Of a stretch of DNA of 64,000 nucleotides, positions 1 through 64,000 are shown one piece after another. Made by a program: the position numbers and the translations under genes. Location of the stretch: assembly GCF_017305435.1 (NCBI RefSeq), contig NZ_JAFKIP010000006.1:1-64000 (forward strand), in the 5' to 3' direction. Below the pieces are notes generated by a model, which did no database searches, had not been told where the DNA came from, and worked only from the letters and a program-made list of their open reading frames with translations. Each line of letters opens with the position of its first letter. Positions within the stretch are counted from its first letter, which is position 1. Source of the DNA: Microbacterium sp. (GTDB lineage Bacteria; Actinomycetota; Actinomycetes; Actinomycetales; Microbacteriaceae).

Positions 1-33
1 CAGGGTCGTCAAGGCAGACTGGTTCTGGGTCAT
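1..33 (-). CDS. Partial CDS, start of a possible IS256-family transposase
   Basis: Only the first 11 codons are in the window: ATG at 33, reading MTQNQSALTTL leftward off the edge. A purine-rich GAAGAGA sits about 9 bases upstream as a ribosome site. The N-terminus is similar to that of IS256-family transposases as I remember them. Nothing else can be said from the visible part, and it could be another short conserved protein of the element. Confidence 0.3.
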   Translation of the reverse strand, partial: MTQNQSALTTL

Positions 34-143
34 CGTGGGATCTCTTCTTTGCTTCTTGCCGGAAACAACTGGTCATCCCACGGTGGCCCCCCATCGTCTA
101 CAACGACGAGACCCCCGCGGGAAGTGACACCACGCTATGGGAC
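1..143 (-). mobile_element. Possible end of an IS256-family insertion sequence
   Basis: A start codon with a plausible ribosome site lies at 33 and reads leftward out of the window. The roughly 110 bases before it, including a segment near 120-141 that reads GTGGTGTCACTTCCCGC on the minus strand, resemble from memory the terminal region of actinobacterial IS256-family elements. The IS would have entered the 3' end of the small gene at 98-463. This rests on recall and on 11 visible codons, so it is weak. Confidence 0.3.
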
Positions 144-463
144 TCACCCAGCGTAATGGTCCCGCGCCGGGCGCGCACCCGTTCGATTGGCTCGTTGCCT
201 CTGATCGAGTCGGATGCGAGCGGGGTGCGAAACAGTGCGGCGGGCGAGGATGAAGATGCGGAACCGGGGATGTGGTGCGCCGATGGCGGAAGCGGGTAGG
301 CCGATCCATTGTGCGTCGTACCGGAGGTCGGCCAGGTCTCCGAGTACGGCGCCAAGTGCCCGTAGAGGTCGGGCTGGCTGGTCTCCCAGACCCCACGGGT
401 CGGGTTCCACACCGCGAAGGGTTGCGCCGCCAGGGGTTGCGGCTGAGGGGTTGCGTCGCTCAT
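98..463 (-). CDS. Dcm companion protein, phage-type, probably truncated at its C-terminus
   Basis: This 121-residue protein starts at ATG 463 behind a strong ribosome site (GGAAGGAG, 6 bases upstream). It overlaps the last 320 bases of the methyltransferase gene in another frame on the same strand. Residues ~40-75 contain the W-P-T-S-G-T and N-G-x-A-Y-P-L-P pattern, followed later by F-R-T-P-L-A-S-D. These patterns recur, as I recall, in small proteins or tails linked to phage and actinobacterial Dcm enzymes. The ribosome site and the recognisable sequence argue that it is a real gene, not a shadow. The last ~15 codons may come from an inserted IS. Its function is unknown. Confidence 0.55.
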   Translation of the reverse strand: MSDATPQPQPLAAQPFAVWNPTRGVWETSQPDLYGHLAPYSETWPTSGTTHNGSAYPLPPSAHHIPGSASSSSPAALFRTPLASDSIRGNEPIERVRARRGTITLGESHSVVSLPAGVSSL

Positions 464-893
464 CGTCGTCTCCTTCCGGGCTCGGGCGGATCGCGGGTGC
501 GGAGAGCAGCCCGCGGACGTTCTCGATGACGACCCACTCGGGTTGCAGCGCCTCGATAGCGGTCGCCATGTGAGCCCACAGGCCGGAGCGGGTGCCGGGC
601 GCGAGGCCGGCGCGTTTGCCAACTGTGGAGACGTCCTGGCAGGGGAATCCGCCGCACAGAACATCGACGGGCTCGACGGCGCGCCAGTCGATGGTGGTGA
701 TGTCGCCGAGATTCGGGGCGCCGGGCCAGTGGTGGGCGAAGACGCGGGCGACGGGCTCGTTGATCTCAGAGAACCAGATTGTGCGAGCGTCGAAGACCTC
801 CTCGACGGCGAGGTCGAGTCCGCCGTACCCGGAGAACAGCGACCCGATCCGCAGACGACAGTCGTCGTTGCTCGCATCGGTCGGTTCGCGCAT
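144..893 (-). CDS. dcm: DNA cytosine-5 methyltransferase (Dcm family)
   Basis: The enzyme transfers a methyl group from S-adenosylmethionine to C5 of cytosine. In 249 residues it shows the cofactor-binding F-S-G-Y-G-G motif (~20-25), the catalytic G-F-P-C-Q-D loop with Cys85, the E-N-V motif (~124-126) and a late R-F-R motif. It lacks a long target-recognition domain and a G-N-x-V motif, so it is short for the family (usually 300-450 residues). ATG 893 follows GGAGTCCTC. Its stop lies inside the companion gene at 98-463. It is divergent from the relaxase gene. Such orphan enzymes on mobile elements often protect the element from host restriction; no cognate endonuclease is visible. Confidence 0.85.
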   Translation of the reverse strand: MREPTDASNDDCRLRIGSLFSGYGGLDLAVEEVFDARTIWFSEINEPVARVFAHHWPGAPNLGDITTIDWRAVEPVDVLCGGFPCQDVSTVGKRAGLAPGTRSGLWAHMATAIEALQPEWVVIENVRGLLSAPAIRPSPEGDDDERRNPSAATPGGATLRGVEPDPWGLGDQPARPLRALGAVLGDLADLRYDAQWIGLPASAIGAPHPRFRIFILARRTVSHPARIRLDQRQRANRTGARPARDHYAG

Positions 894-1132
894 GAGGACT
901 CCGGCAGATCGGTGATCCCCGGCCGTCGTCCACTTGCGAACTCGATGCCGAGCTGGTCACGTGACAGGTGCTCGCCACGCCTCCCGTGTCCAGCCGACAG
1001 CTACGCGTCGTCCGATCCCGGTGCCCTTGACTCCCCTTCCCTCAGAGCCACCACGCCTCTTGCAGATCGAGGTCGCCCGCCCTTCGGGCGGCCGGTCGCT
1101 CACCTCCCCGACGAGCGAGCGGAGGCAAGACG
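894..1132. other. Divergent intergenic region with a candidate oriT hairpin
   Basis: These 239 bases separate the divergent dcm and relaxase genes and must hold both promoters. A short inverted repeat (CCCGCCC and GGGCGG around a TTC loop) lies at about 1076-1094, just upstream of the relaxase. MobF origins of transfer usually lie close to the relaxase gene and contain inverted repeats, so this is a reasonable oriT location, but no nic consensus was recognised. GGAGG at 1121-1125 is the relaxase ribosome site. Confidence 0.3.
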
Positions 1133-4100
1133 GTGACGGTTTCGATGCGCGTCATGTCGGCGGGCGATGGCTACAAGTACCTTCTGCGCACGGTCGCCGC
1201 GGCGGACGGCGATCGGTCGCTTTCGACGCCGTTGACGAGGTACTACAACGCTGAGGGCTCGCCGCCCGGTAGGTGGCTCGGTGCCGGTATCGCCGGCCTC
1301 GGCGGCGGTCAGATCGTGGAGGGCGATCAGGTCTCCGAAGCCCAGCTCCAGCTCCTGGTCGGCATGGGCCGCGACCCGATCACCGGGAAGCCGTTGGGCC
1401 GTGCTTACCCCGCGTACCAGCCCGTCGCAGAGCGGGTCGCTGGGCGCGTCGCGGACCTCGATCCTGCGCTCGGTCCGGTCGCTCGGGCCGAAGCGGTCGC
1501 CGCAATCGAGACCGAGGAGGCAGAGCGGGGCACGCGGCGGGCGGTTGCGGGATACGACTTCACGTTCTCCATCCCGAAGTCCGCCTCGGTGCTGTGGGCG
1601 GTCGCGGACGCAGGAACCCAAGCCCTGATCGGGCAGGCGCATCATGCGGCGGTTGCGGAGGTGATTGTGTACATGGAGCGAGAGGTTGCAGCCACCCGCA
1701 CGGGCGCAACCGGCCGCAACGGCGCGGTTGCGCAGGTAGACGTTCACGGGCTGATCGCAACCGGGTACGACCACTACGACTCCCGTGCGGGCGATCCCCA
1801 CTTGCACACGCATGTCGTCATCTCGAACAAGGTGCAGACCGTCCTCGACGGCAAATGGCGCTCCCTCGACGGGCGGCCGATGCACGCCGCGACCGTCGCC
1901 CTCTCGGAACTGCACGAAGCCGTATTCGCCGACCACCTAACCCGCACGTTCGGCGTGGAGTGGGAGTCCCGCGATATGGGCCGCGACCGGAACCCGGCGT
2001 GGGCGATCGTCGGGGTGCCGGAGGAGCTGCTGGCTGCGTTCTCCACGAGGTCGCGGCACATCGACGTCGAGACAGACCGCCTCATCGAGCAGTACGTCAC
2101 CAAGCACGGTCGGCGGCCGGCTCCGGCGACGATCATGAAGCTCCGCGCCCAAGCAACCCTCTCGACCCGTCCGGAGAAGGAGGTCCACTCGCTGGCCGAC
2201 CTCACCGCTGACTGGCGGCGCCGTGCCGGTCGCATTCTCGGATCGAATGCGACCTCGTGGGCGCAGGGTGTGACCGCGAACGAGGAGCCGCTACTGCTCC
2301 GCGCGGACGATGTGCCGCTGGAGGTGATCGCCTCGCTCGGGGGAAGCGTGGTTGAGGCGGTCGGTGAGAAGCGGTCCACCTGGCGGCGATGGAACCTGAC
2401 CGCCGAGGCGGCCCGGCAGGCGATGGGCTACCGGTTCGCCACCACCGAGGATCGAGAGGCCGTCGTCGGCCTGATCGTGGACGCCGCCGAGGCCGCTTCG
2501 CTACGGCTGACGCCGCCGGAGCTCGCGTCGAGCCCTGCGGTGTTCCAGCGACCGGACGGGACCAGCGTGTTCCGGCCGAAGCACTCGACCGTGTTCTCCT
2601 CCGAGGTGCTGCTGGCGGCCGAAGACCGCCTCCTCAAGCGATCCCGGACCGCAACCGGCCCGACCGTGCCGCTGGCGACGGTCGAGCGGATTGCGGCGCG
2701 GCCCGACCGGAAGGGGCAGATGCTCGGTGACGATCAGGCCGCTGCGCTGGCGAAAGTCGCCGTCTCCGGCCGCGTCGTCGATGTCCTCGTGGGTCCGGCC
2801 GGGGCGGGCAAGACAACGGCCATGAACGCGCTTCGCCGGGCGTGGGAGGCAGAGCACGGCCCCGGCTCGGTGGTCGGACTCGCACCCTCCGCGGTCGCGG
2901 CACAGGTCCTCGCCGACGACCTCGGCATCCAGACCGAGAACACGGCGAAGTGGTGGGACACCCACGAACGCACCGGGGCCGCGTTCCGCACGGGCCAGCT
3001 CGTGATCCTTGACGAAGCCTCCCTCGCCGGCACGCTCTCGCTCGACCGGATCACGAGCCTCGCAGCCGAAGCCGGCGCGAAGGTTCTCCTGGTGGGCGAC
3101 TACGCGCAGCTCCAGTCGGTCGATGCCGGTGGGGCGTTCTCGCTGCTGGTCCAGGACCGGGACGATGCCCCTGAGCTGGTCGATGTCCACAGGTTCACGA
3201 ACCCGTGGGAGAAGACCGCCTCGCTCGGCTTGCGCCACGGGCGCACCGAGGTCATCGACACCTACCTGGAGCACGGCCGAATCATCGGCGGGGAGACGGA
3301 GACGATGATCGACACCGCCTACGCCGCGTGGCGTGCCGACCGGTTCGCCGGGCTTGCGACGGTGCTGGTCACCGACTCGAACGAATCCGTCCTCGCGCTC
3401 AACCAGCGCGCCCGCACAGACCTGATCCTCGACGGCACGGTGAACGCGCTGCGCGAGGTCGAGCTGCACGACGGCACTCGCGCCGCGGCCGGGGATTCGG
3501 TCATCACCCGCCGCAACGACCGACGCCTGCGCGCTGGCCGCGGCTGGGTCCGAAACGGCGACAGGTGGACAGTCACCGAGGTCCGCGACGACGGCTCCCT
3601 CACTCTCCGTCGCGCCACGAGACGCTGGGGCGGGTCGGTGGTGCTCCCGGCCGGGTACGTGGCCGAACACCTTGACCTCGGCTACGCGGTCACCTCTTTC
3701 CGCGCGCAGGGCATCACCACCGACACTGCGCACGTCCTGGTCGACGCTTCGATGACTCGGGAGAACCTGTACGTCGCCCTCACCCGCGGTCGCGAAGCGA
3801 ACATGGCCTACGTCACCGTCGACAAACCCGACGACGCCCACACGAGTCCGCACCCCGGAGACAACATCGAAGCCACCGCACGAAGCGTGCTGTTGGGGGT
3901 GCTGCAGCATGTCGGCGCCGAGCTCTCCGCCCACGAAACGATCACCGCTGAGCAGGAGGCATGGGGGTCGATCGCCCAGCTTGCGGCCGAGTACGAGACG
4001 ATCGCCGCTGCCGCGCAACGCGACCGCTGGGCTCTCCTCGTCCGTGCGTCGGGACTCACTGACGAGGAGGCAGAGGCCGCGATCAGTTCTCCGGCGTTCG

Positions 4101-4690
4101 GCGCGCTGACCGCCGAGCTGCGCCGGGCCGAGGCCAACCACCACGACACCGAAACGCTACTCCCGCGCCTCGTCCGAGCACGACGATTCGCTGACGCCGA
4201 CGACATCGCCGCCGTCCTCCACTACCGCGTCGCCAAGGCCACCGAGCGGCCCACCGGCTCCGGACGCGCCCGCAAGGCGCCGCGACTGATCGCCGGGCTG
4301 ATCCCCGAAGCCACGGGAGTCATGAGCACCGAGTTCCGGCAGGCGCTCACCGAACGACGCGACCTCATCGAAGCCCGCGCAGACGCGATTCTCGATGCCG
4401 CAGTCAGCGACGGTCAGGAGTGGATCGTGGTGCTCGGGAAGCAACCGAAGCAGGGACGAGCAGTGCAAATGTGGCGGCATGCCGCCCGCACCATCGCGGC
4501 GTATCGGGATCGCTACGGGATCGCCGATCCGCTCCCGCTTGGCGCACCCGCGGAGGCAGATGCTCAGAAGGTCGACGCCGCCCGCGCCCGCGCTGCGCTC
4601 GACCGGGCACAGAACCTCGCCGAGGCCGAGCAGCGAGAGCAAGAAGGCACGCGGCGCACAGGAACTCGACGTGTTGGGCCGACGCTGTAG
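1133..4690 (+). CDS. mobF: MobF-family conjugative relaxase-helicase (TrwC/TraI-like)
   Basis: This 1185-residue protein would nick the element at oriT and unwind it for transfer. The N-terminal relaxase domain (~1-340) has tyrosines at 14 and 16 and the three-histidine metal site H223-x-H225-x-H227. The helicase half carries Walker A G-P-A-G-A-G-K-T at 554-561, Walker B D-E at 627-628, and a late superfamily 1 motif with T-R-G-R-E near residue 885. The C-terminal ~300 residues are alanine- and glutamate-rich and probably helical. GTG 1133 was chosen because GGAGG lies 7 bases upstream. The length fits actinobacterial MobF proteins. It stands alone on the plus strand, convergent with the AlbA_2 gene 4 bases away. 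Confidence 0.93.
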   Translation: MTVSMRVMSAGDGYKYLLRTVAAADGDRSLSTPLTRYYNAEGSPPGRWLGAGIAGLGGGQIVEGDQVSEAQLQLLVGMGRDPITGKPLGRAYPAYQPVAERVAGRVADLDPALGPVARAEAVAAIETEEAERGTRRAVAGYDFTFSIPKSASVLWAVADAGTQALIGQAHHAAVAEVIVYMEREVAATRTGATGRNGAVAQVDVHGLIATGYDHYDSRAGDPHLHTHVVISNKVQTVLDGKWRSLDGRPMHAATVALSELHEAVFADHLTRTFGVEWESRDMGRDRNPAWAIVGVPEELLAAFSTRSRHIDVETDRLIEQYVTKHGRRPAPATIMKLRAQATLSTRPEKEVHSLADLTADWRRRAGRILGSNATSWAQGVTANEEPLLLRADDVPLEVIASLGGSVVEAVGEKRSTWRRWNLTAEAARQAMGYRFATTEDREAVVGLIVDAAEAASLRLTPPELASSPAVFQRPDGTSVFRPKHSTVFSSEVLLAAEDRLLKRSRTATGPTVPLATVERIAARPDRKGQMLGDDQAAALAKVAVSGRVVDVLVGPAGAGKTTAMNALRRAWEAEHGPGSVVGLAPSAVAAQVLADDLGIQTENTAKWWDTHERTGAAFRTGQLVILDEASLAGTLSLDRITSLAAEAGAKVLLVGDYAQLQSVDAGGAFSLLVQDRDDAPELVDVHRFTNPWEKTASLGLRHGRTEVIDTYLEHGRIIGGETETMIDTAYAAWRADRFAGLATVLVTDSNESVLALNQRARTDLILDGTVNALREVELHDGTRAAAGDSVITRRNDRRLRAGRGWVRNGDRWTVTEVRDDGSLTLRRATRRWGGSVVLPAGYVAEHLDLGYAVTSFRAQGITTDTAHVLVDASMTRENLYVALTRGREANMAYVTVDKPDDAHTSPHPGDNIEATARSVLLGVLQHVGAELSAHETITAEQEAWGSIAQLAAEYETIAAAAQRDRWALLVRASGLTDEEAEAAISSPAFGALTAELRRAEANHHDTETLLPRLVRARRFADADDIAAVLHYRVAKATERPTGSGRARKAPRLIAGLIPEATGVMSTEFRQALTERRDLIEARADAILDAAVSDGQEWIVVLGKQPKQGRAVQMWRHAARTIAAYRDRYGIADPLPLGAPAEADAQKVDAARARAALDRAQNLAEAEQREQEGTRRTGTRRVGPTL

Positions 4691-4694
4691 CGGC

Positions 4695-5948
4695 CTATTG
4701 CGGGTCGGTGCGTTCCGGGGGCTGGATCATCCGCACGTTCGAGACGCCGCCCTGGTTCACGCAGTCCTGGGCGAGGTCGTGGACGTGCCAGTAGTAGTCC
4801 AGGGCGGGCTCGACCGCGTTCACAGTGGTCTCGACCGGGGTGTAGCGGTGCAGTGGGGTGGACACGCCGTCGTATGTGAAGCCTTGGTTGTCCGTTGTGA
4901 GGATGGTCAGCGGTTGCTCGCCGGTCCACTCGATCCCGACTCGTATGTCGTACTCGTCGTTGTCGGTCGCCTCGGCGGAAACGCGGACGAGTGCCATCAG
5001 GTCCGCGATGCTGCACTCGATCGCCGCCGATTCGATTTGCCAACCCTCGAAGTAGGCGTCGCTGCTCATGCGATGCCCGCCGACTGCGGCCGCGAGGGTC
5101 ACCGACCCGTCATGGTGGATGCTCGCCCAAGCTTCCTTCCACGTTGAGCGATCGCCGGTCGCGGTGTTGACGGCAACCCAGCGGCGCAGCCCCGGCCGGG
5201 GGTTGTGCTGATCGACGTTGTCGAGTGGATGTATCCCGCCCTTGCCTGCGTAGAAATCACCCAAGCTCTTGGCTTTGGTGAGTGTGTCGCGGGCCTGGTC
5301 TCGAGTCAGTCGTTCCCGAAATCGGGGGATACGGGGATGGGCGACGGCAATCAGCCAGGCGCGCTCGCGCGTGCTGCGCCCACCTGCGGCTTCGGCGAAC
5401 AGGGTGTCCAGTGCCTCGGTGGCGTGGCGGCGCTCATCGAACCGGGCTCGATACATCGCCTCGATCTGGCGCTCCTTCATCCACACGGTGTCCGAGTCGT
5501 TGCGCACGGGCGCACCGAAGTAGTCGTTCCTGTAGATCAGATGCGGGCCGTCGATGCTTGACGGGATCTCAACCACGACGGCACGCTTGCCTTCATCTCC
5601 GAGCCGGTGCACGTTGAGCCCGAACACCGGCGGGGAGATGGCGGTGATCGCGGCGCTGCGTAGCGACCGCTCGTGCGCCTCATCGAACTCGCCGACATCG
5701 ACCCGCTCCGTCGCGGCCTTCTGCGACTCCCGCACGCCGAAGACGATGACGCCGCCGCCGCTGTTCGCCATTGCGGCGACATCCTTAGGGAAGTCCGTCT
5801 GCGGCAGCCCCTTCGCCGGTGGAAGCTCAGACTTCCAATCCAAGTCGTTCGCCTCGGTCACACCGCCGTTCACCGCCGCATCGAGCAGTTCATCGGTCAA
5901 CGGCCCCGGCGCGACCCCGAGGGCGCGATGCAATGCGGTGAAGGTCAT
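4695..5948 (-). CDS. AlbA_2 (Schlafen-type) domain protein
   Basis: The protein has 417 residues from ATG 5948. The N-terminal third has the AlbA_2 pattern: E-x-x-D-L-D-W-K-S-E (~30-40), then K-D-V-A-A-M-A-N-S-G-G-G-x-I-V-F-G-V (~55-75). In this family the domain is a putative nucleic-acid- or ATP-binding module, often attached to regulators and defence proteins. The remaining ~270 residues have no recognised domain. A TACGCT -10-like hexamer lies 9 bases before the ATG and no Shine-Dalgarno is seen, so the mRNA is probably leaderless. An upstream start at 6017 would extend into the end of dprA and looks unlikely. It follows dprA in the same direction. A role in defence or element control is inference. 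Confidence 0.7.
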   Translation of the reverse strand: MTFTALHRALGVAPGPLTDELLDAAVNGGVTEANDLDWKSELPPAKGLPQTDFPKDVAAMANSGGGVIVFGVRESQKAATERVDVGEFDEAHERSLRSAAITAISPPVFGLNVHRLGDEGKRAVVVEIPSSIDGPHLIYRNDYFGAPVRNDSDTVWMKERQIEAMYRARFDERRHATEALDTLFAEAAGGRSTRERAWLIAVAHPRIPRFRERLTRDQARDTLTKAKSLGDFYAGKGGIHPLDNVDQHNPRPGLRRWVAVNTATGDRSTWKEAWASIHHDGSVTLAAAVGGHRMSSDAYFEGWQIESAAIECSIADLMALVRVSAEATDNDEYDIRVGIEWTGEQPLTILTTDNQGFTYDGVSTPLHRYTPVETTVNAVEPALDYYWHVHDLAQDCVNQGGVSNVRMIQPPERTDPQ

Positions 5949-6017
5949 GTTCCAAGCGTAGGGATGCGCGAGGACATCGCCCGTGACTTGCGGACGCGCA
6001 CCGCGGAGCTGACGCAA

Positions 6018-7013
6018 CTACAACGATCGTCCTGGACGACGCGCAGAGTGGCCGATCCCGGTGTCATGCTCAACCGCTCGCCCGTTGGCTGCGGCGGGCG
6101 GGCGGGTGAGGACGTTGACATCGCCGGCGTCGGTGATGAGGGAGGCGATGCCTTCGCGGAGCAGCCGGTGAGTGCCCGAGCTCGCTGCGCTGGTTACTGG
6201 ACCGGGAACCGCGCCGACCGGGCGCCCGAGCTGGGCGGCGCGGGCAGCGACGTTGAGCGAGCCCGAACGGTAGCCGGCCTCCACGATCACGGTCGCGCCC
6301 GAGATCGCGGCCAGGATGCGATTGCGGGCGAGAAAGCGCCACTTGGTCGGCGCAGCACTGGGCGCCATTTCGCTGACGAGAAGACCAACGTCCCCGATGC
6401 CTGCCAACAGCTCGTGGTTGCCTGCCGGGTAGAGACGGTCCAGGCCGCCAGCGAGCACCGCGATCGTCTGCCCTCCCGCAGCCAAGGCGGCGGTGTGGGC
6501 GGCCCGGTCGATGCCATAGGCACCGCCAGCGACGACGATTCGTTCGCTACTTGCCAGATCGGAGGCGAGTTCGACGGCGACGTGCTCGCCATACCCAGTG
6601 GCTGCGCGGGCGCCCGTGATCGTCACCCGATCATGAAGAGGCGTGGTCAGAAACGAACCGGCCCCGCGCACCCACAACGCGGTCGGCACGCGGTCGCCGA
6701 GATCGTTCAGCCCGTCCGGCCAGTCGCTGTCACCTGGCACGATGACGCGGAGCCCCAGCCGGTCGGTCTCAGACAGCGCCCGCGTGACTGTGCGCGCATC
6801 AAGGCGAGGGGCGGTCTTCCTTCGCCACAACTCGCCCTCGACCGCATCGACCTTCTTCGAGAGTGCGCCGGTGCCTGCGGCCAGGCGCACGGTCTCGACC
6901 GCACCGACCGCGGCCACGAGCCTGCCCGTCACCGAGTCATCCGGCTCCAATATGGCGGCGAGCGCGACCCTGGCAGTTCGCTCGTCCTTGGCGAGAGAGG
7001 TGATCGTGACCAT
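6018..7013 (-). CDS. dprA: DprA/Smf-family DNA-processing protein, element-borne
   Basis: DprA binds incoming single-stranded DNA and loads RecA. The 331-residue protein shows the Rossmann-like DprA core at ~100-310, with T-I-T-G-A-R, G-G-A-Y-G-I-D-x-x-A-H, A-V-L-A-G-G-L-D-x-x-Y-P and S-E-x-A-P patterns, and the late G-S-x-x-T-A-like loop replaced by G-S-L-N-V-A-A-R-A. ATG 7013 follows GGGAG. Chromosomal dprA usually sits beside a comM-like gene and rnhB; here it sits between mobile-element genes, so it is probably an accessory copy that protects or processes transferred strands. It is transcribed with the AlbA_2 gene. Confidence 0.88.
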   Translation of the reverse strand: MVTITSLAKDERTARVALAAILEPDDSVTGRLVAAVGAVETVRLAAGTGALSKKVDAVEGELWRRKTAPRLDARTVTRALSETDRLGLRVIVPGDSDWPDGLNDLGDRVPTALWVRGAGSFLTTPLHDRVTITGARAATGYGEHVAVELASDLASSERIVVAGGAYGIDRAAHTAALAAGGQTIAVLAGGLDRLYPAGNHELLAGIGDVGLLVSEMAPSAAPTKWRFLARNRILAAISGATVIVEAGYRSGSLNVAARAAQLGRPVGAVPGPVTSAASSGTHRLLREGIASLITDAGDVNVLTRPPAAANGRAVEHDTGIGHSARRPGRSL

Positions 7014-7217
7014 GCCCGGCTCCCATCAATCTGTGCCAGGCAGGTGCGCGCTCGGAGCCAGGCGCGAAGCGTGCACCTCTTACGAATGTCGCCGACGAGT
7101 CGTATTCTGGAATCGAGGCAGATTCCTCCTTGATCTGGCGTCCTTTCGGGGCAGGCCTTCGGGCCACTCTCTATGCACTGTCTCGTCATTCGACCGCGCA
7201 TTGAGAGGACAGTACAA

Positions 7218-7592
7218 ATGATCCGCCTGCTCTGGGTTCTGAGCGTCCGTACCCGCTATTTCCTACGGCGCTACATGCTCACCAACATCCTTCTCGACCT
7301 GATTCGCACTCGCCGAGGTCTCAAGTGGGGCGTCCCCGCGATGTTCTTGGCCGCGCCGTACCTGCTCGCCGCGAGCACCTGCACCAACCTCATTGCGGAC
7401 GGTGCTCCCGGCTGGCTCAACCTTCTCGTGATCCTGTTGATCTGGAACGCATTCAAGTTCCTCATCATGGGCCCGGTCAGCCTGGTTCTCCTGGCTCGCG
7501 TCCGGGCTCAGGAGGCCGTCGCACGCCGCCGAGCGCGTCGTCAACACGAGTCGATGGAGTCGGCTGCCTACACGGAACCGAGCGTGGCCTAA
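7218..7592 (+). CDS. Small membrane protein of actinobacterial mobile elements
   Basis: This 124-residue protein starts at ATG 7218, preceded by AGAGGAC 7 bases upstream. An in-frame ATG at 7173 has no ribosome site and was rejected. Two hydrophobic segments lie at ~38-58 and ~66-90, and the C-terminus is basic (A-R-R-R-A-R-R). From memory, close relatives occur beside relaxase and recombinase genes in actinobacterial elements, where they are sometimes mislabelled as sulfate permeases. Its stop overlaps the start of the next gene (TAATG). Its function is unknown. Confidence 0.65.
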   Translation: MIRLLWVLSVRTRYFLRRYMLTNILLDLIRTRRGLKWGVPAMFLAAPYLLAASTCTNLIADGAPGWLNLLVILLIWNAFKFLIMGPVSLVLLARVRAQEAVARRRARRQHESMESAAYTEPSVA

Positions 7593-8011
7593 TGAACGTC
7601 GTGACCTACACCCGGAGTGCCGGCCCGAACTCCACCGAGCACGAGTGGCAGCGAGAAGCCTGTCAGAAGCTGGCCGCCGAACTCGGATACGACATCACCC
7701 GCAACTACCACGATGAAGACCGGGAACATCCCGCCCTGAAAGAACTGACGACGGATGTGGTGGGCGGGACGGTCACCGTCCTCCTCGTCGCAAGGTTCGA
7801 CAGGATCAGCCGGTCGCATAGCGAAAACATCCGCATTTCCACCGCGCTACTTGATGCAGGCGTTGATGTCTATGCCGCGAACATCGGCACCTATCCGCTC
7901 AACTCTCCGTCAAGCTTCCCCATGCAGATCATGGCCGCGATGCGCACCACCGACTCCGTTCAGGGTCGCTACGACTGTGCCCGCGGACGTCGCCCTCGCG
8001 GTCGAATCTGA
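7592..8011 (+). CDS. Truncated serine recombinase (resolvase N-terminal domain)
   Basis: This 139-residue product has the start of a resolvase/invertase catalytic domain: T-Y-T-R-S near the N-terminus in place of the usual Y-x-R-V-S, followed by V-L-L-V-A-R-F-D-R-I-S-R-S at ~65-77. The family normally continues with the rest of the catalytic domain and a DNA-binding region. Here the reading frame degenerates after residue ~125 into an arginine-rich tail lying antisense over the end of the next gene. The start overlaps the upstream stop (TAATG), implying coupling. It is probably inactive or needs a partner. The candidate nucleophile is Ser9 of T-R-S. Confidence 0.7.
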   Translation: MNVVTYTRSAGPNSTEHEWQREACQKLAAELGYDITRNYHDEDREHPALKELTTDVVGGTVTVLLVARFDRISRSHSENIRISTALLDAGVDVYAANIGTYPLNSPSSFPMQIMAAMRTTDSVQGRYDCARGRRPRGRI

Positions 8012-8313
8012 CCGCCCTCATCCAAGACCGCCTGGCGCACGGCTTCGTCACCGATCTCCATGCGACGGGCGACCTGCACGAGCGTCATCCCGCTCTCGTA
8101 GAGGGATGACGCTCGTGCTTGTTCGTCAGCGTCCAAGCCCGCGACTCGTACCGCGACACCTGCGCGTTTGACGACATCCGGGATCGTGCCGCGGTGCACA
8201 CCGTACTTCTCGCTCATCGCCTTGACGGGCATCCCTGCTACATAGTCGGCGACCAGCTCAGCCTGCCTCATCGGCCGCAATCGTGTTTGAGACTGCACCG
8301 AATTTTTCGCCAC
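7969..8313 (-). CDS. Small helix-turn-helix protein, recombinase-associated
   Basis: This 114-residue protein starts at GTG 8313 with CGAGG 5 bases upstream; ATG 8337 and ATG 8271 are alternatives. It contains two helix-turn-helix-like repeats: one around residues 17-45 (A-D-Y-V-A-G-M-P-V-K-A-M-S-E-K-Y-G-V-H), one around 70-95 (S-L-Y-E-S-G-M-T-L-V-Q-V-A-R-R-M). These resemble the DNA-binding tail of resolvases. It converges on and overlaps the recombinase fragment by 43 bases. It may be a split-off recombinase DNA-binding module or an independent regulator of the element. Confidence 0.65.
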   Translation of the reverse strand: MAKNSVQSQTRLRPMRQAELVADYVAGMPVKAMSEKYGVHRGTIPDVVKRAGVAVRVAGLDADEQARASSLYESGMTLVQVARRMEIGDEAVRQAVLDEGGQIRPRGRRPRAQS

Positions 8314-8467
8314 CGGACCTCGCGTATCGTGTCTCATAGACGACTTCGACCGTGGCGGTCGCCCCCCAGCCCCCCGGAGAACACGGGAAATCAGGGTTCT
8401 CAGCGCCGGACGGGGGTTTGAGAAGCGCCCAGGAAGGTCCACCACGGACGCAGCGGCGGGAGGCAGC

Positions 8468-8758
8468 ATGATCGACATCATTGCCGGCGTCCTCCGTGCA
8501 GTGCTCGCCACGGCGGGCCTTCTTGCCCTCGCCGATCCGGCGGCGAGCAGCTCGATCGCCGTGGTCGCGGCCGTGGCCCTCGCGCTGACGATGCTCGTCG
8601 TGGCGATCGTCGGCGCTGCGGCACGCGCGAACCCGCGCGGCGCCACGTCCCACCCGACGCGCCGCTCGGAGCTGCGCGCCCCGCTCGCGCAGAGCGATCC
8701 CGACGCGGCGGGGCACGTCCGCCGACGCGGTCCCGGTCAGGTGCTCGCGGCCGCGTAG
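8468..8758 (+). CDS. DUF6412 family small membrane protein
   Basis: This 96-residue protein starts at ATG 8468 behind GGGAGG. It has two hydrophobic segments (~4-22 and ~28-52) and a polar, arginine-rich tail. Short proteins of this type are found beside the YidC-like insertase in Microbacteriaceae, as here (80-base gap, same strand), and are classed as DUF6412 as far as I recall. The molecular role is unknown. It is the first core gene right of the mobile element. Confidence 0.6.
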   Translation: MIDIIAGVLRAVLATAGLLALADPAASSSIAVVAAVALALTMLVVAIVGAAARANPRGATSHPTRRSELRAPLAQSDPDAAGHVRRRGPGQVLAAA

Positions 8759-8838
8759 CGTCGATCCGCCCGGGCACCCGCCCCGGCATCCCTCGCGGCC
8801 GATCAGCCGACCTGATCGCTCCGACGAATGGATGCCCC

Positions 8839-9585
8839 GTGGACCTCACGACCCTGCCTGTTCTCTCGACCCTTCTCGACCTCGCCTACACCGGGCTCAT
8901 GGCCCTCATCACTCTCTTCACGCCGGCCACCGGCGCACTCTCCGCCGCCATCGCCGTCGTGCTCGTCACTCTCATCGTTCGCGCGGCGCTCATCCCGGCG
9001 GGCATCGCCCAGGCGAAAGCCGAGCAGACCCGCGCCCGGCTCGCACCGCGCCTGCGCGAGCTGCAGAAGCGCCATCGCGGCGACCGCGAACGGCTCCAGC
9101 GCGAGACGATGGAGCTCTATCGCGCCGAGGGGGCGTCTCCGTTCGCGGGGTGTCTGCCGATCCTCCTCCAGGCGCCGATCGTGGGGCTCCTCTACTCCGT
9201 GTTCCTGCACCCGATGATCGGCGGTCACGCCAACGAGCTCCTCACGCAGACCCTCTTCGGTGTGCCCCTCGGCACCAGCCTCTTCGGCGCCGTGCGGGCG
9301 GGCTCCGCCGATCCGATGACGTGGATCGTGATCGGATGCCTCGTGCTCGCGATCGCCCTCGTCGGCGAACTCACCCGCCGACTGTTCCGCCCGGCACCGT
9401 CGGATTCGCCCGGGGCCTCCGGAATCGCGGCCCCGCCGGCGGGCCTCCTGGGTGTGCTGCAGTTCGCGACGGCCGTGGTCGCACTCTTCGTCCCGCTCGC
9501 CGCGGGCCTGTACCTGCTCACCACGGTCACGTGGACGCTCGTCCAGCGCCTCGTCCTTCGGCGGCGGTACCCGGCGCCCGCGTGA
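8839..9585 (+). CDS. YidC/Oxa1-family membrane protein insertase, accessory copy
   Basis: YidC proteins insert proteins into the cytoplasmic membrane. This 248-residue protein has the core pattern of membrane segments (about 12-40, 105-135, 150-185, 205-235), with the basic cytoplasmic loop at ~45-95 (K-A-E-Q-T-R-A-R) and the A-G-C-L-P-I-L-L-Q-A-P-I motif at ~103-114. It lacks a long C-terminal tail and is shorter than the main actinobacterial YidC (~300-350), which normally sits by rnpA, so this is likely a second copy. GTG 8839 is the in-frame start; ATGs at 8828 and 8832 are out of frame. Confidence 0.85.
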   Translation: MDLTTLPVLSTLLDLAYTGLMALITLFTPATGALSAAIAVVLVTLIVRAALIPAGIAQAKAEQTRARLAPRLRELQKRHRGDRERLQRETMELYRAEGASPFAGCLPILLQAPIVGLLYSVFLHPMIGGHANELLTQTLFGVPLGTSLFGAVRAGSADPMTWIVIGCLVLAIALVGELTRRLFRPAPSDSPGASGIAAPPAGLLGVLQFATAVVALFVPLAAGLYLLTTVTWTLVQRLVLRRRYPAPA

Positions 9586-9617
9586 CGTGTCGACGTCGTC
9601 GCGGGCGCCGCGCCGAT

Positions 9618-10262
9618 TCAGGCGGCCATCCCCCCGACGACGGTGAAGAGCTTCGAGACGAAGCCGATCATCCAGACGATCGCCACGACGAAGGTGAGCA
9701 CGGTCGTTCCGATCCAGACCCACAGCGGCGGCCAGCCGCCCGCGACCGTGCGGCGCTTCAGCACGACGGCCCGCCCGATCATGTAGACGGCGAGGCCGCT
9801 GTTGAGGAGGGCGAAGAACGACCACGCCCAGTGGAACGGCGCGGGCACGCCACGGCGGCGGAGCTCCCGCCAATCGAGCCAGGAGAACACGATGAAGGCG
9901 GCCATCGCGATCCAGCTGAGCGCCGACACGGCGAAGACATGCGCTTCCCATGCCAGGAGGTCCGCGGTCGGGTTCACACCGCTGCCTGCCTGCGCCAGCG
10001 CGGCGAAGTAGCCGTCCCAGTCGATGAGGAACAGCACGCCGATCGGCAGCACCGACATCGCGATGGCGAGCCACACCCAGACCGTGTTCGTGTCGACCGC
10101 GACCCGGGCTGCGACGGGAGACGCGACCTGCGGCGCCGAAGCATACTGCGGCGCCGGCGCGTACTGCGCCGCGGGAGCGGGCGCCGCCCACTGCGCGCCG
10201 TCCCACCAGCGCTGCCGCGACGGATCGGTCGGGTCGGGGTACCAGCCGGCGGGCGCGCTCAT
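9618..10262 (-). CDS. DUF2510 domain membrane protein
   Basis: This 214-residue protein begins with the DUF2510 motif G-W-Y-P-D-P-x-x-x-x-x-x-R-W-W-D-G-x-x-W (residues ~6-25), followed by an alanine/proline/glutamine-rich linker (~27-55) and four hydrophobic segments in the remaining ~155 residues. DUF2510 is a short actinobacterial domain found at the N-terminus of membrane proteins; its function is unknown. The start overlaps the stop of the nicotinamidase gene by ATGA, so it is the third gene of an MMPL-nicotinamidase-DUF2510 operon. Confidence 0.8.
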   Translation of the reverse strand: MSAPAGWYPDPTDPSRQRWWDGAQWAAPAPAAQYAPAPQYASAPQVASPVAARVAVDTNTVWVWLAIAMSVLPIGVLFLIDWDGYFAALAQAGSGVNPTADLLAWEAHVFAVSALSWIAMAAFIVFSWLDWRELRRRGVPAPFHWAWSFFALLNSGLAVYMIGRAVVLKRRTVAGGWPPLWVWIGTTVLTFVVAIVWMIGFVSKLFTVVGGMAA

Positions 10263-10840
10263 GCGGCGCCCACCAGTTCGGCACCGGCATGTGCGAGCTC
10301 AGCGAGCGCCGCGTCGGATGCCTCCGGAGCGACGCCTGCGACGAGGCCCGTGAGAACCCTGACGTGGATGCCGTGCTCGATGGCATCCAGCGCCGACGCA
10401 CGCACGCAGTGATCGGTGGCGATCCCCGTGACGTCGACCTCGGTCACGCCGTGCGCGGCAAGGAGCGCGGCAACCGTCTCCCCGTCATCCGTCGCGCCCT
10501 CGTACAGCGAATAGGCGGGCTTTCCCTGCCCCTTCTTGACGTGGACGGTCACGGCTGAGGTGTCCAGGCCCGGGTCGTACTCCGCACCGGTCGTGCCGGC
10601 GACGCAGTGGACGGGCCACGTGTCGACGAAGTCGGGCGGCCCCTCGAGGGCGATGTGACCGCCGTTGTCGGAGTCCGCGTCGTGCCAGTCGCGCGACGCG
10701 ACGATGACGGCGTACTCCCCCGCATGCTCGGTGAGATGCGCGGTGATGCCGGCGGCGACGGCGTCACCGCCGGCGACACCGAGCGCACCTCCCTCGGTGA
10801 AGTCGTTCTGCACGTCGACGATGAAGAGTGCCCTGGTCAT
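10259..10840 (-). CDS. pncA: Nicotinamidase / isochorismatase-family amidohydrolase
   Basis: The protein likely hydrolyses nicotinamide to nicotinate for NAD salvage. In 193 residues it shows the cysteine hydrolase triad Asp9 (F-I-V-D-V-Q-N-D-F), Lys103 (H-V-K-K-G) and Cys145 (A-T-D-H-C-V). Likely metal ligands are Asp51 and His53 in the R-D-W-H-D segment, with His79 in P-V-H-C-V. The W-P-V-H-C and D-H-C-V-R patterns favour nicotinamidase over other isochorismatase-like enzymes. It sits between an MMPL transporter and a DUF2510 gene with 4-base overlaps on both sides. Confidence 0.88.
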   Translation of the reverse strand: MTRALFIVDVQNDFTEGGALGVAGGDAVAAGITAHLTEHAGEYAVIVASRDWHDADSDNGGHIALEGPPDFVDTWPVHCVAGTTGAEYDPGLDTSAVTVHVKKGQGKPAYSLYEGATDDGETVAALLAAHGVTEVDVTGIATDHCVRASALDAIEHGIHVRVLTGLVAGVAPEASDAALAELAHAGAELVGAA

Positions 10841-13101
10841 TCTTCGAGGCTAGCCCGGTACTCGGCGCGCGTCATCGCCTCGACGGGTTTCGATGCGGCA
10901 TCCGTCCGCGAGAGCTTCGACGGCCACCAGATCACCCGCCCCAGATCGTAGGCGGCCGCGGGAACGAGGAGCGAGCGCACGACGAAGGTGTCGAGCAGCA
11001 CACCGAACGCGACGATGAACGCGAGCTGCGCGAGGAACAGGATCGGGATGACGCCCAGCGCGGCGAATGTCGCGGCGAGCACGAGACCCGCGGACGTGAT
11101 CACCCCTCCCGTCGCGACGAGGCCCCGCAGGATGCCGGGACGCGTGCCGTGAGCCAGCGACTCCTCGCGGACGCGTGACATCAGGAAGATGTTGTAGTCG
11201 ACGCCAAGCGCCACGAGGAAGACGAACCCGTAGAGCGGCACAGCGGGATCCGCCCCGGGGAAGTCGAAGACGTGGTTGAACACGAGCGCACTCACTCCCA
11301 GAGCGGAGCCGAACGAGAGGATGACGCTCGCGATGAGCAGCAGCGGCGCGACGACCGCGCGCAGCAGCAGCATGAGGATGACGAGGATCACGACGAGGAT
11401 CACCGGGATGATGACGGTGCGGTCGCGGATCGAGGTGTCGTTGGTGTCGACGTCGATCGCGGTCGGGCCGCCGACGAACGTGGTCCCGGCACCGAGCTGA
11501 TCGGCCAGCGCGGTGCGGAGGCCCCGCACGGCGTCCTCCGCGGCGACGGAGTCGGCCGCGTCGGTGAGGGTTGCGACGAGCAGCACGTCTCCATCGGACA
11601 CGGTCGGCGCGGGTACCGGCGCGCCCGGAGCCTGCGGCGGTCCCGCGACGGAGTACACGACGTCGCCGCCATCGAGTGCGACGCCGATCTGGCCGGATGC
11701 CGAGTCTTGCGACACCGCGGCGATGCTGTCGATGCCCTCGGCATCCGTGAGCACGCGCGCCGCATCGGCGACGCGGTCCTCGGGCACGATGACGTAGGCC
11801 GGACTGCCGGATCCCGCCGGGAAGTGCTGCGCCAGGACGTCCTGACCGTCGCGCGCCTCGGACGCCCCGAGCACGAGATCCGACTGGGGCACACCATCGG
11901 CCTTCAGCTGCAGAACGCCGGCGGCGGCCGCGATGAGCACGATCGTCGTGACGATCCAGACCGGGCGCGCGTGCCGCGCGATCAGACGCGCCTGACGCGA
12001 CCAGAAACCGCGCACCGGCGCGTGCGGGTCGGCGACGAGCGCCTCCGCGGCATCCCCGGGGTCGGCGTTCGCCCAGGGCTTCGGGATGAACGGCCAGAAG
12101 GCCGCCCGCCCGGTGAGCGCGAGGAGTGCGGGCAGGAAGCTCAACGCCGACAGCACGGCGAAGACGATGCCGATCGACGCGATCGGGCCGAGCGCCCGGT
12201 TCGTCGCGAGATCGCTGAGAAGGAGGCAGAGAAGGCCCGCGATCACGGTGCCGCCCGACGCGAGGATGGGTTCGAACGCGCCGCGCCAGGCCGACGTCGT
12301 CGCCTGCCAGCGTGCCTCCCCGCGCCCGATCGCCTCTCGGAAGCGGGCGACGTAGAGCAGCGCGTAGTCGGTCGCCGCGCCGATGACGAGGATGAAGAGG
12401 ATGCCCTGCACCTGCCCGTTGAGGACGAACACGCCCGCCTTCGCGAGCCACCACACGGTCAGGAGCGCGACGCACAGCGCGAAGGTGGAGGTCAGCAGCA
12501 CGAGGATCGGCAGCAGCGGCGAGCGGTACACGATCACGAGGATGATGAACACCGCGCCCAGCGCGACGCCGAGCAGCAGCCCGTCGATCCCGAGGAAGCC
12601 CGCGACGAGGTCGGTCGTGAAGCCCGCGGGACCTGTGACCCAGGCATCCAGCCCCGCCGGCAGGTCGTCGGCGATCACCTCGCGGACGGCGGCGACGGTC
12701 TCGTCGACGTCACCGGAGGAGTCGATCGGCACGAACAGCTGGACGGCCTCTCCGTCGTCGGACGGCAGCGCCGGCGAGATCTCACCGACCCCGTCGACCG
12801 CCCCGATCGACTTCGCGAGGTCGTCGATGTCCGACAGCTGCGTGTCGGTGAGCGCGCCGTCGCCCGTCACCACGACGACCGCCGGGATCGTGTCGCCGCC
12901 GGTGAAGTCGGAGAGACGCTCCTGCACCTGTGTCGCCTCGGCCGACGAGGGAAGGAAGCTGGACTGATCGTTGGTCGCGACCTCGTCGACCTTGCCGAAG
13001 TACGGGCCGCCGATCGATCCGCCCACGAGCCAGATCAACACGAGCAGCACCGGGATCCCGATGCGGAGCCAGCGGGTGGGCACATCCCTGCGCGCGGTCA
13101 T
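10837..13101 (-). CDS. MMPL/RND-family transporter
   Basis: The protein is 754 residues long with the symmetrical MMPL layout: TM1 at ~13-30, a soluble loop to ~165, five membrane helices (~170-330), a shorter linker, one helix at ~375, a second loop, then a final bundle (~545-735). MMPL proteins are proton-driven exporters of lipids or other hydrophobic compounds. ATG 13101 begins 3 bases after a perfect-arm palindrome (13105-13119), which would block the ribosome or promoter region when occupied. It is the first gene of the pncA/DUF2510 operon. The substrate is unknown. Confidence 0.88.
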   Translation of the reverse strand: MTARRDVPTRWLRIGIPVLLVLIWLVGGSIGGPYFGKVDEVATNDQSSFLPSSAEATQVQERLSDFTGGDTIPAVVVVTGDGALTDTQLSDIDDLAKSIGAVDGVGEISPALPSDDGEAVQLFVPIDSSGDVDETVAAVREVIADDLPAGLDAWVTGPAGFTTDLVAGFLGIDGLLLGVALGAVFIILVIVYRSPLLPILVLLTSTFALCVALLTVWWLAKAGVFVLNGQVQGILFILVIGAATDYALLYVARFREAIGRGEARWQATTSAWRGAFEPILASGGTVIAGLLCLLLSDLATNRALGPIASIGIVFAVLSALSFLPALLALTGRAAFWPFIPKPWANADPGDAAEALVADPHAPVRGFWSRQARLIARHARPVWIVTTIVLIAAAAGVLQLKADGVPQSDLVLGASEARDGQDVLAQHFPAGSGSPAYVIVPEDRVADAARVLTDAEGIDSIAAVSQDSASGQIGVALDGGDVVYSVAGPPQAPGAPVPAPTVSDGDVLLVATLTDAADSVAAEDAVRGLRTALADQLGAGTTFVGGPTAIDVDTNDTSIRDRTVIIPVILVVILVILMLLLRAVVAPLLLIASVILSFGSALGVSALVFNHVFDFPGADPAVPLYGFVFLVALGVDYNIFLMSRVREESLAHGTRPGILRGLVATGGVITSAGLVLAATFAALGVIPILFLAQLAFIVAFGVLLDTFVVRSLLVPAAAYDLGRVIWWPSKLSRTDAASKPVEAMTRAEYRASLEE

Positions 13102-13104
13102 ATC

Positions 13105-13119
13105 GCTAGCTTAGCTAGC
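13105..13119. promoter_or_regulatory. Palindromic operator before the MMPL operon
   Basis: GCTAGC-TTA-GCTAGC forms a perfect-arm palindrome with a 3-base centre, 3 bases upstream of the MMPL start codon on the minus strand. The intergenic gap is only 20 bases and there is no clear Shine-Dalgarno, so a bound repressor would cover the initiation region. Such sites are typical of TetR- or MarR-family repressors of exporters. No such regulator gene is adjacent. Confidence 0.5.
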
Positions 13120-13121
13120 AA

Positions 13122-13544
13122 TCAGCCCCGCGAGAAATAGAGGATGATGCTCGCGGCGACCGCGAGGATGCCGAGCGCGAGCATCCCTGTGGCGCTCCAG
13201 AGGAGCCGGTGGAGCCCCGGTGAGCGCCGCGTCAGCCGCATCCGCCCCGTCCACCCGTGGCGATACCAGATGGATGCCGCGTCCCGCCCGGCGAGCTCCG
13301 CGGCATCCTGCGGGCTCGCGACGGCGCTGTTGGCATCGCCGTCGGCGTCGTACCAGCGCACGATCGTCGTCTCGTGCTGTGTGGCGGCATCGCGCTCCCG
13401 ATCGACGATCGCCTCGGCGGGGAGCCACGTGCCGTCGGCGGCCCACACGACGACGGCGGCCACCGCGAGAAGGACGAATCCCCCGAAACCGATCCAGGCG
13501 AAGATCTCGAACAGGATGTCGATGACGTCGGACGCGCCGGTCAC
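13122..13544 (-). CDS. Hypothetical two-helix membrane protein
   Basis: This 140-residue protein starts at GTG 13544 with AGGAGG 7 bases upstream. A hydrophobic helix lies at ~10-35 and another at ~112-137, with a soluble ~75-residue segment between that contains E-R-D-A-A-T-Q-H-E-T and W-Y-D-A-D-G-D motifs. No family was recognised. It lies 20 bases upstream of the MMPL gene in the same direction, separated by the palindrome, so it may share a promoter or contribute read-through. Confidence 0.6.
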   Translation of the reverse strand: MTGASDVIDILFEIFAWIGFGGFVLLAVAAVVVWAADGTWLPAEAIVDRERDAATQHETTIVRWYDADGDANSAVASPQDAAELAGRDAASIWYRHGWTGRMRLTRRSPGLHRLLWSATGMLALGILAVAASIILYFSRG

Positions 13545-13711
13545 GGGTGGCCTCCTGGCTCGCGCGGGCTGACCTCGAAGTATTCCACAGTCAGTGCATT
13601 CGATCGGACACTCTCGGGGTCAGCGCCGACGTTGACCGATCGGGGCGACCGGCGCGATGATGGCGCTGGACCGAACCTGCAGCGACCCCGCACCGAACAG
13701 AGGACACAGCA

Positions 13712-13885
13712 ATGACACACACCGTCTTCGTCGTGCTGTACCTCATCACCATGGGCGCGATCATCATCGCCGTCGATGTGCTGTTCCTCCGTGACCACGT
13801 CTGGATCAGGCTCGGCGTGAACGTCGGCGTCGTCGCACTGTTCGCCGTGCTGTACCTCACGATGCTCAAGGACGCCTTCAAGTAG
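13712..13885 (+). CDS. Small conserved membrane protein, 57 residues
   Basis: ATG 13712 follows GAGG by about 9 bases, and the frame closes at TAG 13883-13885. The 57-residue product has two hydrophobic segments (~3-22 and ~32-50) separated by F-L-R-D-H-V-W-I-R, and ends in K-D-A-F-K. Similar tiny proteins occur in Microbacteriaceae as I recall; no function is known. A strong hairpin 10 bases past the stop closes the unit. Confidence 0.7.
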   Translation: MTHTVFVVLYLITMGAIIIAVDVLFLRDHVWIRLGVNVGVVALFAVLYLTMLKDAFK

Positions 13886-13894
13886 CAGACGACG

Positions 13895-13929
13895 AGAAGC
13901 CCGGATCGTCCAGCGAGATCCGGGCTTCT
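13895..13929. terminator. Hairpin terminator, probably bidirectional
   Basis: Perfect 13-base arms (AGAAGCCCGGATC and its complement) surround a 9-base loop. It lies between the 57-residue membrane protein gene on the plus strand and tRNA-Thr on the minus strand. There is no clear T-run, as is common for actinobacterial terminators. Confidence 0.75.
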
Positions 13930-13932
13930 GGT

Positions 13933-14008
13933 TGGAGCCGCCCAAGGGAATCGAACCCTTGACCTTTTCATTACGAGTGAAATGCTCTGCCGACTGAGCT
14001 AGGGCGGC
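13933..14008 (-). tRNA. tRNA-Thr (CGT anticodon)
   Basis: The minus strand folds into a standard cloverleaf. The acceptor stem is GCCGCCC with GGGCGGC, there is a D-arm with AGCTCAGTCGG, and the anticodon stem TTTCA/TGAAA encloses loop CTCGTAA with anticodon CGT. The T-arm carries GGTTCGATTCC, and CCA is encoded at the 3' end. CGT reads the ACG threonine codon. Confidence 0.95.
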
Positions 14009-14182
14009 GCTTTTCGTGCGAGGCGGTGACGCCGTGCACGAAGATCGATCTTACAGGGTTCGAAGGTGTGCCGCGAACCACGCACGCGGATGCCGGGGTG
14101 TCACGCGTCGCGGCATCCGGTGTCACCGTGTTACGGCCCGATTTCGGCCGACCAGGGACCGGCGCCTACCGTCGATGTGGCA

Positions 14183-14247
14183 CCGCGATGAGGCGAGCGC
14201 GGACAGCCGGGTCACGAGCCCACCGCGCCGGCGCGGTGCACCGACCC
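14183..14247 (+). promoter_or_regulatory. Structured leader of the methionine importer operon
   Basis: Two hairpins precede metQ. The first pairs CCGCG (14183-14187) with CGCGG (14198-14202). The second pairs GGGTC (14209-14213) with GACCC (14243-14247) and encloses an inner hairpin CACCGCG-CCGG-CGCGGTG (14221-14238). The AAGGAG ribosome site follows directly at 14249. A -10-like TACCGT lies near 14167, so the leader would be about 85 bases. Location before metQ suggests methionine- or SAM-responsive control, but I could not match it to a known SAM riboswitch consensus. Confidence 0.45.
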
Positions 14248-14261
14248 CAAGGAGCACCACT

Positions 14262-15170
14262 TTGTCCAAGAAGTCCCTCACCGCGAAGACGCTCGCCGCA
14301 GCGCTCGCCCTCCCGCTCGCCCTGATCCTGGGCGCATGCTCGTCCTCCGCCGCGCCCGCGGCGAGCGGGGACGCCACGTCGACCGGCCCCGTCAAGATCG
14401 GCGTCGTCGGCGCCGGCGACCCGTACTGGGAGACCTACAAGGAAGCGGCCGCGGCCGAGGGCATCGATGTCGAGATCGTCGACTTCGACTCGTACGACCA
14501 GCCCAACCCGGCCCTCTCGGCGGGCGAGCTCGACCTCAACCAGTTCCAGCACATCATCTACCTCGCGACCTACAACGTGGCCGCGGGCGACGACCTCGTG
14601 CCGATCGGCGCGACCGCGATCTACCCCCTGGGCCTGTACTCGACGAAGTACAAGGATGTCGCCGACATCCCCGCCGGCGAGACGATCGCCGTTCCCAACG
14701 ACGAGTCCAACCAGGCCCGCGCGCTCCTCGTGCTGCAGTCCGCGAAGCTCATCGAGCTGAAGGACGGCGGCTCGGTCTTCTCCACGACGGCCGACATCGA
14801 GCCGAGCTCCAAGGTCAAGGTCGAGGCCGTCGCCGCCGACTTCACCGCGTCGTCCCTCCCGGACTTCGCCGGCGCGGTCGTGAACAACGACTTCGTCTCG
14901 AAGTCGGGTCTCACCGCCGACCAGCTGCTCGCGCAGGACGACCCGTCCGACCCCGCCGCGTTCCCGTACATCAACATCTTCGCGGCACGCGCCGCAGATG
15001 CGGACAACCCCACCTACCTGAAGCTCGTGAAGATCTACCAGGAGACCCAGGCCGTGCAGGACGGCGTGCTCGAGGCCTCCGGCGGCACCGCCGTGCTCCT
15101 GAAGACGCCGGCCAGCGACCTCGTCGCCTCGCTCAAGAAGACCGAGGACCAGATCCGCGCGAACCAGTGA
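14262..15170 (+). CDS. metQ: Methionine ABC transporter substrate-binding lipoprotein
   Basis: This NlpA/MetQ-type lipoprotein delivers methionine to the MetNI importer. The TTG start at 14262 was chosen because AAGGAG lies 7 bases upstream and because the product then begins with a proper signal: K-K-S-L-T-A-K followed by a hydrophobic stretch and the lipobox L-G-A-C-S-S. The mature part shows the family's Y-W-E-T-Y-K, Q-P-N-P-A-L, N-Q-F-Q-H and P-N-D-E-S-N-Q-A-R-A motifs. The product is 302 residues, normal for the family. It is the first gene of metQ-metN-metI, behind the structured leader. Confidence 0.92.
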   Translation: MSKKSLTAKTLAAALALPLALILGACSSSAAPAASGDATSTGPVKIGVVGAGDPYWETYKEAAAAEGIDVEIVDFDSYDQPNPALSAGELDLNQFQHIIYLATYNVAAGDDLVPIGATAIYPLGLYSTKYKDVADIPAGETIAVPNDESNQARALLVLQSAKLIELKDGGSVFSTTADIEPSSKVKVEAVAADFTASSLPDFAGAVVNNDFVSKSGLTADQLLAQDDPSDPAAFPYINIFAARAADADNPTYLKLVKIYQETQAVQDGVLEASGGTAVLLKTPASDLVASLKKTEDQIRANQ

Positions 15171-15176
15171 TCGCCC

Positions 15177-15214
15177 GCGTGTGCGGCCCGCTCCTCGGGG
15201 CGGGCCGCACACGC
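15177..15214 (+). terminator. Strong hairpin between metQ and metN
   Basis: Perfect 14-base arms (GCGTGTGCGGCCCG and its complement) with a 10-base loop lie 6 bases after the metQ stop. There is no T-run. Because metN follows without an obvious new promoter, this is likely a partial terminator or mRNA-stabilising stem that lets more MetQ than MetN/MetI be made, as is common in ABC importer operons. Confidence 0.6.
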
Positions 15215-15237
15215 GTGTTCCGTGCCAGGAGGCATCC

Positions 15238-16290
15238 ATGACGCTCATCCGCCTCGACGGCGTGACGAAGACCTTTTCCGCGGGGGGCCGCGACGCAGCA
15301 TCCGTCACCGCGGTCGACGATGTGACCCTCGAGATCGCCGCGGGCGAGATCTGCGGGATCATCGGCTACTCGGGCGCCGGGAAGTCGACCGTCCTGCGCC
15401 TCGTGAACGCGCTCGAGACGCCGACGACCGGTGCGGTCGAGATCGACGGTGTCGACATCACCCGCCTCGGCGAGCGCGATCTCCGGCGCCTCCGCGGCGA
15501 CATCGGCATGATCTTCCAGCAGTTCAACCTCTTCGACTCGCGCACCGTCGCCGGAAACGTCGCCTACCCGCTCGAGATCGCGCGGCGCCCCAAGGCGGAG
15601 ATCCGCGCGCGCGTCAGCGAGCTCCTCGACTTCGTCGGCCTCGCAGAGAAGGCCCGCAGCTACCCCGAGCAGCTCTCCGGCGGACAGAAGCAGCGCGTCG
15701 GCATCGCCCGCGCTCTCGCCACGAGCCCACGCATCCTCCTCGCCGACGAGGCCACGAGCGCCCTGGACCCGGACACGACGGCCGAAGTCCTCGGCCTCCT
15801 GAAGCGCGTCAACGACGAGCTCGGAGTCACGATCCTCGTCATCACGCACGAGATGGACGTCATCCGCACCCTCGCCGACCGTGTCGTGGTCATGGAGAAC
15901 GGTCGCATCATCGAACAGGGGGCCGTCTTCGACATCCTCTCCGCTCCGCGCCACGCGGCCACCGCACGGTTCGTCTCGAGCATCATCGAGGACGTCCCGA
16001 CCGGCGACGACCTCGCCACCCTCCGCGCGCGCCACCCCGGCCGCATCGTCACTCTCGACGTCCGCGACGGCGCCGCCGCTCAGGCCGACGTCTTCGCCGC
16101 GTTCGCCGCGCACGGCGTGCGTTTCGAGGTGGTCCACGGCGGCATCAACGACATCGGCGGGCGCGTCTTCGGTCACCTCACGCTGGCGGTGACGGGCGAT
16201 CCGGATGCCGTGGACCGCGCCCTCACGGCGGCATCGGCCGTCACCGCGCTGACGGAACACGACCCGGAGGAGGAGGACTCCCATGGATAG
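15238..16290 (+). CDS. metN: Methionine ABC transporter ATP-binding protein
   Basis: This 350-residue ATPase powers methionine import. It has Walker A at 43-51 (G-Y-S-G-A-G-K-S-T), a Q-loop (F-Q-Q-F-N-L), signature L-S-G-G-Q-K-Q-R, Walker B I-L-L-A-D-E-A-T-S and the H-loop histidine in I-T-H-E-M. The C-terminal ~80 residues match the NIL/ACT-like methionine-sensing domain that gives trans-inhibition in MetN. ATG 15238 follows AGGAGG, and the upstream in-frame GTG at 15181 lies in the hairpin. It overlaps metI by 8 bases. Confidence 0.93.
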   Translation: MTLIRLDGVTKTFSAGGRDAASVTAVDDVTLEIAAGEICGIIGYSGAGKSTVLRLVNALETPTTGAVEIDGVDITRLGERDLRRLRGDIGMIFQQFNLFDSRTVAGNVAYPLEIARRPKAEIRARVSELLDFVGLAEKARSYPEQLSGGQKQRVGIARALATSPRILLADEATSALDPDTTAEVLGLLKRVNDELGVTILVITHEMDVIRTLADRVVVMENGRIIEQGAVFDILSAPRHAATARFVSSIIEDVPTGDDLATLRARHPGRIVTLDVRDGAAAQADVFAAFAAHGVRFEVVHGGINDIGGRVFGHLTLAVTGDPDAVDRALTAASAVTALTEHDPEEEDSHG

Positions 16291-16942
16291 GCTCATCGAC
16301 CTGCTCCCGCAGCTGTGGGATGCCACGCTCGAAACCCTCTACGTCGCGACCGCCGGTCTGATCTTCGGCGGCCTCGCGGGCCTCGTGCTCGGGATGGCGC
16401 TCTACGCGACCCGCGCGGGCAGCCTCTTCCCGAACCGCGTCGTCTTCGGCATCCTCAACGTCATCGTCAACACGTTCCGGCCGATCCCGTTCATCATCCT
16501 GCTCGCGGCCGTCCAGCCCCTCGCCCGAGGGGTCGGCCTCCCGGGGATCGGCGTGCCGTTCGCGATCTTCGCGATCACGATCGCCTCGCTGTTCGCGATC
16601 AGCCGGATCGTCGAGCAGAACCTGCTCACGGTGCGGCCCGGTGTCATCGAGGCGGCGCGCGCTGCGGGTGCGAGCCGGTCGCGAATCCTCTTCCGCCTCA
16701 TCCCGCGCGAAGCGCTCGGGCCGCTCGTGCTCGGCTACACGTTCGTCGTCGTGGCCCTCGTCGACATGACCGCGATGGCGGGCGTCGTCGCCGCCGGCGG
16801 TCTCGGCCAGTTCGCGATCAATTTCGGGTTCAAGCAGTTCAACCCGTGGGTGACCTGGTCGGCGGTGCTCGTGATCATCGTCATCGTGCAGGTCGTGCAG
16901 CTCGTCGGCAACACGCTCGCGCGACGCATCCTGCGCCGCTGA
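16283..16942 (+). CDS. metI: Methionine ABC transporter permease
   Basis: This 219-residue permease has five hydrophobic segments. It carries the EAA-type coupling motif E-A-A-R-A-A-G-A-S at ~127-135, which docks on MetN. The R-P-I-P-F-I-I-L segment near residue 67 is typical of MetI. The start lies inside the end of metN, so the two are translationally coupled. The length is normal for MetI. Confidence 0.93.
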   Translation: MDRLIDLLPQLWDATLETLYVATAGLIFGGLAGLVLGMALYATRAGSLFPNRVVFGILNVIVNTFRPIPFIILLAAVQPLARGVGLPGIGVPFAIFAITIASLFAISRIVEQNLLTVRPGVIEAARAAGASRSRILFRLIPREALGPLVLGYTFVVVALVDMTAMAGVVAAGGLGQFAINFGFKQFNPWVTWSAVLVIIVIVQVVQLVGNTLARRILRR

Positions 16943-16980
16943 TCACCCGCGAGCTGATCCCCCGGATCGCAGGCGCGGCC

Positions 16981-18543
16981 TCAGGACGAGCAGGTGAGGC
17001 CGTTCTGCGGGACGGTGCCGTCGAGGAAGTACGCCTCCACAGCGTCGTCGACGCACGCGTTGCCCTTGTTGTAGCCCGTGTGCCCCTCCCCCTCGCGCGT
17101 GATGAGGACGCCGGAGGACAACTGCTCGGCGAGCGACTGCGACCACGCGTACGGCGTCGCCGGGTCGTTGGTCGTCCCCACGACGACGATCGACGCGGCG
17201 CCGTCGGCGGTGATGCGCTCGCGCACACCCGTGGGCGGGTACGGCCAGCTCTCGCAGACGTCCACGCCGTCCCAGTACGGCGCGATCGTGGGTGCCTTCT
17301 GCGCGATCAGCGCGTCCGCGGCATCCTTGTCGGCTTGCGACGTGTCGAGGGGGTAGTCCATGCAGTTGTAGGCGCGGAACGCCTCCGTCGAGTTGTCCTG
17401 GTAGGTCCCGACGCCGATGCGGCCGTTGTAGAAGTCGGCGAGCATGAAGGCCATGTCGGCGTCTCCCGAGAGGGCGTTGGACAGCGCCGTCGTGAGGTAG
17501 CTCCAGCTGTCCTGCGAATACAGCGCCGCGATGATCGCCGTCATGAGCGAGTCGGCGCCGAGCATCCGCCCGTCGGAGGCCTTCAGAGGCGACGCGTCGA
17601 CACTCGCGAGGAGCGTCGCGAGGTCCGCCATCGCGTCGTCGACCGATCCGGTGAAGGGGCAGTCGTTCGATGAGAGACAGTCGGCCATGTACGCGCGCAG
17701 GGCCGATTCGAACCCGACCGCCTGCGTCGTGCCGACGTCGAGCCCCGACACGGACGGGTCGATCGCGCCGTCGAGCACGAGGCGCCCGACGCGCTCGGGG
17801 AAGAGTTTGGCGTACGTCGCGCCGAGGAAGGTGCCGTACGAATAGCCGAGGTAGTTGAGCTTCGCGTCCCCCAGTACGGCGCGGAGCAGATCCATGTCGC
17901 GCGCGGCATTGTCCGTCGTGACGTACGGCAGGATGCCGCCGGAGTTCGCCTCGCACGCCGACACGAACTGCTCGTTGCGCGCCGTCAGCTCGGCGCGCCA
18001 GCCGTCGCTCCCCCGCGGATCGGCCGGGATGTCATACAGGTAGGCGTCCATCGCGTCGCCGTCGAGGCAGGTGGCGGCCGTCGAACGGCCGACGCCGCGC
18101 GGGTCGAAACCGATGACGTCATACGCGTCGAGGAGCGCTGTGCCGACGGCGAACGACGCCGAGTCGGCGATGAGGTCGTAACCGCTCGCACCGGGACCGC
18201 CGGGGTTCGTGAGAAGCGACCCGATCGCCTCGCCGTCCGTCGCTGCGCGGCGGATGACCGCCAGATCGATCGTGCCGGCACCGGGATCGGTCCAGTCGAG
18301 CGGGGCCGTGACGGTCGTGCAGTCGTACGCCCCGGCATCCGCGCCGGTGCACGACGTCCAGTCAAGGCTCTGCGCGTAGAAGTCCTCGAAGCCGGCGGGT
18401 GCGCCGTCGGTCACCGGCTCGCGGCTGGGCGCCGGGCTCGCGACGGTCTCCGGCGGGATGGCGGCGTAGAGGCATCCGGAGAGCACGGTCGCCGCGATGG
18501 CGAGGCCGGCGACGGCGGTGGCGAAACGAGGGAGACGATTCAC
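16981..18543 (-). CDS. Alpha/beta-hydrolase lipoprotein, tripeptidyl-aminopeptidase (TAP) family
   Basis: This exported serine peptidase has 520 residues. The GTG start at 18543 has GGAAGGA just upstream and overlaps the holB stop (GTGA). The signal ends in lipobox L-S-G-C, with the lipidated cysteine at 24. The hydrolase core shows N-P-G-G-P-G-A-S-G, D-P-R-G-V-G-R-S and the nucleophile elbow G-Y-S-Y-G with Ser235. The C-terminal ~100 residues match the TAP-like domain (G-T-T-N-D-P-A-T-P-Y and G-E-G-H-T-G, supplying the Asp and His). Streptomyces TAP-like enzymes remove tripeptides from secreted proteins; the substrate here is unknown. Confidence 0.85.
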   Translation of the reverse strand: MNRLPRFATAVAGLAIAATVLSGCLYAAIPPETVASPAPSREPVTDGAPAGFEDFYAQSLDWTSCTGADAGAYDCTTVTAPLDWTDPGAGTIDLAVIRRAATDGEAIGSLLTNPGGPGASGYDLIADSASFAVGTALLDAYDVIGFDPRGVGRSTAATCLDGDAMDAYLYDIPADPRGSDGWRAELTARNEQFVSACEANSGGILPYVTTDNAARDMDLLRAVLGDAKLNYLGYSYGTFLGATYAKLFPERVGRLVLDGAIDPSVSGLDVGTTQAVGFESALRAYMADCLSSNDCPFTGSVDDAMADLATLLASVDASPLKASDGRMLGADSLMTAIIAALYSQDSWSYLTTALSNALSGDADMAFMLADFYNGRIGVGTYQDNSTEAFRAYNCMDYPLDTSQADKDAADALIAQKAPTIAPYWDGVDVCESWPYPPTGVRERITADGAASIVVVGTTNDPATPYAWSQSLAEQLSSGVLITREGEGHTGYNKGNACVDDAVEAYFLDGTVPQNGLTCSS

Positions 18544-19694
18544 GGGGTCCTTCCGCTGGCGACCGTGATGAGCATGCTCTCGAGGGCGAGCGCCGGGGCG
18601 GCGTTGCCTTCGAGGTTCGTGCGGGTCGCCGAGATCTGATCGAGAACGGTGAGGGTGCGGCGGGGAGTCCACGCGGCCGCGAGCGCCGCGATGTCGTCCG
18701 CGAGCTCGCGGTTGATGAGGTCGGCGGACTGGCCGAACTGCAGCATGAGCGCGTCGCGGAACATCGACTCGAGATCGGTAAGCACCCGGTCGATGCCGTC
18801 GCGCAGACTCCGCGTCGCGCGCCGCTTCTGATCGTCCTCGAGGGCGTTCAGCTGACCACGGACGGCGGGCGGCACGGCGGCGCCGGGCGCGATGCCGAGG
18901 GTGCGCAGCAGGGCCTCTCGCTCCGATTCGTCGCGCTCCGCGGTGAGGGCCTTCGCGTCGTCGGTCGCGAGCTGGACGATGCGCGCGGCGGTCTCGACGG
19001 CGGTGCCGACGCCGCGGACGGCGAGGACGGCGCGGAGCGTCTCATCGCGGCGGGCGCGCGCCTCGGCATCCGTTGCGAGCCGGACGGCCATGCCGATGTG
19101 ACGCTGCGCAAGACGCGCGGACTGCTCGGCGAGAGCCTCGTCGACGCCCGTACGCGCCGCGATGAGGCGCGCGACGTCGGCGATGTCGGGCTCGCGCAGC
19201 CGCAGCGTGCGGACGCGGGAGCGGATCGTCGGCAGGAGGTCGGCTTCGCTCGGAGCGCAGAGGATCCACACGGTGCGCTCCGGCGGCTCCTCCAGGGCCT
19301 TGAGCAGCACGTTGGAGGTGCGTTCGACCATGCGGTCGGCGTCCTCCATCACCATCACGCGGTAGCGACCGAGCGACGGTGAGAAGTAGGAGCGCTCGAC
19401 GAGGGCGCGGGCGTCCTTGATCGAGATGATGACGCCCTCGGTGCGCAGCGCGGTGAGGTCGGGGTGCGTGCCGGCGAGCACCTGCCGCATCGCGGCCTCG
19501 TCCCCGGGCTCGGCGATGAGCGCCGCAGCGAAGGCGGCGGCGAGCGTCGAGCGGCCCGACCCCGCCGGCCCCGTGATGAGCCAGGCGTGCGCGAGGTGCG
19601 CCGGATCGGACGCCGCGGACTGCAGCTGCGCCAGCGCCTCGTCCTGGCCCCAGACCTCACCCCACGGCAGGTCGGTCGGCGCGGCGCTGGTCAT
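18540..19694 (-). CDS. holB: DNA polymerase III subunit delta-prime
   Basis: This clamp-loader subunit has 384 residues from ATG 19694. The N-terminal AAA+ module has G-Q-D-E-A, a modified P-loop G-P-A-G-S-G-R-S-T (Lys replaced by Arg, as expected for the non-hydrolysing delta-prime subunit) and the V-M-E-D-A-D-R-M segment. It lacks a clear zinc-binding four-cysteine loop, as in many actinobacterial HolB proteins. It sits downstream of tmk (55-base gap), a conserved order in Actinobacteria. Confidence 0.9.
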   Translation of the reverse strand: MTSAAPTDLPWGEVWGQDEALAQLQSAASDPAHLAHAWLITGPAGSGRSTLAAAFAAALIAEPGDEAAMRQVLAGTHPDLTALRTEGVIISIKDARALVERSYFSPSLGRYRVMVMEDADRMVERTSNVLLKALEEPPERTVWILCAPSEADLLPTIRSRVRTLRLREPDIADVARLIAARTGVDEALAEQSARLAQRHIGMAVRLATDAEARARRDETLRAVLAVRGVGTAVETAARIVQLATDDAKALTAERDESEREALLRTLGIAPGAAVPPAVRGQLNALEDDQKRRATRSLRDGIDRVLTDLESMFRDALMLQFGQSADLINRELADDIAALAAAWTPRRTLTVLDQISATRTNLEGNAAPALALESMLITVASGRTP

Positions 19695-19749
19695 GCGCAC
19701 CAGCCTACGGTGTGCCGCCGACGCGGCCGCGCCCGTCCCCGCGCGGAGG

Positions 19750-20370
19750 TCAGAGGACGGCCGCGACGCGCGCGCGGACCGCCGCGGCGAGGTCGTCGGC
19801 GGGGAGCGACGCATCGAGCACGAGGAAGCGCTCCGGCTCGGCGGCGGCGAGGTCGAGGAAGGCCTGACGGACGCGGGCATGGAAGTCCGCCTTCTCGGCC
19901 TCGAGCCGGTCGAACGGCTTGTCGTCCGCGTCGAGACGGGCGCGCGCGGATGCCGGGTCGAGGTCGAGCAGCACCGTGAGGTCGGGGAGCGCGCCGTCCG
20001 TGGCCCACAGCGACAGGTCACGGATCTGTGCGGCATCCAGCACCCGCCCCGCTCCCTGGTAGGCGACCGAGGAATCGAGGTAGCGGTCCTGGATGACGAT
20101 CTCGCCGCGCGCAAGCGCGGGACGCACGAGCGTCGCGACGTGGTGCGCGCGGTCGGCGGCGTAAAGGAGCGCCTCGGCTCGCGGGGCGATGTCGCCGCGA
20201 TGGTGCAGGACAATATCGCGGACGAGGACGCCGACCTCCGTGCCACCGGGCTCGCGCGTGCGGACGACGGTGCGACCCTCGTCTCGCAGCCACCGCTCCA
20301 GGAGCGTCGCCTGCGTCGTCTTGCCGGCGCCGTCGCCGCCCTCGAACGTGATCCAGACGCCGCGCGTCAT
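19750..20370 (-). CDS. tmk: Thymidylate kinase
   Basis: The enzyme phosphorylates dTMP to dTDP. In 206 residues it has the P-loop F-E-G-G-D-G-A-G-K-T-T (~9-19), the R-E-P-G-G-T motif (~39-44) and the D-R-Y-x-x-S-S-x-A-Y-Q-G motif (~95-106), all diagnostic. The start overlaps the topA stop by ATGA. Confidence 0.96.
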   Translation of the reverse strand: MTRGVWITFEGGDGAGKTTQATLLERWLRDEGRTVVRTREPGGTEVGVLVRDIVLHHRGDIAPRAEALLYAADRAHHVATLVRPALARGEIVIQDRYLDSSVAYQGAGRVLDAAQIRDLSLWATDGALPDLTVLLDLDPASARARLDADDKPFDRLEAEKADFHARVRQAFLDLAAAEPERFLVLDASLPADDLAAAVRARVAAVL

Positions 20371-23177
20371 TTCTTGGCGGCGGGCTTGCGCGTCGTGGTC
20401 GTGCGGCGGGTCGTGCGCTTGGGCGCCGGGCCCTTCGCGCGCTTGTCGGCGAGCATCTGCACCGCGACCTCGAACGTGATGTCGTCGGCAGTCTGGCCCT
20501 TGGGGATCGTGACGTTCGTCGTGCCGTCGGTGACGTAGGCGCCGAACCGGCCGTCCTTGATGCGGATGGGCTTGCCGCTCACGGGGTCGGCCTCGAATTC
20601 CTTCAGCGAGGTCGCGGCACGGTTGGCGTACTTCGGCTGCGCGTAGATCTCGAGCGCCTGCTCGATCGTGATGTCGAAGATCTGGTCCTCGCTCTGCAGC
20701 GACCGCGAGTCGGTGCCCTTCTTCAGGTAGGGGCCGTAAGGGCCGTTCTGAGCCGTGATGGGGGCTTCCGTCTCCGGATCCACCCCCACGGTGCGCGGCA
20801 GCGAGAACAGCTTGAGCGCCGTGTCGAGGTCGATCGTCTCGGGCGACATGCTCTTGAACAGCGATGCGCGGCGCGGCTTGGGAGCCTCGACCTTCTTCTT
20901 GGCGACGCGCTTCTTCGGCGCGGTCTCGGCGGCGTCGGCGACGGGTGCCGGCTCCGGCTCGGGCTCGGCCGGGATGACCTCTTCGAGGTACGGCCCGAAG
21001 CGACCGTCCTTCACGACGATGTCGCGCCCCGTCTCGGGGTTCTGCCCGAGCACGCGGTCGCCCGCGATCGGAGCGTCGATGAGCTCGCGCGCCTTCTCGG
21101 GGGTCAGTTCGTCGGGGGCGAGGTCCTCCGGGATGTTGACGATCCGCGACGTCCCCTCCCCCGTCGGCACATCGAGGTACGGCCCGTACCGCCCGAAGCG
21201 GAGCGTCGCGACGTCGCCGATGCGGGTCGCGTTGATCTCACGGGCGTCGATCTCGCCGAGGTTGTCGAGGATGTTGCGCAGGCCCACGTGCGCGTCCGAC
21301 CCGAAGTAGAAGTCCTTCAACCACTCCACCCGCTGCTGCTCGCCTCGCGCGATCGCATCGAGGTCGTCTTCGAGAGCGGCGGTGAAGTCGTAGTCGACGA
21401 GTTCCGTGAAGTGCTGTTCGAGCAGACGCACGACACTGAACGCGAGCCAGCTCGGCACGAGCGCCTGGCCCCGCTTGGTGACGTAGCCGCGGTTCAGGAT
21501 GACGTCGATGATCGACGCGAACGTCGACGGGCGGCCGATGCCCTTCTCCTCGAGCGCCTTCACGAGGCTCGCCTCGGTGTAGCGTGGCTTAGGGCTCGTG
21601 GCGTGGCCCTTCGGCTCGATCTCGCGGAGGTCGAGGACGTCGCCGACGGCCAGCTGAGGCAGCGACTGGTCGTCGGCGCGATCGGCGTCACCGCGCTTCT
21701 CGTCGCGGCCCTCTTCGTACGCCTCGAGGAACCCCTTGAAGGTGTAGACCGTGCCGGACGCGGTGAAGGACGCGACGCGGCCGGCCGCATCGGCTTCGAG
21801 GGTCACGGTCGTGGTCTCGTACTTGGCATCCGACATCTGCGATGCGACGGTGCGCTTCCAGATGAGGTCGTACAGGCGGCTCTCGTCGCGATCGAGGGCG
21901 GATGCCACCGACGCGGGAGTGCGGAAGTGGTCGCCCGACGGGCGGATCGCCTCGTGCGCCTCCTGCGCGTTCTTGCTCTTGTTCGCGTAGCTGCGCGGGT
22001 TCGCCGGCACCGCACGGTCGCCGTAGAGCGAGACCGCCTGCGCGCGTGCGGCGGCGATCGCCTGCGTCGACAGCGACGTCGAATCGGTGCGCATATAGGT
22101 GATGTAGCCCTTCTCGTAGAGACGCTGTGCGACACCCATGGTGTGCTTCGCGCTCATCGAGAGCTTGCGGCCCGCCTCCTGCTGGAGGGTCGAGGTCGTG
22201 AACGGCGCCTTGGGGCTGCGCGTCCCCGGCTTGGCCTCGATCGCGGTGACCGCGACCTCACCGGCCTTCTCGAGAGCGGCGGCGAGATCCCGCGCCTGCG
22301 ATTCGGTGAGGACGACGACGGCCTTCTTGAGCTGGCCGGCGTCGTCGAAGTCCGTGCCGCGGGCCAACGGCGCGCCGTCGAGGCGCGCGAGGCGCGTGGC
22401 GAACCCGGCGGAGGCGTCCGTGGCGGGCACGGCGAGCGCTTCGACGTCCCAGTACTCGGCCGAGACGAACGCGATGCGCTCCCGCTCGCGGTCGACGACA
22501 AGGCGGGTGGCGGCGGACTGCACGCGCCCGGCGGACGTCCCCTGACCGACCTTGCGGCGCGTGACGTCGGAGACATCCCATCCGTAGAGGCGGTCGAGGA
22601 TGCGGCGCGTCTCCTGCGCGTCGACGAGAGCGAGGTCGAGCTCACGCGTGTTGTCGACGGCCGCGCGGATGGCGTCCTTCGTGATCTCGTGGAAGACCAT
22701 GCGGCGCACGGGCACCTTCGGCTTCAGCGCCTCGAGCAGGTGCCACGCGATGGCTTCGCCTTCGCGGTCTTCATCGGTCGCGAGGAGGAGCTCGTCGGCG
22801 CCCTTCAATGCACGCTTGAGTTCGGCGACGGTCTTCTTGCCGCGGTCGCTCTCCACATAGAGAGGGGTGAACCCGTTCTCGATGTCGATCGAGTACTTGC
22901 CGACCGAGGTCTTCTTGAGCTCGGTCGGGATGTCCTTCTTCTCGGCGAGGTCGCGGATGTGGCCAACCGAGCTGAGCACTTCGTAGCCATCGCCCAGGTA
23001 GCCCTGGATCGACTTCATCTTCGTCGGCGACTCGACGATGACGAGCTTCTTGCCCGCGGGCGCGGCCGCCTTCGCGCGGGGCGCCTTGGCTCCGGGTGCC
23101 GTCGTGTCGGCTGCCTTGGTGCCAGGCGCCTTGGCGCCAGCTGCCTTGGTGCCAGCTGCCTTGATACTCGGGGCCAC
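20367..23177 (-). CDS. topA: DNA topoisomerase I (type IA)
   Basis: This 936-residue enzyme relaxes negative supercoils. The Toprim domain (~40-165) has V-E-S-P-T-K and the T-D-E-D-R-E-G-E metal site. The active-site tyrosine is Tyr361 in Y-I-T-Y-M-R-T-D-S. The C-terminal part has several short repeats of the actinobacterial type (D-G-R-F-G-x-Y, N-G-P-Y-G-P-Y) and ends in a lysine/arginine-rich tail. The GTG start at 23177 was chosen for AAAGGA upstream; an ATG at 23222 would add 15 residues and lacks a ribosome site. Residues ~5-40 are a low-complexity Ala-Lys-Gly-Pro stretch before the Toprim domain. It is followed by tmk and holB. Confidence 0.95.
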   Translation of the reverse strand: MAPSIKAAGTKAAGAKAPGTKAADTTAPGAKAPRAKAAAPAGKKLVIVESPTKMKSIQGYLGDGYEVLSSVGHIRDLAEKKDIPTELKKTSVGKYSIDIENGFTPLYVESDRGKKTVAELKRALKGADELLLATDEDREGEAIAWHLLEALKPKVPVRRMVFHEITKDAIRAAVDNTRELDLALVDAQETRRILDRLYGWDVSDVTRRKVGQGTSAGRVQSAATRLVVDRERERIAFVSAEYWDVEALAVPATDASAGFATRLARLDGAPLARGTDFDDAGQLKKAVVVLTESQARDLAAALEKAGEVAVTAIEAKPGTRSPKAPFTTSTLQQEAGRKLSMSAKHTMGVAQRLYEKGYITYMRTDSTSLSTQAIAAARAQAVSLYGDRAVPANPRSYANKSKNAQEAHEAIRPSGDHFRTPASVASALDRDESRLYDLIWKRTVASQMSDAKYETTTVTLEADAAGRVASFTASGTVYTFKGFLEAYEEGRDEKRGDADRADDQSLPQLAVGDVLDLREIEPKGHATSPKPRYTEASLVKALEEKGIGRPSTFASIIDVILNRGYVTKRGQALVPSWLAFSVVRLLEQHFTELVDYDFTAALEDDLDAIARGEQQRVEWLKDFYFGSDAHVGLRNILDNLGEIDAREINATRIGDVATLRFGRYGPYLDVPTGEGTSRIVNIPEDLAPDELTPEKARELIDAPIAGDRVLGQNPETGRDIVVKDGRFGPYLEEVIPAEPEPEPAPVADAAETAPKKRVAKKKVEAPKPRRASLFKSMSPETIDLDTALKLFSLPRTVGVDPETEAPITAQNGPYGPYLKKGTDSRSLQSEDQIFDITIEQALEIYAQPKYANRAATSLKEFEADPVSGKPIRIKDGRFGAYVTDGTTNVTIPKGQTADDITFEVAVQMLADKRAKGPAPKRTTRRTTTTRKPAAKK

Positions 23178-23750
23178 GGGGCGTCCTTTCGTCGATGCAC
23201 ACCATACACACGTGCCGGACATGAAGAGGCTGTGAGGCGCCCGCGGTTCGCTGTGAGCGAGGCGGCCTGAGGTCCGGGGCGCCGCCGTCTTCGTCCGCCG
23301 CCACCGTCGTCTCGCCTCTCACGGCTCCCCGACCGAATGCGGCGGCGCCGCACGCTCCGACAGCGAGCCGGGGCTCCCTGCAGGCGCCGCCAACATCCGT
23401 GTTCTGGTCGACGATCTGTCGCGCGTTGCACTCGTCGACGGCTACCGAGACATCATCGACCACGCAATGCAACTAAAGCCGTACGCGAAGAAGACCGTCC
23501 TGGTGACGATGGACTACGCGATAACGTTCCGTGGAAGACTCTCAGTCTCGACGCGATCACGCTCCGGCACAGCGATATGCCGGCACGACAGCGGTAGCCT
23601 GCGCGCGTCGCCATTTAGTTTCGCGCCAAGAGGCTCCACGTTCATCTCACACTGTTTGAACCGAACGATGTCTCTCTGACACCTGTCGTGCAACACAACC
23701 GTCCGGCGTACTCTTCTCAAGGTGTTGACGGAGCTGCCCTCCGCTCGCTG
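23178..23750. other. Intergenic border region with a possible gene remnant
   Basis: No credible gene with a start codon and ribosome site was found in these ~570 bases. Base composition shifts from GC-rich to more AT-rich at about 23450, so this is the likely left border of the acquired island. One plus-strand frame open from 23257 to 23679 lacks an ATG, GTG or TTG before 23467 and has a short histone-fold-like stretch at about 23425-23535 (see findings). The topA promoter must lie in the right-adjacent part. Confidence 0.4.
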
Positions 23751-24443
23751 TCACTTGCGAGTCCGTTGCTTCGCAGGCCCCGAAACGAAGTCGAGCATGC
23801 GGTGAAGATGCTCATTTGGAACCAGCCCAGGTAGCAGTAGCATCCATGCAGCTCGCACTCGTTCAATGAGGTCTCGGCGTCGAGTATTCACCGCTGACGC
23901 GAGTTGGATCCCTGTGAAGGACGCGACGAAGAACATGCTCAGTTCGGCCACATCTACATCGTCTCGAAGATCTCCTTGCTGCTGCGCAAGTGTGAGAGCC
24001 ATGGTGACCTGATCGCGCCAGACGTCGTAGGCCTGTCGAACGGACCGTTCGGGCAAGCTCGAACGCTCAGTGCTCAGAACCACACCGGCCTGAGCAATGG
24101 GGTCGCTCTTGATCGCCTTCGAGAATCGCAGAGATGCCGAGATCAGCGATTCCAGTGCTGAGCTAGCTGATGCCTCCGCAGTGACGATTCTGCGGACGAG
24201 GTCTTCGTACTCCTCGAGCACCGTCAGAGCCAGCGATTGCCTGGTGGCAAAGTGAAAGTAGAAGGCCCCGTTGGAGACCTGTGTTTCCTTCTGGATCGCG
24301 GCCAGCGTCGCACCCTCGTACCCATTCTTGACGAAAGCCTTCGCGCCGCCACGAATGATCTGCGCACGAGTCTGCAGAGCCCGCTGCTGGCGTTGGGGCG
24401 TTTCAGTTGCCGTCGACACGTTGCCGAGACTACCCGCGGACAT
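23751..24443 (-). CDS. TetR-family regulator, gamma-butyrolactone-receptor-like (ScbR/ArpA type)
   Basis: The protein has 230 residues from ATG 24443; GTG 24419 is an alternative. The N-terminal HTH shows Q-T-R-A-Q-I-I, A-F-V-K-N-G-Y-E-G-A-T, S-N-G-A-F-Y-F-H-F and S-L-A-L-T-V-L (~25-75), the arrangement of butyrolactone receptors rather than generic TetR proteins. The ligand-binding part is full length. It is divergent from a secreted-peptide gene with a palindrome between them, and an AfsA/ScbA homologue lies 6 kb away in the same island. It likely represses the peptide until a butyrolactone accumulates. The ligand is inference. Confidence 0.75.
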   Translation of the reverse strand: MSAGSLGNVSTATETPQRQQRALQTRAQIIRGGAKAFVKNGYEGATLAAIQKETQVSNGAFYFHFATRQSLALTVLEEYEDLVRRIVTAEASASSALESLISASLRFSKAIKSDPIAQAGVVLSTERSSLPERSVRQAYDVWRDQVTMALTLAQQQGDLRDDVDVAELSMFFVASFTGIQLASAVNTRRRDLIERVRAAWMLLLPGLVPNEHLHRMLDFVSGPAKQRTRK

Positions 24444-24551
24444 TCTCAGATTCTCATACCGCTCGAGGATGACGGAGAGAACTACACGTTCGGAGCCATG
24501 ATCCAAAGGCCCACCGAAGGCCTCAGCGCGTCGCGAGGAGAACGGCATACA

Positions 24552-24569
24552 AAACAGAGTGTTCTGTTT
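24552..24569. promoter_or_regulatory. Candidate operator of the ScbR-like regulator
   Basis: AAACAGAG-TG-TTCTGTTT is a near-perfect palindrome: 8-base arms with one mismatch and a 2-base centre. It ends 8 bases before the TTGACA -35 box of the peptide gene and lies 109 bases upstream of the divergent regulator gene. That is the position expected of an autoregulatory TetR operator. Confidence 0.5.
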
Positions 24570-24577
24570 GAATTTCC

Positions 24578-24607
24578 TTGACATGTGCTGAGAGAACCCG
24601 CGACGAT
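24578..24607 (+). promoter_or_regulatory. Promoter of the secreted-peptide gene
   Basis: A perfect TTGACA -35 box at 24578-24583 is followed, 18 bases later, by GACGAT at 24602-24607 as a weak -10. The peptide start codon is at 24655 with GGAG 7 bases before it. This is one of few consensus -35 boxes in the window. Confidence 0.5.
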
Positions 24608-24654
24608 GGCCCTGTGCTCACCATCGAGCACACAAGAACAGATCGGAGTTCACC

Positions 24655-24945
24655 ATGATCAAGACGAAGTACGGCAAGCGAGTGGCGACAGGCGTGCTGG
24701 CGGGTGCACTCGCGCTCGGCGGTGTGTTCGCGGCAACGGCGCCGGCGATGGCCGCAGGTAGCGGCAAGACCGAGGTTTCACTCGTCCGCGCCGAGGCGTG
24801 GACGTGGACCTCGGGCGGTACTCAGGGGCGGTCGTACGCACAGCACGGGTGCGCATCGTCGCTCTCCCAGTGGGGTTCGTCAACGTCGAATGCCTGGGCA
24901 TCCTGTGGGCTGTCCAGCGGCACGGCCTGGTACCAGTTCCGCTGA
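24655..24945 (+). CDS. Small secreted peptide, lactococcin-972-like bacteriocin candidate
   Basis: The 96-residue precursor has a clear signal peptide: K-T-K-Y-G-K-R followed by a hydrophobic core and A-P-A-M-A, cleaved near residue 33. The mature ~62 residues are rich in Gly, Ser, Trp and Ala. They contain T-S-G-G, a S-Y-A-Q-H segment, two cysteines (66, 84) that could form a disulfide, W-A-S-C-G and the ending T-A-W-Y-Q-F-R. This matches the lactococcin 972 family in size, secretion and aromatic C-terminal pattern, though similarity is weak. It sits beside a butyrolactone-type repressor, a two-component system and an ABC module, and a terminator follows. Another secreted antimicrobial or signal peptide is possible. 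Confidence 0.6.
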   Translation: MIKTKYGKRVATGVLAGALALGGVFAATAPAMAAGSGKTEVSLVRAEAWTWTSGGTQGRSYAQHGCASSLSQWGSSTSNAWASCGLSSGTAWYQFR

Positions 24946-24956
24946 TCGTCCCCTCC

Positions 24957-25001
24957 AGAACGGCGTCCTGACTTGCAGCATCGAGGCCAGGACGCCGTTC
25001 T
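24957..25001. terminator. Hairpin terminator after the peptide gene
   Basis: Perfect 14-base arms (AGAACGGCGTCCTG and its complement) flank a 17-base loop and are followed by CGTTTCTC. It lies between the peptide gene and the convergent histidine kinase gene, ending 6 bases from the latter's stop, so it probably serves both strands. Confidence 0.8.
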
Positions 25002-25007
25002 CGTTTC

Positions 25008-26261
25008 TCACAAGGTGATGGTTTCCTCTGTACTCGAGGGCAGCGTGACTTCCACCTCAAGTCCACCGGCGGCTTGAGGGTTCACGCTCACCCATCCGCC
25101 GTGCTGCTGAGCAATGGCCCGCACGATAGAGAGCCCGAGGCCTATGCCCGGATCCCCGGCAGCGGCGTCGTTGTGGCGTGTACGGGCTCCTCTGTTGAAC
25201 GGTTCGACGAGTTTCGCCGCGACGGCTGGGGCGATGATCTCGCCACCGCTGCGTACGAGGAGGACAGCAGCTCCCGGCGTGCTGCGCATACCGGAGACAG
25301 ACAGCTCATATTCGGGGTGCGCGTGAACACGCGTTTGGATCACGATCGGTTCGTTGGCGGCGCCGTGAAGAATCGCGTTGCCGACGAGGTTCTGCACCGC
25401 TTGAGTGATCAATACCTCGTCGCCCAGGATCGTTGCCTCCTCGAGGTCGAGTTCGAACGAGTGCCTGATGAGCCGGACGTCTTCGACGGAGGACGGCATC
25501 CTCTCGAACCGGTCTTCTTCGAACAGCCCGACGACGGCTGATACAACCTCTCGAAGATCCACAACCTCTGCATGATCAGAAGCCACTCGTCTCGCGCGCG
25601 CAAGCTGCAAGAGCGCGGTGAGAATGCTCTCGGCTCGGGAACTGGCGACGAGAGCTCGCGACATCGCAGCTCTCGGAGCGTCAGCGATCTCGTCGTGCAA
25701 CAGAGAGGCTTCGAGCGATGCGCGGATGCCTGCCAGGGGAGTGCGTAGCTCGTGGGAGGCGTTCGCGACGAAGCTGTCCTGCTGTTCGAACGCAGCATGA
25801 AGTCTGCTCAACATCTCGTCGATGGTGTCGCCGAGGTCTTTGATCTCGTCTTTCGGGCCGGCGAGATCCAGACGCTGGTCGAGGTTCTGCTCGGTGATCG
25901 CTCGCGTCAATGCGGTGACCCCGGCGATGCGGCCGAGGGACTTGCGCGCGACGAACCATACCGCGATGCCGGCGAGCAGAACCATGACTGCCGCCGTGAC
26001 GATCGAGAGCAGCATCACGGTGTCGGCAAGGTCTTTGGCGACACGGAACACGATGGTCTTGCCGTCGAGGTCTCCGGGGTTCTCGCCCTGCGACGAGCTG
26101 CCGGTGGTGGCCTCGACGCTCACTTCGACTACGTACTGCAGCAGGAAGTACTCCGCGACCAGCAGGATCGCCGCTGCCAGCGCGAAGGCAGCCGTGGACA
26201 GCACCGTGAGTCGAAGCGCGAGGGAACGGCGGCGCGGATGCGCAGTCTCAGGCGACGTCAT
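25008..26261 (-). CDS. Two-component sensor histidine kinase
   Basis: This 417-residue kinase is anchored by two membrane helices (~15-42 and ~80-105) that flank a small extracellular loop of ~38 residues. A HAMP linker follows (~105-158), then the HisKA box N-A-S-H-E-L-R-T-P with phospho-acceptor His170. The ATPase domain has the N-box Q-N-L-V-G-N-A, a divergent G1 region and G-I-G-L-G-L-S-I. The start overlaps the response regulator stop by ATGA. The short sensor loop and the adjacent ABC module suggest a peptide- or envelope-sensing kinase of the type that controls bacteriocin resistance exporters. Confidence 0.9.
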   Translation of the reverse strand: MTSPETAHPRRRSLALRLTVLSTAAFALAAAILLVAEYFLLQYVVEVSVEATTGSSSQGENPGDLDGKTIVFRVAKDLADTVMLLSIVTAAVMVLLAGIAVWFVARKSLGRIAGVTALTRAITEQNLDQRLDLAGPKDEIKDLGDTIDEMLSRLHAAFEQQDSFVANASHELRTPLAGIRASLEASLLHDEIADAPRAAMSRALVASSRAESILTALLQLARARRVASDHAEVVDLREVVSAVVGLFEEDRFERMPSSVEDVRLIRHSFELDLEEATILGDEVLITQAVQNLVGNAILHGAANEPIVIQTRVHAHPEYELSVSGMRSTPGAAVLLVRSGGEIIAPAVAAKLVEPFNRGARTRHNDAAAGDPGIGLGLSIVRAIAQQHGGWVSVNPQAAGGLEVEVTLPSSTEETITL

Positions 26262-26917
26262 GGCTGTCCTATCCGGTAGCCGTGACCCTGCTCGTACTCG
26301 ATCAGATCGCGGCCGAGCTTCTTGCGTAGCGAATGCATCAGGACTCTCACGACGCTGCCGGTCACGGTGTCTGGGGTGTCCCAGGCGATATCTAGCAGTT
26401 GATCCGAACGCAGTGGAGCACCATCGGCACGTAGCAGCGCTTCGAGCACTTCGAACTCCTTCGGCGAGAGCCTCACAGGTTCGTCCTCGAGATACGCGCG
26501 ACGACGAACGGTGTCTGCACGGAGACGCCCCCGTTCGATGATTGGTGCATTGACGACACGGGCGCGGGGTCCGAGAGCGCGGATTCGCGCGACCAATTCG
26601 ACGAACGCGAACGGCTTGGTGAGGTAGTCGTCGGCACCGAGGTCCAGGCCGTCGACACGGTCCATCACCGAAGCGGCCGCGGTGAGCATCAGGATTCGGG
26701 TGTCGTCGTTGTACTCGCGCAGGCTCTTGCAGACGGTGTCTCCGGAGATGCCCGGGAGATCCCGATCGAGCACGAGCACATCGATATCGATCTCGCCCAG
26801 GCGCTCCAATGCCGTGCGTCCCTCGCGGGCCAGATCGACGGTGAAGCCCTCCGCGGCCAGTCCGTCCCGGAGGGTATCGCCGAGCACCGGATCGTCTTCG
26901 ACGACCATCACTCTCAT
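26258..26917 (-). CDS. OmpR-family response regulator
   Basis: The protein has 219 residues. The receiver domain has the acidic pair in V-V-E-D-D, phospho-acceptor Asp51 (V-L-V-L-D) and the conserved Lys101 (L-T-K-P-F). The C-terminal winged helix has L-S-P-K-E-F-E-V-L-E-A-L-L and ends in the G-H-G-Y-R-I strand. ATG 26917 follows GGAGG. It is cotranscribed with the kinase and divergent from the lipoprotein/ABC operon, its likely target. Confidence 0.93.
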   Translation of the reverse strand: MRVMVVEDDPVLGDTLRDGLAAEGFTVDLAREGRTALERLGEIDIDVLVLDRDLPGISGDTVCKSLREYNDDTRILMLTAAASVMDRVDGLDLGADDYLTKPFAFVELVARIRALGPRARVVNAPIIERGRLRADTVRRRAYLEDEPVRLSPKEFEVLEALLRADGAPLRSDQLLDIAWDTPDTVTGSVVRVLMHSLRKKLGRDLIEYEQGHGYRIGQP

Positions 26918-26932
26918 CGCGCCTCCTCGCTC

Positions 26933-27012
26933 CGTTGATGGTTCAACGTTGATACATGTGTCTCCACTCTGTCAGCCGGAGCGTTAGCGCTGCGTGAGGT
27001 TCGCAGTAACGC
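26933..27012. promoter_or_regulatory. Repeats in the divergent regulator/ABC-module promoter region
   Basis: Two direct CGTTGAT repeats start 14 bases apart (26933 and 26947). An inverted pair, GCGTTA (26981-26986) and TAACGC (27007-27012), has further complementary bases inside. OmpR-type regulators often bind direct repeats, so the first pair is the better candidate for the adjacent regulator. The region serves both the response-regulator gene (start 26917) and the lipoprotein gene (start 27077). Confidence 0.4.
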
Positions 27013-27076
27013 GACGCTGATCGCGTCCTCCATAGAACGGATTGCAAGCCAAACAGGACCGACGGATGGAGACACG

Positions 27077-27721
27077 ATGAGCAAGCAGAGAATCGCGATC
27101 GGTATTGCTGCGTTCGCCACGGCGGCGTTGCTGCTGACAGGTTGCACCACGACGACTCAGGGCACCTACGAGGGCTCCAGCAACCAGACGACTGCCAAGT
27201 TGGCGGGGAGCCTCACCGAGTTGTTCCAGCAGGCTCTCGACGGCGAGAAGAACCCCTTCGTCATCGAAGTGCTGAACCGGGCGATCGCGACGGGCAAGAT
27301 CTCCCAGGCCGACTACGACGAGGCTCATCGTCTCTACCGGGTGTGCATGTCGGACGCCGGCTACGAGGAGACCTACACGCAGCTGGCGAACGGCAGCTAC
27401 CAGATCACACCGCCGCGTTTGGATGGTGACTCCGCGGTTGAGAAGTACATGGACGTGGGCACGGAGTGCTCAGCGGAACTGGCGCCTATCGAGGCGCTGT
27501 TCATCACCCAGCAGGGCAACCCCGATCTCATCGTCGATCAGGAACAGCTCGCCGTGCAGTGCCTCAATAAAGCAGGGCTCGTCGACGCGAGCTACACGGC
27601 GAGCAACTTCCGCTCTGATCTGGACAACGCGTTCAAGGACGCAACCTTCGACCCGATGTCATCGGAAGCGCAGACGTGCTTCAGCAACGCCGGCTACACG
27701 ATCACGGTTGGGAAGCAGTGA
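27077..27721 (+). CDS. Lipoprotein of the island ABC module
   Basis: This 214-residue protein starts at ATG 27077 behind GGAG. The signal peptide ends in lipobox L-T-G-C with Cys23. The mature part has no recognised domain. It holds four further cysteines (in R-V-C-M-S-D-A-G-Y, T-E-C-S, V-Q-C-L and Q-T-C-F-S-N-A-G-Y) and two C-x-x-x-(A)-G-Y-like half-repeats, suggesting internal duplication. It is the first gene of an operon with an adaptor, ATPase and permease, and its stop overlaps the next start (GTGA). It may bind the exported peptide or act in immunity. Confidence 0.75.
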   Translation: MSKQRIAIGIAAFATAALLLTGCTTTTQGTYEGSSNQTTAKLAGSLTELFQQALDGEKNPFVIEVLNRAIATGKISQADYDEAHRLYRVCMSDAGYEETYTQLANGSYQITPPRLDGDSAVEKYMDVGTECSAELAPIEALFITQQGNPDLIVDQEQLAVQCLNKAGLVDASYTASNFRSDLDNAFKDATFDPMSSEAQTCFSNAGYTITVGKQ

Positions 27722-28779
27722 CCCGCCGGTCCGTCGCGCTCACGGTGGTGTGTGTCGTGACCTTGGTCGGCGTCGCCCTCCTCACGGGGATCTACCTGAG
27801 ACCAGCCAGTGCGCCCGAAGCCCTCCAGAGCAGTGCGCCGACGCTGTCCGCCCCGGTGACGGCGCGAGAGTTCTCGGACAGCCGGAAGGTGCAGGTCAGG
27901 CTGGTCCCCGGCCCCGATGTCTCGGTGACGGCGAACACGTCGGGAGTGGTCACGGCAACAGCATGCACGATCGGTGGAACCCTGAGTTCAGGCACGGTCG
28001 CGGCGCGTGTCAACGATGCCCCCCTGCTCGCGCTGCATCTGAGCGTGCCGCCCTTCCGAGACTTCGAGTCCTCTACGCGCGGCGCCGACGTTGCAGCCCT
28101 CCAGAGCGAGCTGCAGCGTCTGGGCTATCCCGTAGACGCCGACGGGTACTTCGACTGGGCCACGGCGATGGCTGTCCGTGATCTGCGCGCGGCAGCGGGC
28201 ATGCCCAAGAGCACGACACTCGCCCTGTCGGAGATCGTCTGGATCCCCGAGGAACAGCTAGCCACCAGCACCTGCAACGCGAGCCTCGGCGCTCAGGTCT
28301 CTCCAGGAACGGCGCTTGCTACCAAGTCCGGGTCTCTCCAACAGGTCGTGATGGACAGTGCGCCAACGGATCTCGTCGCCGGCGACCGCACCCTCACCGT
28401 GTTCGGCGTGACGGGAAACCTTCCCGCGGGAGCGACCTCGATCACCGACCACGGAGTTCTCGACGCGGTGGAAGCCACCCAAGATGCTCAGACGGTGCTG
28501 GCCGGAGACCCGTCGACGCAAGTACCCGCCACCCTCGCGCTGACGGCGAGCGTCGACGCGCTCCAAGTGCCAGCCTCAGCCGTGTTCGGAATCGCGAACA
28601 GCGACGCGGACGGAACCCACCGCGGCTGCCTGCAATCGGGGACGGTCTCGTATCCCGTGATCGTGCTCGGGTCCTCGCTCGGGGCGTCGCTGGTCGCGAT
28701 AGAGCCGCACCGCGATATGAACCCTCCGACGGAGGTGAACCTTGGTGCTGCGATCACGGCGACCAGCTGCGAAAACTAA
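27718..28779 (+). CDS. Peptidoglycan-binding, HlyD-like adaptor protein
   Basis: The protein has 353 residues from GTG 27718. One membrane helix (~6-27) is followed by an extracellular region. A lipoyl-like beta segment (~66-100) precedes a peptidoglycan-binding domain at ~120-165 (R-G-A-D-V-A-A-L-Q, L-G-Y-P-V-D-A-D-G-Y-F-D). Beta-rich segments follow, as in MacA-type adaptors where a coiled-coil hairpin would normally sit. Such adaptors link MacB-like ABC exporters to the wall in Gram-positive actinobacteria. It is coupled to both neighbours by overlaps. Confidence 0.75.
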   Translation: MTRRSVALTVVCVVTLVGVALLTGIYLRPASAPEALQSSAPTLSAPVTAREFSDSRKVQVRLVPGPDVSVTANTSGVVTATACTIGGTLSSGTVAARVNDAPLLALHLSVPPFRDFESSTRGADVAALQSELQRLGYPVDADGYFDWATAMAVRDLRAAAGMPKSTTLALSEIVWIPEEQLATSTCNASLGAQVSPGTALATKSGSLQQVVMDSAPTDLVAGDRTLTVFGVTGNLPAGATSITDHGVLDAVEATQDAQTVLAGDPSTQVPATLALTASVDALQVPASAVFGIANSDADGTHRGCLQSGTVSYPVIVLGSSLGASLVAIEPHRDMNPPTEVNLGAAITATSCEN

Positions 28780-29485
28780 GGAACTCCGCGGCCGCGCAGA
28801 TGCAGAGATCCGAGCGGAGGGGCTCGGCCACGCCTTCCGCGGCGGCCCGCTGTTGTTCGAGAACGTGAGCTTCCGGTTCCGCAGAGGCGACGTGGTCGCG
28901 ATCTGCGGCCCCTCCGGCAGCGGGAAGTCCACGCTGCTGTCGATCCTCGCCGGATGGGAAAAACCCGTGGAAGGTCAGATCGACAAGCCTGGTATCCGCA
29001 CCACCGGATGGGTCTTCCAGAATCCTCACGGCGTCGCTCACCGCACGGCGCTGGACCACGTGGCGTTCCCGCTGCTGGCCCAAGGGAGCTCCCGCAGAGA
29101 CGCCAGCGACAGGGCGAGGGATGTGCTCAGCGGATTCGGACTGGAAAACACCGCCGAACGGCCGTTTCACGCGCTCTCCGGGGGCGAAGCCCAACGTCTG
29201 ATGCTGGCCCGAGCCGTGTGCATCGCACCCGATCTGCTCCTCGTCGACGAACCCACCGCGCAGCTGGACCAGACCACCGCCCGCACGGTGAACGCCACCC
29301 TGAGGCACGTCGCAGACGGAGGCTCGATCGTCCTCGTCGCCACCCACGACCAAGGAACGAGAGATGCCTGCACCTACACGGTGGATCTCGCAGCGCACCC
29401 GCTGACGGAGCGCACCTCAGTGGTCTCAAACTTGGAAGGCGGCAAAGATGAGAGCAACAGCGATCCTCTCCGAAGCGGCGCGTAA
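28745..29485 (+). CDS. ABC transporter ATP-binding protein (MacB/LolD type)
   Basis: This 246-residue ATPase has Walker A at ~55-63 (G-P-S-G-S-G-K-S-T), Q-loop V-F-Q-N-P, signature A-L-S-G-G-E-A-Q-R, Walker B L-L-L-V-D-E-P-T and the H-loop T-H-D-Q. It belongs to the exporter-type MacB/FtsE/LolD group. The start is TTG 28742 or GTG 28745, both behind GGAGG; GTG was chosen as the commoner start. Both ends overlap neighbours by about 35 bases, so the operon is tightly coupled. Confidence 0.88.
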   Translation: MLRSRRPAAKTKELRGRADAEIRAEGLGHAFRGGPLLFENVSFRFRRGDVVAICGPSGSGKSTLLSILAGWEKPVEGQIDKPGIRTTGWVFQNPHGVAHRTALDHVAFPLLAQGSSRRDASDRARDVLSGFGLENTAERPFHALSGGEAQRLMLARAVCIAPDLLLVDEPTAQLDQTTARTVNATLRHVADGGSIVLVATHDQGTRDACTYTVDLAAHPLTERTSVVSNLEGGKDESNSDPLRSGA

Positions 29486-30539
29486 CCTGATCTCCGGCAC
29501 GAGCCGAGCTGTGACCTTCTCGCTGCTGCTGAGCGCGATCCTCGCCGGACTCGTGCTCGCAGATGCCCTCGCCATCCACGGCCTCGAAACCCGCGCGGAA
29601 ACGTTCCGAGCATCGGGGGCATCGACTCGCGTTCTGCAGCTGCAAGGCTCGATCTCCGGCGCCGCCTGCGACCACCTCACGGGCTCCGGATCCATCGAGG
29701 CTTCTGGTGCGCTCGTCGCCGACGCAGCCGTGCAGTTCAGCGCGCTGCCGACGACCACCGTGCCCGCCTTCAGCGTCACCCCCGGCCTCATCGCGCTCCT
29801 CGCCGATGCACCCATCCGTCGGGAGGGGGCCTGGGTATCGAAGACTCTCGCCACAACGCTGGCCGTCGCCGCTGGAGACACATTGGCGACGTCGGATGGC
29901 CCCCTCGCGATCGCAGGGACCTATCGCTACCCCGACGACGGCCGCGATAGCCGACTGGCCTATGCCGTGCTCCTTCCGGTACCGACGGGCACTGGCTCAT
30001 TCGACGAGTGCTGGGCTTCGGCGTGGCCGCTGAGCGACGACACGGACGTACTGCTGAGATCCTCTGCATTTGCCACCGGATCCACGGATCCGCTGCAGAT
30101 CGCTCAGTTGAATAGGGCCCAAGGGTCGAGCTTCGACGCACAGCGAGAGTTCGAGAGCCGCATCACCCGCTTCGCGTCTCCGCTTGCCGCAGGAGTCTCG
30201 TTCGGCCTCGGTTGGGTGAGCGTCAGACTTCGGCGTCTGGAACACGCTGCGGCCCTGCACGCCGGCCAGAGCCGCAGTGGGCTCGTGCTCGGCATCACAC
30301 TCGAAACAGCTGCGTGGGCTCTGCTGGGCGCAGTGCTTGCAGGTGCGATCTCGCTGGGAGCTTTCGGCGCCCTCGCTACCGCGTCGTCCGCCAGCGACCT
30401 AAGCCAGCTGAGAACACTAATCCCCATCGTCGCTCCCGCGCTGCCTGCCGCAGGAGGAGCCGCCCTGATCGGTGCCGCTCTGGCCGGCATCGCCACTCGC
30501 GAGAAACACCTCTTCCGGTACTTCAAGGAGCGAACATGA
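29448..30539 (+). CDS. ABC transporter permease, FtsX/MacB-like
   Basis: This 363-residue protein has the MacB-type layout: an N-terminal helix (~20-42), a large extracellular domain (~45-235) with a cysteine pair (in A-A-C-D and D-E-C-W), then three C-terminal helices (~242-258, ~278-305, ~325-350). GGAAGGCGG precedes ATG 29448 inside the ATPase gene. The stop overlaps the ScbA start by ATGA, so the butyrolactone synthase is part of the same transcript. With the adaptor, ATPase and lipoprotein it forms a probable peptide export or immunity pump. Confidence 0.8.
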   Translation: MRATAILSEAARNLISGTSRAVTFSLLLSAILAGLVLADALAIHGLETRAETFRASGASTRVLQLQGSISGAACDHLTGSGSIEASGALVADAAVQFSALPTTTVPAFSVTPGLIALLADAPIRREGAWVSKTLATTLAVAAGDTLATSDGPLAIAGTYRYPDDGRDSRLAYAVLLPVPTGTGSFDECWASAWPLSDDTDVLLRSSAFATGSTDPLQIAQLNRAQGSSFDAQREFESRITRFASPLAAGVSFGLGWVSVRLRRLEHAAALHAGQSRSGLVLGITLETAAWALLGAVLAGAISLGAFGALATASSASDLSQLRTLIPIVAPALPAAGGAALIGAALAGIATREKHLFRYFKERT

Positions 30540-31441
30540 CATCGACCCCGCTGTCCACGAATCGAACGGTCCCCATCACACCCACCCCGATGGCAACCTG
30601 GATCGATGTACCTCAGGCAGCGATACACAAGCGGTCTCTCAGCGAGATCCTGGTGACGAGATTTCGTCGCGAAGAGGATCTCTGTCGCTTCGTTGTCCGT
30701 ATCCTCCGTCGGCACACGATGTGGTCAGCGGAGAGGGACGAATTGCCGCTCATCATCGCAGTGGAAGCTCTCCGCCAGGTAGGACTCGCGCTCGGCCACC
30801 TCGGAGGAAACGTGCCGCTCGAATGGGCTTTCATTCTGAACGAAACGTCGTTTTCGTGGACGACGAGCGCGCCGGTGTGGACAGGCGGTGACGATCTCAC
30901 GCTGGAGGTCTCGTGCAACGTCGAGTCTTCCAGAGAACACCACGGTGTGCTCGTCGAACTGGTCGCGAAGACGGATTTCTGGCTCGGCGACCAACTGATC
31001 GGGACTGGTCACGGCCACATCAACTGTCTGCCTCCCCGCGCATACCGGCTCATTCGACGCGCCGCCGTCGCCACATCGAACGCTGCTATGGCTCCAGGAA
31101 CCGCGCTCTTACACGACAGATCGAACGATGACGTCCAGCTACGAGCGACTCTAGGCTGGGAGTATCCGCATCCGTTCTTCTACGACCACGACGCGGATCA
31201 TGTTCCGGGCATGCTGCTGGCAGAAGCAGCCATCGCAGCTCACATGGCTCTGAACGGTGTCCAGCCCGGATCGATATCCCTGGTCTGTTCGAAGTTCGCC
31301 GAGTTCGGCTCCGATGTGTCACTGCTGACCAACAAAGGGGCACTCACCAGCACGGAGTTCACACAGTCTGGTGCGCCCATCGCACGGGCAAGAACCGGGA
31401 GCCCCATGGGACGGGGCGGCTCCCCCGTCATTGCACGATGA
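30536..31441 (+). CDS. AfsA/ScbA-type gamma-butyrolactone biosynthesis protein
   Basis: AfsA-family enzymes condense a beta-ketoacyl donor with dihydroxyacetone phosphate, the key step to gamma-butyrolactone signals. The 301-residue protein has the two family hot-dog repeats. The first has V-H/I-H-K-R-S-L-S-E-I-L and later E-A-L-R-Q-V-G. The second has F-F-Y-D-H-D-A-D-H-V-P-G-M-L-L-A-E-A, the strongest signature. The start is coupled to the ABC permease by ATGA. An ScbR-like receptor lies at the other end of the island. The C-terminal ~30 residues are Gly/Ala/Arg-rich and may be variable. Confidence 0.85.
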   Translation: MTSTPLSTNRTVPITPTPMATWIDVPQAAIHKRSLSEILVTRFRREEDLCRFVVRILRRHTMWSAERDELPLIIAVEALRQVGLALGHLGGNVPLEWAFILNETSFSWTTSAPVWTGGDDLTLEVSCNVESSREHHGVLVELVAKTDFWLGDQLIGTGHGHINCLPPRAYRLIRRAAVATSNAAMAPGTALLHDRSNDDVQLRATLGWEYPHPFFYDHDADHVPGMLLAEAAIAAHMALNGVQPGSISLVCSKFAEFGSDVSLLTNKGALTSTEFTQSGAPIARARTGSPMGRGGSPVIAR

Positions 31442-31455
31442 CCGCGAGCCTCTGC

Positions 31456-32385
31456 TCACAACTCGATCGATGCGCGGAGAGCCGAGACATACCAGCCGAT
31501 ATCGGACGCAGAGAGTTCTGGAGTCTGCGCGAGCTGCGGGTAACGCGACAGCAGCCTCCGCGCATCGAACCAGTTGTCCTGCGCTACCATCGCTAGCTGC
31601 GACCGAGAGATGCCGTACTGATCGGCAACTCGACGAAGATGATCTCCACTCAGTGTTTGCGTCGGCAGCGCACACCCCGCGCTGCGCAGCACAGGCTCAA
31701 TCAGACCCCGCAGACGCACTGGTTCAGGTCCGCCGCTGTGGAACACCGCGCCGCGTGGACAATCCTCGTCCATGCCCAACAGCGCGAGGGCATCCCCCAC
31801 CTGTGCGGCGTTGGCGACCGAAACGCGGGACTCCCCACCCTCGATCCAAGCGTTGAACCGGACCGTCGCAGCCAGCACCGACAGCAGGAACCATCGATCG
31901 CCGGCGCCGACAACCGCATGAGGACGAACGACGACACCACCCGCACGCAGCACCGCCTGTTCGGCGGCGCGTCTCGACGCACTCAACGAAGAGCCGGGTG
32001 CTACCAGAAGTTCGTCTTCGGTGCCGCCGGCGATGCCGCCGCCATACACCGCAGATGTACTGAGATAGACGATCCTCTCGACACCAGCATGCTCGGCAGC
32101 TTCGACCAGATGGGCTGTACCTGTGATGTTCACACGCTCTTGCAATCGCTCATCGTCGCCGATGTAACTCGCACAATGCACGAGGACGCGAGCACCCTGC
32201 AGAAGCTCCGAAAATCCATCGCCGGTACCAAGATCTCCCTTGATGACGTCTACGGAACTCTCAGTGGATGCCGACCGATGCTGAAGAGCCACGACATCGG
32301 CGTTCTTCGCGAGGAGCGCACGCACAGCTCGGCTACCTATGAAACCGGTCGCGCCAGTCACTGCGACACGGGACCCGGCCGTCAT
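31456..32385 (-). CDS. NAD-dependent epimerase/dehydratase family, butyrolactone-cluster type
   Basis: The protein has 309 residues from ATG 32385; TTG 32400 is an alternative. The Rossmann motif V-T-G-A-T-G-F-I-G is at ~8-16 and L-S-T-S-A-V-Y-G near 113-120. At the usual Y-x-x-x-K position it reads S-L-S-A-S-R-R-A-A-E, so the catalytic Tyr and Lys are absent. Later motifs (G-G-V-V-V-R-P-H, G-A-G-D-R-W-F) match proteins found, as I recall, beside AfsA homologues. It is convergent with the ScbA gene, 14 bases apart. It probably acts in butyrolactone synthesis, perhaps by a different chemistry or as a binding protein. Confidence 0.75.
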   Translation of the reverse strand: MTAGSRVAVTGATGFIGSRAVRALLAKNADVVALQHRSASTESSVDVIKGDLGTGDGFSELLQGARVLVHCASYIGDDERLQERVNITGTAHLVEAAEHAGVERIVYLSTSAVYGGGIAGGTEDELLVAPGSSLSASRRAAEQAVLRAGGVVVRPHAVVGAGDRWFLLSVLAATVRFNAWIEGGESRVSVANAAQVGDALALLGMDEDCPRGAVFHSGGPEPVRLRGLIEPVLRSAGCALPTQTLSGDHLRRVADQYGISRSQLAMVAQDNWFDARRLLSRYPQLAQTPELSASDIGWYVSALRASIEL

Positions 32386-32521
32386 CTGCGAGCCGGGCAA
32401 TCAACGAAGGTCGTCATCGACACAGCCTGGCATCGTTTGTCCCTGGTAAACCGAGCACGGCACAGAAAAGCCTCAAGTTGATCCATCGTCGCTGGAGTAG
32501 ATTGCACTCGCTTGCGTGGAC

Positions 32522-32697
32522 TCACGTCGGGTCGTCGTGAGGTGCGTTGTGCAGGGCTTTGATCTGATACGCCCGGAGGCTGTCCGCGTCGCAGGCGGGA
32601 TCGTTTCGCCAGCGGTAGTAGGGCTGGCGGGCGAGCTTGAGGACCCGGCACGACACCGTCACGGAATCCTCGCTTCGGCGAGCTCACGGTGAACTAG
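32522..32697 (-). pseudogene. IS3-family transposase OrfB remnant
   Basis: The minus strand reads H-R-E-L-A-E-A-R-I-P, then after a one-base deletion at about 32662 T-V-S-C-R-V-L-K-L-A-R-Q-P-Y-Y-R-W and further to H-D-D-P-T before a stop at 32522. This is the start of an IS3-family OrfB, in which functional copies read I-P-V-x-V-x-C-R-V-L. It is both frameshifted and truncated. It marks the right border of the acquired island, next to the tad genes. Confidence 0.7.
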
Positions 32698-32825
32698 GAA
32701 GCGTGTTCTCTCACGGAGATGTCGGCGCACTCAGGGCTGTCGCCGAGTTCGCGGCGCCGTGACGTCCGCCGGCGCCGCCGCTTCGTCCCGCCCCGACGAC
32801 GTGTCCCCTCGCTCCCCCGACTGTC

Positions 32826-33161
32826 TCAAGGCTCCCCGACCGGATGCGGCGGCGGGCCCGCACGCGCACGCCCGCGCGCGGCGAACGGGCCCGCCCCCAC
32901 CTCGACCTGGACGGTCGCGACCAGCCCGTCGAGGTCGCACGAGACGAGTCGTGCCCCTGCCGCCCCTGCGACCTGCGCGGCGGCGTCGCAGGGAATGCCG
33001 TCGAGCGCGCCGCTCGTCGTGTCCGCCGCGGCGAGCGCGGCGGCATCCGCGGCACCTGCAGCGTGCGCCGAACGCACCGCCGCCGCTGACGCGGCGCCGA
33101 TGCCCACCGCGAGGGTCGCCGAGACGGCGAGCACACCGACCGCCGCGGCGACGCCGGCCAT
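32826..33161 (-). CDS. TadE-like secretion-neighbourhood protein
   Basis: This 111-residue protein starts at ATG 33161, overlapping the upstream stop by one base (TGATG). A hydrophobic helix at ~2-30 precedes an alanine-rich, Tad-like segment with A-A-L-A-A-A-D and two cysteines (in I-P-C-D-A and V-S-C-D-L). It matches the small TadE-like protein at the end of the actinobacterial helicase/secretion neighbourhood. The tail is Ala/Arg/Pro-rich. It is the last gene of the tad operon. Confidence 0.75.
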   Translation of the reverse strand: MAGVAAAVGVLAVSATLAVGIGAASAAAVRSAHAAGAADAAALAAADTTSGALDGIPCDAAAQVAGAAGARLVSCDLDGLVATVQVEVGAGPFAARGRARAGPPPHPVGEP

Positions 33162-33529
33162 CAGCCGCCCTCGCCGAGTGCGCACGCGCGGGCGCGCAGC
33201 TCGGGCAGGGGGAGCGGCACGCCCGCGGGCGCTGAGGCGACGACGCACACGAGACCGCCGTCGCGCGACACAGATTCGACCGCACCCCCGGCGACCGCCG
33301 CGACGATCGCGGTCACACGGGCGTCGGACTCACCGCGGGCGGCGAGTCGGGATGCCTGTGCTGCGCCGTGCTCGAGACGCACCTGACGACCGGCGGCGGC
33401 GAGCCCGCCGATCGCCAGGGCGACCACCAGGACGACGGCGGGAAGAACGACGGCGAACTCCGCCGTCGCCGATCCGCGCTCGTCCCACCGTGCCGGCGCA
33501 CGCGGGCGCCGGCGGATTGGATTGCTCAT
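33161..33529 (-). CDS. TadE-family pilus assembly protein
   Basis: This 122-residue protein has a basic N-terminus, then D-E-R-G-S-A-T-A-E-F-A-V-V-L-P-A-V (~16-33), the TadE hallmark, with one membrane helix. A cysteine pair occurs in the C-terminal domain (L-V-C-V-V and A-C-A-L). TadE proteins are pseudopilin-like components of the Flp/Tad pilus. It overlaps DUF4244 upstream by 4 bases and the last gene by 1 base. Confidence 0.85.
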   Translation of the reverse strand: MSNPIRRRPRAPARWDERGSATAEFAVVLPAVVLVVALAIGGLAAAGRQVRLEHGAAQASRLAARGESDARVTAIVAAVAGGAVESVSRDGGLVCVVASAPAGVPLPLPELRARACALGEGG

Positions 33530-33777
33530 GCGACGGTGAGCGCCCGACGGACGAGGTCGGTCAGCATGCCGCGCACCTCGTCGGAGCGCATGATCACGAC
33601 CAGCAGGCCCGCAAATGCGACCGCGGCCATCGTCGCCACGACGTACTCAGCGGTTGCGGCGCCCGTCTCGTCGCCGAAGAGGGCGGCGGCGCGCCGCTGC
33701 GTCAGGGGCGGCAGCGAGGGAAATGCGACGGCATCGATGTCGTGAGGACGGCGGACCGGGAAGGGGATGAGAGACAT
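33526..33777 (-). CDS. DUF4244 protein, Flp pilin-like
   Basis: This 83-residue protein starts at ATG 33777 behind AAGGAG. The segment D-E-T-G-A-A-T-A-E-Y (~37-46) followed by a hydrophobic helix (~47-65) is the DUF4244/Flp-pilin pattern, with a Glu at position +5 after the presumed processing glycine. In the tad operon this is the likely major pilin. No prepilin peptidase is visible nearby. The neighbours are TadC upstream and TadE downstream. Confidence 0.8.
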   Translation of the reverse strand: MSLIPFPVRRPHDIDAVAFPSLPPLTQRRAAALFGDETGAATAEYVVATMAAVAFAGLLVVIMRSDEVRGMLTDLVRRALTVA

Positions 33778-33823
33778 GTGTTGCTCCTTCGTTCGTTGGA
33801 TGGCGGGCACGTGCACAGCCGCG

Positions 33824-34717
33824 TCATGGCACGGCGAGGATCGGGGTGGAGCCGGCGAGCACCGACAGGAACATCGGCGCGACGCCGAGCAGGAGGAAGG
33901 CGGGGAGCGTGCAGAGTCCCATCGGCAGCAGGAGTCGCGACCCGAGTCGCGCGGCGCGCAGTCGGCCTTCGGTGCGCCGCCGCCGTCGGGCGTCGGCTGC
34001 GCCCGACCGGAGGAGCTCGACCGCCGGCGCTCCGGCCCGCTGAGCGAGAGCGAGAACGGTCGTCGTCTCGTCCGACGGTGTGCCGCCGCCCGAGGCGGCG
34101 ACGACGGCGAGCGCCCGATCCACCGAGACCCCCGCCGACAGGGCGACCGCGACGGCGTCCGCCTGCAGCCCCGGGAGGTCCGGCGGGGGCTGGGCCGCCC
34201 TCACCAGACGTGCACTCCAGCGCCGGGCGAGGAGCATGAGGAGGATGCCGATCACGAGACTCGCAATTCCGAACGGCTGCGTCAGCGTGGACAGGATGTC
34301 GAACCCCAGGACGAGCCCCAAGGCGATCGCCACGAGCGGCATCCATCCGACGAGTCGCGCCGTCGCCGCGGGTTCGGCGAGCGCGACGGCCACGTCGTCG
34401 CGGGTCTCCTGCGCGTCGCTGAGCGCGGCGGAGAAGCGGCGCAGACTCGATGCGAGCGGCGCGCCGACCGTCTCGGCGACCGCCCACACGATCGCGATCT
34501 GCCGCCACGTCTCCCCGTGCGCTTCCAGGACGTCTCCGACCCGCGTGCCCGGCAGCGACGACGCCACCGCCTCGGCGACGGGGTCGCCCGCTTCGGCGAG
34601 CAGCCGCCATGCCCGTGGGGGCGCGATCCCCGCTTCCAACAGGACCGCGAGCCGCTGGGCCGACTCCGCGCCCGTGTCGGCATCCCCCGTGCCGCCATGC
34701 CCCGTGCGCCTCTTCAT
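33824..34717 (-). CDS. Type II secretion system F-family protein (TadB/TadC)
   Basis: This 297-residue membrane platform protein has hydrophobic segments at ~122-165 (two helices) and ~265-292. Two T2SSF-type repeats are visible: the first with R-L-A-V-L-L-E-A-G-I and E-T-V-G-A-P-L, the second with A-V-A-L-S-A-G-V-S-V and L-A-Q-R-A-G-A-P. The N-terminal half seems to be a reduced TadB-like part, so one protein may serve for both TadB and TadC. It overlaps tadA by ATGA. Confidence 0.8.
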   Translation of the reverse strand: MKRRTGHGGTGDADTGAESAQRLAVLLEAGIAPPRAWRLLAEAGDPVAEAVASSLPGTRVGDVLEAHGETWRQIAIVWAVAETVGAPLASSLRRFSAALSDAQETRDDVAVALAEPAATARLVGWMPLVAIALGLVLGFDILSTLTQPFGIASLVIGILLMLLARRWSARLVRAAQPPPDLPGLQADAVAVALSAGVSVDRALAVVAASGGGTPSDETTTVLALAQRAGAPAVELLRSGAADARRRRRTEGRLRAARLGSRLLLPMGLCTLPAFLLLGVAPMFLSVLAGSTPILAVP

Positions 34718-35853
34718 GTCATCGCCTCGACGCCGAGTCGTCCCTCGGTCAGCACGGGGCGGGCGAAGCCGACGATGCGGCGTACGCCGTCGCTCCCCCG
34801 CTCGACGTGGACGATGACGCCGATCGCGCTCACGACCTGCCGGGCGACACCGTGATCGTCGAGCCCGGCGAGCGCTCCCAATGCCTCGAGACGGGCCGGG
34901 ACTTCGCGGATGCCGCCGGCGTGCACCGTCCCCGCGCCGCCGGCGTGCCCGGTGTTCAGGGCCATGAGCAGCTCTCGGACCTCATCTCCGCGGCATTCCC
35001 CGACGACGAGCCGGTCCGGTCTCATGCGCAGAGCCTCGCGGACGAGACGCGCGAGAGACACGGCGCCCGCGCCCTCGAGGTTCGGCTGGCGCGCCTCCAG
35101 ACGCACGTGATGCGGGTGCGCGATGCGGAGCTCCGCGACATCCTCGATGGTGACGATCCGCTCGCTCGCGGGCACCCGCCCGAGGAGGGCAGCGAGCAGC
35201 GTCGTCTTGCCCGCTCCCGTTGCTCCCGTGACGAGCAGGTTCACGCGCTCCGCGACGAGGGCCTCCAGGCGTGCACCGGTCACAGGATCGAACATGCCGC
35301 GTCGCCCGAGCTCGTCGAGATCGGGCATCTCCGCTGAGGGCAGTCTGATCGAGATCGCCGCTCCCGCGCACGCGATCGGCGGCAGCACGGCGTGTACGCG
35401 CGTGCCGTGCTCCCAGCGCACGTCGACGAGCGGCGCACCGTCGTCGAGATGACGGCCCCCGATCCCGATGAGGGCGACGGCGAGCTCTCGCAGCTCCTCC
35501 GCGCCGGCACGCCACTGCGGCACATGCTCGACGCCCGCGCCGCGATCGACGAAGAGACCGTCCTCGCCGTTGACGAACACGTCGGTGACCTCGGGGTCGC
35601 TCAGGACGTCGCGCAGCGGCGCGAGTGCCGGGTGGTCGGGCAGCTGTCGTCGCGTCGGCCGCGCGCGGAGCGCCGCGGGAGCTGCAGGGTCCGCGGCATC
35701 CCTCGCGCGGTGCCGTTCAGAAGTCGTCGGCGCGCCCCGCTCAGGGACGATCCCAGGGACGATCGCAGGGACGGACGCCGAGGCATCCGCACGCACGTCC
35801 ACGCGGCGCACGGCCTCGGGAACGCGACGACGGACGACGAAGGGATCGGACAT
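34714..35853 (-). CDS. TadA-family secretion ATPase
   Basis: The protein has 379 residues from ATG 35853. After a low-complexity N-terminus (~1-65) come V-F-V-N-G-E-D-G-L (~90), Walker A T-G-A-T-G-A-G-K-T-T (~208-217), the Asp box E-D-V-A-E-L (~240), Walker B V-V-G-E-C-R-G-D-E and the His box A-L-N-T-G-H-A-G-G. This is the motor of the Flp/Tad pilus. A TACCGT -10-like box lies 7 bases before the ATG with no Shine-Dalgarno, so the operon is probably leaderless. It heads tadA-tadC-DUF4244-tadE-tadE-like. Confidence 0.9.
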   Translation of the reverse strand: MSDPFVVRRRVPEAVRRVDVRADASASVPAIVPGIVPERGAPTTSERHRARDAADPAAPAALRARPTRRQLPDHPALAPLRDVLSDPEVTDVFVNGEDGLFVDRGAGVEHVPQWRAGAEELRELAVALIGIGGRHLDDGAPLVDVRWEHGTRVHAVLPPIACAGAAISIRLPSAEMPDLDELGRRGMFDPVTGARLEALVAERVNLLVTGATGAGKTTLLAALLGRVPASERIVTIEDVAELRIAHPHHVRLEARQPNLEGAGAVSLARLVREALRMRPDRLVVGECRGDEVRELLMALNTGHAGGAGTVHAGGIREVPARLEALGALAGLDDHGVARQVVSAIGVIVHVERGSDGVRRIVGFARPVLTEGRLGVEAMT

Positions 35854-36307
35854 GCCCCGACGGTAGGCGCTGCGATGGCGCGCGAGTCGCGCGCAGCCGC
35901 GATCGGTGGACAGATCCGAAAACCAGGCGCCTGTGGAGGAGGCGATGACGCGCGGGCGGAAAACGCGCCGCCGGAAAAGTGAGACGGCATCCCATCGGGG
36001 GAAATGGGATGCCGTCTCAGCGACAGCCGCATGTGGGGGGAACGCGGCCGCCGCGATGCCAGAATCAAAGAGTTCGGCCGCGAATGAGCATACGCAACGA
36101 TGCCCGCCGCTCCTGCCCGAAACGGCCCCGCGCACCGATATATCTGTCGGGGCCGGTCATCTCTCCGCTTCTGCGGGCGGATGCCGCCGTGTCACACCCC
36201 GTCCCTACTATCGGAGGTAGTGCGGACCGAGTGCGGTGGCTAGATTTCCTGCATCCTTCGGAGAGCCTCCCGCTCCCGTCTCAGGACCGCCGCAAAGGAG
36301 CGCGCCC
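35854..36307. other. Divergent intergenic region between tad operon and acs
   Basis: These ~450 bases hold the divergent tad and acs promoters and no credible gene. A strong 15-base-arm hairpin (GAGACGGCATCCCAT with its complement, 35981-36018) lies in the middle; on the minus strand it is followed by ACTTTTCC. For acs, TACTAT at 36206-36211 is a good -10 candidate, giving a leader of about 90 bases. GTGTCACAC just upstream of it may be a half-palindromic activator site. Confidence 0.5.
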
Positions 36308-38264
<1,957 letters not shown>

Positions 38265-38272
<8 letters not shown>

Positions 38273-38573
38273 CCGGGTGGGGCGCCGAGGCGCCCCACCG
38301 TCGCAGGGCGTCGAGCGCGTCACCGAGCTCGAGCCCGCGCTCGGTGAGCGCGTACGCGCGCGTGTTGTGCTTCAGCGGCAGCCGGTACAGCACCCCGGCC
38401 TGCTCGAGTTCGCGCAGCCGCGTCGCGAGGATGTTGGTGGGGATGCCGAGGTCCCGCTGCAGATCTCCATATCGCAGCGGCGCCGCACGCAGCCGATCGA
38501 CGATGAGCAGCGCCCACCTCTGCCCGACGATGCCGAGCGCGTGCTCGAGCCCGTCCGGCTCGTCGGCGGTCAG
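38265..38573 (-). CDS. HxlR-family regulator with a non-canonical start
   Basis: The frame encodes a winged-helix HxlR domain: G-I-V-G-Q-R-W-A-L-L-I-V-D-R-L, then R-Y-G-D-L-Q-R-D-L-G-I-P-T-N-I-L-A-T-R-L, and L-E-Q-A-G-V-L-Y-R-L. It has no ATG, GTG or TTG before the domain. The likeliest start is CTG 38573, which overlaps the VOC stop (CTGA), giving 102 residues. The usual cysteine before the helix (C-P-I/x-x-x-x-L) is absent. It is downstream of the VOC gene and likely controls it through the palindrome at 38978. A start lost by mutation is the alternative. Confidence 0.7.
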
Positions 38574-38968
38574 GCGCCGGTCTCCGGCTTCATCCAGAAC
38601 GGAGAGTAGTGATACCCCTCCGGATCATCGAACTGCCGCTGGTACATGAAGTCGTAGTCGTCGGTGTCGCCGATGCGGCCCCCGGCCTTCTCAGCGCGCT
38701 CGAGGAGGGCGTCCACCTCCTCGCGGCTGGACATCGCCCAGGACAGCGTGATCGGCGAGGGGGTCCCCGACGTGCCGACGAGCTCCTCCGTCCCGCCGAC
38801 CGCCGCATACGCGGCACGCGTCGAGATCATGAGGAACTTGTCGTCGTCGAGCACGAAGCAGCTCGTGTTGTGGTCGGACATGGCCTCGTTCACCGTGAGG
38901 CCGAGGGCGGAGTAGAAGGCCTTCGCACGCTCGATGTCGTCGACGGGAAAGCTCACGAAAAGGTTCAT
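38570..38968 (-). CDS. VOC-family (glyoxalase/bleomycin-resistance-like) protein
   Basis: The protein has 132 residues from ATG 38968; GTG 38974 would add two. The vicinal-oxygen-chelate fold is suggested by N-L-F-V-S-F-P-V-D-D-I-E-R-A-K-A-F-Y at the N-terminus and D-P-E-G-Y-H-Y-S-P-F-W near the end. Such proteins bind a metal or a small hydrophobic ligand; the substrate is unknown. It is the first gene of a VOC-HxlR pair with a palindrome 10 bases before the start. Confidence 0.85.
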   Translation of the reverse strand: MNLFVSFPVDDIERAKAFYSALGLTVNEAMSDHNTSCFVLDDDKFLMISTRAAYAAVGGTEELVGTSGTPSPITLSWAMSSREEVDALLERAEKAGGRIGDTDDYDFMYQRQFDDPEGYHYSPFWMKPETGA

Positions 38969-38977
38969 GAGCACACA

Positions 38978-38992
38978 CTTGCAAAAAGCAAG
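38978..38992. promoter_or_regulatory. Palindrome before the VOC-HxlR pair
   Basis: CTTGC-AAAAA-GCAAG is a perfect 5-base-arm palindrome with an A-rich centre, ending 10 bases before the VOC start on the minus strand. The location suits autoregulation by the downstream HxlR protein, whose family binds short palindromes near its own promoter. Confidence 0.45.
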
Positions 38993-39028
38993 CGCTTCGT
39001 CAATGCCCCTCGTGTACGAGGACGGTCG

Positions 39029-39493
39029 TCACTCCCAGGTGAAGACGACCTCGACCTCGACGGGCGCGTCGAGCGGCAGCACCGGCACGCCGACGGCCGA
39101 GCGGGCGTGCCGACCGGCATCGCCGAAGATCTCTCCGAGGATCTGGCTCGCGCCGTTCACGACGCCCGGCTGCCCGGTGAAATCGGGGGTGGATGCCACG
39201 AAGCCGGTCACCTTCAGGACGCCGGTCAGCCGGTCCACCCCGCCGACGGCGGCGGCCGCGGCCGCGATCGCGTTGAGCGCGCACTGGCGCGCGTAGGACT
39301 GCGCGGCGGCGGCATCCACGTCGGCGCCGACCTTGCCGGTCGCCGGCAGCGCGCCGTCGATCATCGGGAGCTGCCCCGCCGTGTAGACGAGGTCGCCGTG
39401 GGCTTTCGCGGGCACGTACGCCGCGACCGGGGGCACGACGGGGGGGAGCTGGATGCCGAGGTCGGCGAGCCGCGTCGAGATCGCGCCGCTCAC
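39029..39493 (-). CDS. RidA-family protein (enamine/imine deaminase)
   Basis: RidA proteins hydrolyse reactive enamines such as 2-aminoacrylate. The 154-residue protein from GTG 39493 has G-D-L-V-Y-T-A-G-Q-L-P, a later V-L-K-V-T-G-F-V, R-S-A-V-G-V-P-V-L-P and E-V-E-V-V-F, in the order of YjgF/RidA family members. The conserved Arg is in the R-S-A-V-G segment. It overlaps the upstream DUF4177 gene by GTGA. Confidence 0.87.
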   Translation of the reverse strand: MSGAISTRLADLGIQLPPVVPPVAAYVPAKAHGDLVYTAGQLPMIDGALPATGKVGADVDAAAAQSYARQCALNAIAAAAAAVGGVDRLTGVLKVTGFVASTPDFTGQPGVVNGASQILGEIFGDAGRHARSAVGVPVLPLDAPVEVEVVFTWE

Positions 39494-39714
39494 GCGTGGG
39501 CCTCGCCCTCGAACTGCTGGGCCGCGACGGCGGCAGCGCCGAGCCCCGCGTTCGCGGAGCCCGCCCCCACGGGACGCTTGAAGTAGGCGACGAGGCCGCC
39601 CTCGGGGCCGGTGACGACCTGGACGAGCTCCCACCCCTGCTTGCCCCAGTTGTTGAGGATCGCGGCGGTGTTGTGGATCAGCAGCGGCGTCGTGAGGTAC
39701 TCCCACGTGGTCAT
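39490..39714 (-). CDS. DUF4177 domain small protein
   Basis: This 74-residue protein starts at ATG 39714. The segment T-W-E-Y-L-T-T-P-L-L, then L-N-N-W-G-K-Q-G-W-E-L-V, is the DUF4177 pattern. It is divergent from the PBP gene by 138 bases and coupled to RidA. This DUF4177-RidA-PBP neighbourhood is common in Microbacteriaceae as I recall. The role is unknown. Confidence 0.8.
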   Translation of the reverse strand: MTTWEYLTTPLLIHNTAAILNNWGKQGWELVQVVTGPEGGLVAYFKRPVGAGSANAGLGAAAVAAQQFEGEAHA

Positions 39715-39852
39715 GGACTCTCCTGTCGCGGATGGTGTCGGTGTCGCGCGGGCGGGCGGCGCAGAACTCGTCTCGGATCCGCCCGGGGCCCGTCGTGGGC
39801 GCGCCCGGTCCCACCAAGGCTTCCCCCAGGGTTCTCCCCTACGATCAACCCT

Positions 39853-42426
39853 ATGCCTCAACCCAAACGCACGGCCACCGGCGTGCTCGGCGGTATCGCC
39901 GGCCTCGTCGGCCTGAGCGCCATCGCCGGTGTCCTCGTCGCGGCGACCGTCACGCCCGCGATCGCCGTCTCCGGCTATGCGGCCTCGAGCGCCCTGGACA
40001 CGTTCGAGAACATGCCGAGCTTCCTCGAGATCGACCCCCTGATGCTGCCGACCGAGCTCTACCGCAAGGACAGCGCGGGGAACGACACGCTGATGGCGCA
40101 GTTCTACGACCAGAACCGCATCCCCGTCACGTTCGACCAGGTCAACCCGGTGATGTTCGACGCGATCACGTCGAGCGAGGACAAGAACTTCTACACGCAC
40201 GGCGGCGTCGACCTCGTCGGCACCGTGAGCGCGCTCCTGGGCAACGCATCCAACGGTTCCAACCGAGGCGGCTCGTCGATCACACAGCAGTACGTCAAGA
40301 ACGTGCTGCAGCAGAACTGCGAGTCGAAGGCCAAGAGCGACGACGAAGTCGAGGCCTGCTTCACCGCGACGACCGTGAACAGCGGCGCCGAGGGCTACCA
40401 GCGCAAGCTGCAGGAGATGCGCTACGCCATCCAGCTGGAGAAGGCGTACTCGAAGGAGACGATCCTCCTCGGTTACCTGAACATCACCAACTTCGGCGGC
40501 ACGGTCTACGGCATCGGCGCCGCGGCGAAGCACTATTTCTCGACGGATGCCGCCAACCTGACCGTCGCGCAGGCCGCGACGATCGCGGGCATGGTGCAGG
40601 CTCCGAACACGTACCGCATCGACCGACCCGACGGATCCACGGAGGACGACGCCGGCAATCCGGAGAACAGCGCAGCCGACGGGTACAAGCTGACGCTCGA
40701 TCGCCGCAACTACGTCCTCGGGCGCATGCTGGACCTCGGCAAGATCTCGCAGGCGGAGTACGACGAGGCCTACAACTCGCCGATCACGCCGGTGATCTCC
40801 GAGCAGACCCAGGGCTGCCAGACGGCCACCGGCGCGGAGTTCTTCTGCGAGTACGTCCGCTCCGTGCTGCTGACCGACCCCGCCTTCGGCGAGGACGACG
40901 ACGCGCGCGCCGCGAACCTCCGCCGCGGCGGCATGAAGATCTACACGACGCTCGACGCCGACCTCCAGCAGGCTGGGCTCAACGCGATCTCGATCGTCCC
41001 CGCGCGTGTCGACTACATGAACCTCGGCGCCTCCGGCATCCAGGTCGAGGTCGGCACCGGACGCATCCTCTCGATGGTCCAGAACCGGCCGTACTCGATC
41101 GAGAGCTCCGACGATCAGAACGCCCCCACCACCCAGGTGAACTACAACGTCCGCCTGCAGAACGGCGGCGGCGGTCACTCCGCCGGATCGACCTACAAGG
41201 TCTTCAGCCTCGTCAACTGGCTGGAGCAGGGGCACTCGGTCAACGAGACCCTCAACGGCCGCGTCGGCACGAAGAAGGTCATCAACTGCGACGGGCAGAC
41301 GCAGGACGTCGTCTCCAGCAACAACGGAAACGGCATCGGCAACTTCGAGGCGAACCCCGGCTACACCGGGACCGTCTACAACTTCACTCGTGACTCACTG
41401 AACTCGGGCTTCCTTGCGATGGCGGAGAAGATCTCGGTCTGCTCCACGAACCAGGTCGCCATGAAGATGGGCGTCATGACGGGCGACGGCACTCCGCTCG
41501 ACACCACGAACTTCGGCTACAACGTGCTCGGTGACCAGGCGGTCGCACCGATCGACATGGCCGGCGCGTACGCCTCGATCGCTGCGAACGGCATGCTCTG
41601 CCCCGCGAAGGCGATCGACAAGGCGCTGAACGCGAAGGGTGAGGACATCACCCCGCAGACCACCTGCAGCCGCGTCATGAGCGAGGCCGTCGCCTCCACC
41701 GCCGCGTACACGCTGCAGGGCGTCATGACCGGCACGGGCTCCGGCGCGCAGATCGGCGACGGCGTGCCGGTGTTCGGCAAGACGGGTATCCACGAGTACC
41801 TGCACACCTGGATGGACGGCTCGTCGACGAAGGTCGCGACGGTCGTCTGGGTCGGCAACGTGCAGGGTGACGCGCTGCTCAGCGACTACTACGAGAACGG
41901 CTACGTCCTCTCCCGCATCCGCAACTCGATCTGGCCCGAGATGCAGGGTGCGGCCAACGCGAAGTTCGGCGGAGACGCCTTCCCGTCGCCCGACGCGAAC
42001 CTCACCAAGCGGCAGCTGAGCGATCTGCCGTCCGTGATCGGCATGACGATCGACCAGGCGACCCAGACGCTCGAGACCGCCGGCTTCTCGGTGACGGTCG
42101 GCGACGCGGTCGACGGCGTCGAGGCATCCGGGACCGTCGTCCAGCAGGACCCGGGCGCCGGACGCGTCGCGGGCGGCACGACGGTCACGATCCGGCCGAG
42201 CAACGGCCAGGGCGTCGCGGTCCCCGCGGTGAGCGGCAAGCCGGATGCCGCGGTCACGGCACTGCGCGCCGCGGGCTTCGGCCAGGTGACGACGTCGTGC
42301 ACCGCGAAGGACGACGCTCCCGTGGACGGCACCGTGACCGGCACCGACCCCGCGGCGGGCACGATCGTCAGCCGCACGGCGGCGATCACGGTGCAGTACC
42401 AGGCGAAGACCTGCGGCGGCCGTTAG
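39853..42426 (+). CDS. Class A penicillin-binding protein with PASTA domains
   Basis: This bifunctional peptidoglycan synthase is 857 residues. An N-terminal membrane helix (~8-40) precedes the GT51 glycosyltransferase (~70-285) with catalytic Glu109 in S-S-E-D-K-N-F-Y. The transpeptidase has the S-x-x-K motif S446-T-Y-K449 and K-T-G (~640). Two PASTA domains end the protein (~725-788 and ~791-856). Two cysteines in the GT domain (Q-N-C and E-A-C) may form a disulfide. A TACGAT -10-like box lies just before ATG 39853 with no Shine-Dalgarno, suggesting a leaderless transcript. It is coupled to a phosphoesterase downstream. Confidence 0.93.
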   Translation: MPQPKRTATGVLGGIAGLVGLSAIAGVLVAATVTPAIAVSGYAASSALDTFENMPSFLEIDPLMLPTELYRKDSAGNDTLMAQFYDQNRIPVTFDQVNPVMFDAITSSEDKNFYTHGGVDLVGTVSALLGNASNGSNRGGSSITQQYVKNVLQQNCESKAKSDDEVEACFTATTVNSGAEGYQRKLQEMRYAIQLEKAYSKETILLGYLNITNFGGTVYGIGAAAKHYFSTDAANLTVAQAATIAGMVQAPNTYRIDRPDGSTEDDAGNPENSAADGYKLTLDRRNYVLGRMLDLGKISQAEYDEAYNSPITPVISEQTQGCQTATGAEFFCEYVRSVLLTDPAFGEDDDARAANLRRGGMKIYTTLDADLQQAGLNAISIVPARVDYMNLGASGIQVEVGTGRILSMVQNRPYSIESSDDQNAPTTQVNYNVRLQNGGGGHSAGSTYKVFSLVNWLEQGHSVNETLNGRVGTKKVINCDGQTQDVVSSNNGNGIGNFEANPGYTGTVYNFTRDSLNSGFLAMAEKISVCSTNQVAMKMGVMTGDGTPLDTTNFGYNVLGDQAVAPIDMAGAYASIAANGMLCPAKAIDKALNAKGEDITPQTTCSRVMSEAVASTAAYTLQGVMTGTGSGAQIGDGVPVFGKTGIHEYLHTWMDGSSTKVATVVWVGNVQGDALLSDYYENGYVLSRIRNSIWPEMQGAANAKFGGDAFPSPDANLTKRQLSDLPSVIGMTIDQATQTLETAGFSVTVGDAVDGVEASGTVVQQDPGAGRVAGGTTVTIRPSNGQGVAVPAVSGKPDAAVTALRAAGFGQVTTSCTAKDDAPVDGTVTGTDPAAGTIVSRTAAITVQYQAKTCGGR

Positions 42427-43379
42427 TGGGTCCCGCCCGTCGCACCGCCCTCGCCGCCGTCTCGGCGGCGGGGGCGGTGGGTCTCTCCGCCGCCGTCTGG
42501 GGCACGTGCATCGAGCGGCTCCTGTTCACGGTGCGCCGGCACGAGCTGGCGCTCCTGCCGGCGGGTTCGCCATCGCTCACCGTCCTGCACCTGTCCGATG
42601 CGCACATGGCGCCCTGGCAGCACCGTAAGCAGCGCTGGATCGCGGACCTCGCCGATCGGGTGCAGCCCGACCTCGTGATCAACACGGGCGACAATCTCGG
42701 GCATGAGGACGGACTGCGCGGAATCCGCGCCGCGTTCGCCCCCCTGCGCGGCGTTCCGGGTGCTTTCGTGCACGGCTCCAACGACGTCACCGGCCCCTCC
42801 GCCCGCAACCCGCTGCGCTACTTCCAGGGGCCCTCGCAGCGCTCGCACCGCGGCGTCGACCTCGACACCCCGGCGATGGACGACTACTTCCGGGACGAAC
42901 TCGGCTGGGTCGATCTGAACAACGCGGCATCCGTCATCCAGACGGCAGGGCTGCGCCTGGATGCCTTCGGCGTGAGCGATGCGCACCGCGGATGGGACGA
43001 CCTCGACGTGCTCCCCGGCGCCGTGGCCGCCCTGCGACGCCGCCCGCTGTTCGGCCGTGCCGACGAGACCGCGCTCACGATCGGCGTGACACATGCCCCC
43101 TACCGACGGGTGCTCGACGCCTTCACCGACCTGGGTGCCGACATGATCTTCGCCGGCCACACCCACGGCGGCCAGGTGCGCATCCCGTTCTCGCGCTCCG
43201 CCCTCGTCGCGAACTGCGACATCCCCCGCGACCAGGCCCGCGGGCTGAGCACGTGGGCCCACGCCGGCCACCGCGCCCCGCTCAACGTCTCGGCCGGCCT
43301 CGGACACTCCATCTACGCGCCGGTGCGGTTCGCCTGCAGACCCGAAGCCTCCGTCCTCGAGATCCGGGCGACGCCGTGA
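42426..43379 (+). CDS. Metallophosphoesterase (calcineurin-like)
   Basis: The protein has 317 residues from GTG 42426, overlapping the PBP stop by one base. An N-terminal hydrophobic segment (~8-27) anchors it in the membrane. Motifs in order are L-S-D-A-H (~57), N-T-G-D-N (~84), G-S-N-D (replacing G-N-H-D, ~113), G-V-T-H-A-P (~221) and G-H-T-H-G-G (~246). This resembles YaeI-type membrane phosphoesterases. The missing His in the third motif is common in this actinobacterial group as I recall. The substrate is unknown. Confidence 0.85.
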
Positions 43380-43427
43380 ACCGATTCGGCAGGAGCGTCC
43401 GAACCCTGTAGACTCGGAGGGTTGCCA

Positions 43428-43501
<74 letters not shown>

Positions 43502-43507
43502 CAACAG

Positions 43508-43543
43508 AAGGGCTCCGCCGGAGGATCATCCGGCGGAGCCCTT
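43508..43543 (+). terminator. Terminator after tRNA-Pro
   Basis: Perfect 15-base arms (AAGGGCTCCGCCGGA and its complement) with a 6-base loop lie 7 bases after the tRNA. The arms are strong and GC-rich, with no T-run. Confidence 0.8.
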
Positions 43544-43603
43544 CACGGTTCCGCCCCTAGAATTACCCGCAGACCCCCCTCACGAGAGCGAGCCGATCCC
43601 CCG

Positions 43604-44368
43604 ATGAGCACTGTGCGCCTGGTCGCCTTCGACCTCGACGACACCCTCGCCCCCTCCAAGAGCGCCATCGATCCCCGCATCGGCGACCTCCTCGTCGCCC
43701 TCGCCGAGCGCGTCGACGTCGCGATCATCTCGGGCGGCCAGCTCGCGCAGTTCACGACGCAGGTGGTCGACCGCCTCCCGGCATCCGCGGAGTCCGTCCT
43801 CCCCTACGTGCACCTCCTCCCCACCTGCGGGACGCAGTACTACCGCCTCGGCCCGGGCGGCGTCGAGACCGTGTACGCGCGCACGCTGAGCGACGACCAG
43901 AAGCAGCGTGCGCTGACCGCCGTCGAGGAGGAGGCCCGACGTCTGGGCCTCTGGGAGGCGCAGACCTGGGGAGACATCCTCGAGGACCGCGGGTCGCAGA
44001 TCACGTTCTCGGCGCTCGGCCAGACGGCTCCGGTCGACGCGAAGTCGGCGTGGGACCCCACGGGCGCCAAGAAGGGCGCCCTGCGCGACGCGGTCGCCGC
44101 GCGCGTGCCCGACCTCGAGGTGCGCTCGGGCGGATCGACCTCGGTCGACATCACCGAGCGCGGCATCGACAAGGCGTACGGCATGCGCGAGCTCTCGGCG
44201 CACACCGGCATCCCCCTCGACGACATGCTGTTCGTCGGCGACCGCCTCGACGAGCACGGCAACGACTACCCGGTGCTCGCGATGGGCGTCGCCTGCCAGG
44301 CCGTCGAGGGGTGGCAGGACACCGCGGACTTCCTCGAGCGGCTCCTTCCGACCCTGCCGACGCGCTGA
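43604..44368 (+). CDS. HAD-family phosphatase, subfamily IIB
   Basis: This 254-residue protein has HAD motif I F-D-L-D-D-T-L (nucleophile Asp10, acid Asp12), motif II I-I-S-G-G, a cap domain of type C2b (~85-190) and motif IV G-D-R-L-D-E-H-G-N-D. The C-terminal G-I-D-K-A-Y-G segment carries the motif III lysine. Relatives include phosphomannomutase-like and sugar-phosphate phosphatases. The substrate is not determined by sequence. It stands alone after tRNA-Pro. Confidence 0.85.
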   Translation: MSTVRLVAFDLDDTLAPSKSAIDPRIGDLLVALAERVDVAIISGGQLAQFTTQVVDRLPASAESVLPYVHLLPTCGTQYYRLGPGGVETVYARTLSDDQKQRALTAVEEEARRLGLWEAQTWGDILEDRGSQITFSALGQTAPVDAKSAWDPTGAKKGALRDAVAARVPDLEVRSGGSTSVDITERGIDKAYGMRELSAHTGIPLDDMLFVGDRLDEHGNDYPVLAMGVACQAVEGWQDTADFLERLLPTLPTR

Positions 44369-44399
44369 CACTCGCGCGCTCCTCGGTCATCGCTTCCGC

Positions 44400-44464
44400 G
44401 AGACTGCAGCTGTGCGCCGAGACAGCAGCCACCAGCTGCAGTCTCGGCGCACCAGTGCAGTCTC
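44400..44464. repeat. Palindromic intergenic repeat element
   Basis: Two nested inverted repeats occur: GAGACTGCAGCT (44400-44411) with AGCTGCAGTCTC (44434-44445), and GTGCGCCGAGAC (44412-44423) with GTCTCGGCGCAC (44441-44452). A third partial copy, GTGCAGTCTC, follows at 44455. It lies between convergent genes and overlaps the lldD stop by 2 bases. It may act as a bidirectional terminator or belong to a dispersed REP-like family. Confidence 0.6.
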
Positions 44465-45719
44465 ACCGAGGCGCGACGGCACCGACACCCGGGACCGGTG
44501 TCAGGCGCTGCAGCTGCGTCACGTGCCGAGGCTCGAGCTCGTCGATCGAGGCGACACCGAGCAGCTTCATCGTGCGTTCGATCTCGCTGCGCAGGATCGC
44601 GATCGTGCGATCGACACCACGCCGGCCTCCGGCCATGAGGCCGTACAGGTAGGCGCGCCCGATGAGGGTGAACTTCGCCCCCAGCGCCATCGACGCGACG
44701 ATGTCCGCGCCGTTCATGATGCCGGTGTCGACCATGATCGTCGCATCCGAGCCGACCTCGCGGACGACCTCCGGCAGCAGGCGGAACGGGATCGGCGCCC
44801 GGTCGAGCTGACGCCCGCCGTGGTTCGAGAGCACGATGCCGTCGACGCCGAGATCGACGAGCCGCTTCGAGTCGGCGACGTTCTGGACGCCCTTGATGAC
44901 GATCTTGCCCGGCCAGAGCGACCGGATGACCTCGAGGTCGTCGTAGCTGATCGTGGGGTCCATCGCGGCATCCAACAGCTCGCCTACCGTGCCGCGCGTC
45001 GTCGTCAGCGACGCGAACTCGAGCTTCGGCGTCGTGAGGAAGTCGATCCACCACCACGGGCGGGGGATCGCGTTGACGATCGTGCCGAGCGTCAGCTGCG
45101 GCGGGATCGAGAACCCGTTGCGCTTGTCGCGCAGACGTGCGCCCGCGACCGGGGTGTCGACCGTGAACATGAGCGTGTCGAACCCGGCCTTCGCCGCGCG
45201 CTCCACGAGCCCGTACGAGATCTCGCGGTCACGCATGACGTACAGCTGGAACCAGTTGCGCCCGTGCGGGTTCGTCGCGCGCACGTTCTCGATCGAGGTC
45301 GTGCCGAGGGTCGAGAGGGTGAACGGGATGCCGGCGGCGCCCGCGGCGCCCGCACCCGCGATCTCACCCTCGGTCTGCATGAGGCGGGTGAAGCCCGTCG
45401 GCGCGATGCCGAAGGGCAGCGCGGAGCGCCCGCCGAGGATCTCCACCGACGGGTCGACGTCCGCCGCGGGGCGGAGGATGTCGGGATGGAACTCGATGTC
45501 CTCGAACGCACGGCGAGCGCGCGCGAGGGAGAGCTCGCCCTCCGCGGCGCCGTCGGTGTAGTCGAAGGCCGCCTTGGGGGTGCGGCGCTTCGCGATCGTG
45601 CGCAGGTCGGCGATCGTCAGCGCACCGTCGAGCCGGCGCTTCGTGCCGTCGAGCTCGGGCTTCTTGAACTGCATGAGCTCGAGCAGTTCGGGGATCTTCG
45701 GGAGCTGGCGCTGGACCAT
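44463..45719 (-). CDS. lldD: L-lactate dehydrogenase / FMN-dependent alpha-hydroxy acid oxidase
   Basis: The enzyme oxidises L-lactate or a related hydroxy acid using FMN. The 418-residue protein has the family's F-D-Y-T-D-G-A-A (~53), [11 protein letters not shown] and the active-site block [10 protein letters not shown] (His ~298, Arg ~301). The C-terminal FMN phosphate site has D-T-G-I-M-N-G and [13 protein letters not shown] precedes ATG 45719. It is 11 bases downstream of a FadR-type regulator, so the pair is likely lldR-lldD. The length matches actinobacterial LldD2-type enzymes. Confidence 0.88.
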
Positions 45720-45730
45720 GCGGTGGCCTT

Positions 45731-46483
45731 TCAACGGTCGGTGGAGGCGGGGGCGTCGGTCGGGACGGGAAGTCCCGCGTCGGCGTAGTAGTCGGTGATG
45801 TGTGCGCGAACGCGGCGGCGGGCGTCGGCGGCGTCGCCGCGCTCGATCGCCGCGAGGATCTCGCCATGCTCGTGACGCAGCCGTGTCGAGGTGGCGGCCC
45901 AGTCGGGCACGCGCGCGGCGCCCGCCCGGATGTAGCTCTCGATCGTCTCGCGCAGCCCCGCCATCGTCGCCGAGACGACGACGTTGCCGGATGCCTCGGC
46001 GAGGCGCACGTGGAACTGCGAATCGAGAGCCAGGAAGTCCTCGAGCGTCAGATTCGTCTCCTCCATCGCCGCCAGCGTCGCGCGGGCGTCGTCGAGGGCC
46101 GCGTCGGGCCTGTCTGCGAGGTGGGCGACGGCCCACTCCTCGAGGAGCAGCCGGGTCTCATAGACGTCGGGAATGGGGAAGCCCTGCGCGGCGACCTGCA
46201 GGCGGAGCAACTGCGCAAGACCGCCCTGCGGAGTCGCCGTGACGATGGCGCCCGACGTGGGGCCCGACCCCGTCGCCGTGCGGATGAGGCCCATGACCTC
46301 GAGGACCCGCAGCGCCTCGCGCACGCTCGAGCGGCCGACGCCGAGCGTCGCGGCGAGCTCGCGTTCGGGCTGCAGCCGGTCGCCGGGGCCGAGCCGACCC
46401 TCGAGCAGATCGCCCTCGATCTTGTCGAGCACGACCCGCCATGCGCGCGCGGGAACCGTCTGCTCCGATGCTGACTCCGTCAT
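45731..46483 (-). CDS. lldR: FadR/GntR-family regulator, LldR-like
   Basis: The protein has 250 residues from ATG 46483 (GGGG upstream); an ATG at 46498 is an alternative. The N-terminal winged helix has [29 protein letters not shown]. The FCD ligand domain carries D-x-x-F-H (D-S-Q-F-H) and two later conserved histidines (R-H-E-H). Two TGGTCCGACC operators lie directly upstream, so it probably autoregulates and represses lldD until lactate is present. Confidence 0.87.
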
Positions 46484-46497
46484 CTCGACCCCTTCCA

Positions 46498-46532
46498 TGG
46501 TCCGACCACGCTACAGCACTGTGGTCCGACCG
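46498..46532. promoter_or_regulatory. Paired FadR/GntR operators before lldR
   Basis: TGGTCCGACCA (46498-46508) and TGGTCCGACCG (46522-46532) lie 24 bases apart. Both fit the TGGTC-N-GACCA consensus of FadR-subfamily GntR regulators. The first overlaps the alternative start codon of lldR, so binding would directly block expression. Confidence 0.7.
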
Positions 46533-46595
46533 CCAAGCACCGAATGAAACGATACAACACCGACGTCGCCACCGCAGACCGCTTACGCTGAGCCC

Positions 46596-47435
46596 ATGGA
46601 TCCGCTCCCGATCGTCATCGCCGTCGCCGCGGCATCCGCGCTGTTCTGCTGGATCGCCTCGCTCGTCACGAAGGACACCTCGTGGGTCGATCGGCTCTGG
46701 TCGATCGTGCCCGTCGTGTACGTCTGGATCTTCGCCGTCGCGGCGCTCACCCACGGCGACGACTCGACCCGGCTCGTCCTCATGGCCGTGCTCGTCACGG
46801 CGTGGGGCGCGCGACTCACGTTCAATTTCGCCCGGAAGGGCGGGTACTCCGGCGTCGAGGACTACCGCTGGGCGATCCTGCGCGGACGCATGGCGTCGTG
46901 GCAGTTCCAGCTCTTCAACCTCTTCTTCATCGTGCTCTACCAGATGGCGCTTCTCGTGCTCATCACTCTGCCGGCGTTCGTCGCGTGGCAGCACCCGGCG
47001 CCGATCACCGGGTGGGATGCCGCCTTCGCGATCCTGTTCGTCCTCCTGCTGGCCGGCGAGACGATCGCGGATCAGCAGCAGTGGGAGTTCCACCAGCGCA
47101 AGAAGCGCGGCGAGGCCGAGGGCTTCCTGACGTCGGGGCTCTTCGCCTTCTCTCGGCATCCCAACTTCTTCTTCGAGCAGGCACAGTGGTGGGCCTTCTA
47201 CGCACTCGGCGCGAGCGCCGCGGTGACCGCGGGCGCCGGCTTCTGGGGCGGGGCCGTCAACCCGACCATCGTCGGAGCGGTGCTCCTGACGGTGCTCTTC
47301 ATCGGGTCGACGGTGTTCACCGAATCGATCTCGGCATCGAAGTACCCCGCCTACGCGCAGTACCGCAAGGAGACGTCGATGCTCGTCCCGCTCCCCCGCC
47401 GCCGCGCGACGGCGGGCACCGGGGCGGTCAGCTGA
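46596..47435 (+). CDS. DUF1295 / steroid 5-alpha-reductase-like membrane protein
   Basis: This 279-residue protein has about seven hydrophobic segments. Diagnostic motifs are S-W-V-D-R-L-W-S (~29), W-G-A-R-L-T-F-N-F-A (~69), a conserved E-D-Y-R-W, and the C-terminal F-S-R-H-P-N-F-F-F-E-Q (~184) plus Y-P-A-Y-A-Q-Y near the end. DUF1295 proteins are predicted membrane reductases or methyltransferases of lipids. The 3' end overlaps tdk convergently by 8 bases. Confidence 0.87.
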   Translation: MDPLPIVIAVAAASALFCWIASLVTKDTSWVDRLWSIVPVVYVWIFAVAALTHGDDSTRLVLMAVLVTAWGARLTFNFARKGGYSGVEDYRWAILRGRMASWQFQLFNLFFIVLYQMALLVLITLPAFVAWQHPAPITGWDAAFAILFVLLLAGETIADQQQWEFHQRKKRGEAEGFLTSGLFAFSRHPNFFFEQAQWWAFYALGASAAVTAGAGFWGGAVNPTIVGAVLLTVLFIGSTVFTESISASKYPAYAQYRKETSMLVPLPRRRATAGTGAVS

Positions 47436-48030
47436 GGCGACCGCCCGAGGCGAGCAGGTAGTCCTGCGCGCAGAGCGATTCGTAGGTGACCTGATCGTGG
47501 TCGAGGTCGTCGATCGCGACCTGGTCGCCGTCGAACACGAATCGTCCACCGACCAGGCGCGCGTTGAAGAGCGCCTTGCGGCCGCACCGGCAGATCGTCT
47601 TCAGTTCTTCGAGGCTGTGCGCCACTTCCATGAGGCGCGCCGACCCCGGGAAGGCGTGCGTGCGGAAGTCGGTGCGGATGCCGTAGGCGAGCACCGGGAT
47701 GCCGTCCTCGACCGTGAGACGCAGAAGGTCGTCGACCTGAGCGGGAGTAAGGAACTGCGCCTCGTCGATGAGGAGGCAGGCGACCGCGCCGACATACCGC
47801 GAGCCGTGCTCCGCAACGAGCGAGCGGACGTCGGCGCCAGGCGCGATGAGGAAGTCGACCTGACGCTCGACGCCGAGCCGGCTCGAGATCTGATCAGCGC
47901 CCTTCGTGTCGATCTCCGGTTTGGCGAGCAGGACGTGCTGGCCGCGTTCCTCGTAGTTGAACGCGGCCTGCAGCAGCGCCGTCGACTTGCCGGAGTTCAT
48001 CGCCCCGTAGCGAAAGTAGAGTTTGGCCAC
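47428..48030 (-). CDS. tdk: Thymidine kinase
   Basis: This 200-residue enzyme phosphorylates thymidine for salvage. It has Walker A G-A-M-N-S-G-K-S-T (~9-17), the D-E-A-Q-F motif (~90-94) and the C-terminal lasso with Y-E-S-L-C. Zinc ligands C-R-C-G at ~147-150 and the later Cys in S-L-C-A-Q are present, although the zinc knuckle seems reduced. The promoter region is shared with the divergent YCII gene. Confidence 0.92.
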   Translation of the reverse strand: MAKLYFRYGAMNSGKSTALLQAAFNYEERGQHVLLAKPEIDTKGADQISSRLGVERQVDFLIAPGADVRSLVAEHGSRYVGAVACLLIDEAQFLTPAQVDDLLRLTVEDGIPVLAYGIRTDFRTHAFPGSARLMEVAHSLEELKTICRCGRKALFNARLVGGRFVFDGDQVAIDDLDHDQVTYESLCAQDYLLASGGRLS

Positions 48031-48124
48031 CAGAGGATCTTACGCATGATGTCGATTCCATCCGACGCCGTTCGACGCAATAGTAGGAGGGCGACCGACG
48101 CCCCCACCGAACAAGGGAGACATC

Positions 48125-48556
48125 ATGCCCAAGTACATGCTGATCATGCGCAACGGCGGGTCCGCGCAGGACTATGCCGACATGGACTTCGAGGCCATCA
48201 TCAATGCGATGGGCGCCTACAACGAGTCCATGATGGATGCCGGCGTGCTCATCGCCGGTGAAGGGCTGACGGATGCCGCGCAGGGCGCCGTCGTCGAGTT
48301 CACCGGCGAGGCGCCGATCGTGACGGACGGCCCCTACGGCGAGGTGCACGAGCTGTTCAACGGCTTCTGGACCGTGCAGGTGGCGACGCAGGACGAGGCG
48401 ATCGAGTGGGCCAAGCGCGCCCCGCTCGGCACCGGGAACAAGATCGAGGTGCGCCGCGTCACCGACGAGAGCGATTTCGCTCAGTACGAGGACAACGAGT
48501 ACATCCAGAAGGAGAAGGGCTGGCGCGCCGATCAGGAAGCCGCTGCGGGCCGGTGA
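48125..48556 (+). CDS. YCII-related (DGPF) family protein
   Basis: This 143-residue protein begins with the YCII pattern M-P-K-Y-M-L-I-M and has V-T-D-G-P-Y-G-E at ~66-73, the family's DGPF-like motif with Tyr for Phe. Such proteins are nearly always encoded next to ECF42 sigma factors; here the stop overlaps the sigma factor start (GTGA). The biochemical role is unknown. AGGGAG precedes ATG 48125. Confidence 0.9.
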   Translation: MPKYMLIMRNGGSAQDYADMDFEAIINAMGAYNESMMDAGVLIAGEGLTDAAQGAVVEFTGEAPIVTDGPYGEVHELFNGFWTVQVATQDEAIEWAKRAPLGTGNKIEVRRVTDESDFAQYEDNEYIQKEKGWRADQEAAAGR

Positions 48557-49788
48557 GCGAGGAGGTCCGCCGCGCGGTCGACGCGGTCTGGCGCATCGAG
48601 AGCGCGCGCATCGTCGCCACGCTCGCGAAGGCGACCGGCGACGTCGGCCGTGCGGAGGACCTCGCTCAGGAGGCTCTCGTCGAGGCGTTGCGCCAGTGGC
48701 CGGAGTCGGGCGTGCCGCGTACCCCGGGGGCGTGGCTCACGGCCGTCGCGAAGCGGCGGGCGATCGACCAGTGGCGCCGCGACGCCGCGCTCGACGAGCG
48801 GTACCGGGTGCTGGCGCACGAACTCGAAGAGACGACGGATGCCGAGTGGCAGCCGATCGCCGACGATGTGCTGCGTCTCGTGTTCACGGCCTGTCACCCC
48901 GTGCTGTCGCGCGAGTCGCAGGTCGCCCTCACCCTCCGGGTCGTCAGCGGCCTCACCACGACCGAGATCGCGCGCATGCTGCTGGTGCCGGTGCCGACGG
49001 TGCAGGCGCGCATCACGCGGGCGAAGAAGACGCTCGCGGCCGCTCGCGTGCCGTTCGAGACCCCCGACCCGCAGCAGTGGCCGGAACGGCTCGCGGGCGT
49101 CCTCGGCGTCGTCTACCTGCTGTACACCGAGGGATACGCCGCGACGAGCGGCGCGACCTGGATCCGCCACGACCTCGCCGATGAGGCGCTGCGGCTCGGC
49201 CGCGTCATCGCCCGGCTCGTGCCGCACGAGTCCGAGGCGCACGCGCTCGTGGCGCTCATGGAGGTGCAGTCGTCGCGGTTCGCGGCGCGCGTCGCTGCGG
49301 ACGGCAGCGCGGTGCTGCTGGCGGACCAGGACCGTCGGCGCTGGGATCGTCCCCAGATCGCCCGAGCCACTGCGGCGCTCGCCCGCGCCGATGCGCTCGG
49401 CCGCGGGCGCGGGCCGTATGCGCTCCAGGCGGCGATCGGTCTGGTCCACGCCGCCGCGCCCGACGTCGCACAGACCGACTGGGAGCAGATCGTGATCCTG
49501 TACGAGGCGCTCGGGCAACTCACACGGAACCCCGTCGTCGAGCTCAACCGCGCCGTGGCGGTGTCGATGGCGACGGGGCCTGCGACGGCGCTGCGCATCG
49601 TCGACGCGCTGGCCTCGGACCCTGCGCTCGCCGGCAGCCATCTGCTGCCGAGTGTGCGCGGCGAGCTGCTGGCCCGACTGGGGCGCGACGATGAGGCGCG
49701 CGCCGAGCTCCTCGCGGCGGCGGGCCTCGCGGGCAACGACCGTGAGGCGGCGGTGCTGCGCGCGAAGGCCGCGGCGCTCAGGCCGTGA
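48553..49788 (+). CDS. ECF42-type RNA polymerase sigma factor with C-terminal extension
   Basis: This 411-residue sigma factor has region 2 (~12-80, with D-L-A-Q-E-A-L-V-E-A-L) and region 4 (~105-165, with T-T-T-E-I-A-R-M-L-L-V). An alpha-helical extension of ~240 residues follows, with W-P-E-R-L-A-G-V-L-G-V-V-Y-L-L-Y-T-E-G-Y and repeated TPR-like helices. This is the ECF42/DUF6596 architecture. No anti-sigma gene is present, as is usual for ECF42, whose activity is thought to depend on its own extension. It is coupled to the YCII gene and overlaps the mqo 3' end by 11 bases. Confidence 0.9.
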   Translation: MSEEVRRAVDAVWRIESARIVATLAKATGDVGRAEDLAQEALVEALRQWPESGVPRTPGAWLTAVAKRRAIDQWRRDAALDERYRVLAHELEETTDAEWQPIADDVLRLVFTACHPVLSRESQVALTLRVVSGLTTTEIARMLLVPVPTVQARITRAKKTLAAARVPFETPDPQQWPERLAGVLGVVYLLYTEGYAATSGATWIRHDLADEALRLGRVIARLVPHESEAHALVALMEVQSSRFAARVAADGSAVLLADQDRRRWDRPQIARATAALARADALGRGRGPYALQAAIGLVHAAAPDVAQTDWEQIVILYEALGQLTRNPVVELNRAVAVSMATGPATALRIVDALASDPALAGSHLLPSVRGELLARLGRDDEARAELLAAAGLAGNDREAAVLRAKAAALRP

Positions 49789-51250
49789 TGCCGAGCACTC
49801 CCGCGGTGCGCTCGACCGAGGCGCGCGCCGTCGCGGCGTCGCCGTTGAGGGTCTCGCCGTAGCTCGGGATGAGCTTCTTCAGCTCCGGCTCCCATCCCGC
49901 GATGCGGTCGGGGAAGCACGTCTTCAGCAGGCCGAGCATGATGGATGCCGCCGTCGACGCGCCGGGCGAGGCGCCGAGCAGACCCGCGATCGACCCGTCG
50001 GCCGAGGTCACGACCTCAGTGCCGAACTGCAGGACGCCGCCCTTCTGGGCATCCTTCTTCATCACCTGCGCACGCTGACCGGCCTGCAGAAGCTCCCAGT
50101 CCTCATCCTTCGCCGTCGGCATGAAGGTGCGCAGCGAGTCGACCTTCTTCTTGTGGTTCTTCAGCAGTTCGCCGACCAGGTACGAGATGAGGCTCGGGTT
50201 GTCGATCGCGACCTTGATCATTGGCCAGAGGTTGCCGGGGCGCACCTGCGCGACGATGTCGGTGATGCGGCCGTTCTTGAGGAACTTCGGGCTGAACGTC
50301 GCGAACGGGCCGAACAGCAGCGAGGCCTCGCCGTCGACGACGCGGGTATCGAGGTGCGGCACCGACATCGGCGGCGCGCCGACGGAGGCCTGTGAGTACA
50401 CCTTCGCCTTGTGCTGCGCGACGATCGCCGGGTTCGACGTCTTCAGCCACTGGCCGCCGATAGGGAAGACCCCGTAGCCGGAGATCTCGGGGATGCCCGA
50501 GGACTGCAGCAACTTGATGGCCCAGCCGCCCGCACCGACGAACACGAAGCGCGCGTCGAGGCTGCCGGGCGTGCGGCCGAGCGAGTGGCGGTAGCTCACG
50601 CGCCACGTGCCGTCCTTCTGGCGGCGGAGCTTCCGCGCCTCGATGTTCGTGCGCACCTCGACGCCCTCGGCCTGCAGGTGGTCGAACAGCTGACGGGTGA
50701 GCGCGCCGAAATCGACGTCGGTGCCGGCAGGCACCCGGGTCGCCGCGAACGGCTCACCCTTCTTGCGCTTCTGCATGAGCAGCGGGGCCCACTGGTTGAT
50801 GACGCGGGAGTCCTCGGAGTACTCGATGCCGGCGAACAGCGGCTGCTTCCTGAGCTCCTCGTAGCGCTTGCGGAGGTAGGTGACATCCTTCTCGCCGCGG
50901 ACGAACGTCATGTGCGGCGTCGCGTTGATGAACGTCTTCGGCTCGTCGAGGACGCCCTGCTCGATCAGGCTGGACCACAGCTGGCGGCTCTGCTGGAACT
51001 GCTCGTTGATGGCGATCGCCTTGGCGGGGTCGACCGAGCCGTCCTTGCCTTCGGGCATGTAGTTCAGCTCGCAGAGGGCGGCGTGGCCGGTGCCGGCGTT
51101 GTTCCACGCGTTGGACGACTCCTCGGCGACCTCGCTGAGCCGCTCGAGCACGACGATCTTCCAGTCCGGCTGCAGTCGCTGCAGGAGGGTTCCGAGGGTG
51201 GCACTCATGATGCCACCGCCGATCAGGACGACGTCGACGGGTTCACTCAC
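49778..51250 (-). CDS. mqo: Malate:quinone oxidoreductase
   Basis: This FAD enzyme oxidises malate to oxaloacetate and reduces quinone at the membrane. The 490-residue protein has the FAD-binding motif V-L-I-G-G-G-I-M-S-A-T-L-G near the N-terminus, N-N-A-G-T-G-H-A (~50), F-V-G-A-G-G (~230) and C-terminal L-L-G-A-S-P-G-A-S-T. A GTG start at 51250 was chosen; a TAGACT -10-like box lies just upstream and no Shine-Dalgarno is seen, so it may be leaderless. The length is typical (~490-500). Confidence 0.94.
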   Translation of the reverse strand: MSEPVDVVLIGGGIMSATLGTLLQRLQPDWKIVVLERLSEVAEESSNAWNNAGTGHAALCELNYMPEGKDGSVDPAKAIAINEQFQQSRQLWSSLIEQGVLDEPKTFINATPHMTFVRGEKDVTYLRKRYEELRKQPLFAGIEYSEDSRVINQWAPLLMQKRKKGEPFAATRVPAGTDVDFGALTRQLFDHLQAEGVEVRTNIEARKLRRQKDGTWRVSYRHSLGRTPGSLDARFVFVGAGGWAIKLLQSSGIPEISGYGVFPIGGQWLKTSNPAIVAQHKAKVYSQASVGAPPMSVPHLDTRVVDGEASLLFGPFATFSPKFLKNGRITDIVAQVRPGNLWPMIKVAIDNPSLISYLVGELLKNHKKKVDSLRTFMPTAKDEDWELLQAGQRAQVMKKDAQKGGVLQFGTEVVTSADGSIAGLLGASPGASTAASIMLGLLKTCFPDRIAGWEPELKKLIPSYGETLNGDAATARASVERTAGVLGITA

Positions 51251-51345
51251 GATGTCCCAGTCTAGGCGGCGTTCTCGGCGCGCGCCGACGTCAGCGGCAT
51301 CCACGCTCGTCAAGGATCGCGGTTCTTGCCGATCGGTGAAGACGC

Positions 51346-52503
<1,158 letters not shown>

Positions 52504-53022
52504 TCAGCGCCCCGTGCCGGCGTGGACGACGGCCTCGACATCGCCGTCCAGACCGAAAGCGGTGTGCACGAGGCGCGCCGCCTCGGCGAGGTCGTCGCCG
52601 CGCACCACGACCGAGATGCGGATCTCGGACGTCGAGATCATCTCGATGTTCACTCCCGCCGTCGACAGCGCCTCGAAGAGCGTCGCTGAGACACCCGAGT
52701 GCGTGCGCATGCCGGCGCCGACCACGGAGAGCTTGCCGATCTGGTCGTCGTGGACGAGACTCTCGAAACCGACCGAGCCCTGCTCGCCGGCGAGGGCGCG
52801 GAGCGCGACCGCGGCATCCGACTTGGGAAGCGTGAAGGAGATGTCGGTGCGACCGGTCGCGGCCGCCGACACGTTCTGCACGATCATGTCGACGTTCGCG
52901 CCGCTCTTGGCGACGACGCTGAAGATCTCCGCCGCCTTGCCGGGGACGTCGGGAACCCCGATGACCGTGACTTTGGCCTGGCCGAGGTCGGTGGCGACAC
53001 CGGCGACGATGGGCTCTTCCAT
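52504..53022 (-). other. lysC: Internal start for the aspartate kinase beta subunit
   Basis: An in-frame ATG at 53022 is preceded by GAGGAGTCCGCC, a strong ribosome site, and would yield a 172-residue protein of the two ACT domains beginning [12 protein letters not shown]. In Corynebacterium glutamicum the beta subunit of the alpha2-beta2 enzyme starts at the equivalent position. The sequence shows the site; production of the protein is inference. Confidence 0.6.
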
Positions 53023-53802
53023 GGCGGACTCCTCTGCGACGGCCGCGATCGCGGCGGGGACGGTCATGCCCTCGCCGAGCACGAACGTGCCCTGGCCGGA
53101 GCTGAAGGTGGAACGGGCGTTGATCATGACGCCGTGACGGCGCGCGTACTCGACGGCACGGATGTAGAGCACTTTGGCGCCGTTGGCGGCGAGCTCGAGC
53201 ATCTCCTCGGCGGAGACGACCTCGAGCTTGCGTGCCTTCGGGACGACGCGGGGGTCGGCGGTGAAGATGCCGTCGACGTCGCTGTAGATCTCGCAGACGT
53301 CGGCCTGCAGGGCGGCGGCGAGCGCGACGGCGGTCGTGTCGGAGCCGCCGCGGCCGAGCGTCGTGATGTCGCGGGTGTCGCGGTTGAAGCCCTGGAACCC
53401 CGCGACGATCACGATGGCGCCCTCGTCGAGCGCTTCGCGCAGCCGCACGGGCGTCACGTCCACGATGCGCGCGGCGCCGTGGGTGCCGTCGGTGATCATG
53501 CCGGCCTGGCTGCCGGTGAAGGAGCGCGCCTCGAAGCCCATCGAGTGGATCGCCATGGCCAGAAGCGCCATCGAGATGCGCTCCCCCGAGCTCAGCAGCA
53601 TGTCGAGTTCGCGCGGCGCCGGGATCGGGGCGACATCGTGTGCCAGGTCGAGGAGCTCATCGGTCGTGTCGCCCATCGCCGAGACGGCGACGACGACGTC
53701 GTGACCCGCTCGCCGAGCGTCGACGATGCGCTTGGCGACGCGCTTGATGCTCTCCGCGTCGGCGACGGAGGACCCGCCGTACTTCTGGACGATCAGCGCC
53801 AC
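52504..53802 (-). CDS. lysC: Aspartate kinase, alpha subunit
   Basis: The enzyme phosphorylates aspartate, the committed step of the aspartate family, and is feedback-inhibited in this group by lysine plus threonine. The 432-residue protein starts at GTG 53802 behind GGAG. It shows K-Y-G-G-S-S (~7-12), G-R-G-G-S-D-T-T and two C-terminal ACT domains (~270-430). An internal in-frame start at 53022 with its own GAGGAG likely gives the beta subunit, as in Corynebacterium. It is followed by asd. Confidence 0.95.
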
Positions 53803-53945
53803 GTGTGGAACTCCGCGTAGGTCGGTGGTGGTGTCGAGCGTGTGCGGATGCCGCACCGCTCAGCCGGGCGCATCCGCGCCCTCGCCCATTGTAGAGAGCG
53901 GCGGATGCCCGTCCGGCCATGTGACGGGGCCGCGGCGGGGGTCCG

Positions 53946-54821
53946 CTACCCGCGCGCCGCTGCGTACGTGTTCGCCTGATGGGCCACGTCGTCGACGTAT
54001 GCATCGAGGTGGTTGTAGCTGAACACGGCACGGCGCCAGCCCACGGCGTCGGTCATGGATCCCGCCGCACACAGGTAGCGTGCGGTCGCTGCGGCGGCGT
54101 CGTCGATGTCCTGGGGGTCGGCCACGCCGTCGCCGTCGGCGTCGATCCCGACGCGCTGCCAGGTCTCGGGGATGAACTGCATCGGGCCGACGGCACGATC
54201 CCATCGGGTGTCGCCGTCGAGCGCGCCGCCGTCGGTGTCGGCGATGAGCGCGACGCCGTCGCCGTCGAGCGCCGGGCCGAGGATCGCCGGACTGACCCGC
54301 CCGTCGACGCCGACGCTCGCTCCCCCATGGGTGCCGTGCCCCGACTCGACGGCGCCGATCGCGGCGATCGTGTTCCAGCCCACGCCGCATCCGGGGTCGT
54401 CGATGTCGGTGCGCAGCTGCGCCGCGGCGTAGGCGCGCAGCGCGCGCGGGGGGATGCCGGTGGCCGCGGAGAGCCGACCGACCCACTCCGCATCGGGCTG
54501 CGGCGACGCGACCCCCGATCGGATCGCCTGCATGCCCGGCTCGGAGCCGCCGAGACTGGACGCCGCGGCATCCGACAGGTCCTCCGCGGCGCTGGTCTCG
54601 GAGCGCACCGCTCCGTGCGCGGGCAGGACGGCGATGCTCTCGCGGAGGGCACTTGCGAGCGGAGCGGCTTCGGTGACGCGGCCGTCGTGCGGGAAGAACG
54701 CGACGACGGCGACGACGACGGCCGCCGCCCCGATGATGGCCAGGACGCGACCGGGCCAGTCCGGGCGCAGACGGTCGCGATCGCGACGCCGCTCGCGGAA
54801 CGAGGGAGGAAGGGAGGTCAT
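53946..54821 (-). CDS. Lytic transglycosylase (SLT-type), membrane-anchored
   Basis: The protein is 291 residues long. An N-terminal basic region and one membrane helix (~24-43) are followed by a low-complexity segment and a lytic murein transglycosylase domain (~115-285). The catalytic Glu159 is in A-V-E-S-G-H-G, followed by G-P-M-Q-F-I-P-E-T-W and A-A-R-Y-L-C. It cleaves glycan strands. It lies 10 bases downstream of the PstB gene and closes the surface locus. Confidence 0.87.
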   Translation of the reverse strand: MTSLPPSFRERRRDRDRLRPDWPGRVLAIIGAAAVVVAVVAFFPHDGRVTEAAPLASALRESIAVLPAHGAVRSETSAAEDLSDAAASSLGGSEPGMQAIRSGVASPQPDAEWVGRLSAATGIPPRALRAYAAAQLRTDIDDPGCGVGWNTIAAIGAVESGHGTHGGASVGVDGRVSPAILGPALDGDGVALIADTDGGALDGDTRWDRAVGPMQFIPETWQRVGIDADGDGVADPQDIDDAAAATARYLCAAGSMTDAVGWRRAVFSYNHLDAYVDDVAHQANTYAAARG

Positions 54822-54831
54822 GGGCGGAGCC

Positions 54832-55881
54832 TCATCCGAAGCGGCCGTTCACGTAGTCGTACGTGCGGGGGTCGATGGGCGAATCGAACATGACGTCGGT
54901 GTCGCCGTGCTCGACGATGTGGCCGGGCTGGCCCTGCGACGCGAGGAAGAAGGCGCACTGCTGCGACACGCGCTGCGCCTGCTGCATGTTGTGGGTGACG
55001 ATCACGATCGTGACCTCGCGGGCGAGCTCGGTCATCGTCTCCTCGATCACGCGCGTCGACGTGGGGTCGAGTGCCGAGCACGGCTCGTCCATGAGCAGGA
55101 CCCGCGGGCGCACCGCGACCGAGCGGGCGATGCAGAGGCGCTGCTGCTGGCCGCCGGAGAGCCCGCCGCCGGGAGCCCGCAGCCGGTCGCGCACCTCCTT
55201 CCACAGCCCCGCGGAGGTGAGCGAGCGCTCGACGATGGCATCCTTCTCGTCGCGGCCCGCCTTCACCCCGGTGAGCTTGAGACCGGCGAGGACGTTGTCG
55301 TAGATCGACATCGCCGGGAAGGGATTGGGCTTCTGGAACACCATCCCGATCTTCTTGCGCGCATCGACGAGCCGATGCGACGCGTCGTAGATGTCGTCGC
55401 CGTCAAGGAGGACTTCGCCCGCGAGGGATGCCGAGGGCACGAGCTCGTGCATCCGGTTGAGGATCCGCAGGAAGGTCGACTTGCCGCAGCCCGACGGACC
55501 GATGAGCGCCGTCACCTGACCGGACGGCATTGTGAGCGACACGTCATGGAGCACCTGGTGATCGCCGAACCAGGCGGAGATGGCGCGGGCGTCGAGCTGA
55601 GCGGGTGAGGACGACGACACGCGCACGAAGGGGGTCTCGAGCGCGAGGAGAGTGCCGGCGGTGTCGGAGAGGACGCTCGGCGGGAGGGTGGCGGACTTCT
55701 CGGGCGCGCGCCCGGCCCGACGTCCGAGGAAGCGCCGAACCGCCGGCGGTTGCGGAGCGTCGGAGGCGGCGGCCGGCTCGACGGTGTCGACGGTGGTCGC
55801 CGGCGCGCCGGCATCCGTCTGCTCGGTCTCACCGGCAGCCTCGACCGTCTGGATCGCGGGGGCGTCGGGGGTGTCGGTCAT
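54832..55881 (-). CDS. pstB: Phosphate ABC transporter ATP-binding protein with N-terminal extension
   Basis: This 349-residue ATPase has PstB hallmarks: W-F-G-D-H-Q-V-L (~104), Walker [10 protein letters not shown] at 128-136, R-x-L-N-R-M, F-Q-K-P-N-P-F-P, signature L-S-G-G-Q-Q-Q-R-L and D-E-P-C-S-A-L-D-P. PstB is usually ~255 residues; here ~95 extra Ala/Pro/Thr-rich residues precede the domain. No pstC or pstA is visible in the window; a PstS-like gene lies five genes upstream in the same locus. A shorter start inside the extension (GTG codons near residue 86-88) is possible. Confidence 0.85.
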
Positions 55882-55913
55882 GGGTCGCTCCGTGGGCAGG
55901 GCAGGTGAGGCGG

Positions 55914-56912
55914 TCAGAGGAGGTTGGGAAGAAGGCGCGTGGCCTGGTCGGCGACGAACACGCTCGCGAGCAGGAGCACGGGAACGAACACGATCCAGGT
56001 CTTCTGCGCACCGACCCGGCGGAACGCCCAGACCGCGCCGATCTCGGCGACGACGAGGAACTGGAGGGCGAACACGAGCGCCCAGACGGTCGTCGTGTCG
56101 GTGGCCATGGCCGTGTGCGACGGCGGCAGCGTGAGGGGTGTGGTCTGCCGGACGCCGGCCGGCTGGGCCGTGCCGGTGAGCCTCGCGTCGACGTAGGCGA
56201 TGCCCGTGGGCACGTACGGCGCCCCTCGGGCCGTCACGAGGATCAGCCTGCTCTCGCCTTTTGCCGGCGCGGGCGGCGTCGGGTCGCCCGCGTAGCGGAC
56301 GCCGAGGACGTCGAAGGTGCTCTCGCCCTGACCGGTGCGCACGGTGAACTGGTCGCCGGGCTGGAGCCTCTGGATGCGGCCGAACGGGCCACCGTATGCC
56401 GCGGCGCGCGCCATCACGACACTCACGCCGATCTGGCCGGGCAGCACCGTGTCGCGGCGGTGGCCGGGGCCGCTCATGAGAACGCCCGACGACGTGCCCT
56501 CGGCGACGATCTCGCGCACCCCCAGCTGCGGGATGTCGATGAGCGCGACGGGCGCTCCGTCGGCGAGCAGCACGTTGTCGAAGTCGCCTTCGCTGACGGG
56601 TGCGGTTCCGGCGGCCAGCTGGTCCCGGAACGTGTTCGCCAGCTGCTGCTGCGACGCGTAGTGCTCGACGTGGCTGAGGACGAGCAGGTGCAGGACGAAC
56701 GCGAGAGCGAGGGCGGAGATGAGCGCGAGGATGCCGCGGGCGATCGCCTGCCCGGTCGTGAGCGGTGCGTACTGGGGAGCCGGCCGCGGCATCCGTCGCG
56801 GCGGTCTCGGCGGTCGGCGCGGCGGAGTGGGCCGTCGACCCCCCGCCGAGTGCGGGAGCGCGGCGGGGGTCGTGGGAGACAGGACCTGCGTCTTCTCGTC
56901 GAAGAGCGTCAT
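55914..56912 (-). CDS. Sortase-fold membrane protein lacking catalytic residues
   Basis: The 332-residue protein has a Pro/Arg-rich N-terminus, one membrane helix (~57-78), a sortase-like domain (~95-255) and C-terminal helices (~275-330). The order [26 protein letters not shown] and L-I-L-V-T-A follows sortases, but the catalytic His (in A-G-H-R-T) is replaced by Arg, and the catalytic Cys (in T-L/x-T-C) by Ala. The catalytic Arg is not seen. It is therefore a probable pseudo-sortase. It starts at ATG 56912 and overlaps its upstream neighbour by 4 bases. Confidence 0.75.
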
Positions 56913-57700
56913 GCGATCGCTTCCACCGTCCGGGCGGCTGCGGCGGCGCGGAGCGCGCGGCGCACGAGCACCGCGATCGCGATGAGCGCGGCGAGGCCCG
57001 CGAGCAGCCACGGGAAGAGGAACACTGTCGCGTCCCGGGTGAGCGGGGTGAGCGCTACGCCGTCGACCGTCTCGGGAGGGGTGACCGTCGCGTGCGCGTT
57101 GACGAGGGTCCACTGGCCGGCACCGTGCAGCTGAGCGGGGACGACGCGCGATTCCCCCGGCTGCAGGCCCGCGATCGCGACGCCCTCGACGCGGTCGAGG
57201 GGGATGCCGAAGAGCAGGCTCTCCATCCAGAAGTCCGCCGTCGCATCGACCGGTGCGGTCGAGGCGTTGCGGACGGTGATCCACACCGTCACGAGACCGT
57301 CCAGCGGGTCGGGAGTGAGGGCGGCGGTGGAGTTCACGCCGCTCACGTAGACCCCACCGGCGGTGCCGACCTCACCGGGCTTGGCACCGGAATCGGTGCC
57401 ACCGCCGCCCGTCCCGACGCCGGTGGACCCGCTCGTGCCCGTGCCGCCGCTTCCCGCGCCCGTTCCCGACGTGCTGCCGGACGTGGCGCCCGTTGGGCTC
57501 GGCGAGACCGAGGGGGTCGGCCGGGGGGTCGAGCCGTCGGTGACGGTGACGGTGAGGTTGCCGTCGTCGGACACGGAGTCGTCCGCGCGGGCGAACGCTC
57601 CGGGCGCGAGAAACGTCATCGCGAGAGCCGCCAGAAGCGAGGCGACGAGGATGCCGGCCGTCATCGCCTGGTGCCGCACGACGGGTGGATGGGCCTTCAC
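56909..57700 (-). CDS. Membrane-anchored surface protein, DUF916-like partner
   Basis: The protein has 263 residues from GTG 57700, overlapping the upstream stop by GTGA. A signal peptide (~1-38) is followed by a Ser/Thr/Gly-rich linker (~55-105), a beta-rich domain (~110-225) and a C-terminal membrane helix (~228-248) with a basic tail. The domain has [12 protein letters not shown] and ends similarly to the DUF916-like protein next door. It may be a shortened DUF916/DUF3324-type protein that binds WxL-like partners. Confidence 0.65.
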
Positions 57701-58809
57701 GAGTCGGTCGCCGATCCGGCATCCACGCGCAGCTTCTGCTCGGCCGCCGCGGCCGCTTCTGCCTGGGTGTAGGCGATCCATTCGGCGGCGCGTGCCTCGT
57801 CGCGCCTGCGCCGGGCCCGCACGAACCAGACGACACCCGCGATCAGTGCCGCCAGGATCAGCAGCGCCCACGGGATCGCGATGACGACGGTGTCACGGGT
57901 GACAGGGGTGACGCTGAGCACTTGGGACGCGTCGGTGGTGTCGACGAACGGCTGCATGCTCATCGACGGACTGAGGTAGCCCCACTGCGCGACGCCGGGG
58001 ATGTCGACTTCGTAGGTCGCGGAGCTGCCGGGCAGCAGGATGGGGGTGCTCCCGCCCGCGTCACCGGTGGCCGGGATGCCGAACCAGGTCGCGACGTGCG
58101 TCGTGTTGTTCGAAGCGAGAGCGACGTTCCCCGGGTTGTCCACCGTATAGAGGATCTTCAGGGTGCCGCCGAACGGGTTCCACCAGTCGCCCTGATAGGT
58201 CGCTTCGTAGCTCGCGAGCGTCAGTCGAGGCTGAAGGTCGCCCGACACGCGCGCGAAGATCGCCGTCGCGACGCGGCGGTCGACCTTGACCGTCTCACCT
58301 TCCTGCAGCACCGATGCGGCGATGCCGCCCACGTGGTCTCCGGGGGTGGCATCGGCCGGGAACGCCACCGTGAAGGTCAGCAGCCGCACCTCCTGCGGGT
58401 CGAGGGAGAACTGGATGCGGTTCTGGCCGTTCTCGAACGTCACCCAGGAGCCGATTCCCGTCGGACTGTCAGCGGTCGCGAGGAGGTTGAACGCGCCGTC
58501 CGCACCGTTGAAGGCGTCCGTGGCGAGGACGGTGAAGTCCTGCCGCTCCGTGCCGGTGTTGCCCACGTACACCTGGTCGGTGACGCTCTGCCCCGGGTCG
58601 GCCGTGTAGGAGAAGCGCGTGCGGTCGTCGGGCGTGCCGTCGGGGCCGGCGGGCCGAGTGGCCACTCCGACGTCGCCGGGGGACGGAGCATCGTCAGCGT
58701 GGGCCGTCGTGGGTGCCGCGATAGGCGCGACAACGAGGGCGAGCAGGACGACGAGCGCACCGAGCGCGTGCTGGATGCGCCGCCTCGACCGGGGAATCGA
58801 GTTGAGCAC
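57697..58809 (-). CDS. DUF916-like (WxL-associated) membrane-anchored protein
   Basis: This 370-residue protein has a signal peptide (~1-38), a first beta domain with Q-S-V-T-D-Q-V-Y-V-G-N-T-G (~75-87) and G-D-H-V-G-G-I-A-A-S (~160), a second domain to ~300, then a C-terminal membrane helix (~312-332) and a basic tail. The domain order and the G-D-H-x-G-G-I motif match DUF916 proteins, which bind WxL proteins at the cell surface in Firmicutes. It is coupled to the next gene and downstream of a WxL-like gene. Confidence 0.75.
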   Translation of the reverse strand: MLNSIPRSRRRIQHALGALVVLLALVVAPIAAPTTAHADDAPSPGDVGVATRPAGPDGTPDDRTRFSYTADPGQSVTDQVYVGNTGTERQDFTVLATDAFNGADGAFNLLATADSPTGIGSWVTFENGQNRIQFSLDPQEVRLLTFTVAFPADATPGDHVGGIAASVLQEGETVKVDRRVATAIFARVSGDLQPRLTLASYEATYQGDWWNPFGGTLKILYTVDNPGNVALASNNTTHVATWFGIPATGDAGGSTPILLPGSSATYEVDIPGVAQWGYLSPSMSMQPFVDTTDASQVLSVTPVTRDTVVIAIPWALLILAALIAGVVWFVRARRRRDEARAAEWIAYTQAEAAAAAEQKLRVDAGSATDS

Positions 58810-58916
58810 GGTCTATCTCCGCAGATGAGGGCGACGGAAGATCATCGCACGGGTGAACGAGAAGTGAGCAGACCGCTTCGGAGAGGTGATCGAAGAAGCG
58901 GTGGATACGACGCGCC

Positions 58917-58948
58917 GTGTGGGGAGGCCGCAAGCGGCCTCCCCACAC
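58917..58948. terminator. Terminator after the WxL-like gene
   Basis: Perfect 15-base arms (GTGTGGGGAGGCCGC and its complement) with a 2-base AA loop lie 49 bases past the stop of the WxL-like gene on the minus strand. It separates that gene from the downstream DUF916 operon, which would then need its own promoter near 58810-58910. Confidence 0.8.
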
Positions 58949-58997
58949 GGCTCAGAGTGGGTGATGCTCTGAACGAGCCCTGGGGCTCAGCGCGCGC

Positions 58998-60590
58998 TCA
59001 CTTGGAGGTGAGCGTGAGGGTCAGCGTCGAGCTGTACGCACCCGCAGCGGCGCTGGCCGGCGCCGTGAAGGTGAGGTCGGCGTCGAACTGCGCACCCGCG
59101 GGGGTGGTGCTGACCAGCGGAGCGCTCTCGGCGAGCTTCTTGGCACCACTTGTTCCAGCAACGCTGGACACCTGGATCCCGGACGGCGCCGTCGTGTAGC
59201 CGGCCGCGAAAGCCGGAGCCACTGCGAGGACGTCCTTGCCGATGTTCTGCGCACCGGTGAAGTCGCTCCACGCGGCGCCGAGTTCCCAGCCCTTGAGCAC
59301 GTTGCGGTCGTCGACGACGGTGACCTTGCCGAGCTTCTTGGTCACCGAAGCGCTGCGCGCCACGTTGCCGAAGTCGACCGCCGTCTTCTCCGCCGACAGC
59401 GACCAGAGGTCGCTCGCCGTCACCGCAGCCGTCAGCGCGACGTCCGTGGAGATCGTGTCGCCAGTGTTCGTCGGCTTGGTGAACGACACCCACTCCTGAA
59501 CGGCGTAGGTCGCGTCGCCGGGCAGCACGAGGGCGACCTTGTGCGCACCGGCGGGCAGCGTGCTGATGTCGACCACCACGTCTCCCGTGGTGGCGTCAGC
59601 GATCGCCTGACCGAGCTTGGTCGGGGTCGACCACGCCCACACGTCGAACGTCTTGCCCTTGTTCACCGTGCCCGCGGGAACCGTGATCGAGGTCGCGCCC
59701 TTGGCCGGGTCGGCGATTGTGATCGCGCCCGTCGTCGGCTCAGTGGGAGCCGTCGGCGCGGGGGCGGCCACCGTGCCGGTGAAGGCCTGGTCGACGGAGC
59801 CCGCGCCGTTGGTCGCGGTCAGCGTGAAGCTGTACGCACCCGCCGTCGTGGGCGTGCCCGAGATCGTGCCGGCCGCGGCGTCGAGCGCGAGGCCCGCGGG
59901 AAGCGTGCCCGACTTCAGCGACCACGTGATCGGCGCCGTTCCCGTCGCCGCGAGCGTCTGCGTGAACGTCGTGCCCGTCGTCAGCGCGTTGAGGGAGGTT
60001 GTCGTGATCACGGGCACGACGACAACAGGAGCCGAAACGGGCGTCGAGAACTCGTAGGTTGCCGCCGTGGGGTTGGCATTCGGCGTAACCGTGATGTAGA
60101 CGTAGTTCGCCTCGATGACGTGACCGAGCGCGTCAACGAACGCGAGGCCCAGCGAGAAGTCGCCGCCGTTGTTTCCGATCTGGTCGAACGACTTGCCGGG
60201 GTTCGCCGTTGTCATCGTGCTGATCTTGAGGTTGACATTCGCGCCCGGATCAGTGTGACGATCGGTATAGATCGTCCAGTCGTCCACATTGCGCTCCTTG
60301 CCGCGCGCAGAGATGAACTCGTACTCGTAGACCGCGCCGGAAGGCATCGCCCACGCGCGATCGGCCGGATCGCTTGACTTCGACGCGTAGACCGATGCAT
60401 TGAGCTTCGGCGTGGCCGTCGGAGCCAGGAGTACGGGGGTGTTGGCGGACGAACTCAGCCATACGTCATGCGACGAATCGGCTGGACCGGCAGGGGTGAC
60501 GGCGTTGGCCGCCACCGGCGCTGCCAGCGCGAGAACGAGCGCCGCGATAGTGCCGGCGCCGAAGGCGGCGAGAGACTTCTTGAAGTTCAC
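58998..60590 (-). CDS. Secreted surface protein with Ig-like and WxL-like domains
   Basis: This 530-residue protein starts at GTG 60590 behind AAGGAAAG. A signal peptide (~1-30) is followed by an N-terminal beta domain (~35-180), a putative Ig (He_PIG-type) domain at ~195-280 (I-T-W-S-L-K-S-G-T-L-P-A-G-L, I-S-G-T-P-T-T-A-G), a segment to ~370 and a C-terminal domain (~385-530). The latter has W-E-L-G-A-A-W-S-D-F and ends G-A-Y-S-S-T-L-T-L-T-L, resembling WxL domains. It has no LPXTG motif or membrane helix, so attachment through DUF916 proteins is plausible. Confidence 0.75.
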   Translation of the reverse strand: MNFKKSLAAFGAGTIAALVLALAAPVAANAVTPAGPADSSHDVWLSSSANTPVLLAPTATPKLNASVYASKSSDPADRAWAMPSGAVYEYEFISARGKERNVDDWTIYTDRHTDPGANVNLKISTMTTANPGKSFDQIGNNGGDFSLGLAFVDALGHVIEANYVYITVTPNANPTAATYEFSTPVSAPVVVVPVITTTSLNALTTGTTFTQTLAATGTAPITWSLKSGTLPAGLALDAAAGTISGTPTTAGAYSFTLTATNGAGSVDQAFTGTVAAPAPTAPTEPTTGAITIADPAKGATSITVPAGTVNKGKTFDVWAWSTPTKLGQAIADATTGDVVVDISTLPAGAHKVALVLPGDATYAVQEWVSFTKPTNTGDTISTDVALTAAVTASDLWSLSAEKTAVDFGNVARSASVTKKLGKVTVVDDRNVLKGWELGAAWSDFTGAQNIGKDVLAVAPAFAAGYTTAPSGIQVSSVAGTSGAKKLAESAPLVSTTPAGAQFDADLTFTAPASAAAGAYSSTLTLTLTSK

Positions 60591-60618
60591 TGTTCTTTCC
60601 TTTCTTGGGCGAGACTGA

Positions 60619-61785
60619 TCAGGAGGAACGGGTGAAGTTGTAGGTGGTGGGCTCGAGGAAGCCGAACTTCTGCTTCACGGCACCGGCCGGAGTGAGGTCG
60701 CCGTCGATCTTGAACGCGGCGAGGCTCGTGTCGTTGGTGTAGTCGAGGGCGTCGAAGAGCTTCGCGTCGAAACCCGCTCCCGACGTGACCTTGGCGTAAG
60801 GAGCGACGATGTAGGTGTCGCGCCCCCAGGTGGAGCTGGCGTAGAAGTTGGCCCCAGGCACCAGGTTCGCGGCCGATCCGGTGAATGGCGGAGTGGCCGC
60901 GCCCTGAGGGCTGCCGAGCGTGATACCCGACGTTGTGTTCGCGGGCGCGGCCCCGTTGACCTGCGCGACGTAGCTCGCGACGGAGAACGGGATCACCCAG
61001 ATCTCGTTGGCTGCAGGCGCGAGAACGCTGCCAGTGTTCTCCGCGAACGACTGGCGGTTGGTGGGAACGGTCGAGACCGCTCCCTTGCCGTCACTCGAGT
61101 GCCCGATCGCTTTGAGGAAGAACTCACGCGTACCCGAACCGCTCTGCGGCAGCGTGGCGATGATGTGGTCGCTCGCGTTGATAGTCACGTCACCGTTCGC
61201 GGCCTGGTAAAGCGCGAGAAGCTGGGACGCGTTGTAGGTCGACACCGTGGAGATGGTGGCCTGAGACACGTTCGAGCCAGCCTTGAAAGCGAACGACACA
61301 GCGTCGCGGCCGAAGGGGATGTACGCGAGCGAGCCGCTGCCGCTGGCGGTCGGGCCACCCGAGGAACGAGACAGGTCGATCTGACCGGCCACGTTAACAC
61401 CCGCCCAGATGTTGGAGGATGCCTGTCCCGTGCCATCCACTCCCATCGACGCGAGCAGCGCCTTCTTGCCATTGCCCGACCCAGCCGGTCGCTGAAAGTA
61501 GGGGCCGTAGGCCTTGGTCTGGATGAGGCTGCCCGCCAGGGCGGTGTCATTCGGGAAAGCATCGAACGAGCTGAGCACCCGACCCGCGGCGGCACTCCGA
61601 ACATTACTGCCCGTGATCTTGGTGCCGTTGGTGAGCGCGTTGACAGCGTCCTGAAGAGTGTCGGAGCCGACGATCACATAACCGTCGCCAGAACCGATCG
61701 GGTTTGCCTGAGCGGCCGTCATCCCGAAACCGGTGAGAGCCACGCCGATCACCGCACCGATGGCGGCGATTCGCTTGAACTTCAT
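60619..61785 (-). CDS. PstS-like substrate-binding protein, secreted
   Basis: This 388-residue protein has a signal peptide (~1-28, ending T-A-A-Q-A) without a lipobox. It contains the PstS-type V-G-S-D-T-L-Q-D-A at ~40-48 and S-G-S-G-T-R-E-F at ~218-225, which bind the oxyanion in phosphate-binding proteins. The central region is longer than in PstS. Absence of a lipid anchor suggests it is held by other surface proteins or released. AAGGAAG precedes ATG 61785. It lies upstream of the WxL-like gene in the same direction, 28 bases apart. Confidence 0.75.
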   Translation of the reverse strand: MKFKRIAAIGAVIGVALTGFGMTAAQANPIGSGDGYVIVGSDTLQDAVNALTNGTKITGSNVRSAAAGRVLSSFDAFPNDTALAGSLIQTKAYGPYFQRPAGSGNGKKALLASMGVDGTGQASSNIWAGVNVAGQIDLSRSSGGPTASGSGSLAYIPFGRDAVSFAFKAGSNVSQATISTVSTYNASQLLALYQAANGDVTINASDHIIATLPQSGSGTREFFLKAIGHSSDGKGAVSTVPTNRQSFAENTGSVLAPAANEIWVIPFSVASYVAQVNGAAPANTTSGITLGSPQGAATPPFTGSAANLVPGANFYASSTWGRDTYIVAPYAKVTSGAGFDAKLFDALDYTNDTSLAAFKIDGDLTPAGAVKQKFGFLEPTTYNFTRSS

Positions 61786-61847
61786 GTCACTTCCTTCTTG
61801 GTGGTCGAGTAGTGCTGTGTGGAACGTCTGATTCCGCGGGCGCGGGC

Positions 61848-64000
61848 TCAGCTGACCCGCCTTCGCAGACGGGTGATCAATGGAACGGCCGCGGCCCCTG
61901 CAACGCCGGCGAGCGCACTCAACGGCACTGCGGCAGCCAAGCCTCCGCTTTCCGGGTCAGTCGGTGTGGAGCCTGCCGACAACGCGCCGCTGGCGTTGCC
62001 TGTCGCGACGGCACTCCCTGCGCCGCTGCCGTCGCCGGTGGGTTGCGACGCCGCAGGCTGCGTCATCGCGCGTTGCGGCGCCGGCGAGCTCTGGGATGGG
62101 ATGTAACTTGTGGTCGGCGCGTTGATTGCCGGACGTCCATTGGCGAGGAGGTCGGCCGCAGCCATCGCTTGCGCGACAAACTCGTCGGGAAGTGGCGCGT
62201 ACCCTCGTGGCAGCTGTCCGAGTCCATCTCCGGGTGTTTGGCCTTCCTCAGCCGCAAATCGGATGAAGGCAACGTACGTGTTGCGCGCATCCGCCGAGAC
62301 CGTGTCAGGGTTCGCCGCCGCATATAGGGGAACCGTCAGTGGGTACGCACCGAACGCCGCCTTTGCAGCAGGCGATGCGGAGTCATACCGGCGCACCTGC
62401 CCGGTGCTGCCGTCGGGAACCATTGCGCTGGCCGCTGCGAGCATCGACTCGGTGCTGGGGGCGACGAAGGCACCCGCGGAGTTCTGAAGCTCGGCCGTCA
62501 CTACCTGATACCGCTGTGCCGCCGAGTCGCTCGTAAGCGCCAACACCTGCCGGCGGCCCGGGAGAGCGCGAGCAGCCTTTCCCCACTTCGGCGCTGGACT
62601 CGTGAAATCCCAGCTTCCGAGCAACTGACCATCGCCTCGGAGCGCAAGGTAGCCGGAGGCGTCCAGATCGGAGGTGTAGGGACGCCACGTGATGAGGTTC
62701 ACCGCGCCACCGGTGCTGTCGCTCGGTCGCTCGATCGGGTCGGCCTTCGGGAAGTCCTCTCGCGGCACCGTGAACGCCGCGCCTGACGCGTTCTTCGCCG
62801 GATCGGTGCTGCTCCACGGGTTTACCACCATGCCCCATTGGTCGGGAGTGCCGGCAAGGAAGGCCGCGGCCTGCGGATCGGCGGAGATGTACTGCCACAT
62901 GACCCACGCAGCGTCCGAGCGTCCCTGAGGAACCATCAGATCGCCGAGGGCGTACCCCTGCATTGTGAGCGACGCCCACTCGGGGTCGTTGACGGCGAGA
63001 AACTCAGGGTCCTGTGACACATTCCAGGGATTGTGCTCCACGACCCCAGCATCGACACCGAGCGGCAACGCAGCGCGGTAGGAGTTTGTGAGGAGCTTCG
63101 CGAGCAACCGCGGTGTGAGCCTCAGTTTCGTGATCGGAAGACGGTCCTTTTCCGCCACCTCTGGTGGCGCGGCGACGTTTGGATTGACGAATCGATCGAT
63201 CGTGAACCCGATGGACAACCCGCTGAGAGCTATCGGCGCGTAGACGAGTGGATCCCCGTCCGCGCCCTGCAACGGACGCGTGGTCACCACCAACCCCCCG
63301 CCCGCTTTGCTTGCCGCAGCGCGAAGTGCATCCGATTCGGAGCCGGTGACGAGAGCCAACACCGACCCGCCGGGAGCTCGACAGAACGTCGGTTGCCATG
63401 AGCTCACAGCGAGTGAGATGAGTTCGCTGCCGAAGATCTGGCGCTCGGCGGTTCCTTGTTCGCACCGCGCACCGAGCGGGCGAAAATCTAGTCTGAAGGC
63501 GATCGCGTGCTTCCACGTGTCCCAGAAGAGGCCCGACTGAGTGATGTATCGCGATCCGTTATCGGACGCGCCTCGCGGAATCGCGACGAGCCAGCACGAT
63601 TCTCCAACGGCGAGATTGTCAGGCTTCGGCGTACCGCAGGACAGCCCTGACGACTGCATGGCGGTCTGCACTTCGAAAGAGACCGAACCACGTCCGTCAG
63701 CGCCGGAGGGCGCCCAGGGCACTTCGTTCGTCGTGTAGGCGGTGAAGTACTGATTGGTGTTAACCGACACGTCAGTGTTGACCGACTTCGTACCGTCAGA
63801 GTTGACTTTCAGGTTTGTGACAGTGGTGCCGTCCGGCGCTCTAAAGGGAATGCTCGTGTAAGCGGGCTCTGCCACACCCTTCGATGGAATCGTGAACTGA
63901 GCATCGTGCGCCTTGTCGACGACTTTGTCGGACTCCCGTTGGGTATCGCGCGTTGCTCCGGGGCCAAGCGTTGCGCCGTACAGGCACGTCGTACGATCTG
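61848..64000 (-). CDS. Large surface protein, 5' end outside the window
   Basis: The minus-strand frame is open to the right edge (no stop from 64000), so the start is beyond the window; at least 717 residues are visible. The visible part holds a beta-rich region with paired cysteines (S-G-L-S-C-G, E-S-C-W-L, A-R-C-E-Q, T-F-C-R-A), then a PstS-like stretch (F-V-N-P-N-V, P-L-T-V-P-L-Y-A). A Pro/Ser/Gly-rich linker, a hydrophobic helix and L-R-R-R-V-S end the protein, a membrane anchor without LPXTG. It heads the visible locus and precedes the PstS-like gene by 62 bases. Confidence 0.75.
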   Translation of the reverse strand, partial: DRTTCLYGATLGPGATRDTQRESDKVVDKAHDAQFTIPSKGVAEPAYTSIPFRAPDGTTVTNLKVNSDGTKSVNTDVSVNTNQYFTAYTTNEVPWAPSGADGRGSVSFEVQTAMQSSGLSCGTPKPDNLAVGESCWLVAIPRGASDNGSRYITQSGLFWDTWKHAIAFRLDFRPLGARCEQGTAERQIFGSELISLAVSSWQPTFCRAPGGSVLALVTGSESDALRAAASKAGGGLVVTTRPLQGADGDPLVYAPIALSGLSIGFTIDRFVNPNVAAPPEVAEKDRLPITKLRLTPRLLAKLLTNSYRAALPLGVDAGVVEHNPWNVSQDPEFLAVNDPEWASLTMQGYALGDLMVPQGRSDAAWVMWQYISADPQAAAFLAGTPDQWGMVVNPWSSTDPAKNASGAAFTVPREDFPKADPIERPSDSTGGAVNLITWRPYTSDLDASGYLALRGDGQLLGSWDFTSPAPKWGKAARALPGRRQVLALTSDSAAQRYQVVTAELQNSAGAFVAPSTESMLAAASAMVPDGSTGQVRRYDSASPAAKAAFGAYPLTVPLYAAANPDTVSADARNTYVAFIRFAAEEGQTPGDGLGQLPRGYAPLPDEFVAQAMAAADLLANGRPAINAPTTSYIPSQSSPAPQRAMTQPAASQPTGDGSGAGSAVATGNASGALSAGSTPTDPESGGLAAAVPLSALAGVAGAAAVPLITRLRRRVS

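What the first reader, a model, noticed from the sequence alone, without database searches (positions are those of the whole stretch)
23751..32385. Butyrolactone-signalling and bacteriocin island
One AT-richer block carries a butyrolactone-receptor-like TetR regulator, a small secreted lactococcin-972-like peptide behind a TetR-type palindrome, a two-component system, a lipoprotein/adaptor/ATPase/permease module, an AfsA/ScbA synthase coupled by ATGA to that module, and the epimerase type found with ScbA. Seen: the genes, overlaps and palindrome. Known: AfsA makes butyrolactones and ScbR-like proteins sense them. Inferred: the signal controls production of the peptide, while the kinase pair controls export or immunity. 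Putting a bacteriocin under butyrolactone quorum control in a Microbacteriaceae genome would be new to my knowledge.
Basis: partly seen in the sequence, partly recalled or inferred. Interest (0 to 1): 0.85.

Follow-up and report, generated by a model that had tools for sequence, protein, structure and literature searches.

The report
Hormone-gated bacteriocin cassette in Microbacteriaceae
A DNA cassette inserted in an actinobacterium carries genes for a small secreted, possibly antibacterial peptide beside genes that look able to make and sense a hormone-like signal, and similar peptide-plus-signal cassettes recur in some related species, which suggests that these bacteria may use the signal to decide when to attack rivals.

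Summary
The genes are real, on an insertion of up to 9.7 kb absent from 8 of 8 same-genus relatives compared. The TetR passes the curated ScbR (butyrolactone-receptor) model; the synthase has two AfsA domains but misses the stricter ScbA/BarX cut-off. The peptide is not lactococcin 972 by Pfam; it belongs to a small unnamed family. The association recurs: peptide, two-component pair and lipoprotein/adaptor/ATPase/permease block occur with AfsA in G058 (peptide truncated) and with another synthase, AvrD, in G244 and M. arborescens. Further modules, two with true lactococcin-972 genes (G137, G128), also lie beside AfsA or AvrD, above chance. Yet 14 of 19 complete modules found in the genus lack a nearby synthase: the signal is an add-on. 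A 7-4-7 palindrome precedes the peptide in three signalling loci but not in signal-less Leucobacter; a direct repeat of 11-bp period marks the kinase-linked promoter in six loci. Best reading: ScbR represses the peptide; the kinase pair drives the ABC (immunity) operon, which here includes AfsA. Regulation, signal chemistry and killing are untested.

The parts
23213..32896 (.). Outer bounds of the insertion between a topA-like gene and TadE-like genes (names by eye)
   Evidence: in 8 of 8 same-genus relatives the flanking genes are adjacent; blastn matches (E 0.001) to theirs end at 23212 and resume at 32897 at the earliest
23751..24443 (-). ScbR/ArpA-type TetR regulator, 230 aa from the likelier ATG
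   Evidence: NCBIfam NF041196 167.5 bits over cut-off 150; AvaR1 6.5e-27, CprB 4.2e-23 in PDB; Trp shared with solved receptors
24552..24569 (.). Operator-like palindrome AAACAGA-N4-TCTGTTT
   Evidence: unique in the window; same 7-4-7 layout about 90 bp before the peptide in L011 and L016
24578..24607 (+). Possible promoter TTGACA-18-GACGAT of the peptide gene
   Evidence: by eye; not tested
24655..24945 (+). Secreted 96-aa peptide, Sec-type leader by eye, two Cys in the mature part; small unnamed family
   Evidence: homologues in G244, M. arborescens, Leucobacter, remnant in G058; no Pfam/NCBIfam family
25008..26261 (-). Sensor histidine kinase
   Evidence: HAMP, HisKA, HATPase_c
26258..26917 (-). 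OmpR-type response regulator
   Evidence: Response_reg, Trans_reg_C
26982..26998 (+). Direct repeat CGTTAG-N5-CGTGAG, candidate response-regulator site
   Evidence: one copy in each of 6 kinase-bearing loci, from which the pattern was written; none in 17 other module loci
27077..27721 (+). Lipoprotein
   Evidence: conserved family A1/A6; lipobox by eye; no Pfam family
27718..28779 (+). Peptidoglycan-binding membrane adaptor
   Evidence: PG_binding_1 34.4 bits
28742..29485 (+). ABC ATPase
   Evidence: ABC_tran 100.9 bits
29448..30539 (+). ABC permease
   Evidence: conserved with G058 57%, G244 41%; no Pfam family
30536..31441 (+). AfsA-type signal synthase, coupled by ATGA to the permease
   Evidence: PF03756 two stretches 81.1 bits; same ATGA coupling in G058
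31456..32385 (-). NAD-dependent epimerase/dehydratase (SDR)
   Evidence: PF01370 84.3 bits; homologues beside AfsA in G058 and G025 and in the G244 and M. arborescens loci

Best explanation
The insertion is a signal-gated antibacterial-peptide cassette with two circuits. Circuit 1: the ScbR-type repressor holds the peptide promoter through the palindrome at 24552-24569; a butyrolactone-like signal made by AfsA, perhaps finished by the SDR, releases it, so the peptide is secreted (Sec) at high density. Circuit 2: the kinase senses the peptide or the cell-wall damage it causes, and the response regulator acts at the direct repeat at 26982-26998 to raise the lipoprotein/adaptor/ATPase/permease operon, which confers immunity. 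As AfsA is the last gene of that operon, immunity and signal would rise together before the peptide is released. Shown: genes, families, operon overlap, recurrence, distribution of the two motifs. Inferred: signal chemistry, repression, immunity, killing, order of events.
For: ScbR-family regulator and AfsA domains. G058 has the same order, peptide remnant-HK-RR-lipoprotein-adaptor-ATPase-permease-AfsA-SDR, with AfsA at 40% identity, and the ATGA coupling. G244 and M. arborescens have peptide, kinase pair, module, TetR and SDR, with AvrD (PF05655) as the synthase. Genus-wide, 5 of 35 synthase genes (my count) lie within 10 kb of a module lipoprotein hit, 0.016-0.04 expected. Leaving out the loci that seeded the profiles: 2 near cases for 27 lipoprotein hits (0.014 expected); 4 of 29 adaptor hits near a synthase (0.23 expected, P about 1e-4); and both lactococcin-972 loci found in 29 genomes searched, 26 of them synthase-bearing. 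On the adaptor tree (31 rows) AfsA needs 5 label changes and AvrD 4, so linkage was gained or lost repeatedly. Palindrome present in window, L011, L016, absent in Leucobacter L014. Direct repeat once in each of 6 kinase-bearing loci (0-0.05 expected each), 0 of 17 other module loci. The L011/L016 blastn alignment (76.5% over 6.5 kb) begins at the palindrome's first base. G058 lost the peptide's start but kept ABC, kinase pair and AfsA, as an immunity role predicts.
Against: No experiment. 14 of 19 complete modules found by the lipoprotein search in the genus have no synthase in the fetched stretch, and 23 of 33 synthase regions have no adaptor hit (some regions cut short by contig ends). Leucobacter and Ruania have the kinase pair and module with no AfsA or AvrD found in their genomes (in one search no control rang either), so the signal is dispensable for the module. 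6 of 9 synthase-linked peptide upstream regions tested gave no convincing palindrome (one of them, L109, with a wrong start coordinate), while 1 of 8 unlinked ones, L111, gave a GC-rich one. AfsA misses the ScbA/BarX cut-off. The peptide has no known antibacterial homologue, and its predicted structure is unusable (mean pLDDT 46). The direct-repeat pattern was written from the 6 loci that it then matched. In G244 and M. arborescens the synthase is not in the ABC operon, so the proposed joint rise of immunity and signal is not general. Ruania shows no peptide in the 1 kb read beside its kinase gene.
Confidence: 0.56

Rival explanations
1. Neighbours by accumulation: a competition island collected an ordinary bacteriocin-type module and an unrelated butyrolactone system, which regulates itself or other genes. 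The palindrome is the autoregulatory site of the TetR only.
For: Most complete modules found in the genus lack a nearby synthase (14 of 19) and most synthase regions lack an adaptor hit (23 of 33). In the window one site could serve the divergent tetR promoter.
Against: Co-location above chance after leaving out seed loci. In G244 and M. arborescens the TetR gene lies beyond the permease, yet the palindrome is at the peptide promoter. AfsA is coupled to the permease in two diverged loci.
Confidence: 0.25
2. The peptide is not an antibacterial but a secreted pheromone or surface factor, read by the histidine kinase; the cassette is a double-signal system.
For: Peptide (or its remnant) and kinase pair go together in window, G058, G244, M. 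arborescens and Leucobacter; the peptide fits no bacteriocin family.
Against: Modules of the same kind carry true lactococcin-972 genes in G137 and G128, and many modules have no adjacent homologous kinase pair. Ruania has the kinase pair with no peptide seen beside it. Lactococcin 972 itself sets off a two-component system in its target (PMC9964109, passages).
Confidence: 0.15
3. AfsA here makes no diffusible signal but a lipid product of its own, or is inactive.
For: Below the ScbA/BarX cut-off (146.6 of 200); an AvrD-like enzyme, MmyD, is proposed to act early in making an antibiotic rather than a hormone (PMC12593393, passages).
Against: Two AfsA stretches over the Pfam cut-off in an open frame; an ScbR-family receptor gene in the same cassette.
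Confidence: 0.15

Closest known systems
Streptomyces ScbA/ScbR (AfsA/ArpA) gamma-butyrolactone systems
   Same: AfsA-domain synthase, ScbR-family receptor, palindromic operator-like site at a target promoter
   Different: Target appears to be a ribosomally made secreted peptide with an ABC/kinase module rather than a small-molecule cluster; AfsA is joined to the ABC operon; synthase below the ScbA/BarX equivalog cut-off
Lactococcin 972 bacteriocins (PF09683)
   Same: True PF09683 peptides take the same place, before lipoprotein/adaptor/ATPase/permease genes, in G137 and G128 beside AfsA/AvrD
   Different: The window peptide fails PF09683; a two-component pair is added here
AvrD/MmyD enzymes (PF05655)
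   Same: An AvrD gene is the synthase-type gene of the G244 and M. arborescens loci
   Different: A Pfam family other than AfsA; in the passages read it is tied to syringolide and methylenomycin biosynthesis (PMC12593393), not to bacteriocins
Methylenomycin mmf/mmy cluster
   Same: Hormone genes (mmfL, mmfP, mmfH) and an AvrD-like enzyme tied to an antibacterial product (PMC12593393 passages); its ScbR-like repressor MmfR is recalled
   Different: Product is a small molecule, not a peptide

Membership tests
ScbR/ArpA autoregulator receptors | Curated family score | tested here: met
   NF041196 167.5 bits, cut-off 150
ScbR/ArpA autoregulator receptors | Trp in the ligand domain shared with solved receptors (its ligand role is recalled) | tested here: met
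   aligned with AvaR1, 6srn, CprB and 5xaz; kept in 9 of 9 TetRs aligned, read by eye
ScbR/ArpA autoregulator receptors | Binds DNA and releases it with a butyrolactone-type ligand | not testable with these tools
   needs gel shift
AfsA/ScbA butyrolactone synthases | Two AfsA hotdog domains | tested here: met
   PF03756 two stretches, 81.1 bits, cut-off 24
AfsA/ScbA butyrolactone synthases | ScbA/BarX equivalog score | tested here: not met
   NF041195 146.6 bits, cut-off 200; G058 124.1 and G025 158.1 also miss it
AfsA/ScbA butyrolactone synthases | Makes a butyrolactone | not testable with these tools
   needs chemistry
Lactococcin 972 | PF09683 domain | tested here: not met
   no hit for the window peptide, G244 peptide or G058 remnant, nor anywhere in the window's genome; hhalign to true members aligns only the leader
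Lactococcin 972 | Neighbouring ABC genes of the lactococcin-972 type | tested here: inconclusive
   ATPase scores 122.9 on TIGR03608 L_ocin_972_ABC, cut-off 254.85; homologous adaptor/ATPase/permease genes lie beside true PF09683 peptides
Lactococcin 972 | Antibacterial activity | not testable with these tools
   needs assay
OmpR-type two-component system | HisKA/HATPase_c kinase and Response_reg/Trans_reg_C regulator | tested here: met
Quorum-sensing control of this peptide | Receptor operator at the peptide promoter | tested here: inconclusive
   palindrome present and goes with TetR among homologous peptides, but few cases, no such site in 6 of 9 linked upstream regions and no binding data

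The most novel reading that the evidence does not exclude
In Microbacterium and kin there is a recurring class of exchangeable 'signal-gated bacteriocin' cassettes. Different peptide families (this one, lactococcin 972, others) and different signal synthases (AfsA or AvrD) are swapped on one immunity chassis. In this window the kinase pair drives immunity and signal synthesis in one operon, so sensing of a rival's attack would be broadcast as a butyrolactone that arms the whole population.
Probability: 0.35. Interest if true: 0.77.

Novelty: new variant of a known kind. Interest (0 to 1): 0.62.

Why it matters
Butyrolactone hormones are known mainly as switches for small-molecule antibiotics in Streptomyces (general knowledge; PMC6930871 passages). 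A 2016 review states that for Microbacterium there is no evidence of quorum sensing, 'not even bioinformatic' (PMC4748050, passages). Cassettes that pair such signals with ribosomal antibacterial peptides, with enzymes of two Pfam families (AfsA, AvrD) in the synthase role, would extend this signalling to another product class and give a short, genetically simple system in which signal, receptor, operator, target and immunity can be tested together. They also give a search handle: small secreted ORFs beside AfsA or AvrD plus the adaptor module are candidate bacteriocins that family models miss.

Tried and rejected
Lactococcin-972 membership of the peptide was tested and rejected. Structure prediction of the peptide gave mean pLDDT 46, so no fold search was made. 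PDB sequence search found no relative of the peptide family at E 10 or of AfsA at E 1. Three weak peptide hits were dropped before the count of peptide loci: G219 (35% over 63 residues; its frames read show no secreted peptide by eye) and G476, G623 of another genus (E 4.8e-6 and 6.3e-5, profile positions 3-54 and 3-47 only, mostly leader; not looked at further). The figure '8 of 9 adaptors over 200 bits lie near a synthase' is circular, because those 8 seeded the profile, and is not used. My first adaptor count took only the 16 non-seed hits over 78 bits, a cut chosen afterwards; the full count is 4 of 29. A histone-like stretch at the left flank noticed by eye had no Pfam hit and was dropped. 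An IS3-type fragment seen by eye at 32525-32683(-) had no Pfam hit. A set of neighbour proteins of L014, L015 and L017 was never scanned (one search failed). Literature, ten searches: gamma-butyrolactone+Microbacterium+AfsA 2 papers, passages of 1; lactococcin 972+actinobacteria+two-component+ABC transporter 4, passages of 1; AvrD+syringolide+butyrolactone 1, passages; gamma-butyrolactone+bacteriocin+TetR+quorum sensing+AfsA 0; AvrD+AfsA+Streptomyces 0; lactococcin 972+Microbacterium 4, passages of 1; butyrolactone+ScbR+bacteriocin 7, passages of 2; at least 4 of ScbA/AfsA/fatty acid synthase/site-directed/Arg243 0; at least 3 of AvrD/hormone/TetR/AfsA-like 53, 8 listed, passages of 1; AfsA+bacteriocin 83, 15 listed. 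No paper was read whole. Nothing listed or seen in passages describes butyrolactone control of a bacteriocin; the library is open-access only and the last two lists were cut.
Full report
WHAT IS THERE. The window is the start of contig C4 of a 3.5-Mb genome. Between a topA-like gene (20367-23222, -) and TadE-like genes (names by eye, no family search) lies an insertion of at most 9.7 kb. GC of its 1-kb steps is 0.615-0.675, against about 0.70 for most of the window, though other stretches (7-8 kb, 60-64 kb) are as low. In 8 of 8 same-genus relatives whose topA region was fetched, the flanking genes are neighbours; blastn matches end at 23212 and resume at 32897 at the earliest. A 31-nt repeat (94%) lies at both ends, 23317-23347 and 32824-32854. 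The genus is most likely Microbacterium: inference, from the size of the genus group (366 genomes held) and from the block shared by the same-genus genome G244 and the named record of M. arborescens (76.5% over 6.5 kb).

THE GENES. TetR: ScbR equivalog 167.5 bits over cut-off 150; best PDB relatives AvaR1, 6srn, CprB, a gamma-butyrolactone receptor, with the shared Trp. Peptide, 96 aa, Sec-type leader by eye, no family. Kinase and OmpR-type regulator; lipoprotein, PG-binding adaptor, ABC ATPase, permease; AfsA with two stretches (81.1 bits over 24) but 146.6 bits on the ScbA/BarX model, cut-off 200; SDR. AfsA overlaps the permease by ATGA.

RECURRENCE OF THE BLOCK. Over 247 genus genomes, own included, AfsA homologues at E 1e-10 occur in 3 and peptide homologues at E 0.001 in 4. 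G058 has both, in the window's order, but its peptide gene keeps only the C-terminal half and no TetR hit was found in the 15.5 kb fetched. G244 has peptide, kinase pair, module, TetR and SDR, and AvrD (PF05655, 115.3 bits) beside the TetR. In the genomes of the last three no AfsA was found (0 of 3, no control rang) and AvrD in 1 of 3 (Arthrobacter, on another contig).

GENUS-WIDE ASSOCIATION. Of 366 genomes, 24 have the lipoprotein (30 places), 12 have AfsA (19 genes by my count, one short) and 16 have AvrD (16 genes). Six genomes have lipoprotein and a synthase; in five a synthase lies 2.3-5.1 kb away (G000, G058, G125, G137, G244), in one (G220) 327 kb away; 0.016-0.04 synthases within 10 kb were expected. 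With local adaptor profiles, 10 of 33 synthase regions carry an adaptor hit: 6 strong (three of them, window, G058, G244, seeded the profile) and 4 weak. Leaving out seeds: 2 near cases for 27 lipoprotein hits (0.014 expected); 4 of 29 adaptor hits (0.23 expected); both lactococcin-972 loci (3 genes, G137 and G128) that PF09683 finds in 29 genomes, 26 of them synthase-bearing. Against this, 14 of 19 complete modules found by the lipoprotein search have no synthase in the fetched stretch. On the adaptor tree (31 rows over 55 bits, some on long branches) the labels AfsA, AvrD, none need 9 changes, minimum 2; AfsA alone 5, AvrD alone 4, and the supported clade of six that holds the window contains AfsA, AvrD and synthase-free loci. 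So synthases were gained, lost or exchanged repeatedly on one chassis.

DIFFERENT PEPTIDES ON ONE CHASSIS. In G137 and G128 the peptide before the lipoprotein is true lactococcin 972 (30.2, 53.4 and 36.8 bits, cut-off 22); in G128 two such modules point away from a central AvrD-TetR pair. In G125 (synthase-linked) and G009, G318, G170 (not linked) it is another unnamed family. Profile comparison of the window family with the lactococcin-972 set aligns only the leader.

REGULATORY SITES. The window palindrome AAACAGA-N4-TCTGTTT is perfect and unique at up to 3 mismatches. About 90 bp before the peptide, L011 and L016 have ACATACA-N4-TGTATGT; Leucobacter, with no TetR hit in its locus, has no such site. 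In L011 and L016 the TetR gene lies beyond the permease, so the site goes with the peptide promoter rather than with tetR. The blastn alignment of L011 and L016 begins at the palindrome's first base. Across 17 peptide upstream regions, base shuffling gave few equals for these three (8, 10 and 0 of 200) and for one unlinked locus (L111, GC-rich, 3 of 200); the other 6 linked regions gave none convincing (best 31 of 200; L109 tested with a wrong start). Between regulator and lipoprotein, all six kinase-bearing loci have SGTTAR-N5-SGTNAG, a direct repeat of 11-bp period as OmpR-type regulators often use (recalled); it occurs once in each locus (0-0.05 expected) and in 0 of 17 module loci without an adjacent homologous kinase pair (L110 has one about 7 kb away). 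The pattern was written from those six, so the controls, not the 6 of 6, carry the weight.

MECHANISM. Circuit 1, ScbR-type repression of the peptide lifted by an AfsA-made signal; circuit 2, kinase-driven immunity operon that here ends in AfsA. Immunity rather than export is preferred because the peptide has its own Sec-type leader and because G058 keeps the ABC genes after losing the peptide's start. Lactococcin 972 triggers the two-component system CesSR in its target (PMC9964109, passages), a precedent for envelope sensing. AfsA in the ABC operon of the window and G058 implies that signal and immunity rise together; in the AvrD loci the synthase is not in that operon, so this wiring is not general. 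All regulatory steps are inference.

KNOWN OR NEW. Each part is of a known kind. In passages I read, AfsA-like proteins are said to be in most actinomycetes (PMC6930871), but a 2016 review reports no quorum-sensing evidence for Microbacterium (PMC4748050). My ten literature searches (listed under tried and rejected) showed no report of a butyrolactone-gated bacteriocin among the titles and passages seen; this is limited to open-access papers and to cut lists. I rate it a new variant of a known kind.

Noticed in passing
G293 (same genus): One genome holds seven AfsA places on four contigs (one frame short, 178 aa), all six fetched regions with a TetR gene near by; 354 of 366 genus genomes have no AfsA match.
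   Followed up: partly
L130 (G128:C16:1-14000): AvrD and a TetR are flanked on both sides by divergent lactococcin-972 + lipoprotein + ABC modules.
   Followed up: partly
window 23317-23347 and 32824-32854: 31-nt repeat, 94% identical, at both ends of the insertion; possible trace of how it came in.
   Followed up: no
window 32525-32683 (-): Short reading frame that by eye resembles the start of an IS3-type transposase OrfB; no Pfam hit.
   Followed up: partly
L010:10165-10308 (G058): Peptide gene cut off at its 5' end by unrelated sequence while the genes from kinase pair to AfsA and SDR are open frames: looks like an immune non-producer.
   Followed up: partly
L123 (G087:C24:174500-194400): AfsA and TetR follow a divergent pair of adaptor/ATPase modules, each with its own unnamed secreted small peptide candidate.
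   Followed up: partly
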